Below, in pieces: positions 1 through 24,291 of a stretch of 24,291 nucleotides of DNA. The DNA is from a virus, in the IMG/VR virus record IMGVR_UViG_3300009184_000210, positions 1 through 24,291 of that record; one strand, given 5' to 3'. Below the pieces are notes generated by a model. The model was not told the origin of the DNA and ran no database searches. It saw nothing but the letters and a program-made list of their open reading frames with translations. How positions within the stretch are numbered: the first letter of the stretch is position 1; every line of letters starts with the position of its first letter. The translations under genes were made by a program, and so were the position numbers.

Positions 1-80
1 TCTTTTGCCGCTTTAAAATATGCAATATGCCCAGAATGTACTGGATCGAACCCGCCCGTAACTAAAACTATTTTTCTCAT
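1..80 (-). CDS. HxGH-type nucleotidyltransferase, N-terminal fragment
   Basis: Only the first 26 codons are in the window; the rest lies beyond base 1. The protein begins MRKIVLVTGGFDPVHSGH, which is the nucleotide-binding start of the cytidylyltransferase superfamily (GGFDPxHxGH, with the HSGH catalytic signature at residues 15-18). The wording GGFDPVHSGHIAYFKAAK is closest to the heptose-1-phosphate adenylyltransferase (RfaE2/HldE C-terminal) branch, which makes activated sugars; that subfamily is an inference. The start is fixed by a TAATG overlap with the preceding gene. It is a second enzyme of this fold, distinct from the one at 22279-22773. Confidence 0.8.
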   Translation of the reverse strand, partial: MRKIVLVTGGFDPVHSGHIAYFKAAK

Positions 81-475
81 TATCGCCTCATTGATGAAAT
101 TTCTTTTGCCTCATCGTCACTGAAAATTGGAACAGCATTTGATTTGTGCATAGTACCAATGCCTAGGACCTTTGTACCTGTGTAAACCGGTGCAGGCTTA
201 CTAGACACAGCACCCGTAATTTTTTCATTTAAACTTTGAATATTTTTATTCGTAATGCCTCTGGGATTATAAGTTGCAGGAGGTACATACGCATCTGCTT
301 CCATAGCTCGTTTACGCTTTTTATCATCATCTGCAATACCCCATTTCTTCTGCATAAGCTTCCATTCTTCTGCCAAAGCTCTAGCATTACGTGCCTGCTC
401 AGCACTTTGAAATTTAACTTTTGATTTCTTTTTTCCGGTTGTAGATAACCAGGGTCCAACGATGTGCATTGTCAT
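80..475 (-). CDS. Conserved T4-like phage protein of unknown function
   Basis: This 131-aa protein has no recognisable catalytic motif. The N-terminus (MTMHIVGPWLSTTGKKK) is followed by a basic, charged helix-rich segment with KKRKRAMEAD at about residues 52-61. A low-complexity middle leads to a distinctive tail around residues 104-131 (VLGIGTMHKSNAVPIFSDDE). From memory the same head and tail occur in hypothetical proteins of T4-like cyanophages and pelagiphages. A GGGAG ribosome-binding site lies 7 nt before the ATG. A perfect sigma-70 promoter sits just upstream (495-523), so the gene probably leads its own transcript together with the nucleotidyltransferase. Confidence 0.85.
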   Translation of the reverse strand: MTMHIVGPWLSTTGKKKSKVKFQSAEQARNARALAEEWKLMQKKWGIADDDKKRKRAMEADAYVPPATYNPRGITNKNIQSLNEKITGAVSSKPAPVYTGTKVLGIGTMHKSNAVPIFSDDEAKEISSMRR

Positions 476-494
476 ATTAAATCTCCCATACTAT

Positions 495-523
495 ATTATA
501 ACATCTTTTTCAATACTTGTCAA
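495..523 (-). promoter_or_regulatory. sigma-70 promoter, extended -10
   Basis: On the minus strand, TTGACA (523-518) is followed by a 17-bp spacer and TATAAT (500-495) preceded by TG. The spacer ends in GATGT. It points into the 80-475 gene, with a predicted start near 488. Its -35 overlaps the end of the small reading frame at 510-647. Confidence 0.85.
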
Positions 524-647
524 ATGCTCGATATTTATGGTGTTTTACCGTTCTACTGTCATACATTGGATCATCTGGCATATCATCCGAAACTAACCAA
601 TTACTTACGACTGGTTCGGGTTCGTCTCGTTTGAAGAACCTAGTCAA
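510..647 (-). CDS. Small ORF, TTG start or -1 frameshift extension of upstream gene
   Basis: A 45-codon frame opens with TTG directly on the stop of the 644-1156 gene (TTGA overlap) and ends at 510. It encodes an acidic peptide beginning TRFFKRDEPEPVVSNW. The frame stays open upstream to 668, where the upstream gene carries an A AAA AAA heptamer; a -1 slip there would join it in frame as ...KKSRSLFERLTRFFKRDEP, giving a 215-aa product. No ATG and no strong ribosome-binding site is visible, so a coupled TTG start and a frameshift fusion remain equally possible. The stretch is otherwise non-coding and not in the usual ATG-led style of the neighbours. Confidence 0.45.
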   Translation of the reverse strand: MTRFFKRDEPEPVVSNWLVSDDMPDDPMYDSRTVKHHKYRAFDKY

Positions 648-1156
648 TCTTTCAAAGAGACTGCGGCTTTTTTTGCTTTTGGTTCTTTCTTGAGGACTGG
701 GATAATATCCACGACAGTTTTTGGTTTAGCAGGAGGAAGAATATTTGGAAATGCTTCTCTTACTAAATCTTCTGTTAGTGTTTTATATCTAGTTTCAAGT
801 TTTTTGTCTTTTGCTAAACAAATTACTTCAGACTCTGTCCAATGGATACCTTCAAGCATTTGAACAAATAATTGTTCTTTCTTAATTTTAGATAAGTTAA
901 TATTTGGTTGTAGCCAAATATACATACGTCTAAATTCAGCATACAAGTTTGTTTCCGAATATCCAATTGGAATTTTCTCATCTTTCTTGAATGGAGGTTC
1001 TCCCTCGGGCAAATCTAACTTAACATCTGGGTTAAAATTGATTTGTAACATACCTTCAAGTTGTGGACTATGGTATGATCTTAAAACTGCAATTTTTTTG
1101 TCTTTGCCGTTTGTTTTTTCGATTTCCTCGAAAATTTGTGGTATAGTTGTTCGCAT
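644..1156 (-). CDS. Conserved T4-like phage protein (DUF6433-like)
   Basis: The 170-aa protein has the layout I associate with a family annotated DUF6433 in T4-like marine phages. It starts with a helical segment MRTTIPQIFEEIEKT, then a region PDVKLDLPEGEPPFKKDE at about residues 43-60. A helical middle carries LFVQMLEGIHW and IHWTESEVICLAKDKKLETRYK near residues 97-125, and the motif LVREAFPNIL ends the folded part. The tail after about residue 140 is a Lys/Pro/Ala linker and contains the A7 run at 668-674. It overlaps the RNase H start by one base (TAATG-type), so the two are co-translated. Function unknown; the pairing with RNase H suggests replication or repair, by inference. Confidence 0.85.
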   Translation of the reverse strand: MRTTIPQIFEEIEKTNGKDKKIAVLRSYHSPQLEGMLQINFNPDVKLDLPEGEPPFKKDEKIPIGYSETNLYAEFRRMYIWLQPNINLSKIKKEQLFVQMLEGIHWTESEVICLAKDKKLETRYKTLTEDLVREAFPNILPPAKPKTVVDIIPVLKKEPKAKKAAVSLKD

Positions 1157-2043
1157 CAGAACTCCTCAATTAATTCCAACATATTCTTCATTTTATGCTC
1201 AATGAAAAAGTTCAAAAGCATACTCTTGTTTTTATCAGGCTGACCTGTATAATTATTTATAATGGAATTTTTAATCTCTTCTGGGATGCATGTAAAATCT
1301 ACTAATTTACGATTGCGTTCAAAACGAGTTTTAAATTCATCATCTTGTGGCATGGATGTCGCATCTTTATACCAAGCTTCTAGTTTTTTAGTTGTAATAG
1401 GCTTTTGCCGCTCGCCTGCAACAATACTATCATCTGCAGACAACACATTAGGGACACCGTCACCTTTATCACCTTTAATAGTATGTTCAAAGATATACTG
1501 TTTAGGTGACATCTCCGGTTTAACATATTTCTTTTGTACAGGGGAAAATTGTTTGACATTCTTAAACTTTTGAAGTTGAATAAAGTCATGATCGCCAGAA
1601 ACAATTAAAAACGGTTTAGGATCATCTTCAAATACTCCGCCACCGGCAAAGTCATTCGTTTGAGACCACTCTGCTAATACTGCAATAACGTCATCTGCTT
1701 CTGCACCATCGACGTTAACAACCTTGTAAGGGAAAAACTTATCAATCTCATTACGAATAAGATCAAGAGCTTCAAAGATTGTTTTCCAATCTAGACCAGA
1801 ATCCTCACGAGCTTTTTTGCGGCCAGCTTTGTAATATTGGAATTCTTGTCTCCTCCAATAATTTCTATTGTCTACGGCAATAACCAGTTGCCCATATTCT
1901 TTTCCGAATTTTTGTTTGTAACCTCGAATTGAATTTAAAATCATGTGACGCAATAGTGGTACTTGAATTTCAATATCTTTTCTACCGCCAATTTCTGCCA
2001 TCAAATTTGAAATAGCCGTTTGGCTGTAATCAACAACAATCAT
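1156..2043 (-). CDS. rnh: RNase H-type 5'-3' exonuclease (FEN family, T4 Rnh-like)
   Basis: This 295-aa protein (T4 Rnh is 305 aa) has the flap-endonuclease metal-site pattern. Asp5 lies in IVVDYSQ, Asp58 in AVDNRN, then the helical arch/basic segment YYKAGRKKAR (70-79), DGAEADDVI (112-120), SGDHDFIQL (149-157) and GDKGDGVPN (191-199, the helix-hairpin-helix/metal region). In T4 this enzyme removes RNA primers and short DNA from Okazaki fragments at the fork. Here it likely does the same in the host cytoplasm. It is followed without a gap by the DUF6433-like gene. A TATAAATA octamer occurs inside it at 1254-1261 but is probably coincidental. Confidence 0.93.
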   Translation of the reverse strand: MIVVDYSQTAISNLMAEIGGRKDIEIQVPLLRHMILNSIRGYKQKFGKEYGQLVIAVDNRNYWRRQEFQYYKAGRKKAREDSGLDWKTIFEALDLIRNEIDKFFPYKVVNVDGAEADDVIAVLAEWSQTNDFAGGGVFEDDPKPFLIVSGDHDFIQLQKFKNVKQFSPVQKKYVKPEMSPKQYIFEHTIKGDKGDGVPNVLSADDSIVAGERQKPITTKKLEAWYKDATSMPQDDEFKTRFERNRKLVDFTCIPEEIKNSIINNYTGQPDKNKSMLLNFFIEHKMKNMLELIEEF

Positions 2044-2058
2044 AATATATCTTTCTGT

Positions 2059-2967
2059 TTAAGTTGCGAGGTTAGTATCAGTATAAGGTTTTCCGGTAAT
2101 GCCATCTAACGCACCATCGAGTTGCTGTTTTTGCATATATGCAGCATAAGGAGTTAGAACTTCTTTTACTGAAGGTCTTAGTGTTGCGTTTAACAATGTA
2201 TTACTACATCCTGTTAGTAAGTTAAAAACAACATAGTTTATGTATGATTCTACTGCTCTTTTAATTGCAAGTTTATTAATCTTGCCAGTTACCGTAGTAT
2301 TGAAAGTATTAACTGTTGATTGTAAATTTCCAAGCGCATTAATTAAACCTGCTCCGCCAGTGTTTGTTAGTACTGCTTGAGTCAATGCAATCTTTGCGGT
2401 ATTAATAATTGCGCCAGATTTAAATCCATCTACAAGAACTTGAAGATCCACGTCTGGCACATCACCTGCCGGACTACATCCATCTCCTAATAAATCTGCA
2501 AGTGTGCATCCGCCAAATGGTTTACCATCTTCGGGATCAGCTTGCCCCGACAATCTATCACTATGAGTTTTGAAATTTATCATTTCAGTTTTCAAACTAT
2601 TTAAATATGCAAACTCTGCTTCATTGCCTGATGTTGCTACAGGTCCTGCGCCTAAATCTTCTGAAATTTGAGCAAGTCTTGAATTAATTTGAGCAATTGT
2701 TTCAGTTGTAACAGTTCCTACTGGATTATAGAAAAACTGATTAGCCATTTGTTGCATAGCATTTACGTCACCCGATATTCCATTTAATGTAGTAGTTACT
2801 TGATCGATAAATGCTTTGATTTGAGCAAGCTCCGAAGGAATAAGTCCGCGTGTTGATACTTGTTTCATGCCCTGAGATAACTGGGTATAAACTTGTTGTA
2901 ATGGACTGCCACCAATCTGTGCAAGAACAATTTTAATTAATTGACAATACGATAACTTTAACGCCAT
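2059..2967 (-). CDS. Hypothetical protein, possible virion component
   Basis: The 302-aa protein is unrecognised. It is rich in Ala, Thr, Asn, Gln and Ser, with long predicted helices in the first 110 residues (for example GMKQVSTRGLIPSELAQIKA). A loop near residues 145-172 contains two Cys (GGCTLADLLGDGCSP), and a hydrophobic helical C-terminal half contains INYVVFNLLTGCSNTLLNAT. The low Lys/Arg and high Asn/Thr composition resembles structural phage proteins, which is only an inference. It starts 8 bp after the 362-aa gene and stops 15 bp before rnh, so it is likely co-transcribed with both. A baseplate or tail role is possible but not shown. Confidence 0.8.
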   Translation of the reverse strand: MALKLSYCQLIKIVLAQIGGSPLQQVYTQLSQGMKQVSTRGLIPSELAQIKAFIDQVTTTLNGISGDVNAMQQMANQFFYNPVGTVTTETIAQINSRLAQISEDLGAGPVATSGNEAEFAYLNSLKTEMINFKTHSDRLSGQADPEDGKPFGGCTLADLLGDGCSPAGDVPDVDLQVLVDGFKSGAIINTAKIALTQAVLTNTGGAGLINALGNLQSTVNTFNTTVTGKINKLAIKRAVESYINYVVFNLLTGCSNTLLNATLRPSVKEVLTPYAAYMQKQQLDGALDGITGKPYTDTNLAT

Positions 2968-2975
2968 TTGAAACC

Positions 2976-4064
2976 TTATTTAATAACTCTAAGGATTAGA
3001 GTATCAGCATTCATTCTGCCATTTGCGGGCGATGCTTTAGAATTTACACTATCCATATACTTTCTTAATTGTACTTTTGTAGCGCCCATCAAATCTTTAA
3101 GTTGATCTGCGGGTTTACGCAAAGTCTTTTGGCAACCCATTTCTGGATCGTAGTTCTGAAAGCTGGAACCTTTAACAACAATACCCATAGCTGAATCTGT
3201 TTTATATAAAGCCAACTTACGAGTTTTACTGTTAAATACCCATACTTGTTGCGCGCCAATGATCTCTGCAGGATCGACAGAAGTAATACCTAGATCTGTG
3301 TCTTCTTTTTTATACTTAAGATTCTTAACTTGAACACTCGCCGGCTTAGCCTTAATCATTCGAGGTTTACGATTTGCTTTCTTAAACTCTGAATATTTAT
3401 CACAGTCTTCAATAAATTGTGCTAGCATTTTAACAATGCTTTTTATTTCTCTCTTTGTGATATTAGAATAACCTTCTACCAATTGAGAATCTTTACCTTC
3501 GTAAACTGAAATATACTCACGAAGTTTATTCTTACACCATTCTTTAATATCATTCACATACGGCTTTGGAATCTGATTCGCTTGCATATTTTTATACAAC
3601 GAAAAATCTTCCTTGTTTTTAACTACAGAATCGAATGAGCCTTCCAATTCACCTAGATACTCAGAGATCTTTTCCTTCATTGCATCTTGAATCGAAGGCT
3701 TCGGTGTAGATACAACAACCTTTTGCTGCACCGGTTCTGGAATATAAATTGTGGAATCTAAAGTTTCTTTTAGGTATCCTGTAAGTTTAGTCAAATGCTT
3801 ATCTGAAATTTTACCATTACGCATAATGATACGAGAAATCCAACCATATGTATTTACAATATTAACATCTTTAACTTGGTCAAATGTTTTCAACTCACTT
3901 GGCATTTTAACTTTAACATATTCTCGCATATACTTGCGAGCATCTGCTTTTGCTTTCTCAGCAGAATACCAATTCATGATTCTCATCAATTGAACATTAT
4001 ACGTATTTTCTTCAGGAGATAATACAGAAATGCTAGGTTCCGCATCAAGTGATACTCGTGCCAT
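2976..4064 (-). CDS. Conserved T4-superfamily phage protein, function unknown
   Basis: This 362-aa protein closely matches, from memory, a hypothetical protein of T4-like cyanophages and pelagiphages. The N-terminus is MARVSLDAEPSISVLSPEEN, then QLMRIMNWYSAEKAKADARKY (about residues 25-45) and a helical core with KEKISEYLGELEGSFD near 130-145. The C-terminal segment carries KKANRKPRMIKAKPASVQV (about 229-247), AQQVWVFNSKTRKLALYKTD and VQLRKYMDSVNSK. The abundance of Lys and Tyr in the C-terminal half would fit nucleic-acid or virion contacts, but no catalytic motif is evident. The ATG overlaps the previous stop (TAATG) and has an AAGGA ribosome-binding site. Length agrees with the remembered family. 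Confidence 0.88.
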   Translation of the reverse strand: MARVSLDAEPSISVLSPEENTYNVQLMRIMNWYSAEKAKADARKYMREYVKVKMPSELKTFDQVKDVNIVNTYGWISRIIMRNGKISDKHLTKLTGYLKETLDSTIYIPEPVQQKVVVSTPKPSIQDAMKEKISEYLGELEGSFDSVVKNKEDFSLYKNMQANQIPKPYVNDIKEWCKNKLREYISVYEGKDSQLVEGYSNITKREIKSIVKMLAQFIEDCDKYSEFKKANRKPRMIKAKPASVQVKNLKYKKEDTDLGITSVDPAEIIGAQQVWVFNSKTRKLALYKTDSAMGIVVKGSSFQNYDPEMGCQKTLRKPADQLKDLMGATKVQLRKYMDSVNSKASPANGRMNADTLILRVIK

Positions 4065-4201
4065 TATTTTTCCTTAATTACTAATTTTTTAAATTTGCGA
4101 TGATCTTTGGTATTGAGCAAAGGATTTGGAATAAACTTACGTTTATTTTCAAGCAATTTGTTTGTCTTAAATGTCGAAGTGGATTTCTTTAATGGAGTCA
4201 T
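4064..4201 (-). CDS. Small basic protein, unknown
   Basis: A 45-codon frame, MTPLKKSTSTFKTNKLLENK..., is strongly basic (about one third Lys/Arg) and ends IKEK. It lies between the 4167-4472 gene and the 362-aa gene, with which it shares a TAATG overlap, so translational coupling supports it. Its start overlaps the upstream gene by 35 nt and has no clear ribosome-binding site; a longer version starting at 4246 would lie deeper inside the upstream gene and is less likely. The basic character allows nucleic-acid binding, but this is not demonstrated. Confidence 0.55.
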   Translation of the reverse strand: MTPLKKSTSTFKTNKLLENKRKFIPNPLLNTKDHRKFKKLVIKEK

Positions 4202-4472
4202 ATCTAACAGCACGCCAGGCACCTTTATCCAAATCCCATACTGCAAGTACTTCTGTATTTTCTTTTCGTTTAATTTCTTTTTCTTCTGTTACTGGCAAAT
4301 AGCCTGCACCTAAGGTGCAACGCATATCACGTAGTGTCTCATCTTTTTTAATGAATTTAATTTTCATCTCACCCATTGCAAGATGACTCTTAATCCAATT
4401 TTTAAAAATATCACGTTCTCTGTCTGAAGCAGACGTGTACCATTGGCCTGTATATTTTGTAGTATCCATCAT
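4167..4472 (-). CDS. Small SH3/WYL-like beta-barrel phage protein
   Basis: The 101-aa protein (MMDTTKYTGQWYTSASD...) has a helical N-terminal part ending WIKSHLAMG and then a beta-rich part. The beta part contains KIKFIKKDETLRDMRCTLG, followed by VLAVWDLDKGAWRAVRYDSI near the C-terminus. Similar sequences, in which a "reprogramming" pattern VxFxKxDGTxRxMxCTL precedes VWDxxxxGWRxFRxDSI, are common in T4-like marine phages and are predicted SH3-like barrels. I chose the ATG at 4472 because the earlier in-frame ATG at 4487 falls at or upstream of the predicted transcription start. AGGA also lies 5 nt before 4472. It heads the transcript from the promoter at 4493-4521. Confidence 0.8.
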   Translation of the reverse strand: MMDTTKYTGQWYTSASDRERDIFKNWIKSHLAMGEMKIKFIKKDETLRDMRCTLGAGYLPVTEEKEIKRKENTEVLAVWDLDKGAWRAVRYDSIKEIHFDI

Positions 4473-4492
4473 AATGTTCCTGTTCATGCTAT

Positions 4493-4521
4493 ATTATAAC
4501 ATCTTTTAGTAACCCTGTCAA
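4493..4521 (-). promoter_or_regulatory. sigma-70 promoter, extended -10
   Basis: Minus strand: TTGACA (4521-4516), 17-bp spacer, then TATAAT (4498-4493) in the context TGTTATAAT. It drives the 4167-4472 gene and the operon below it. It lies in the 60-bp gap after the 4533-4808 stop. Confidence 0.85.
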
Positions 4522-4532
4522 CCGTAAGGGTA

Positions 4533-4808
4533 TTATACTGTAGCAACATATCGATATTGATTAATAACATTAATTTCTTCTGCAATCAGTTTATCTTTGA
4601 TTTTACCGAATTCTTGTTCCATATAATACCTGGCCATTTTAGCAGTACATTGATCCATTAAACTGGATGTTTCACCTTCTAACCAAAAACGAACAGGAGA
4701 TTTTCCCCAGGTATTATGTTTTAATGCTGTATGGAAAATTTCACGGTGTTTTTTATCGGTTGGATTAAATGTTACCCATGGACGAGAATATTGTTCAACT
4801 TTACTCAT
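4533..4808 (-). CDS. Hypothetical phage protein
   Basis: The 91-aa protein begins MSKVEQYSRPWVTFNPTD and contains KHREIFHTALKHNTWGKSPV and then FWLEGETSSLMDQCTAKMARYY. It reads as a mixed alpha/beta small domain with no catalytic signature. The pattern of an aromatic start followed by HR-F-L-TWG-SPV-F loosely parallels the N-terminal half of the next gene (IFKNWIKSHLAMGEMKIKF), so the two may be diverged relatives or act together; this is a weak inference. It follows the metallophosphoesterase by 11 bp and has a purine-rich AAGGAG ribosome-binding site before the ATG, indicating the same operon. Confidence 0.8.
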   Translation of the reverse strand: MSKVEQYSRPWVTFNPTDKKHREIFHTALKHNTWGKSPVRFWLEGETSSLMDQCTAKMARYYMEQEFGKIKDKLIAEEINVINQYRYVATV

Positions 4809-4819
4809 AATATAACTCC

Positions 4820-5647
4820 TTAAACTTCAAAAATAATATTGGGATCAAAATCATCAGCTCTTTGCTCATAATTAACATATCCCCTCGGATTACAAACTAC
4901 TCTAGTACTACCCACAAGATAATCGAAAGTATCATGTGTGTGCCCGTGTGTCCACATTTTAATTTGTGGATAATCTAAAATGAATTCAGATAGGTCAGAT
5001 GAATATGCACCATTCATAAGATAATCATCTTTATATCTTGGTTTTGTAGATAACTTGCTAGGTGCATGGTGTCCAACAACTACAAACTTTTGATTGGGTT
5101 TACCTTCAACAATTGTTCTAATATATTCCAACATTGCTTTATGGTCAACCACTACATCGTCAGGTCTTAATGTTTTAATAACCTTATATGGTTTACCCCG
5201 AGTATCAATTTCACCGTTAGCGACTTTTATAAAGTCGTTCATCATACCACTAATACTAATCATGGTAGAGGGATCTTCTTTATTCATATCAGTCCACAAT
5301 GTCCCACCAATAAATGTGACATCATCAATAGTAACAGTCTCTTTATCGAGAATATGTAGATTATCTAAATGCCCTAAGTATTCTTTTAGGTTCGGGATTG
5401 TTCGTTGAAAGTCTCCATTATAATGTTCATGGTTACCAACAATGTAAATCACATCGTTATATTCTTTAGAACACATATTGAAGAAGTCATGGATTGCCGT
5501 AGACTTTTTATTATTGTCATCTTTATGTGCTAGTTGAGCAGCAACACATATATCTCCAGACAGAATAAGAAGATCTGCCTCTTTGGTATTTTTAATTTCA
5601 ATCGGTCCGAATTCTAAATGAATATCGGACGCTATGTTAATCCTCAT
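4820..5647 (-). CDS. Calcineurin-like metallophosphoesterase
   Basis: This 275-aa protein carries all five metallophosphoesterase motifs: DIH at residues 8-10, GDI (31-33), GNHEH (71-75), GHH (192-194) and THGHTH (233-238). These bind a two-metal centre that hydrolyses phosphomono- or diesters. The substrate cannot be deduced; phage homologues are variously proposed to act on nucleic acid ends, cyclic nucleotides or nucleotides. I use the ATG at 5647 (MRINIASDIH) rather than the GTG one codon earlier, since the fold begins at residue 1. It overlaps the end of the 5637-6104 gene by 11 bp. No signal peptide is seen, so it is cytoplasmic. Confidence 0.92.
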   Translation of the reverse strand: MRINIASDIHLEFGPIEIKNTKEADLLILSGDICVAAQLAHKDDNNKKSTAIHDFFNMCSKEYNDVIYIVGNHEHYNGDFQRTIPNLKEYLGHLDNLHILDKETVTIDDVTFIGGTLWTDMNKEDPSTMISISGMMNDFIKVANGEIDTRGKPYKVIKTLRPDDVVVDHKAMLEYIRTIVEGKPNQKFVVVGHHAPSKLSTKPRYKDDYLMNGAYSSDLSEFILDYPQIKMWTHGHTHDTFDYLVGSTRVVCNPRGYVNYEQRADDFDPNIIFEV

Positions 5648-6104
5648 CACCTACACCTTTAATTTTTTCCGCAACAATTCGGTGTTCTACATCTTTACCA
5701 AATGACATATTTTCATGGTACAACTTAATCAGTCCTTTTCGGTAAAGGTTCTCCATTGTAACCATTATCATAAATTGACTAATTTTTCTTGTTAGGTCAT
5801 CATCATTTTCGGAAATTAAACCTTCTGCACGAGAGAGCATTTCGGTCATGAGAACAAAGTCTGCCATACGTTCATCAGTTACTTCATCGTCTTCGTCAAA
5901 CCCCATATGTTGTTCAACGATATCACTAAGAATTGCTAAATCACTTTTGGAAATATTCATTAGAAAATCTCCAACCGTCATATATGGATTGGCTTTCAAA
6001 TCTGCAGCAAGAATACGTGTCATAGATAAACATTCTTTGCTGGCAATTACATTGTCGTAATTAATATCAAAGTCTGTATATTGCTCGTCGTCTTCTTCCA
6101 TCAT
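5637..6104 (-). CDS. Conserved acidic helical phage protein
   Basis: The 155-aa protein is very acidic at its N-terminus (MMEEDDEQYTDFDINYD) and otherwise helical. It has TVGDFLMNISKSDLAILSDI near residues 43-62, then ERMADFVLMTEMLSRAEGL and FMIMVTMENLYRKGLIKLYH. I recall similar hypothetical proteins with an FxLMTEMLxRAEG segment in T4-like marine phages, but no function. It shares an ATGA overlap with the 59-aa gene upstream and overlaps the metallophosphoesterase downstream, so all three are co-translated. The fold suggests protein-protein contacts rather than catalysis. Confidence 0.83.
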   Translation of the reverse strand: MMEEDDEQYTDFDINYDNVIASKECLSMTRILAADLKANPYMTVGDFLMNISKSDLAILSDIVEQHMGFDEDDEVTDERMADFVLMTEMLSRAEGLISENDDDLTRKISQFMIMVTMENLYRKGLIKLYHENMSFGKDVEHRIVAEKIKGVGDED

Positions 6105-6280
6105 TTTTTACTTTCTTTCTCAAGTTGTTCGATTGCTTTTTCCAATTTAGGAATTAGGTGGTTATAGTTATCTGGACTTAGTAGTCTGGACACCCATTTC
6201 TTACGTACTAAAATTCTATCTTTAGTGAGTGCGAAATGGATTTCTTCTAACAATTCTTTTGTAGATTGTTTATCTTCCAT
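6101..6280 (-). CDS. Small charged helical protein
   Basis: A 59-codon gene starts MEDKQSTKELLEEIHFALTK and ends LEKAIEQLEKESKK. It is almost entirely predicted helix and highly charged, with a possible short coiled coil in the last 20 residues. It fills the space between the promoter at 6287-6292 and the next gene, and its TGA overlaps the following ATG. Both the position and the coupling support it. Function unknown. Confidence 0.75.
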   Translation of the reverse strand: MEDKQSTKELLEEIHFALTKDRILVRKKWVSRLLSPDNYNHLIPKLEKAIEQLEKESKK

Positions 6281-6286
6281 GTTACT

Positions 6287-6316
6287 ATTATAACATCTTT
6301 TTATTTAAATTGTACT
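6287..6316 (-). promoter_or_regulatory. Probable sigma-70 promoter, weak -35
   Basis: TATAAT (6292-6287, minus strand) sits in the same TGTTATAAT extended -10 context as the other promoters. At the -35 distance only AGTACA or GTACAA is found, so it may rely on the extended -10. Points into the 6101-6280 gene. Confidence 0.55.
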
Positions 6317-6514
6317 GAGGTTATCCAATTTTTTTGGTTTATTTTCAGCAATCCATTCATCTTCCCCGGCAAATGTGGGAGATTTGGATAACCAATATTG
6401 ACATTCCCATAAAGTTTGCATGATTTGTTGTTTGTAATGGAAAGCAGTGTATCCATCATTATACGGAGACGTCATTTCGTGACCGTATTTCTCAATATCA
6501 TAGGTTGTACTCAT
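6305..6514 (-). CDS. Hypothetical small protein
   Basis: This 69-aa protein starts MSTTYDIEKYGHEMTSPYND and has a helical middle rich in aromatic residues (AFHYKQQIMQTLWECQYWLS) and a polar tail. There is no recognisable family. The ATG overlaps the stop of the Cys-motif gene upstream (ATGA), so the pair are co-translated. The weak promoter at 6287 lies just past its stop, separating it from the next transcript. Confidence 0.75.
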   Translation of the reverse strand: MSTTYDIEKYGHEMTSPYNDGYTAFHYKQQIMQTLWECQYWLSKSPTFAGEDEWIAENKPKKLDNLSTI

Positions 6515-6762
6515 AATTCAATTTCCTTGTCATGTTGATATAATTTTTGTTCTTGGAATGTTAGCTCACCAAATGTTTTTCTGGGGTTTGCGCACATTAC
6601 ACAATTTGGGTTACCGCATGCCATTGCGTGATGCTTATTAAATTTGTGCGGTTCTTTAACCGGAATTCCAAATGTTTTAGCAATGACTTCTTGCTTATGT
6701 ATTTTGGTCTGTTTTTGATAAATTCTTTTAGAATGATTAAAACGATCTTCTTCTTTTGACAT
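6511..6762 (-). CDS. Small Cys-motif protein, probable metal binder
   Basis: The 83-aa protein has a basic N-terminal half (KRIYQKQTKIHKQEVIAKTF) followed by KFNKHHAMACGNPNCVMCAN at about residues 41-60 and then PRKTFGELTFQE. Cys49, Cys54 and Cys57 with the HH pair at 44-45 could form a zinc site. The stretch HHAMxCGNPxCVMCANPRK is familiar from T4-like cyanophage and pelagiphage hypothetical proteins. Function unknown. It is preceded by a purine-rich GGGAG ribosome-binding site. Confidence 0.83.
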   Translation of the reverse strand: MSKEEDRFNHSKRIYQKQTKIHKQEVIAKTFGIPVKEPHKFNKHHAMACGNPNCVMCANPRKTFGELTFQEQKLYQHDKEIEL

Positions 6763-6811
6763 TATAAATCTCCCAGTATATTTTTATATATTAACCTTTG
6801 GCCCTACAATT

Positions 6812-7123
6812 TTAATTTCCCAATCTAAGATCATATTCTGCTGAAAACGGTGCATTTTGTACGACAAATAAAGGCATGTCATCAATCCACACATCTATAT
6901 GTATTCCTAGTTTATAACAAGTTTCTTTCTTTGCCCGTCTGCTAGTGAAAATAATGTCTTTGACCAAGTGACTTAGGTCTCTTCGTACATCGTCACCTTC
7001 TGCATGAGATCGCATGGTGACGCAATAAACAGTATGTCCGGATGCAATTGCAAATTGAATAAAAGCATTCCAAAGATACTTGTCTCTGGTATATGTGTCG
7101 TCGTAATCAAGTGAGATATTCAT
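6812..7123 (-). CDS. HAD-like hydrolase
   Basis: The 103-aa protein shows a minimal HAD phosphatase layout. Motif I is DYDDTYT at residues 6-12 (DxDxT-type nucleophile site), motif II is Thr in YCVTMRS near residue 36, the motif III Lys is in SRRAKKETC near 62-68, and motif IV is the acidic pair in VWIDDMP (about 78-84). It is short for the superfamily, lacking a cap domain, as in phage-encoded members. It probably hydrolyses a small phosphorylated substrate such as a nucleotide or polynucleotide 3' end; the substrate is not shown. ATGA overlap with the upstream 57-aa gene. Confidence 0.85.
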   Translation of the reverse strand: MNISLDYDDTYTRDKYLWNAFIQFAIASGHTVYCVTMRSHAEGDDVRRDLSHLVKDIIFTSRRAKKETCYKLGIHIDVWIDDMPLFVVQNAPFSAEYDLRLGN

Positions 7124-7293
7124 GATGGTATCATCTTTGGTATAAAAGGAACATTTCGAGGGCCGTGTAATTCTTTGAGTTTCTGATGTGCTTCAAGTAC
7201 ATCTTTGGCATAGACGCGAACTGCTTGCCCTGAAGTAGTTGTAGTTTCAAAACACTTAAGTCTATTGTGCATTTGCATGGTTTGATTGGTCAT
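7120..7293 (-). CDS. Hypothetical small protein
   Basis: A 57-codon gene, MTNQTMQMHNRLKCFETTTT, continues with SGQAVRVYAKDVLEAHQKL and ends FIPKMIPS. It is coupled on both sides: the ATG overlaps the stop of the 54-aa gene (TGATG), and its TGA overlaps the start of the HAD-like gene (ATGA). The VYAKDVLEAHQKLKEL portion reads as a strand followed by a helix, like the small "modification of codons by position" segments of many phage proteins, but no family is assigned. Confidence 0.75.
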   Translation of the reverse strand: MTNQTMQMHNRLKCFETTTTSGQAVRVYAKDVLEAHQKLKELHGPRNVPFIPKMIPS

Positions 7294-7457
7294 CAGTAGT
7301 TTACCGCAACATAAAATTTAAAAAACCAGATCGTAACCCAGTCACCGTCGTAATAACTATGTTTAAAGCCAAAACGATATCTATCAGAATGATTGTCAAA
7401 TCCCCATTCCCATTTACCATATCGAACAGCATAATACATATGTCTAAAGATACTCAT
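7293..7457 (-). CDS. Hypothetical aromatic-rich small protein
   Basis: A 54-codon gene starting MSIFRHMYYAVRYGKWEWGF is extremely rich in Trp, Tyr and Phe (about 40 percent aromatic), with repeated short strands such as DRYRFGFKHSYYDGDW and a C-terminal VTIWFFKFYVAVNY. It could be a compact beta protein or be membrane-associated. It starts after a GGGGAA ribosome-binding region and its stop overlaps the next ATG, which supports it as a real gene. No family recognised. Confidence 0.75.
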   Translation of the reverse strand: MSIFRHMYYAVRYGKWEWGFDNHSDRYRFGFKHSYYDGDWVTIWFFKFYVAVNY

Positions 7458-7496
7458 AAGTTCCCCTATTTCCCGGTTTTCTCAACGGCCGAAATC

Positions 7497-7781
7497 CTAT
7501 TGCTTACCCTGCCAAGCAGGATCATCATATTGATCTAGAGCTCCGAGATTCCGATCCGCAACAAAGCTATCTCTAATATAAGCTACATCATCAAATATCT
7601 TCATTTCACCAAAACACGCAATATTCCATTTAGTTTCACCGGCTTCCAAAGAAGTTTCGGTACAGACCGGAACACGTATATCGATATTCTCGACCAGATT
7701 CTCCGTGCCGTTTTCAAACACTCGCCATACTAATTTTGAGCCGTTGTGTTTCGTATTAAAGCGTATCAGATAGTTGTTCAT
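7497..7781 (-). CDS. Conserved phage protein of unknown function
   Basis: The 94-aa protein begins MNNYLIRFNTKHNGSKLVWR and continues with VFENGTENLVENIDIRVPV, a variable part and WNIACFGEMKIFDDVAYI. Almost the same opening occurs in widespread hypothetical proteins of T4-like phages, so it is a true conserved gene. It reads as a beta-rich domain. I placed the start at 7781, where the ATG overlaps the upstream TAA; the longer open frame to 7865 would lie inside the neighbouring gene. Function unknown. Confidence 0.85.
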   Translation of the reverse strand: MNNYLIRFNTKHNGSKLVWRVFENGTENLVENIDIRVPVCTETSLEAGETKWNIACFGEMKIFDDVAYIRDSFVADRNLGALDQYDDPAWQGKQ

Positions 7782-7993
7782 TATTTTACTCCGTACTTTT
7801 GTCGAATCTTCAAAGCAACGATGTTCGCCGGATACATAGGTTCCAGGGACAGCATATCGTCGCATACATCGTCGACAATCATTTCAGCAAATCTCTCGGG
7901 ATCGATTAGTAGAACAGATTGCATCTGCCCGTCGACCAAGATGGTCTTATACGCTTTCGATAGTTCGGCGTATTGTTTAATTTTTTCATTCAT
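7781..7993 (-). CDS. Hypothetical small protein
   Basis: This 70-aa protein (MNEKIKQYAELSKAYKTILV...) has two helical parts with FAEMIVDDVCDDMLSLEP in the middle and ends IRQKYGVK. The final KYG and the acidic FAEMIVDDV segment resemble the C-terminal part of the common phage family seen in the next gene (FGELIVKECVE...), suggesting duplicated or related genes. It overlaps its upstream neighbour by ATGA. Function unknown. Confidence 0.77.
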   Translation of the reverse strand: MNEKIKQYAELSKAYKTILVDGQMQSVLLIDPERFAEMIVDDVCDDMLSLEPMYPANIVALKIRQKYGVK

Positions 7994-8235
7994 TCGTTAA
8001 CTCCAAAATGTTCTAATAGTAATTGCTCGATATCTACAAAATCGCCGCATCCATTATCTATAGCAATCTCGACACATTCTTTAACGATTAATTCACCGAA
8101 TTTCTCAATAGCTTTACGATCGTAGTCATCAAGCTGATCCCAACAACCAGAAGCAGTTAGACCCGACCGATACATCAAATCTTCAAATTTAGTATCCATA
8201 TAATTTCCGGCGGTAGTAAATTTTAAATCGTTCAT
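7990..8235 (-). CDS. Small phage protein of the "LAEQAG/FAELIVREC" type
   Basis: This 81-aa protein begins MNDLKFTTAGNYMDTKFEDL. It contains DRKAIEKFGELIVKECVEIA near residues 42-61 and ends LLLEHFGVNE. The FxELIVxECxxxA segment followed by a short acidic loop and a HFGV end is a hallmark of small hypothetical proteins that are common in phages of proteobacteria. I chose the ATG at 8235; the TTG one codon earlier is less likely. Coupled to the gene downstream through ATGA. Confidence 0.8.
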   Translation of the reverse strand: MNDLKFTTAGNYMDTKFEDLMYRSGLTASGCWDQLDDYDRKAIEKFGELIVKECVEIAIDNGCGDFVDIEQLLLEHFGVNE

Positions 8236-8238
8236 CAA

Positions 8239-8529
8239 TTACTCCAGTAAGGTACGTCCATCGATTTCCCAGTATCGCTCTACACCCTTACGGGCCCAAT
8301 CGGAATCAATAAACTGACCAAGTTGTTTTTCCATATTATTATCCAAGTATATACGACCACCCCAGATACCAGTAGAAGTCCCGATTTTATAGACGGCACC
8401 AATAATCCTACCATCATCACTATCGAAGTATACCCATTGCGAGAATTCCTTCTCCATCCATTGTTTCTTTTGTTTACGATTGTTGAGCATAAACTCAACC
8501 TCTCGTTTTACATCATCTTCATTCATCAT
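8239..8529 (-). CDS. Hypothetical protein
   Basis: The 96-aa protein starts MMNEDDVKREVEFMLNNRKQ, with a basic-acidic helix. A beta-rich part follows, SQWVYFDSDDGRIIGAVYKI then IWGGRIYLDNNMEKQLGQF, and it ends in a Trp-rich segment. Two adjacent ATG codons (8529 and 8526) both fit the AGGGGAC ribosome-binding site and the overlap with the preceding stop. Function not recognised. Confidence 0.77.
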   Translation of the reverse strand: MMNEDDVKREVEFMLNNRKQKKQWMEKEFSQWVYFDSDDGRIIGAVYKIGTSTGIWGGRIYLDNNMEKQLGQFIDSDWARKGVERYWEIDGRTLLE

Positions 8530-8726
8530 TGTCCCCTTGCTCGGATAGCTGTAGCAGTAAAAGGTGCTTTGGTGTTTTCAGCCAACTTTGCACACGCCTC
8601 ACGCTCATGCTGTGCTACTAGCTTGGCAAAGGCTTCAAGTTTGTCCAAGTATGTGATTTCACCTGTACGCCAATAGAAAGGCATTTGCGTCTGTTTAGCC
8701 ATCTCAATGATTTCATCTTGTGTCAT
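8526..8726 (-). CDS. Small phage protein (EREACAKLAE type)
   Basis: This 66-aa protein (MTQDEIIEMAKQTQMPFYWR...) contains YLDKLEAFAKLVAQHEREAC at about residues 26-45, followed by AKLAENTK and a C-terminal AIRARGQ. The EREACAKLAE...IRARGQ signature is very common in small proteins of phages infecting beta- and gammaproteobacteria, where function is unknown. It shares the RARGQ ending with the next gene (AIKARGQA), indicating a family pair. ATGA overlaps on both ends. Confidence 0.82.
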   Translation of the reverse strand: MTQDEIIEMAKQTQMPFYWRTGEITYLDKLEAFAKLVAQHEREACAKLAENTKAPFTATAIRARGQ

Positions 8727-9004
8727 GCCTGGCCTCTTGCTTTGATGGCGTCAACGCAACGCTCATGTTGAAACTTATAGATATCACCAATCTTATTGGC
8801 ATTGATCGAGTAACCTTCGGGGTACCAAACATATTGATGTACTTTTGCTTGTTCAACGGCTCGTAGGCATGCCGCGCGTTCCTCTAGAATAGCCAGTCTA
8901 ATGAAGTCTACTAATTCAATCTCATCCGCTTGTTTGGCCTTATCGCGGATTTGTTCGATCTGATCGTCAGTTAAAGGCCCATCATCTGGTTCATAATTTT
9001 TCAT
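8723..9004 (-). CDS. Small phage protein related to the previous gene
   Basis: The 93-aa protein starts MKNYEPDDGPLTDDQIEQIR and contains LAILEERAACLRAVEQAKVH followed by a beta-rich stretch WYPEGYSINANKIGDIYKF and the end DAIKARGQA. The EERAACLRAVEQ helix and KARGQA end match the style of the 8526-8726 protein, so they are likely paralogues. I prefer the ATG at 9004, which has GGAG 5 nt upstream, over the one at 9019. Function unknown. Confidence 0.8.
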   Translation of the reverse strand: MKNYEPDDGPLTDDQIEQIRDKAKQADEIELVDFIRLAILEERAACLRAVEQAKVHQYVWYPEGYSINANKIGDIYKFQHERCVDAIKARGQA

Positions 9005-9005
9005 A

Positions 9006-9233
9006 TCATCTCCACGCATTAACTAAACCGATTACACAAGTAACGATTGCTACAATATTTACCACCATCTGTGGTTTATTTAACACACGTATAGTCCATG
9101 TTAAAAATGCCACAATACCAAGGGTAAACGCCACAATGTTATAGGGATAAGCACGGGGTCCAATGGCATTGCAAATATGTCCAATAATAATGAATACTGC
9201 ACCTATCCACTGAATGATATCGTTAAATTTCAT
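9006..9233 (-). CDS. Small integral membrane protein
   Basis: This 75-aa protein has three hydrophobic segments, at about residues 7-24 (IQWIGAVFIIIGHICNAI), 32-48 (NIVAFTLGIVAFLTW) and 57-72 (VVNIVAIVTCVIGLV), with short polar loops. It is a predicted three-helix inner-membrane protein with no signal peptide. It has ATGA coupling with the next gene upstream. A role in superinfection exclusion or lysis control is possible for such proteins but not shown. Confidence 0.82.
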   Translation of the reverse strand: MKFNDIIQWIGAVFIIIGHICNAIGPRAYPYNIVAFTLGIVAFLTWTIRVLNKPQMVVNIVAIVTCVIGLVNAWR

Positions 9234-9442
9234 GTGTTCTTTTCCTTGAGTTTCCTGGCATCACAAGCGGGGCAACCATCTGTGCAGTATTTGCACTCCC
9301 CATCTTGCTCTGTCTGTGCCAAGGCTTCTTTAATGGCGGTGATGGCATTTTCTGGTATTTGTTTGTCAACATAACGTTCCGCTGTCACATTCATGTATTC
9401 CAACGCCTCCAATGCAAGGCGTAATGCTTTGTCTTTATTCAT
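9230..9442 (-). CDS. Small phage protein with C-terminal Cys motif
   Basis: This 70-aa protein begins MNKDKALRLALEALEYMNVT, has AITAIKEALAQTE in the middle, and ends with CKYCTDGCPACDARKLKEK. CxxC and CPAC together give four Cys, a plausible zinc ribbon. The MNKDKALRLALEALE... ITAIKEALAQ layout is frequent in phages of freshwater and marine betaproteobacteria, which supports a proteobacterial host. The start at 9442 follows from the ATGA overlap at 9439-9442. Confidence 0.82.
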   Translation of the reverse strand: MNKDKALRLALEALEYMNVTAERYVDKQIPENAITAIKEALAQTEQDGECKYCTDGCPACDARKLKEKNT

Positions 9443-9834
9443 CGTATAGTATCCCACTCACTGGTTACTTGTGAAGCAATAATTAAAAAAGTATTGAAAT
9501 TGATATCCCAATGTCGGTATATCTTTTTGGCAGTCATTACAGCTTGTAATCTTTGTGTAAGTTCAGTAACGGGTTCATTTACATCTACACTGAAAGGAAT
9601 CTCCCACGTCTGCGCAGTCTCATGCTGTAAGGTATTAGCGTTATAGCGTTTTACCGATTCTTTCAGAGTCTTCTTAGTGAAGTATACTTTGTTGAGAGAA
9701 AGGTAAGGCACCGCAGGTATGGTGCTACCGTCTAACACACTGGGCCAGGAAGCGGTCGCTGTTTGTCTGATAGCGGGAAAGGTGGGGGCAGGACCAAATG
9801 CGGAGTTTAGAGGGGATTGAACGAATGTCTTCAT
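9439..9834 (-). CDS. Hypothetical protein with Pro/Thr-rich N-terminus
   Basis: The 131-aa protein starts MKTFVQSPLNSAFGPAPTFP and goes on to a segment with IPAVPYLSLNKVYFTKKTL. The latter half contains QTWEIPFSVDVNEPVTELTQ and ends FLIIASQVTSEWDTIR. No family is recognised. I took the ATG at 9834; the longer frame to 9879 uses a TTG inside the 13-bp repeat tract and lacks a ribosome-binding site. No good ribosome-binding site precedes the ATG either, so the start is uncertain. Confidence 0.65.
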   Translation of the reverse strand: MKTFVQSPLNSAFGPAPTFPAIRQTATASWPSVLDGSTIPAVPYLSLNKVYFTKKTLKESVKRYNANTLQHETAQTWEIPFSVDVNEPVTELTQRLQAVMTAKKIYRHWDINFNTFLIIASQVTSEWDTIR

Positions 9835-9841
9835 AGCAGTG

Positions 9842-9907
9842 TTTTTAGACGGAGTTTTTAGCAGGGGTTTTTGGGGCAAATTTTTTCTGGGAAATTTTTT
9901 TAGAGAG
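9842..9907. repeat. Degenerate 13-bp tandem repeat with T-tracts
   Basis: Units such as TTTTTAGACGGAG, TTTTTAGCAGGGG and TTTTTGGGGCAAA follow head to tail, then TTTTTTCTGGGAAA and TTTTTTTAGAGAG. The T-tract starts are 13, 13, 13 and 14 bp apart. The period is not a multiple of 3, so it is not coding. Confidence 0.7.
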
Positions 9908-9972
9908 AGAATTTTGAGAATAGAGTTAACACGAATATAAGGTGGCGGTTGTTTAACCCCTGATCTAGCAAC

Positions 9973-10003
9973 GGGTACCCCTATCTATAATTTAGGGTAC
10001 CCC
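9973..10003. repeat. Paired palindromes GGGTACCCC
   Basis: Two identical 9-mers with 22-bp spacing (two helical turns) each contain the 8-bp palindrome GGGTACCC. They could form one 8-bp hairpin or two dimeric-protein sites. A TATAAT on the plus strand lies between them (9986-9991) without a -35. Confidence 0.65.
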
Positions 10004-10009
10004 TTGTTC

Positions 10010-10195
10010 TCAGGCGCCGTAGTATTCGCCGTACGCTTCGATCAGATCATTCTGCATCTGTTCGGTCTCGATGTCGTGAGCTAGAACCGCCACGGCCTCT
10101 TTGGGGAGACCCGTGATCTTAGCGATCGATTCGTTGCTAAGTCCCATTGCTACGCACTCTACGAGCTCTGCGTATAGATCTTTCATATGACTCAT
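10010..10195 (-). CDS. Small HTH-like protein
   Basis: The 61-aa protein MSHMKDLYAELVECVAMGLS continues NESIAKITGLPKEAVAVLAH. The stretch GLSNESIAKITGLPKEAVAVL (about 18-38) has the spacing of a helix-turn-helix: a helix, a Gly turn, and a recognition helix. The tail is acidic and Tyr-rich. It could be a DNA-binding regulator but is too short to assign to a family. It is coupled by ATGA to the gene upstream and lies in the operon from the promoter at 10611-10639. Confidence 0.72.
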   Translation of the reverse strand: MSHMKDLYAELVECVAMGLSNESIAKITGLPKEAVAVLAHDIETEQMQNDLIEAYGEYYGA

Positions 10196-10488
10196 GCTGT
10201 TTCCTTTTGATCCATCATTTCAAATAACACAAATTTCGCGATGTTTAACTGCTGGCGAATAAGTTCCTTTGTGGCCTTGCTGTTTATATCCGCCGCATGC
10301 TGATATGCTGTAAGCTCTTGCACATCTGACAGAATGCCAGCAACCACCATCTCTAAGCCCGTCATGCGACCGATAGCCATGTACTGCTCTCGGATCTGGT
10401 CTGTGGTCATGCCGTACATTGCGATCTCGCGCTTGTAGGTTTCGTTGCTTGTAATCATCTCACCCATTGCTTTGTAATTGATAGTCAT
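10192..10488 (-). CDS. Hypothetical helical protein
   Basis: This 98-aa protein, MTINYKAMGEMITSNETYKR, is nearly all helix, with GRMTGLEMVVAGILSDVQEL near the middle and RQQLNIAKFVLFEMMDQK near the end. The ATG at 10488 is preferred to a TTG two codons earlier. It lies 2 bp after the stop of the 31-aa membrane peptide and shares ATGA with the HTH-like gene. Function unknown. Confidence 0.78.
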   Translation of the reverse strand: MTINYKAMGEMITSNETYKREIAMYGMTTDQIREQYMAIGRMTGLEMVVAGILSDVQELTAYQHAADINSKATKELIRQQLNIAKFVLFEMMDQKETA

Positions 10489-10490
10489 GT

Positions 10491-10586
10491 TCAAACCTTT
10501 GTCAAAATGTAGTAGAAAAACGGACCGAATGCAACTGCTACGAACAGCGCTGCTTGGGATACTTCTATCGCTAGCTCTTTTATCAT
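10491..10586 (-). CDS. Membrane micropeptide
   Basis: A 31-codon gene, MIKELAIEVSQAALFVAVAF then GPFFYYILTKV, has a single hydrophobic helix (about residues 11-27). It has an AAAGGAAC ribosome-binding site at good spacing and a Lys at either end. It is the first gene behind the promoter at 10611-10639. Too short for any family. Confidence 0.65.
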   Translation of the reverse strand: MIKELAIEVSQAALFVAVAFGPFFYYILTKV

Positions 10587-10610
10587 CTGTGTTCCTTTGT
10601 TCATGTCTTT

Positions 10611-10639
10611 ATTATAACACCGTTTGAATACCCTGTCAA
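10611..10639 (-). promoter_or_regulatory. sigma-70 promoter
   Basis: Minus strand: TTGACA (10639-10634), 17-bp spacer, TATAAT (10616-10611), with TG one base before the -10. It serves the 10491-10586 gene and those following. Confidence 0.83.
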
Positions 10640-10648
10640 CCTGTGTGG

Positions 10649-10882
10649 TTAATAGGACTGATGAGAATGACCAATAGCGTACGCTATGGCATCACCGTCT
10701 GCACAGGTGTCTCCAGAAGCATCTACAGGCCGTGGGGTGAAGATGTCTGCGAAATCGTCGTAACAGTAGTATCCGGAGTGGGTTACAACCAAGCGAGCGT
10801 CTGCGGGCAATGCCGACAATGCCGCAATCATGTCTGCTACGGTAATGTGATCTGGGATCATGGGTGCTGCTGAATTGGTCAT
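10649..10882 (-). CDS. Small phage protein of unknown function
   Basis: The 77-aa protein starts MTNSAAPMIPDHITVADMIA and has ALSALPADARLVVTHSGYYC followed by an acidic, Gly-rich half. The "TVADMIAALSALPADARLVV" block is a recurrent small-protein motif in phages of proteobacteria, usually annotated hypothetical. A competing frame at 10692-10919 is Arg/Cys-rich and lacks this pattern, so it is rejected. GGAG precedes the ATG. Single gene under the promoter at 10919-10947. Confidence 0.8.
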   Translation of the reverse strand: MTNSAAPMIPDHITVADMIAALSALPADARLVVTHSGYYCYDDFADIFTPRPVDASGDTCADGDAIAYAIGHSHQSY

Positions 10883-10918
10883 AATCTACTCCTACTGTTT
10901 GTTTCTTAATATGCCTCA

Positions 10919-10947
10919 ATTATAGCACATTTTGGACAACCTGTCAA
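10919..10947 (-). promoter_or_regulatory. sigma-70 promoter, spacer family GGTTGTCCAAAATGTGC
   Basis: Minus strand: TTGACA (10947-10942), 17-bp spacer GGTTGTCCAAAATGTGC, TATAAT (10924-10919). The identical spacer pattern recurs at 13560, 14043 and 16256. Confidence 0.88.
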
Positions 10948-10961
10948 GCATTTTCTCAAAG

Positions 10962-10997
10962 ACCATACGTAGGAATAGGGTATTTACCCCTACGGAC
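10962..10997. terminator. Hairpin upstream of promoter
   Basis: CGTAG...AGGGTA-TT-TACCC...CTACG can fold into a bulged stem-loop just upstream of the 10919-10947 promoter. It may end transcription coming from the 11095-11328 gene. Moderate evidence only, as no long U-tract follows. Confidence 0.35.
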
Positions 10998-11021
10998 GGC
11001 ATCTTTTAGCATGTTTTGGGA

Positions 11022-11070
11022 AAAACGGCGTAAAAAAGCTAATGTTTTCATAGACTTATAACGCCGTTTT
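11022..11070 (-). terminator. 10-bp inverted repeat, possible terminator
   Basis: AAAACGGCGT (11022-11031) and ACGCCGTTTT (11061-11070) are perfect inverted arms around a 29-nt loop. They lie just downstream of the 11095-11328 stop. On the minus strand the second arm ends in a T5 run, as in an intrinsic terminator, though the loop is long. Confidence 0.5.
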
Positions 11071-11094
11071 CTCACTTTCTAGCGCCAGCAACAC

Positions 11095-11328
11095 TTAAAA
11101 TACAGTGCCAGCAAACTGCTCATAGTCATAAAATGCCACGAGCTTATCATTCATGAAGTATACTGTGAGACCCCCAAGATCATCTCGTTGGTCATAAGCG
11201 CCAGCAACGAGTGCGTCGAACATTTCTTCGAGTCGTTCTTCGCTAGTAGTCTCTGCGAGTTCATTCCAATCTACAGTGTAATCTGTGTTGTTGATCAGAT
11301 TCGATTCAGCTTCAGTTAACATTCTCAT
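11095..11328 (-). CDS. Hypothetical acidic protein
   Basis: The 77-aa protein MRMLTEAESNLINNTDYTVD contains DWNELAETTSEERLEEMFDA. Its C-terminal half is beta-like: DDLGGLTVYFMNDKLVAFYD followed by YEQFAGTVF. It is strongly acidic and could be a small alpha/beta domain. A single-gene unit under the 11361-11389 promoter, followed by the inverted repeat at 11022-11070. No family recognised. Confidence 0.77.
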   Translation of the reverse strand: MRMLTEAESNLINNTDYTVDWNELAETTSEERLEEMFDALVAGAYDQRDDLGGLTVYFMNDKLVAFYDYEQFAGTVF

Positions 11329-11360
11329 AATATAGACCTTTCTGTTTTGCTACATAGAGT

Positions 11361-11389
11361 ATTATAACACCATGTAGAATTCTTGTCAA
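11361..11389 (-). promoter_or_regulatory. sigma-70 promoter
   Basis: Minus strand: TTGACA (11389-11384), 17-bp spacer, TATAAT (11366-11361). The -35 overlaps the stop of the 11386-11601 gene. Drives 11095-11328. Confidence 0.82.
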
Positions 11390-11601
11390 TAGCTTTTTGA
11401 GGGGAATCTGGCGGTTGGATCCGCTCTGAGCTTCATGCCAGAGTTTGATTTACCTTTGGCTGAGACCGGCTTTGGGTTCTTTCTGCCCTTCAAAGTCTCT
11501 ATAGAGCCACCGGCAGCTAGGAACCTTGCAACTGCATCTTCCTGCATGGTACGGGCGACTTCTTTCGGTACTGGTGCTAGTTCTCTTAGATCGTTATTCA
11601 T
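11386..11601 (-). CDS. Small basic protein, phage hypothetical
   Basis: The 71-aa protein starts MNNDLRELAPVPKEVARTMQ and contains VARFLAAGGSIETLKGRKNP followed by a basic Lys/Ser/Gly-rich tail. The FLAAGGSIE segment recalls the FLARGG motif of common small phage proteins of unknown role. The start at 11601 is defined by an ATGA overlap with the 11598-11774 gene, giving it preference over 11616. Confidence 0.78.
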   Translation of the reverse strand: MNNDLRELAPVPKEVARTMQEDAVARFLAAGGSIETLKGRKNPKPVSAKGKSNSGMKLRADPTARFPSKSY

Positions 11602-11774
11602 GCTACTTTGTCCCATGCTTTTTTGCTTTCGATTGCGAACACGGCATAGGCCTCAATGGTCTTTTGAGTCTGTGCCATCGGATTTTCTTTGACAAAAGCG
11701 ATGAAGTTGAAAAACTCCATTCCCAAGAATGCTGCATCTGATTCCAAATGCTTGATTGCTGTTTCTATTCTCAT
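11598..11774 (-). CDS. Hypothetical helical small protein
   Basis: A 58-codon gene, MRIETAIKHLESDAAFLGME followed by FFNFIAFVKENPMAQTQKTI, ends ESKKAWDKVA. It is predicted to be helical. The longer open frame starting at 11831 crosses the promoter at 11799-11827 and is not used; AAGGA precedes the ATG at 11774. It lies directly downstream of the variant promoter. Function unknown. Confidence 0.75.
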   Translation of the reverse strand: MRIETAIKHLESDAAFLGMEFFNFIAFVKENPMAQTQKTIEAYAVFAIESKKAWDKVA

Positions 11775-11798
11775 ACTATTCCTTGTTGCTATGTCTCT

Positions 11799-11827
11799 AT
11801 TATAGCACACTCTGATCGTTTGGACAA
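11799..11827 (-). promoter_or_regulatory. sigma-70 promoter with variant -35 TTGTCC
   Basis: Minus strand: TTGTCC (11827-11822), 17-bp spacer ending TGTGC, TATAAT (11804-11799). One of two members of the promoter family whose -35 is TTGTCC (the other at 14405-14433). Confidence 0.7.
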
Positions 11828-11830
11828 GCA

Positions 11831-11854
11831 ATAACCCGTTGGTTTGCTGGGGTA
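11831..11854. terminator. CCC/GGG hairpin of divergent promoter module
   Basis: ATAACCC and GGGGTAC arms (one mismatch) lie between the minus-strand promoter at 11799-11827 and the plus-strand promoter at 11865-11893. The same arrangement occurs at 14436-14462 and, with a related hairpin, at 16288-16310. Confidence 0.4.
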
Positions 11855-11864
11855 CTTTGTGAGG

Positions 11865-11893
11865 TTGACAGAACTTTTGAATGATGTTAAAAT
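11865..11893 (+). promoter_or_regulatory. Plus-strand sigma-70 promoter into the origin-like region
   Basis: TTGACA (11865-11870), 17-bp spacer GAACTTTTGAATGATGT, TAAAAT (11888-11893). No plus-strand gene follows. Transcription would pass the AT-rich tract and the TTATCCAC array, then run antisense into the 12082-12453 gene. Confidence 0.78.
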
Positions 11894-12081
11894 AATAGAT
11901 TGCTTTAATATTATGATCAATCTGTTTAATATAAAGTATTATCTGATCTATTCCATGCTTTAATAGCTATATATAGCATTTCCAAATAGGCTCGATTATT
12001 CTCCGAGTTATCCACCGGTTATCCACTGATTATCTTCGATTATCCACTAAAAATACGCATCGTAATGTGGTTTCTACACGG
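11894..12081. other. Candidate replication origin / regulatory locus
   Basis: This non-coding segment holds an AT-rich stretch, an inverted repeat AGATTG...CAATCT (11897-11923), the 12-bp palindrome GCTATATATAGC (11966-11977) and a five-unit array at 11996-12048. It is preceded by a plus-strand promoter. This combination is typical of origins using DnaA- or iteron-type initiators; the call is inference. Confidence 0.5.
11996..12048. repeat. TTATCCAC (DnaA-box-like) array, 10-12 bp spacing
   Basis: TTATTCTCC (11996), TTATCCACC (12008), TTATCCACT (12019), TTATCTTCG (12030) and TTATCCACT (12040) follow one another at 12, 11, 11 and 10 bp, about one helical turn. Three match 8 of 9 positions of the DnaA box TTATCCACA. 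All point the same way. Confidence 0.8.
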
Positions 12082-12453
12082 TTAATCTCTATCTTTATTC
12101 CTCATTGTATCTATCATACTATTATCTGCTAATTGCTGATAATCGTTTGCGGTCGTTTCCAATGCTTTCCATCTATAATCTATTACGTGATTATTATCTA
12201 ATGCTTTTACTGGTTCTGCAGTATATTCATTATATGTGTTATTCTTGCTCATTCGTATAACTTCTTTGATTGTTTCTATATCAGATCTTTCGTTATAAGT
12301 ACCAGTAAAATATCCTTCTATATTCTTCATTCCTTTTAGATCTCTCGTGCTGTTTACATATAGATAAATTACGTTAATATCATCTTTATGCTTATCAAGA
12401 AATGCATAATATTCTTTCATATTACCCGCTACTACGAATTTCTTTTTAATCAT
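12082..12453 (-). CDS. Conserved phage protein (KFVVAGN type)
   Basis: This 123-aa protein begins MIKKKFVVAGNMKEYYAFLD, continues with VIYLYVNSTRDLKGMKNIEG, and has YFTGTYNERSDIETIKEVIR at about residues 48-67. The pattern KFVVAGNxxEY... YxYVxxxxDLxGxxxxxGxxxGTxxERxDI is a common hypothetical family in T4-like and other phages. It reads as an alternating beta-alpha domain. The C-terminal third is low-complexity and polar. It is the last gene of the operon from 13535 and stops at the edge of the origin-like locus. Function unknown. Confidence 0.85.
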   Translation of the reverse strand: MIKKKFVVAGNMKEYYAFLDKHKDDINVIYLYVNSTRDLKGMKNIEGYFTGTYNERSDIETIKEVIRMSKNNTYNEYTAEPVKALDNNHVIDYRWKALETTANDYQQLADNSMIDTMRNKDRD

Positions 12454-12524
12454 TTTCGATCCGGATCAAAGATTACTAATAGACATAATAGTATTATGAA
12501 TAGAATTATTGCGAAATCTGGCAT
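12450..12524 (-). CDS. Membrane micropeptide
   Basis: A 24-codon frame, MPDFAIILFIILLCLLVIFD then PDRK, is one hydrophobic helix ending with a basic tail. It overlaps the upstream stop by TAATG and the downstream start by ATGA, giving perfect coupling on both sides, which is the main support at this length. Confidence 0.6.
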   Translation of the reverse strand: MPDFAIILFIILLCLLVIFDPDRK

Positions 12525-12649
12525 TAGTCTTTTCCATACATTATTGCGATTGCTGATGCGATTAATGCCAGGATCAGATAATACAAATCGTTCGTAGCAA
12601 TAGCATATAACGAAAATCCGATTGCGACGATATATGCCAGCATTATCAT
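12524..12649 (-). CDS. Small two-helix membrane protein
   Basis: A 41-codon gene, MIMLAYIVAIGFSLYAIATN followed by DLYYLILALIASAIAIMYG, has two hydrophobic segments joined by a short TNDLYY turn. It starts 1 nt after the stop of the gene upstream and ends in a TAATG overlap. A second in-frame ATG at 12643 is possible. With the 24-aa peptide it forms a membrane micro-operon; pairs like this can resemble holin or toxin peptides but this is not established. Confidence 0.68.
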   Translation of the reverse strand: MIMLAYIVAIGFSLYAIATNDLYYLILALIASAIAIMYGKD

Positions 12650-12650
12650 T

Positions 12651-12839
12651 TTAATCTATCCACAAGCTATGTTGTTTTTTGTAATAATTACTTTGACCAT
12701 TATCTGGAGTGGGTTCTTTCAAGTACGCTTGAATTACTTTATTCGCGAACGCTTCCAGAATAACATCAGTTGATTCCGAATGATCCAAGGGATCTCGATC
12801 TAGAATTGTGACATATTCGTCGATCAGTTTATCAAGCAT
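12651..12839 (-). CDS. Hypothetical small protein
   Basis: A 62-aa protein, MLDKLIDEYVTILDRDPLDH, contains ESTDVILEAFANKVIQAYLK and a polar C-terminus ending SLWID. It is mainly helical and acidic. The start at 12839 is preferred to 12869 because the latter lies well within the upstream gene. Function unknown. Confidence 0.75.
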   Translation of the reverse strand: MLDKLIDEYVTILDRDPLDHSESTDVILEAFANKVIQAYLKEPTPDNGQSNYYKKQHSLWID

Positions 12840-12996
12840 TTTCTTCCTCCAGCATTGAGAGATAATCATTGTACATTACGTTGAGTCGAATGGGATCTAA
12901 TTCTTTCAATGCATATCCAAATGAGTATTCGATACCAGCTAGATTAACCGGCGGATAATCGTCGTTTAACATTTCTATAAAGTCTTGTTCTGACAT
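12832..12996 (-). CDS. Hypothetical small acidic protein
   Basis: A 54-aa protein, MSEQDFIEMLNDDYPPVNLA followed by GIEYSFGYALKELDPIRLNV and an acidic end. The block FIEMLNDDYPPVxxAGIEYSxxYALKELDP is a motif I associate with small phage hypothetical proteins. Two starts are possible, 12996 and 13014; I prefer 12996 because it lies just after the upstream TAA. Function unknown. Confidence 0.72.
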   Translation of the reverse strand: MSEQDFIEMLNDDYPPVNLAGIEYSFGYALKELDPIRLNVMYNDYLSMLEEENA

Positions 12997-12997
12997 A

Positions 12998-13219
12998 TTA
13001 TGGTCTGCTTTCATAAAATAGATATTCCCAAACTCGTTCGCGAACTACGGTATCTGTCGCTTCTTCGTGTCCCAGATCATTAGCCAATTGCTCTAATAAT
13101 CCTTTTACCTGATTCCAGGTTAGATTTGCTCTTAAAGCTAAATCGACAATGCGATATACTTCGTAATCACCTTCTTCGGTGAACATTCCAAATTCTGGTA
13201 CAACAATATTATTAGCCAT
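12998..13219 (-). CDS. Hypothetical small protein
   Basis: A 73-aa protein, MANNIVVPEFGMFTEEGDYE, followed by VYRIVDLALRANLTWNQVKG and a charged helical end VVRERVWEYLFYESRP. The LTWNQVKGLLEQLAND helix is amphipathic. It overlaps the end of the 13212-13535 gene by 8 bp and precedes the 12832-12996 gene by 1 bp. Function unknown. Confidence 0.77.
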   Translation of the reverse strand: MANNIVVPEFGMFTEEGDYEVYRIVDLALRANLTWNQVKGLLEQLANDLGHEEATDTVVRERVWEYLFYESRP

Positions 13220-13535
13220 AATGTTCCATTTCGTCTAAAAGATAAACACGTTTAACAAGCGAACTGATGCTTGATGCTGGGTGCCAGTAATGAGGCATAT
13301 CTTCTACTGTTGCGTTATATATCTCAAATGCTGTTGGTCTTGTAATAACGGTGCCGTGTGCTCCGAATACGTGTGCCATAGAATCCCAGCGTACGTGTGC
13401 TCTTGCAATCGCGTCTTGAGGTCCACCGGTGCCAGTATATACGCAGATATCAGACCGCTCTCTGGAGATAAAATAAGTTTCAGAGCCATCTTCCCAGGTC
13501 TCTTTAACTACGTAATCTTTTCTATCATCTCTCAT
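13212..13535 (-). CDS. Hypothetical protein
   Basis: A 107-aa protein, MRDDRKDYVVKETWEDGSET, continues with YFISRERSDICVYTGTGGPQ and VRWDSMAHVFGAHGTVITRP; the C-terminal part is PHYWHPASSISSLVKRVYLL. It is probably a compact alpha/beta protein. The ATG at 13553 falls exactly at the expected transcription start of the promoter at 13560-13588, so I use the in-frame ATG at 13535, which has AAGGA about 8 nt upstream. It heads a seven-gene operon ending at 12082. Confidence 0.75.
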   Translation of the reverse strand: MRDDRKDYVVKETWEDGSETYFISRERSDICVYTGTGGPQDAIARAHVRWDSMAHVFGAHGTVITRPTAFEIYNATVEDMPHYWHPASSISSLVKRVYLLDEMEHYG

Positions 13536-13559
13536 TTGCATTTCCTTTTTCATGCTTTA

Positions 13560-13588
13560 ATTATAGCACATTTTGGACAATGTGTCAA
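13560..13588 (-). promoter_or_regulatory. sigma-70 promoter, spacer family
   Basis: Minus strand: TTGACA (13588-13583), 17-bp spacer CATTGTCCAAAATGTGC, TATAAT (13565-13560). Heads the 13535-12082 operon. Confidence 0.87.
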
Positions 13589-13590
13589 GC

Positions 13591-13617
13591 AATAACCCTT
13601 CAGACCGCTGGGGTATT
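13591..13617. terminator. CCC/GGG hairpin
   Basis: AATAACCC (13591-13598) and GGGGTATT (13610-13617) pair except at one position, in the gap after the 13628-13831 stop and just upstream of the 13560-13588 promoter. Likely ends the transcript above. Confidence 0.45.
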
Positions 13618-13627
13618 AATTTCTTAA

Positions 13628-13831
13628 TTAGACCAGATACTCAGCTTCCTTTGTGAATATAGATAATTGATAAACGACTTCGTCATAGGCGTCTGTAATA
13701 TCCTCGTCTAGGTCATCCCAATTTTCTTTTATTGATTTTAGACCAGCAATTAAATCGGTTCCTAAACCTGATTCTTTTGTATATTTAGCGATGATATCGA
13801 ATTCTGATAATGTACCGTATTGAATAGACAT
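13628..13831 (-). CDS. Hypothetical acidic protein
   Basis: The 67-aa protein MSIQYGTLSEFDIIAKYTKE is followed by SGLGTDLIAGLKSIKENWDD and a helical, acidic end with DAYDEVVYQLSIFTKEAEYL. It is separated from the next promoter by the hairpin at 13591-13617, and lies 11 bp downstream of the 13843-14016 gene. No family recognised. Confidence 0.76.
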   Translation of the reverse strand: MSIQYGTLSEFDIIAKYTKESGLGTDLIAGLKSIKENWDDLDEDITDAYDEVVYQLSIFTKEAEYLV

Positions 13832-13842
13832 AATATGATTCC

Positions 13843-14016
13843 TTAATAATTGTAAATGGAGTTTTCGGCAGACTCGATTAATTCCTGAGTTTCAGCAAAT
13901 AATTTAGTGTCCTCAGGTTGAATAAGACCCCGATAATTGGTTTCATATAAGCAACTTAAAAGCATTTGAATTTGAGCATTATTTAGCTCGACTGTTATTG
14001 TGGGTTCTTTTTGCAT
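13843..14016 (-). CDS. Hypothetical small protein
   Basis: The 57-aa protein MQKEPTITVELNNAQIQMLL continues with SCLYETNYRGLIQPEDTKLF and ends SAENSIYNY. It reads as a beta strand followed by helices. The start at 14016 is used because the upstream part of the open frame (to 14043) overlaps the -10 of the promoter at 14043-14071; AAGGA precedes 14016. First gene of that promoter. Confidence 0.75.
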   Translation of the reverse strand: MQKEPTITVELNNAQIQMLLSCLYETNYRGLIQPEDTKLFAETQELIESAENSIYNY

Positions 14017-14042
14017 TTTGTTTTCCTTCTTACTATGCCTCA

Positions 14043-14071
14043 ATTATAGCACATTTTGGTCAACCTGTCAA
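14043..14071 (-). promoter_or_regulatory. sigma-70 promoter, spacer family
   Basis: Minus strand: TTGACA (14071-14066), 17-bp spacer GGTTGACCAAAATGTGC, TATAAT (14048-14043). Confidence 0.88.
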
Positions 14072-14075
14072 GCAA

Positions 14076-14098
14076 TAACCCTTTGGAAACTAGGGTTA
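14076..14098. terminator. 7-bp perfect CCC/GGG hairpin
   Basis: TAACCCT (14076-14082) pairs perfectly with AGGGTTA (14092-14098), 9-nt loop. It overlaps the stop codon of the GIY-YIG gene and abuts the next promoter, so it is well placed to terminate that gene's transcript. Confidence 0.55.
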
Positions 14099-14398
14099 CT
14101 GAGAGTTCAATGTTGGTGAGTACTCACCAATTAATTCACGTTCTAAAGCGTGAGCTGAAGCTTTGCCTCTGACGATCGCAAGTTCTTGTGCAACAAACGC
14201 TGAGACCCCGTAGGACCTGATAGCGTCGCATAACATCCAGGACTTGTGCTCAGTCAATGCCCGTCTAATATGCTTTTGTACGCGGATTTTGAGGTCCCGT
14301 TTGCGAAAACCCTGAGTGATTCCGATGTAGAAATCTCCGGTTGCTACGTTTTGTAGCATGTAAACGATATGGCGTCTGTCTGATCTTTTCTTTCTCAT
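14096..14398 (-). CDS. GIY-YIG nuclease domain protein
   Basis: The 100-aa protein is essentially one GIY-YIG domain. HIVYMLQN (10-17) takes the place of GIY, FYIGIT (23-28) contains the YIG, KHIRRAL (42-48) supplies the conserved basic residues, and the Glu of ALERELIGEY (about 84-93) with the final Asn complete the pattern. The enzymes hydrolyse one DNA strand using a metal; phage examples include homing nucleases and host-genome degrading nucleases. No DNA-binding domain follows, so it may not be a classic homing enzyme. Its ATG is exactly at the predicted +1 of the promoter at 14405-14433, with no other Met before the YML motif. Confidence 0.85.
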   Translation of the reverse strand: MRKKRSDRRHIVYMLQNVATGDFYIGITQGFRKRDLKIRVQKHIRRALTEHKSWMLCDAIRSYGVSAFVAQELAIVRGKASAHALERELIGEYSPTLNSQ

Positions 14399-14404
14399 GC
14401 CCTA

Positions 14405-14433
14405 ATTATAGCACATTTTGACCAAAAGGACAA
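14405..14433 (-). promoter_or_regulatory. sigma-70 promoter with variant -35 TTGTCC
   Basis: Minus strand: TTGTCC (14433-14428), 17-bp spacer, TATAAT (14410-14405). Predicted +1 coincides with the ATG of the GIY-YIG gene. Confidence 0.7.
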
Positions 14434-14435
14434 GC

Positions 14436-14462
14436 AATAACCCTTCAGACTTCTGGGGTATT
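14436..14462. terminator. CCC/GGG hairpin between divergent promoters
   Basis: AATAACCC (14436-14443) and GGGGTATT (14455-14462) with one mismatch. Second copy of the divergent module; its right arm touches the plus-strand -35. Confidence 0.45.
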
Positions 14463-14489
14463 GACAAAACACTTGAAAGATGTTAAAAT
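14461..14489 (+). promoter_or_regulatory. Antisense sigma-70 promoter
   Basis: TTGACA (14461-14466), spacer AAACACTTGAAAGATGT, TAAAAT (14484-14489). It points into the 3' end of the minus-strand gene 14493-14762; no plus-strand gene follows. Confidence 0.75.
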
Positions 14490-14492
14490 GCA

Positions 14493-14762
14493 CTACTTGA
14501 CACCGAAGTGTTTCTTGATATCTTTGCGTGCATTGGCCAGCGCAGATATAACAACCTTTTCATCAAAAGACGTGAATGCAGATGATGTACTGGCATTAGC
14601 AACGACACCAACTGCTTCATTAATCAAGTGATGTAAAAAGGTGTCAAAGCATTTATTGTCAACTCCTTGCCAGTCCACATGTCCTGGACCAGGTCCCCAT
14701 GGCTCATCTTGCCACATAGGCATGTCTGCCCTCTCCATTATTTTTCTTATATTCTCATTCAT
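14493..14762 (-). CDS. Small phage protein of unknown function
   Basis: The 89-aa protein starts MNENIRKIMERADMPMWQDE, then a Trp/Pro/Gly-rich insert (WGPGPGHVDWQGVDNKCFD) and a helical part with HHLINEAVGVVANASTSSAF and DIKKHFGVK at the end. The ending KHFGVK resembles the HFGV end of the 7990-8235 protein, so it may belong to the same broad family. The start at 14762 is set by ATGA overlap with the upstream gene. Antisense to the promoter at 14461-14489. Confidence 0.78.
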   Translation of the reverse strand: MNENIRKIMERADMPMWQDEPWGPGPGHVDWQGVDNKCFDTFLHHLINEAVGVVANASTSSAFTSFDEKVVISALANARKDIKKHFGVK

Positions 14763-15070
14763 GCTGTTATCCATTTTTCTTGATCTTTGAATATGATAGA
14801 TTCCGCACCATCATATTCATCTATCATAAATTCTGTACCGACAGTTACCCACACTACCGTCAGATCGCTAGCTCCGCTGAAATAATGATTAGGATACTTT
14901 TCTTCGCAATACAATTCAATTGTCTCAGGTCTTGTACCATCACCTACCATTTGAACGACAGCTGGGTCAAATAGCAATTCTGGCACATCTCTATTCCAAG
15001 TAGACCAACCTGCACCGAAACCTGGCGATACCAGTACAGCAACTTTGCCGTCTCTAATTAGCTTTTTCAT
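14759..15070 (-). CDS. Conserved phage protein (VSPGFGAGW type)
   Basis: The 103-aa protein begins MKKLIRDGKVAVLVSPGFGA and goes on to GWSTWNRDVPELLFDPAVVQ with a C-terminal part IDEYDGAESIIFKDQEKWIT. The KVAVLxSPGFGAGWxTWN...ELLFDPxVV wording is that of a small phage-encoded family of unknown function. It overlaps its downstream neighbour by ATGA and follows the DUF1281-like gene by 6 bp. Confidence 0.83.
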   Translation of the reverse strand: MKKLIRDGKVAVLVSPGFGAGWSTWNRDVPELLFDPAVVQMVGDGTRPETIELYCEEKYPNHYFSGASDLTVVWVTVGTEFMIDEYDGAESIIFKDQEKWITA

Positions 15071-15076
15071 ATCAAA

Positions 15077-15628
15077 TCACTCCTCGGGATTGTCAGTTTC
15101 ATACTGATACATATTATCGCTGATGCCAAACTCGGCATCTAGCTCTTCGGGAATAGTGCGCTCGACATCTTCTGCTGACATTGTGCCGAGTTCGTAATAA
15201 TCGTCTGAACCATTAGAATACATTCCAGCAAAGCACATGCCTGACTCATAGTATTTTGCCTCAACCTCAAATCCCATACGCTCTAGCTTTTCATAAAAAG
15301 CAATTGGTGGTGCCCAGGCTGTATCAAATACTGCCTCAAGCGTATCAGGGTATTCTTCATAGATGTCGACGCTATGGCATTCTGTATCCCATTTGGTTCC
15401 CCATTCATTTACGCAAAAATCATACCAGGATGCGTAACCAAACTTCTCGATGTTTGACTTTATCAATTCTTCATCTTTCTCCGATGATGCAATTGATTCA
15501 GATAATCCTTTCGGTACTGGAACAAACTCATTAAAGAATTTGCCTTCAGTCAAAGCGTTGTGCGCTCGAATAATCATAGCTGGGTCTTTATGAGTGAGGC
15601 GAACTGTATTACTGCACCAATTAGGCAT
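15077..15628 (-). CDS. DUF1281/Api92-like ferredoxin-fold protein
   Basis: The 183-aa protein opens with MPNWCSNTVRLTHKD, the signature start of a family found on plasmids and phages (DUF1281, YubB/Api92-like, predicted ferredoxin fold). It also has EFVPVPKGL (about 34-42), ASWYDFCVNEWGTKWD (about 65-80) and FDTAWAPPIAFYEKL (about 101-115), all typical of that family; the length also fits. Function is unknown; members are often early anti-host or mobile-element proteins. It precedes the 14759-15070 gene closely and is probably in the same operon. Confidence 0.88.
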   Translation of the reverse strand: MPNWCSNTVRLTHKDPAMIIRAHNALTEGKFFNEFVPVPKGLSESIASSEKDEELIKSNIEKFGYASWYDFCVNEWGTKWDTECHSVDIYEEYPDTLEAVFDTAWAPPIAFYEKLERMGFEVEAKYYESGMCFAGMYSNGSDDYYELGTMSAEDVERTIPEELDAEFGISDNMYQYETDNPEE

Positions 15629-15637
15629 ATCTATTCC

Positions 15638-15907
15638 TTAAATCAAATCAATTTGTACTTGCTTAGCAATCTGAGTAGTATTCATACTCTTCATGCTAAC
15701 CATCGTGGGTAATTCTTTGTTTGCTCTTTTAGCAAAATAGCGATCGCTACTCAAACGCAACAACCCATCCCATGCTGCCTGCTTCAAGCTGTGATGAGCA
15801 TATACATTGAATATATTGCCGACCGTAGTATAGATTCCAAAGCCATCTATAATGACTCGGATCTTCTGTGAATTCTTCAAACCATCAACCAATGTCTTTG
15901 TACGCAT
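15638..15907 (-). CDS. Hypothetical basic protein
   Basis: The 89-aa protein MRTKTLVDGLKNSQKIRVII has a beta start followed by helical SLKQAAWDGLLRLSSDRYFA. A final part contains MVSMKSMNTTQIAKQVQIDL. It is moderately basic. It lies between the 15077 and 15917 genes with 9-bp gaps and good spacing for ribosome binding, so co-transcribed from 16256. No family recognised. Confidence 0.78.
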   Translation of the reverse strand: MRTKTLVDGLKNSQKIRVIIDGFGIYTTVGNIFNVYAHHSLKQAAWDGLLRLSSDRYFAKRANKELPTMVSMKSMNTTQIAKQVQIDLI

Positions 15908-15916
15908 ATTTTCTCC

Positions 15917-16231
15917 TTACCAAGCCAACTCTTTTGCTGGGAAACGAATCTTGCCTTCGTAGTCAAGCTGTGACTGCTCGAACTCTGTGAGGTAGTCGTC
16001 GCTGACAATGTTCCAGCTTAGGATATACTCACGATAGAACTCGTCGTCACTCTCAATCTTTGGACGTAAACAAAAGATTGCTTTGACAGCCTCTTCATCG
16101 CCACCTTTGAAGTGCTTGATAGCGTAATCGCTACCACCTTTGGCTTTCCAGTATTGAGGACACTCGCCAGTACCATCCCAATCGTGAGCACCATAATTTT
16201 CGTATACTTGAGTTGAAATGACTAATTTCAT
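15917..16231 (-). CDS. Small phage protein (QVYENYGAH type)
   Basis: The 104-aa protein begins MKLVISTQVYENYGAHDWDG and contains CPQYWKAKGGSDYAIKHFKG. An acidic region follows with FYREYILSWNIVSDDYLTEF. The wording QxYENYGAHDWDGxGxCPQYWKxKGG matches widespread phage hypothetical proteins. The start at 16231 is chosen because the longer frame to 16288 crosses the promoter at 16256-16284; AAGGAAA precedes 16231. First gene of that transcript. Confidence 0.84.
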   Translation of the reverse strand: MKLVISTQVYENYGAHDWDGTGECPQYWKAKGGSDYAIKHFKGGDEEAVKAIFCLRPKIESDDEFYREYILSWNIVSDDYLTEFEQSQLDYEGKIRFPAKELAW

Positions 16232-16255
16232 ATATTTCCTTGTTACTATGACTCT

Positions 16256-16284
16256 ATTATAGCACGATTTGGACAACCTGTCAA
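16256..16284 (-). promoter_or_regulatory. sigma-70 promoter, spacer family
   Basis: Minus strand: TTGACA (16284-16279), 17-bp spacer GGTTGTCCAAATCGTGC, TATAAT (16261-16256). Drives 16231 onward. Confidence 0.88.
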
Positions 16285-16287
16285 GCA

Positions 16288-16310
16288 TACCCTAGCAACT
16301 TGTATGGGTA
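16288..16310. terminator. CCC/GGG hairpin between divergent promoters
   Basis: TACCC (16288-16292) and GGGTA (16306-16310) arms flank a 13-nt loop between the minus-strand promoter and the plus-strand promoter. Third copy of the divergent module. Confidence 0.4.
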
Positions 16311-16321
16311 CTATAAAGTGC

Positions 16322-16350
16322 TTGACAGAACACTTGAACGATGTTATAAT
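16322..16350 (+). promoter_or_regulatory. Antisense sigma-70 promoter, consensus
   Basis: TTGACA (16322-16327), 17-bp spacer GAACACTTGAACGATGT, TATAAT (16345-16350). It is perfect consensus and points into the 3' end of the minus-strand gene 16360-16641. Confidence 0.82.
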
Positions 16351-16359
16351 GCAATCCGA

Positions 16360-16641
16360 TTATTCGCCTCGATATATTACCAGAGTTTTAACATTAACTC
16401 CAGCATCCATTGGTTCATATATTTGCTGTTCTCCATCCCATTGATCTTGGTCAAAATCTTTATGGTATGACTTAATGGGTTTGAATATCACCTGTTTATT
16501 GGTATGATGTGATTTGACATATACTGTATTAGGAAAGATAATCGAGCCAGCTATTTTCTCTGTAGAGATAGTTAATCGTTTGGCGTTAGGATGATAAACA
16601 CAATCTTTAGTGTTTAATACTAATTCTCTATTATACGTCAT
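16360..16641 (-). CDS. Conserved phage protein of unknown function
   Basis: The 93-aa protein begins MTYNRELVLNTKDCVYHPNA and is beta-rich: AGSIIFPNTVYVKSHHTNKQ, then VIFKPIKSYHKDFDQDQWDG and a final EQQIYEPMDAGVNVKTLVIY. The DQDQWDGEQQIY segment is characteristic of hypothetical proteins in T4-like marine phages. It lies 11 bp within the 16631-16885 gene end. The antisense promoter at 16322 points into its 3' end. Confidence 0.82.
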   Translation of the reverse strand: MTYNRELVLNTKDCVYHPNAKRLTISTEKIAGSIIFPNTVYVKSHHTNKQVIFKPIKSYHKDFDQDQWDGEQQIYEPMDAGVNVKTLVIYRGE

Positions 16642-16885
16642 AATTAGTTAATCTTTTAATATCTTTGGGTTTGACAATAAGTATATGCCGGTGTATTTCG
16701 TCTTTGATCTTGAAAGGTAAATCAAGATGAATAGTTACTGTAGGTCCTTGTTGTTCGTTGATAACCCTGTCATTACCCACAGAGCCTACCCACCTAACAC
16801 CTTTGTACACTCCAGTAACTCTATCACCTAATTGATATTTACCTAAGTATCTAATAGATTCAAAATGATCTTTTAGACTAGCCAT
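16631..16885 (-). CDS. SH3-like barrel phage protein
   Basis: The 84-aa protein has YQLGDRVTGVYKGVRWVGSV near residues 17-36, then TVTIHLDLPFKIKDEIHRHI and VKPKDIKRL. The pattern YxLGDRVxGxxxxxxxxGxVGND...GPxVTxHLDLP...VxxKDIK occurs widely in marine T4-like phages and suggests a small SH3-type barrel, possibly an RNA- or protein-binding module. The substrate is unknown. Overlaps the 16360 gene by 11 bp and the 16878 gene by 8 bp. Confidence 0.84.
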   Translation of the reverse strand: MASLKDHFESIRYLGKYQLGDRVTGVYKGVRWVGSVGNDRVINEQQGPTVTIHLDLPFKIKDEIHRHILIVKPKDIKRLTNYDV

Positions 16886-17105
16886 TCTTGAGTTTATTAC
16901 CTAATGTGAATTTACTTAGAACATCCTTAGCAAGAGAGAAATCATCGACATCGTCTTCTAGATATATTTTCTCTTTTCTATAAGCAGTAATCAATTCATT
17001 TGCATAAGCAATATCGTCAAAGCTACAAGTATTTAACCATTTTGTAAATGTCTCATTGTCTGCTTTCAATAAGAACATTAAATTTCCCATATCTCGGTCT
17101 GTCAT
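16878..17105 (-). CDS. Small acidic helical protein
   Basis: The 75-aa protein MTDRDMGNLMFLLKADNETF has a helical core TKWLNTCSFDDIAYANELIT and an acidic stretch before KDVLSKFTLGNKLKNG. The start at 17105, 1 nt after the stop of the ATPase gene, is preferred to 17165 inside it. Its position suggests a partner of the AAA+ ATPase (inference). Confidence 0.77.
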   Translation of the reverse strand: MTDRDMGNLMFLLKADNETFTKWLNTCSFDDIAYANELITAYRKEKIYLEDDVDDFSLAKDVLSKFTLGNKLKNG

Positions 17106-17106
17106 A

Positions 17107-18015
17107 TCAAGCACCTTGGGTGAGCACGTACTTAGCCAATTGTTTCCAATCGCCACCTTCTGCACGAATCTTTGTTGTTGAGATTAACGAACGCAAACTC
17201 AAGTTCTCAATGCTGTTGCCAATTGTCTTGATGAATGCAATTGCGTCAGCTTTATGTGTTGTCGCAAACTCTGGCATAAACTCTGAATCATCAATCAATA
17301 CTTCCATGCGCTCAATCTTTTGAGCTTGTGTCATGCTCAAGTCAACGCACATTGCACGACTCTTAACAGCTTGGTCTACACGATCAAGATCCATGTTGGA
17401 AATAAACACAATGCTACCTGTAAACTTGAAACTGCGGGGCAAGTCGTCATCTTTCATGTCCGCATTCCAGTTGATCCAGCGTTCGCCGTATGAGTCAAGC
17501 GCACCCTTGAGCAAGTTAAGAGCAACTGGGTCTTTGAGCACGCTATCGCAGTCGTCAAATACTAATACTTGACCGTTGCCTTCGAACAATGTGCGATACA
17601 GACCTTTAGCAGTACTGTAACCTTTTACAATGCGAAAACTCTTGTCAGAATTAATGCGAGCACCTTCTTCGAACTGTGCTAAGTCTGTGGTGTCAATCAA
17701 GTTCTGTGCCTTGAGTGATTTCAAAACAGTATGTGTCTTACCCAAGCCACCTTGGCCTGTGATAATTGCTGATGCAATAGTCTTTTTAGCAACCATTGTG
17801 ACCATTTGTGCAACAAAGTCAAAACGCTTGTTGATACCAAACTCGTCAACCTTGGGCTGGGTATTTACAGTACCGCTTACTGGTTCTACTTGCAAACCTA
17901 ATTTAGCAATCTGGTCGCGCACATATGATTCGTGACGTGATCTTGAGACCATTTTGCCATCAACAAAACCTTCGAAACGATTCTTTGCTTTGTTGAAAAT
18001 TACTTTTACACGCAT
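17107..18015 (-). CDS. AAA+ ATPase
   Basis: The 302-aa protein has an N-terminal region of about 60 residues of unknown function (VKVIFNKAKNRFEGFVDGK...). A P-loop domain follows: Walker A GQGGLGKTH at 87-95, Walker B VLVFDDCD at 150-157, sensor 1 in IVFISNMD near 202-209 and an Arg (SRAM, about 219-222) after it. A C-terminal helical part is ...NLSLRSLISTTKIRAEGGDW. This is the order of AAA+ ATPases that act on nucleoprotein or remodel complexes; a helicase loader or replication remodeller is one possibility. It has an AGGAG ribosome-binding site and lies behind the TTTGCACA control region. Length is complete. Confidence 0.87.
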   Translation of the reverse strand: MRVKVIFNKAKNRFEGFVDGKMVSRSRHESYVRDQIAKLGLQVEPVSGTVNTQPKVDEFGINKRFDFVAQMVTMVAKKTIASAIITGQGGLGKTHTVLKSLKAQNLIDTTDLAQFEEGARINSDKSFRIVKGYSTAKGLYRTLFEGNGQVLVFDDCDSVLKDPVALNLLKGALDSYGERWINWNADMKDDDLPRSFKFTGSIVFISNMDLDRVDQAVKSRAMCVDLSMTQAQKIERMEVLIDDSEFMPEFATTHKADAIAFIKTIGNSIENLSLRSLISTTKIRAEGGDWKQLAKYVLTQGA

Positions 18016-18046
18016 ACTAACTCCTGTTTTTGTTTGCTATATATCT

Positions 18047-18075
18047 ATTATAATTGCTTTTGCACATTTGCACAA
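18047..18075 (-). promoter_or_regulatory. sigma-70 promoter with TTGTGC -35 in operator repeats
   Basis: Minus strand: TTGTGC (18075-18070), 17-bp spacer, TATAAT (18052-18047). The -35 and spacer are covered by two tandem TTTGCACA copies (18059-18066 and 18067-18074). Drives the AAA+ ATPase gene at 18015. Confidence 0.65.
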
Positions 18076-18134
18076 GCAAAAACCCTTTTGGCTTTATGGG
18101 TTCTTTTGATTTGCACAAATTTACTTTTCATCAT
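18075..18134 (-). other. Short segment between two stacked promoters, possible leader RNA
   Basis: Transcription from the promoter at 18141-18169 would start near 18134 and meet the hairpin at 18077-18108 after about 30-55 nt. A 28-codon Lys-rich frame (MMKSKFVQIKRTHKAKRV...) also begins at 18134 and runs to 18048, but lacks a ribosome-binding site, so it is not called as a gene. Confidence 0.25.
18077..18108 (-). terminator. Hairpin after short transcript from upstream promoter
   Basis: AACCC (18081-18085) and GGGTT (18098-18102) pair, flanked by CAAA/TTTG. On the minus strand the stem is followed by TTTTTGC, a plausible weak terminator or attenuator between the promoters at 18141 and 18047. 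Confidence 0.4.
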
Positions 18135-18140
18135 GTCATA

Positions 18141-18169
18141 ATTATATGTGCAAATGCACATCTTGTCAA
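18141..18169 (-). promoter_or_regulatory. sigma-70 promoter with palindromic operator in spacer
   Basis: Minus strand: TTGACA (18169-18164), 17-bp spacer, TATAAT (18146-18141). The spacer consists almost entirely of the inverted repeat ATGTGCAAATGCACAT. Confidence 0.82.
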
Positions 18170-18212
18170 GCCTTTTCAGTCAAAAAGATTCGAATTTCTG
18201 TTGAAAAAGTGC

Positions 18213-18241
18213 TTGACAAGACATCAAAAAGAATATATAAT
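18213..18241 (+). promoter_or_regulatory. sigma-70 promoter of the plus-strand operon
   Basis: TTGACA (18213-18218), 17-bp spacer, TATAAT (18236-18241), perfect consensus. It starts the five-gene plus-strand operon and is divergent from the promoters at 18047 and 18141. Confidence 0.88.
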
Positions 18242-18275
18242 CGAGATAATATTATCTACAATATAAGGATTCTAT

Positions 18276-18443
18276 ATGGATATTCAACCAAAAGACACAA
18301 GCAAAGGTCACTTTTATATCAGTTTGATTAAAAGTGGAATTAGAATTATAGCAGGAGCATACTTAATCACGGGTGATTTTGTTATTGCCGGTCTATTGCT
18401 AATTACTGCAGAACTATTGGGAATCCTCGAGGAGATAGTGTGA
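18276..18443 (+). CDS. Small membrane protein
   Basis: A 55-codon gene, MDIQPKDTSKGHFYISLIKS then GIRIIAGAYLITGDFVIAGL, has two hydrophobic segments (about 22-32 and 35-50). It has AAGGA 6-8 nt before the ATG and lies about 28 nt after the predicted start of transcription. It ends in a GTGA overlap with the next gene. The two-helix layout and position at the head of a tiny operon are typical of phage membrane proteins with unknown roles. Confidence 0.78.
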   Translation: MDIQPKDTSKGHFYISLIKSGIRIIAGAYLITGDFVIAGLLLITAELLGILEEIV

Positions 18444-18604
18444 AAGCGTCTGCATTTAGAACATGGGTATCTCACCTATGGCATGAGAATCTAGAGGAAA
18501 GACTGTTATATAAAGAACAACGCTTGTCTATGCAAGAATATTGGGACAAATACAAATGGTGGCTAAAAAGAGAATATCTACATCAAACACGAAAGAACAC
18601 ATAA
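18440..18604 (+). CDS. Small phage protein (KYKWWLKRE type)
   Basis: A 54-codon gene starts GTG in a GTGA overlap (18440-18443) with a strong GAGGAGA ribosome-binding site. It reads VKASAFRTWVSHLWHENLEE and then RLSMQEYWDKYKWWLKREYL. The EYxxKYKWWLKRE block is a conserved small-protein signature in T4-like marine phages. Function unknown. It overlaps the next gene by TAATG. Confidence 0.82.
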   Translation: MKASAFRTWVSHLWHENLEERLLYKEQRLSMQEYWDKYKWWLKREYLHQTRKNT

Positions 18605-18807
18605 TGAGTTTTAGAAATCAAATCATCGATGCAACCGCAGCACGATACACCGCAGATATTGAACAGTTGCGAATTGACGCTGAGGTATTATTGCAACATA
18701 CTGTGGGTGTACCAGGTTCATCTAGCACCTGTGCATCATTCGATGCTATAGTAACACAGATTGCTTATTTAGAATCAAAACTCGCATCGCTTTCATTATT
18801 TAAATGA
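18604..18807 (+). CDS. Hypothetical small protein
   Basis: A 67-aa protein, MSFRNQIIDATAARYTADIE then QLRIDAEVLLQHTVGVPGSS, with a Ser/Thr-rich middle and a helical end QIAYLESKLASLSLFK. The frame is open upstream to 18541, but the ATG at 18604 overlaps the previous stop (TAATG) and is more likely. The predicted helix before and after a GVPGSSST loop suggests a helical hairpin. Function unknown. Confidence 0.77.
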   Translation: MSFRNQIIDATAARYTADIEQLRIDAEVLLQHTVGVPGSSSTCASFDAIVTQIAYLESKLASLSLFK

Positions 18808-19076
18808 AAATCAAAGACGGAGAGACATTTGAAGAATGGTCTGAAAGAGTCAGACAGTTTGAATTCGGTTATGCCATGCAAGCATTGTCAAACGGAACGG
18901 ACCATGACACAGTATTAGAACAGATGTCTATTCGCATTACAAATAAAATGAAACATTATATCTTCACTTGCATCCAAGTACCTTACAGATATGATGTGAA
19001 TAAAAATAAACTTGAATACGAACAAATAATGAAAATGATATCTCCGATTGCGGATCATGTCACTTGGGATAATTAA
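18804..19076 (+). CDS. Conserved phage protein of unknown function
   Basis: The 90-aa protein MKIKDGETFEEWSERVRQFE then FGYAMQALSNGTDHDTVLEQ and MSIRITNKMKHYIFTCIQ, ending SPIADHVTWDN. The motif KxxxGExFxEWxERVxxFxxGYAxxxL...MSxRITxKxxHxI...ADHV is familiar from hypothetical proteins of T4-like phages. ATGA overlap with the preceding gene. Likely helical; no catalytic residues evident. Confidence 0.83.
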   Translation: MKIKDGETFEEWSERVRQFEFGYAMQALSNGTDHDTVLEQMSIRITNKMKHYIFTCIQVPYRYDVNKNKLEYEQIMKMISPIADHVTWDN

Positions 19077-19078
19077 AA

Positions 19079-19168
19079 ATGAGACACACAATTTATTACG
19101 TTTTAATCGTGACAGTATCCACAGCTGCCGTCGCAGTGCAGATACTTTATAACTTACACAGGGTTTAG
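19079..19168 (+). CDS. Membrane micropeptide at the end of the plus operon
   Basis: A 29-codon frame, MRHTIYYVLIVTVSTAAVAV then QILYNLHRV, is a single hydrophobic helix after a short basic start. It begins 2 nt after the stop of the gene upstream and overlaps the end of the convergent minus-strand gene by 15 bp. Support is its position and composition only. Confidence 0.5.
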   Translation: MRHTIYYVLIVTVSTAAVAVQILYNLHRV

Positions 19169-19474
19169 ACCGTCTAACTCTCGATCTGATTCTGTTATTA
19201 CCAGAGTCGTGTTAGGCATTATCTTTAGCAATGCCTCTTGTATCTCATCTAAAGACTTGCCTTGAATTAAAAATGCTTCAGGGTTCAAAGTCCATAAGTA
19301 TACTTGATCTCCGTGATGCTCAACCCTGCATTCTATATACTTTTCCTGTTCACTAGGCGGAGTAAGCATTTTATATTGCTGCATGTCTTTATTAGTTAAT
19401 ACTTTAATAAGACCAAGAGCATTCCAAATTACCCACACATAAAATATGTATTCAAGTAGTTGTAGTATTGTCAT
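19154..19474 (-). CDS. Membrane-anchored hypothetical protein
   Basis: The 106-aa protein has an N-terminal hydrophobic segment (QLLEYIFYVWVIWNALGLI, about 4-22) and then a soluble domain with PPSEQEKYIECRVEHHGDQV, YLWTLNPEAFLIQGKSLDE and a final PNTTLVITESDRELDGL. The arrangement is a bitopic membrane protein with a cytoplasmic beta-alpha domain. It meets the plus operon tail to tail. No family recognised. Confidence 0.8.
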   Translation of the reverse strand: MTILQLLEYIFYVWVIWNALGLIKVLTNKDMQQYKMLTPPSEQEKYIECRVEHHGDQVYLWTLNPEAFLIQGKSLDEIQEALLKIMPNTTLVITESDRELDGLNPV

Positions 19475-19529
19475 TATATTATTGCCTGTTAAAACCTAAA
19501 AATATAGATGCTAATTTGTTCTTCTTTAA

Positions 19530-20654
19530 TTATTGTTGGTTGGCTATTGTAAATTTATATCCTGAAGAAACATTCAACCAATTAGTTAATGCACCAACCT
19601 GTGTCGGACTGTTTTTATCTATAGTATTACCTATACCCAAACCACCAGTGTCGTTTTTGCCCCAAGTCCATAAGGTACCGTCGGTTTTAATGGCTGCAGA
19701 ATGAAACTTGTTTGCTTTTATTTTTGACCAAGTAGTTAGTGCGCCGACTTGTACGGGACTAACAGTATCTGTATTATTACTTAATCCTAAATTACTATAA
19801 TAATTAAACCCCCATGACCATAAGGTACCGTCGGTTTTAATTGCGTGACCATAGCTTCTACCTAAACTTACCGATGCCCAAGTTGTCAGTGCCCCTATTT
19901 GTTTTGGACTTGAATAATTTGAGGACCCACCTAATCCTAATTGACCAACATTGTTTTTGCCCCATGCCCACATTGTACCATTAGTTTTAATAGCAGCAGA
20001 TTGCACCTCTAATGCAGATACAGATAACCAATTAGTTAATGACCCAACTTGTACTGGACTAGAATAACTGGAGGCATTATTTAAACCTAATATCCCATAA
20101 CTAGCACTGCCCCATGCCCATAAGGTTCCATCGGTTTTGGTGGCTATTGTATGCATGTACCCTGCGGCAACATCTAACCAGCTAGTTAATGCACCAACTT
20201 GTACGGGACTAGATCTATTTGCAGTGTCGCTCAAACCAAGACCGCCATAAGCATTATTTCCCCATGTCCACAAAGTACCATCAGTTTTAATTGCCAATGA
20301 TATATTTAGTGTCCCTGAAATACTTGACCAATTGGTTAGAGAACCAACTTGTACCGGGCTTGAATAACCTGTAGTATTACCTAAACCGAGGCACCCTCTC
20401 GTATTACGTCCCCATACCCACAGGGTACCATCGGTTTTAATTGATAAAGAATGTACTTGTCCGCCAGCAACTTTTGCCCAATTGGCCATGGCGCCAACTT
20501 GTTTTGGACTTGAATAATTTGTAGTATTACCTATCCCCATTTCGCCTGACGTATTAAGTCCCCAAGACCAAAGGTAATTTGCTGGGGGAATAGGAATATC
20601 CCAAGTCTGTACATTCATTCCGCCAAGAGCGAAGTTAACATTTGTAATTTGCAT
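19530..20654 (-). CDS. RCC1-repeat beta-propeller protein, probable virion surface protein
   Basis: The 374-aa protein is seven RCC1-type repeats of about 50 residues, each running ...LWxWGxNxxGxLGLGNTxxxSSPxQVGxLTxWxxVSxG...IKTDGT. This matches the seven blades of an RCC1 propeller. It is preceded by a short leader, MQITNVNFALGGMNVQTW, that parallels the next gene's start. The DNA carries matching repeats of about 150 bp, so recombination within the gene is possible. No catalytic motif is seen; such repeats in phages are thought to form adhesins or receptor-binding domains. An AATAAATA variant late promoter lies 27 nt upstream. Confidence 0.9.
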   Translation of the reverse strand: MQITNVNFALGGMNVQTWDIPIPPANYLWSWGLNTSGEMGIGNTTNYSSPKQVGAMANWAKVAGGQVHSLSIKTDGTLWVWGRNTRGCLGLGNTTGYSSPVQVGSLTNWSSISGTLNISLAIKTDGTLWTWGNNAYGGLGLSDTANRSSPVQVGALTSWLDVAAGYMHTIATKTDGTLWAWGSASYGILGLNNASSYSSPVQVGSLTNWLSVSALEVQSAAIKTNGTMWAWGKNNVGQLGLGGSSNYSSPKQIGALTTWASVSLGRSYGHAIKTDGTLWSWGFNYYSNLGLSNNTDTVSPVQVGALTTWSKIKANKFHSAAIKTDGTLWTWGKNDTGGLGIGNTIDKNSPTQVGALTNWLNVSSGYKFTIANQQ

Positions 20655-20680
20655 TTTAATTCTTTCTTATACGTTTGCTG

Positions 20681-20688
20681 TATTTATT
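20681..20688 (-). promoter_or_regulatory. Possible late promoter variant AATAAATA
   Basis: AATAAATA on the minus strand lies 27 nt before the RCC1 gene's ATG. It differs from T4 late TATAAATA at one base and fits the NATAAATA form I recall for T4-like cyanophages. Confidence 0.5.
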
Positions 20689-20707
20689 GCTGAGAACGTT
20701 TTGCTTG

Positions 20708-21427
20708 TTAGTACCCAAAGCGTGCTCTGTATTTACTATGTTCTGCTCGTACTTGTGTTAAAGATAATTCTGTATCCCATACTTTAACGAATGCAACATC
20801 GGCATCTACTTCTTCAGATCCGTCATACTTGCTAAACAATCTCAATCCATTAAATCCAGTACCACTACTGTTACTCCCGTTAAAGTGTGGAGTACCGCCT
20901 AAGTAGTCTTTATAAGCAGTAGTTTTTTCTGGGTCTTCTCTTCCTTTAAAGGTTAACCATACAAAATGCCAATTATTATCTGCTTCGGTACTGTTACCAC
21001 CTATAAAGCTACTACCTTCAGTAAAGACAATATCCATAAGACAGATGCCCGAACCCCATAGTCCTAATAAGAGATCAGGTGACGCTGAATTGGCATTGAG
21101 TAATCTACCCGGAGTGGTTCCGTTCCATTTGTATGCCATGCCTACTGTATAAGCCTGAGTGCCGCTACTGTAATTTGGACCAAATGCCAAGAAGTCTGTG
21201 CTGCTTGCAGTAGTTACTCTAAACACCCCGCCATTGGCACTATTCCAACTAATATTATTTCCAGGATTTGCTACAGTAATAGCGTATGCGCCAGTGCCGA
21301 TTATCGTACTTCCATTTGTAGGTACTGCTGAGTAGTATGCTGCATCAAAATCTATAATAGGTAATAATGGTGGCGGAGTAGTAACAATTTTCATTCCGCC
21401 TAATAATTCTAATCCTGATAATCGCAT
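20708..21427 (-). CDS. LamG/concanavalin-like domain protein, probable virion surface protein
   Basis: The 239-aa protein has a short leader MRLSGLELLGGMKIVTTPPP and a C-terminal jelly-roll (LamG-like) region. The region has DNNWHFVWLTFKGRE near residue 150, the "structure of a strand pair" FNGLRLFSKYDGSEEVDADV, and an end DTELSLTQVRAEHSKYRARF. That final helix is characteristic of tail-fibre and structural LamG proteins. It would bind host surface glycans, by analogy. It lies 1 nt after the GIY-YIG-type gene and 53 bp before the RCC1 gene; both are likely expressed late. The leader resembles that of the RCC1 protein (both have a GGM about residue 11-13). Confidence 0.82.
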   Translation of the reverse strand: MRLSGLELLGGMKIVTTPPPLLPIIDFDAAYYSAVPTNGSTIIGTGAYAITVANPGNNISWNSANGGVFRVTTASSTDFLAFGPNYSSGTQAYTVGMAYKWNGTTPGRLLNANSASPDLLLGLWGSGICLMDIVFTEGSSFIGGNSTEADNNWHFVWLTFKGREDPEKTTAYKDYLGGTPHFNGSNSSGTGFNGLRLFSKYDGSEEVDADVAFVKVWDTELSLTQVRAEHSKYRARFGY

Positions 21428-21428
21428 C

Positions 21429-21830
21429 TTATGCCTTTAGATTCTTTATATGAGTTTTATGTACGCGGCATTGCACTTGGCCGTTGTAATAATCTTCTGT
21501 CTCTAAAACTCGTCTATCCATTTGTTCTCTTGCTTCCAAATAATTGCACAAACCTTTGTTTGGGCATATATGCAGTATCTCTCGTATAAACTTATCCGCA
21601 CCATGCGTTTCAACATCTTTCTTAACCTCATCAGATGAAGACCAATAATCTCTCCAATCTGACTCAACCTTTAATCTTTTCTTCTTACCCTTAACTACCT
21701 TTGTTCTGCGAAACCAAAACAACTTTTTACCTATATACTTGCGATTCGTGGCAGTATTGGTAATCAAGTACACATAACCATATGCTTCTTCTGGAACAGT
21801 TTCTAAAGGCTTTTCTTTATATAACCACAT
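21429..21830 (-). CDS. GIY-YIG-type nuclease
   Basis: The 133-aa protein has the GIY-YIG core. YGYVYLITNT (17-26) and KYIGKKLFWF (31-40) are followed by a basic loop, then DWRDYWSSSDEVKKD (58-72) and a C-terminal helix with NYLEAREQM (96-104), whose Glu is the expected metal ligand. This SSS-bearing, Trp-rich version is found in T4-like phages as a free-standing nuclease, often annotated endonuclease. It could be a homing enzyme or a DNA-processing nuclease. It is the first gene after the late promoter at 21853-21860, together with the LamG and RCC1 genes. Confidence 0.83.
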   Translation of the reverse strand: MWLYKEKPLETVPEEAYGYVYLITNTATNRKYIGKKLFWFRRTKVVKGKKKRLKVESDWRDYWSSSDEVKKDVETHGADKFIREILHICPNKGLCNYLEAREQMDRRVLETEDYYNGQVQCRVHKTHIKNLKA

Positions 21831-21852
21831 CTAAATACCAATATTAAATTAG

Positions 21853-21860
21853 TATTTATA
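21853..21860 (-). promoter_or_regulatory. T4-type late promoter TATAAATA
   Basis: The octamer TATAAATA, the T4 late promoter consensus, lies on the minus strand 22 nt before the ATG at 21830, in a short non-coding gap. It is well placed to drive the GIY-YIG, LamG and RCC1 genes during late infection. Confidence 0.7.
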
Positions 21861-22200
21861 CGGTTTCCCAATAGTCGTTTCCATCAGAAAAGTTATCACC
21901 ATCATCCCTTGGCGGAACAAAGAAGTAATCATCGGGATTTGTCATTATATCTTCGGCGTCTTCAGCTAGTTCGCCGGTGCCCATAATGCCGGCTTTTTGC
22001 AGCATTCGGGACTGTATTGATTTCTTATATCTGTGTTCTTCAGATTCCTCGCGTGCCATATATGCCGCTTGCTTTTCTGAAAACACCTTCTTGTGCTCTT
22101 CATTCCATTGTCTGGAATTTGCACAGGCGCGAGAACAGAACTTACCTGGTTTGGTATGCTCTGTACTACACTTAGGACAGGTCTTCGTCTTCGTACTCAT
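21856..22200 (-). CDS. Zinc-finger phage protein
   Basis: The 114-aa protein begins MSTKTKTCPKCSTEHTKPGK and continues FCSRACANSRQWNEEHKKVF. CPKC and the FCSRAC stretch form a four-Cys zinc site (about residues 8-26), the type found at the start of many phage homing endonucleases and in small DNA-binding proteins. A basic helix follows and then a long acidic tail rich in Asp and Gly (NPDDYFFVPPRDDGDNF). No nuclease motif is seen. The start at 22200 is preferred to 22230, which lies in the preceding gene. Probably nucleic-acid binding, function unknown. Confidence 0.8.
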   Translation of the reverse strand: MSTKTKTCPKCSTEHTKPGKFCSRACANSRQWNEEHKKVFSEKQAAYMAREESEEHRYKKSIQSRMLQKAGIMGTGELAEDAEDIMTNPDDYFFVPPRDDGDNFSDGNDYWETV

Positions 22201-22333
22201 CCTGTTGATCTTCATCCATATGCGACCCACAGAATGGACAGAATTCTACTTTATAGTAGTCTTCGTCAAGATCAAAATTTATCTTGAAGACGCCATCACA
22301 CTCGACGCATTCGTGGTGTTGCTTTCTTGCCAT
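22172..22333 (-). CDS. Small zinc-ribbon protein
   Basis: A 53-codon gene, MARKQHHECVECDGVFKINF then DLDEDYYKVEFCPFCGSHMD and an acidic tail, has a CxxC...CPFCG ribbon (Cys9/12 and 32/35). It lies between the nucleotidyltransferase gene, whose end it overlaps by 55 bp, and the zinc-finger gene. The pattern is common in T4-like phages. Function unknown. Confidence 0.78.
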   Translation of the reverse strand: MARKQHHECVECDGVFKINFDLDEDYYKVEFCPFCGSHMDEDQQDEYEDEDLS

Positions 22334-22773
22334 GTTAATCCTCTCTTTTTAGCTTCTGCATCAAATACTCGTTGACGCAGGTCAGATGAACTAAAGAAAT
22401 GATCTCGTTTATTAAAATACAATTCTATTCCTCTTTTCATGCAAATATCTTTGCCGGTATAGTCTGTATCTTTATATTCCTCACCCAAGATTCGAACATC
22501 AATTGGCAATGCCATAAAGATATCCTCGAGCTCTTTCTCTGTCGAATATACTATAATCTCATCAACATGCTTGCATGATGATACCTGAATCTGTCTCTCA
22601 ATGATTGACTGAACAGGTTTGTTTTTAGATTTTCTATCTATTGTCGGATCGACTTGAATCGCAGCAATTAGATAATCGCATTGACGCTTTGCTTCTTCCA
22701 ACATAATTACATGACCTGCATGGAACAGATCAAAGGTGGAACACGTGATTCCAATTTTTTTGTTTGCGCTCAT
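22279..22773 (-). CDS. Cytidylyltransferase-like nucleotidyltransferase
   Basis: The 164-aa protein starts MSANKKIGITCSTFDLFHAG and carries the HAGH signature at residues 18-21 with a Rossmann-like start. It ends its catalytic part with FFSSSDLRQRV (about 126-136), which stands in the place of the second conserved Arg-containing motif. The closest remembered type is glycerol-3-phosphate cytidylyltransferase-like (activating a polyol or sugar phosphate with CTP). It could also act in nucleotide-sugar or cofactor synthesis; the substrate is inferred. It is overlapped by the zinc-ribbon gene at its 3' end and by dCMP deaminase at its start (ATGA). Confidence 0.87.
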   Translation of the reverse strand: MSANKKIGITCSTFDLFHAGHVIMLEEAKRQCDYLIAAIQVDPTIDRKSKNKPVQSIIERQIQVSSCKHVDEIIVYSTEKELEDIFMALPIDVRILGEEYKDTDYTGKDICMKRGIELYFNKRDHFFSSSDLRQRVFDAEAKKRGLTWQESNTTNASSVMASSR

Positions 22774-23237
22774 ATTTTCTCCACTTCAATGTTACACTTA
22801 TTTAAAAATTCTATACCTTCATCGCTTCTATATTGATTGCGATAAAACACTTTTTTAATCCCTGCTATATGTATAAGTTTAGCACAGTCAAAGCATGGTG
22901 CATGAGTAATATACATTGTAGCACCATCGCCTGATTCATTTGACTTAGCCAACTTACCAATAGCATTCATTTCAGCATGGATAACTTCTTGCTTTGTTTT
23001 TGTGCGGGTGGTAATCATAGGATACGCAGGTCCACCCATATCAATTACATAAGTAGAATGCTCTTCAAAAGTATCCTCACAAGTATTATCCCAGCCAGCT
23101 GGAGTGCCGTTGTATCCAATAGATATAATTCTATTGTCTTTTTCTACAACAGCACCAACTTGTAATCGGTTAGCATATGATAACTTAGCATAAGTCTCAG
23201 CAACAATCATATGAGCATAATCAAATTTATTCGGCAT
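22770..23237 (-). CDS. cd: dCMP deaminase
   Basis: The 155-aa protein is a complete zinc-dependent deaminase: NRLQVGAVVEKDNRI (23-37), GYNGTPAGWDN (41-51), HAEMNAI (87-93) with the catalytic Glu89 and His87, and PCFDCAK (114-120) with Cys115 and Cys118 as zinc ligands. It converts dCMP to dUMP and so feeds dTMP synthesis; T4's Cd does the same. The length and the GYNGTPxGxDN feature indicate dCMP rather than cytidine deamination. It is one base short of the nucleotidyltransferase start and sits near nrdB, as expected for a nucleotide supply block. Confidence 0.94.
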   Translation of the reverse strand: MPNKFDYAHMIVAETYAKLSYANRLQVGAVVEKDNRIISIGYNGTPAGWDNTCEDTFEEHSTYVIDMGGPAYPMITTRTKTKQEVIHAEMNAIGKLAKSNESGDGATMYITHAPCFDCAKLIHIAGIKKVFYRNQYRSDEGIEFLNKCNIEVEKI

Positions 23238-23403
23238 TCCATTTTCCTTTAGGACATTTCGCAGGCTTAATTAAAGTCTTGCCCCATATTGAGCATCCAC
23301 ACGCTTCACAAGTATTAATACCCATGATTTGTGTTTTATGCTCGCACTCATCGCATATTAATCTTCTTTTCTCAAAGAATTTTAATTCTCTTTCTTGATC
23401 CAT
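23227..23403 (-). CDS. Small zinc-ribbon protein (CPKGKW type)
   Basis: A 58-codon gene, MDQERELKFFEKRRLICDEC then TCEACGCSIWGKTLIKPAKC, has CDEC, CEAC and GC plus AKCPKGKW: six or seven Cys in 45 residues. The CEACGCSIWGKTLIKPAKCPKGKW ending is common in T4-like phages as a hypothetical protein. It overlaps both neighbours. Role unknown; zinc ribbon or small iron-sulfur fold. Confidence 0.78.
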   Translation of the reverse strand: MDQERELKFFEKRRLICDECEHKTQIMGINTCEACGCSIWGKTLIKPAKCPKGKWNAE

Positions 23404-23594
23404 TTTTTACAATAATATTCCGGACGCACCTTAGCATCCCAAGTTTTACAATACTTTGTGCCAGGTACATAAGCACCACAGTTAGCACAATTCTTTTCAC
23501 CTTTGGCTTTTTCATACGCTGGCGGCAATTTTGCTGAGATCAATGAACCATCGGCATAATACCTTGGCTCGGTTAGTTCTTTAAAAGTTTTCAT
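23382..23594 (-). CDS. Small Cys-rich protein, HiPIP-like
   Basis: The 70-aa protein MKTFKELTEPRYYADGSLIS has a Cys pattern CANCGAY...KYCKTW...YYCKKW, i.e. CxxC-x8-C-x11-C with Trp/Tyr after the later two Cys. This resembles a compact iron-sulfur (HiPIP-like) or zinc fold seen in phage proteins of similar size. The start at 23594 is set by ATGA overlap with nrdB. Function unknown. Confidence 0.77.
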   Translation of the reverse strand: MKTFKELTEPRYYADGSLISAKLPPAYEKAKGEKNCANCGAYVPGTKYCKTWDAKVRPEYYCKKWIKKEN

Positions 23595-24208
23595 TTTTGT
23601 TTTGCCCAAACATCTTCCCAGTTTCCTGTATGTGCTGCCTTGGCATAATCGGTTGCTCTATTCTCAAAGAAGTTAGTGTGAATAGGTGCATTAATCATTT
23701 CTTCAACCCAAGGTAGCGGATTCTTTTTAACCTTCATAATTCCCTTAAGACCAAGACTAATAAGGCGACGATCAGTAATATAGCGAATATATTGTTTAAC
23801 GTCAGCTGCATTTAAATTTTCCATAGGACCCATGGCAAATGCTAAATCAATAAAGCGGTCTTCGAGTAAAACCATTTGCTCGGCAATTGTATACAGTTCA
23901 CCTTTGAGCTGATCGTTCCAAATCTCATTATTCTCTTGTATATATGTTCTGAATAATTTAATCATAGCCTCACAATGCTGAGTCTCATCCACAATAGACC
24001 AAGTAACAATTTGTCCCATACCCTTCATTTTACCATGACGAGGGAAATTTAACAACATAATAAAAGAACTAAACAACTGCATACCTTCTGTAAATGCTGA
24101 GAAGATAGCAATATGTTTTGCTGTGTTTTCTTTTGTGGAGTTCTGTAATGAAATGTTAGTAACATAATCATGCTTAGCTTTCATTTCTTCATAAGCTAAG
24201 AACTCATA
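23591..24208 (-). CDS. nrdB: Ribonucleotide reductase small subunit NrdB, 3' portion only (interrupted gene)
   Basis: The visible frame covers about 206 residues of a protein of typically 350-390, so the first half is missing. It carries EGMQLF (a metal-ligand Glu), IVDETQH (second carboxylate/His pair) and the conserved FSSFIMLLNFPRHGKMKGMG, and runs to the C-terminal WEDVWAKQK. Conserved sequence continues upstream of the ATG at 24184 as YEFLAYEEM, directly in frame, so that ATG is internal. The frame then breaks at TAG 24211-24209. The radical Tyr and first metal site would lie beyond the window. RNR makes deoxynucleotides for phage DNA. An intron, inserted element, split gene, or frameshift could explain the break. 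Confidence 0.9.
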   Translation of the reverse strand, partial: YEFLAYEEMKAKHDYVTNISLQNSTKENTAKHIAIFSAFTEGMQLFSSFIMLLNFPRHGKMKGMGQIVTWSIVDETQHCEAMIKLFRTYIQENNEIWNDQLKGELYTIAEQMVLLEDRFIDLAFAMGPMENLNAADVKQYIRYITDRRLISLGLKGIMKVKKNPLPWVEEMINAPIHTNFFENRATDYAKAAHTGNWEDVWAKQK

Positions 24209-24291
24209 CTACATTGTCTAAGTTATTCCAAAATTTTAAATAAAATTTGAGTTTGCTGCAATATTTAGAGCTACACTTAATGAAAAGCCCA
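24209..24291 (-). other. Sequence upstream of nrdB fragment, possible end of intron or inserted element
   Basis: These 83 bases do not encode NrdB-like sequence in any frame. On the minus strand they end ...GACAATGTAG just before TATGAGTTC (first conserved NrdB codons). One frame is open from the window edge to a TGA at 24204-24206 (GLFIKCSSKYC...FWNNLDNVV), possibly the tail of an inserted ORF, though it is short enough to be chance. Confidence 0.4.

Follow-up and report, generated by a model that had tools for sequence, protein, structure and literature searches.

Among the replication origins of bacteriophage T4 the best known use MotA middle promoters, and RNase H is thought to process the R-loops that form at T4 origins. 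In oriF and oriG a promoter is joined to an AT-rich unwinding element, and oriE has 12-nt direct repeats and an early promoter (PMC3016281). A sequence motif common to the T4 origins is lacking, and no role has been defined for the repeats of oriE (PMC3016281). According to a note in the T4 record, the oriE primer RNA is complementary to the gene 5 transcript. Direct repeats with a 24/48-nt period adjoin oriE within gene 5 (L479 1427-1558, corresponding to T4 79426-79557); these may be coding repeats of gp5 rather than iterons.

Here we describe a candidate origin in a 24.3-kb record of an uncultured T4-like phage (the window, that is, the whole stretch of 24,291 nucleotides analysed). Nearly all genes of the window are located on the - strand, including those on both sides of the candidate origin, which is intergenic (11799-12048). 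Read from the sequence, this region contains a divergent early promoter pair, of which the + promoter opposes the genes and is aimed at the DNA of lowest stability on the contig, as well as a single-copy core, AGGCTCGATT, and an array of direct repeats of approximately 11 bp. Since the region joins features of oriF and oriG with those of oriE at the sequence level, a T4-type transcription-primed replication origin with lineage-specific iterons is its best explanation, and the chance that this reading is correct appears to be about even.

Comparison with described origins

Like oriF (ori-uvsY) and oriG (ori-34), the locus combines a promoter with an unwinding tract in a phage genome that encodes a T4-type RNase H. 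The promoter is followed within approximately 100 bp by the candidate A+T-rich unwinding element in the window, and also in L123 and G018. The locus differs from oriF and oriG in its promoter, which is of the early TTGACA/TATAAT type instead of the MotA middle type, in the additional direct-repeat array and conserved 10-bp core, and in its position, where neither the transcription strand nor the nucleotide skew switches. Such a switch is also missing at T4 oriA and oriC (PMC3016281).

The likeness to oriE comprises a cluster of direct repeats of approximately 12 nt (here five evenly spaced copies with a period of 11), an early-type promoter and a candidate primer RNA that runs against the transcript of the gene strand. 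A DnaA-box-like iteron array had been called unusual for a T4-like phage in the original prediction; in view of the repeats and promoter of oriE (PMC3016281), this was overstated. The array is intergenic, whereas the oriE repeats were found inside gene 5. No relative of repEA or repEB was identified and no sequence is shared with oriE (T4 contains no exact TAGGCTCGATT). A further resemblance, to origins of the Escherichia coli oriC and P1 oriR type, lies in the DnaA-box-like direct repeats that adjoin an AT-rich tract with GATC sites, but the window's boxes are imperfect, distant relatives lack them, and GATC sites are few. In contrast to DnaA-dependent origins, the locus belongs to a phage with lytic T4-like replication genes.

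Table 1. Positions of the features discussed, in window coordinates
Feature	Position	Strand	Basis
T4-type RNase H	1156..2043	-	Pfam RNaseH_C, 8e-15
Early-type (sigma-70) promoter TTGTCC-N17-TATAAT, leftward; divergent partner of the + promoter	11799..11827	-	promoter scan
Early-type promoter TTGACA-N17-TAAAAT, TG before -10; candidate primer-RNA promoter	11865..11893	+	promoter scan
Candidate DNA unwinding element, GC 0.17; overlaps the -10 box and extends downstream	11884..11943	.	nearest-neighbour stability
Conserved word AAGTATTATCTGATC, contains GATC	11934..11948	+	identical in L123, L124, L126, L127
12-bp palindrome GCTATATATAGC, probably incidental	11966..11977	.	broken in relatives
Single-copy core AGGCTCGATT, as TATAGGCTCGATT or AAATAGGCTCGATT	11988..11997	+	syntenic intergenic site in distant relatives
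Five direct repeats of ~11 bp, TTAT-headed, iteron-like/DnaA-box-like	11996..12048	+	unit positions, shuffle test, period scan
Flanking gene, 123 aa, syntenic marker adjoining the locus	12082..12453	-	relative searches
P-loop AAA+-like ATPase phrog_1250; candidate initiator/loader (speculative)	17107..18015	-	family match

Promoters and unwinding tract

A strong promoter reading towards the array was found as predicted, running opposite to the surrounding genes and into the AT-rich tract. However, four such + promoters exist in the window, each facing a - promoter, so that this one cannot be called specific to the array. A promoter scan of the whole window located these back-to-back -/+ pairs at 11827/11865, 14433/14461, 16284/16322 and 18169/18213 (spanning 11799-11893, 14405-14489, 16256-16350 and 18141-18241), and three of the four + promoters oppose genes. 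The promoter family of the window is strong and early-type, TTGACA-N17-TATAAT with TG before the -10 box, a promoter being called strong with at least 11/12 consensus matches plus TG. In at least two of the four pairs the spacer between the promoters could form a short hairpin (TACCCC...GGGTTA type). Similar repeats lie close to the contig ends of several relatives and may explain assembly breaks.

Among the strong promoters of the window, the one at 11865 is followed by the least stable DNA, and the same is true of its counterparts in the L123 and G018 contigs. Its consensus -35 box, TTGACA, is typical of early promoters and not of a MotA-dependent middle promoter; as the best-known T4 origins carry the latter, this counts against a T4-type origin. 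A + promoter with 11-12/12 consensus matches is also present in the L123, L126 and G018 lineages, and its - partner is found to the left of the element in L123, G018, G024, G034, L472, L476 and G032.

The AT-rich tract of the original prediction was confirmed: it has the lowest duplex stability of all 60-bp segments of the window. Calculation of nearest-neighbour stability along each contig placed the lowest-stability 60 bp approximately 40-140 bp to the left of the core, and the segment of stability rank 1 falls at this locus in G002, G003, G005, G006 and G018 as well. With the window these represent four lineages, in which 24, 23, 82 and 55 kb were searched; these are not independent tests, G003, G005 and G006 belonging to one lineage. 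In all four lineages (window, L123, L126 and G018) the early + promoter reads into the tract. This coincidence of a stability minimum beside the core with a counter-strand early promoter directed into it counts for an origin, an argument weakened by the AT-richness usual in promoters and intergenic DNA.

A further point against is that the 60-bp segment ranking second in low stability in the window (18226) comes immediately after another + promoter, the one at 18213, at the head of the few ORFs on the + strand. The stretch 18169-18300 may be another origin-like site or no more than a promoter rich in AT.

The distant clade C keeps the core, but its tract, although AT-rich, is unremarkable in stability, and the lack of both an extreme unwinding tract and a strong + early promoter in this clade counts against the T4-type origin. 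Instead, the core is preceded here at 19-21 nt, on its own strand, by a late-type promoter, TATAAATA. Since 12 of the 25 gene-strand sites of this motif in G034 are situated 23-60 nt upstream of large ORFs, it is a genuine late promoter of these phages.

Repeat array

The array had been described as five head-to-tail units facing one side of the helix. The units TTATTCTCC (11996), TTATCCACC (12008), TTATCCACT (12019), TTATCTTCG (12030) and again TTATCCACT (12040) are located as described, but with steps of 12, 11, 11 and 10 (mean 11.0) their phase is rough, not exact. Three units match 8 of the 9 bases of the DnaA box, as had been claimed. The window array contains no perfect DnaA box, the final base being C or T in all three near-matches. 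Such clustering is unlikely by chance: when the window was dinucleotide-shuffled, three same-strand matches to TTATCCACA with at most one mismatch fell within 60 bp in 2 of 1000 cases. The array has a period of 11, five copies and a score of 68, and no other array of period 10-13 in the window scores 60 or more. Across the whole window, matches to TTATCCAC with one mismatch are not enriched (29 observed, 24.1 expected), so the signal lies in the clustering of the boxes rather than in their number.

The boxes vary between lineages. Measured against the TTATNCACA consensus, they reach 8/9 bases in the window and are perfect twice in the L123 array region (two copies of TTATCCACA). The L126 region contains TTATACACA and TTATCCCCC, of which the former fits the degenerate box TTATNCACA; one box variant is thus counted in L126, and beside the core in G018 and clade C there are none. 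Among the 28 contigs scanned, pairs of TTATNCACH within 60 bp occur only at this locus in the window, G001 and G002. DnaA-box-like units are thus confined to the nearest lineages; neither G018 nor clade C showed such repeats rightward of the core. Unrelated repeats take their place in the more distant lineages, for example CAACTCTN5 units with a period of 12 in G026 and G034 of clade C. Period 12 arrays are present at the core of G026, G019 and G034, G026 having one 12-nt unit more than G019.

Arrays of period 10-13 were detected less than 200 bp from the core in seven of eight contigs, compared with a background of approximately 0.1 per kb under the same permissive settings, which counts for a T4-type origin. 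In G024 no array was detectable at the core, and the G032 contig stops just after it. Constant across the lineages is the presence of a short-period array; the repeat unit itself changes. In the contigs examined, close relatives do carry an array and the same repeats are not scattered through the genome, two points on which the original prediction could have failed. Of the proposed DnaA-box-like origin, the origin gains support, whereas the near-consensus boxes are restricted to the closest lineages and replaced farther out. A sponge of the CsrA/RsmA type on the - strand (GTGGATAA repeats) was also considered and rejected as the main reading; the L126 unit TTATACACA has no GGA on that strand.

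Conservation of the region and its core

Searches with the flanking gene as query retrieved nine contigs, and the array region is recognisable in five of them. L122 is nearly identical to the window. The intergenic block has 87% identity to the window in L123 and 74% in L124, L126 and L127, which form one lineage. In a comparison with the flanking gene, the block was 91% (L123) and 77% (L126 lineage) identical and the third codon positions of the gene 92% and 89%. Among the closest lineages the block is thus no more conserved than synonymous sites, a point against an origin; it is the core and the architecture, followed into distant relatives, that show constraint, whereas sequence identity among near ones does not. 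The persistence of the block in the same orientation in three close lineages counts for a T4-type origin. In the L126 lineage the block and the flanking gene are separated by an ORF with a NUMOD3 motif, as in homing endonucleases (L264 554-907, G005).

When the block was searched against the contigs of larger relatives, short exact matches sharing AGGCTCGATT were obtained at the same intergenic position. Each contig has a single copy of the core 10-mer, even those of 222 and 190 kb, and in most T4-like relatives it lies beside a 10-13-bp period array of lineage-dependent sequence. Its retention at a syntenic place in far relatives is a further point for a T4-type origin. A search with the core pattern gave 39 matches, most of them unrelated, and one match to a longer core pattern, in L146, is a chance match within coding sequence. 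In another viral contig (L447 6319-6335 and downstream), AGGCTCGATT forms the left-hand arm of a hairpin that resembles a terminator (ATCGAGCC, followed by a T run); a second hairpin arm with a T run of this kind is absent from the window.

Of the other words in the block, AAGTATTATCTGATC and ATAGGCTCGATT are retained in close relatives, the former being too common to serve as a stand-alone search marker. The 12-bp palindrome pointed out in the original prediction exists in the window but is broken in relatives (GCTTTATATAGC, GCATTAAATAGC), and for this lack of conservation we rejected it as a functional site. Neither the 5-kb centre of the window nor the 42-bp core region showed DNA similarity to known phage genomes, and exact TAGGCTCGATT is absent from T4 as well as from Melnitz-3, S-WAM1, DLP6, S-SZBM1 and S-CAM1.

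Neighbouring genes

That the window encodes a T4-type RNase H counts for a T4-type origin; with this protein as query, 80 loci with 71-100% identity were found. Furthermore, the window encodes the small subunit of ribonucleotide reductase and a deaminase. Between the phrog_1250 gene and the element the distance is 0.5-2 kb in G018, G019, G020, G024, G026, G032 and G034 and approximately 5 kb in the window. The family has matches in more than 1000 phage records, many of them T4-like. Its predicted structure is of low confidence (pLDDT 62) and matches only generic AAA+ proteins, and we do not claim that it is an initiator. Two ORFs resemble GIY-YIG endonucleases (14096-14398 and 21429-21830), the second with a SegE-type match (Pfam 2e-37). 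The protein encoded at 19530-20654 contains repeated 'LWSWG...LGLGNT..SSPVQVGALT' units in an RCC1-like pattern and varies by lineage (compare L264 8232-9368).

Skew, RNA structure and alternative explanations

A turn of the GC skew at the locus, proposed as a check in the original prediction, was not seen. Cumulative GC skew is monotonic over whole contigs of relatives (G005, G018, G019 and G034), including those of 190-222 kb, and this test is uninformative because nearly all genes sit on one strand. On neither strand did the RNA fold better than shuffled sequences (z-scores 0.72 and 0.54), and there was no Rfam match, tRNA or tmRNA. The absence of folding above shuffles and of an Rfam match speaks for a function at the DNA level over that of a structured RNA.

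These results bear on the possibility that the locus is not an origin at all but a site of counter-strand transcription. Early promoters in the window group and late promoters in clade C would then produce a non-coding antisense RNA that lowers the expression of adjacent or neighbouring genes, and the core would be a regulator site or the region of the transcript start. A + promoter of early or late type opposing the genes in nearly every lineage agrees with this explanation, as do the genuine late promoter upstream of the clade C core and the three further divergent promoter pairs of the window, which have no array. Nevertheless, we consider it somewhat unlikely, as it leaves the contig-wide stability minimum and the repeat arrays unexplained and is not matched by RNA structure above shuffles or by an Rfam family. 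Moreover, antisense transcription is expected of an origin, too, given the complementarity of the oriE primer RNA to the gene 5 transcript. The array might also have no dedicated function, being composed of slippage-prone repeats that turn over neutrally in AT-rich intergenic DNA that is bounded by a stop codon and a promoter and adjoins a short conserved element of late regulation. The wholly different repeat sequences among lineages, the varying copy number (G026 versus G019) and the poor conservation of the palindrome and most flanks would fit. The recurrence of same-period repeats at the core and a stability minimum at the same place in four lineages make such neutrality very unlikely.

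An origin of the oriC type driven by host DnaA would require that the TTATCCAC units bind DnaA, with melting of the AT-rich tract and loading of the helicase then brought about by this protein. The melting tract does adjoin the boxes, and the three one-mismatch 9-mers of the window, the perfect TTATCCACA pair in L123, TTATACACA in L126 and the confinement of paired TTATNCACH to this locus all accord with it. We nevertheless judge it highly improbable: the window array has no perfect box, G018 and clade C have other repeats beside the core, and in T4-type phages the helicase and primase that are loaded are the phage's own.

Model and implications

If the region is a T4-type transcription-primed origin, host RNA polymerase would transcribe from 11865 into the AT-rich tract, where the nascent RNA would stay annealed as an R-loop. 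The T4-type RNase H of the phage might trim this RNA, and the resulting 3' end could prime leading-strand synthesis, as at oriF and oriG. The core and the repeats would bind at least one initiator or accessory protein that stabilises the opening. Because the repeat sequence varies between lineages, each lineage probably has a binding protein of its own. Among the window's nearest lineages the repeats may have become DnaA-box-like through drift or selection; this resemblance makes host DnaA one candidate binder in the window's own group, where its use is possible. Against DnaA as a general initiator stands the replacement of the repeats from one lineage to the next. In a hybrid form of the origin, the early transcript of the phage would open a T4-type unwinding element and DnaA on the phased box array would help to load the replisome. 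We regard this as decidedly unlikely; if true, it would tie replication of the phage to the host's own initiator.

A single-copy conserved locus that is defined by its sequence and contains promoter, unwinding tract and repeats would provide a handle for origin prediction in this group of T4-like phages. At such a locus, the role of iterons in T4-type replication would become directly testable by comparison across lineages.
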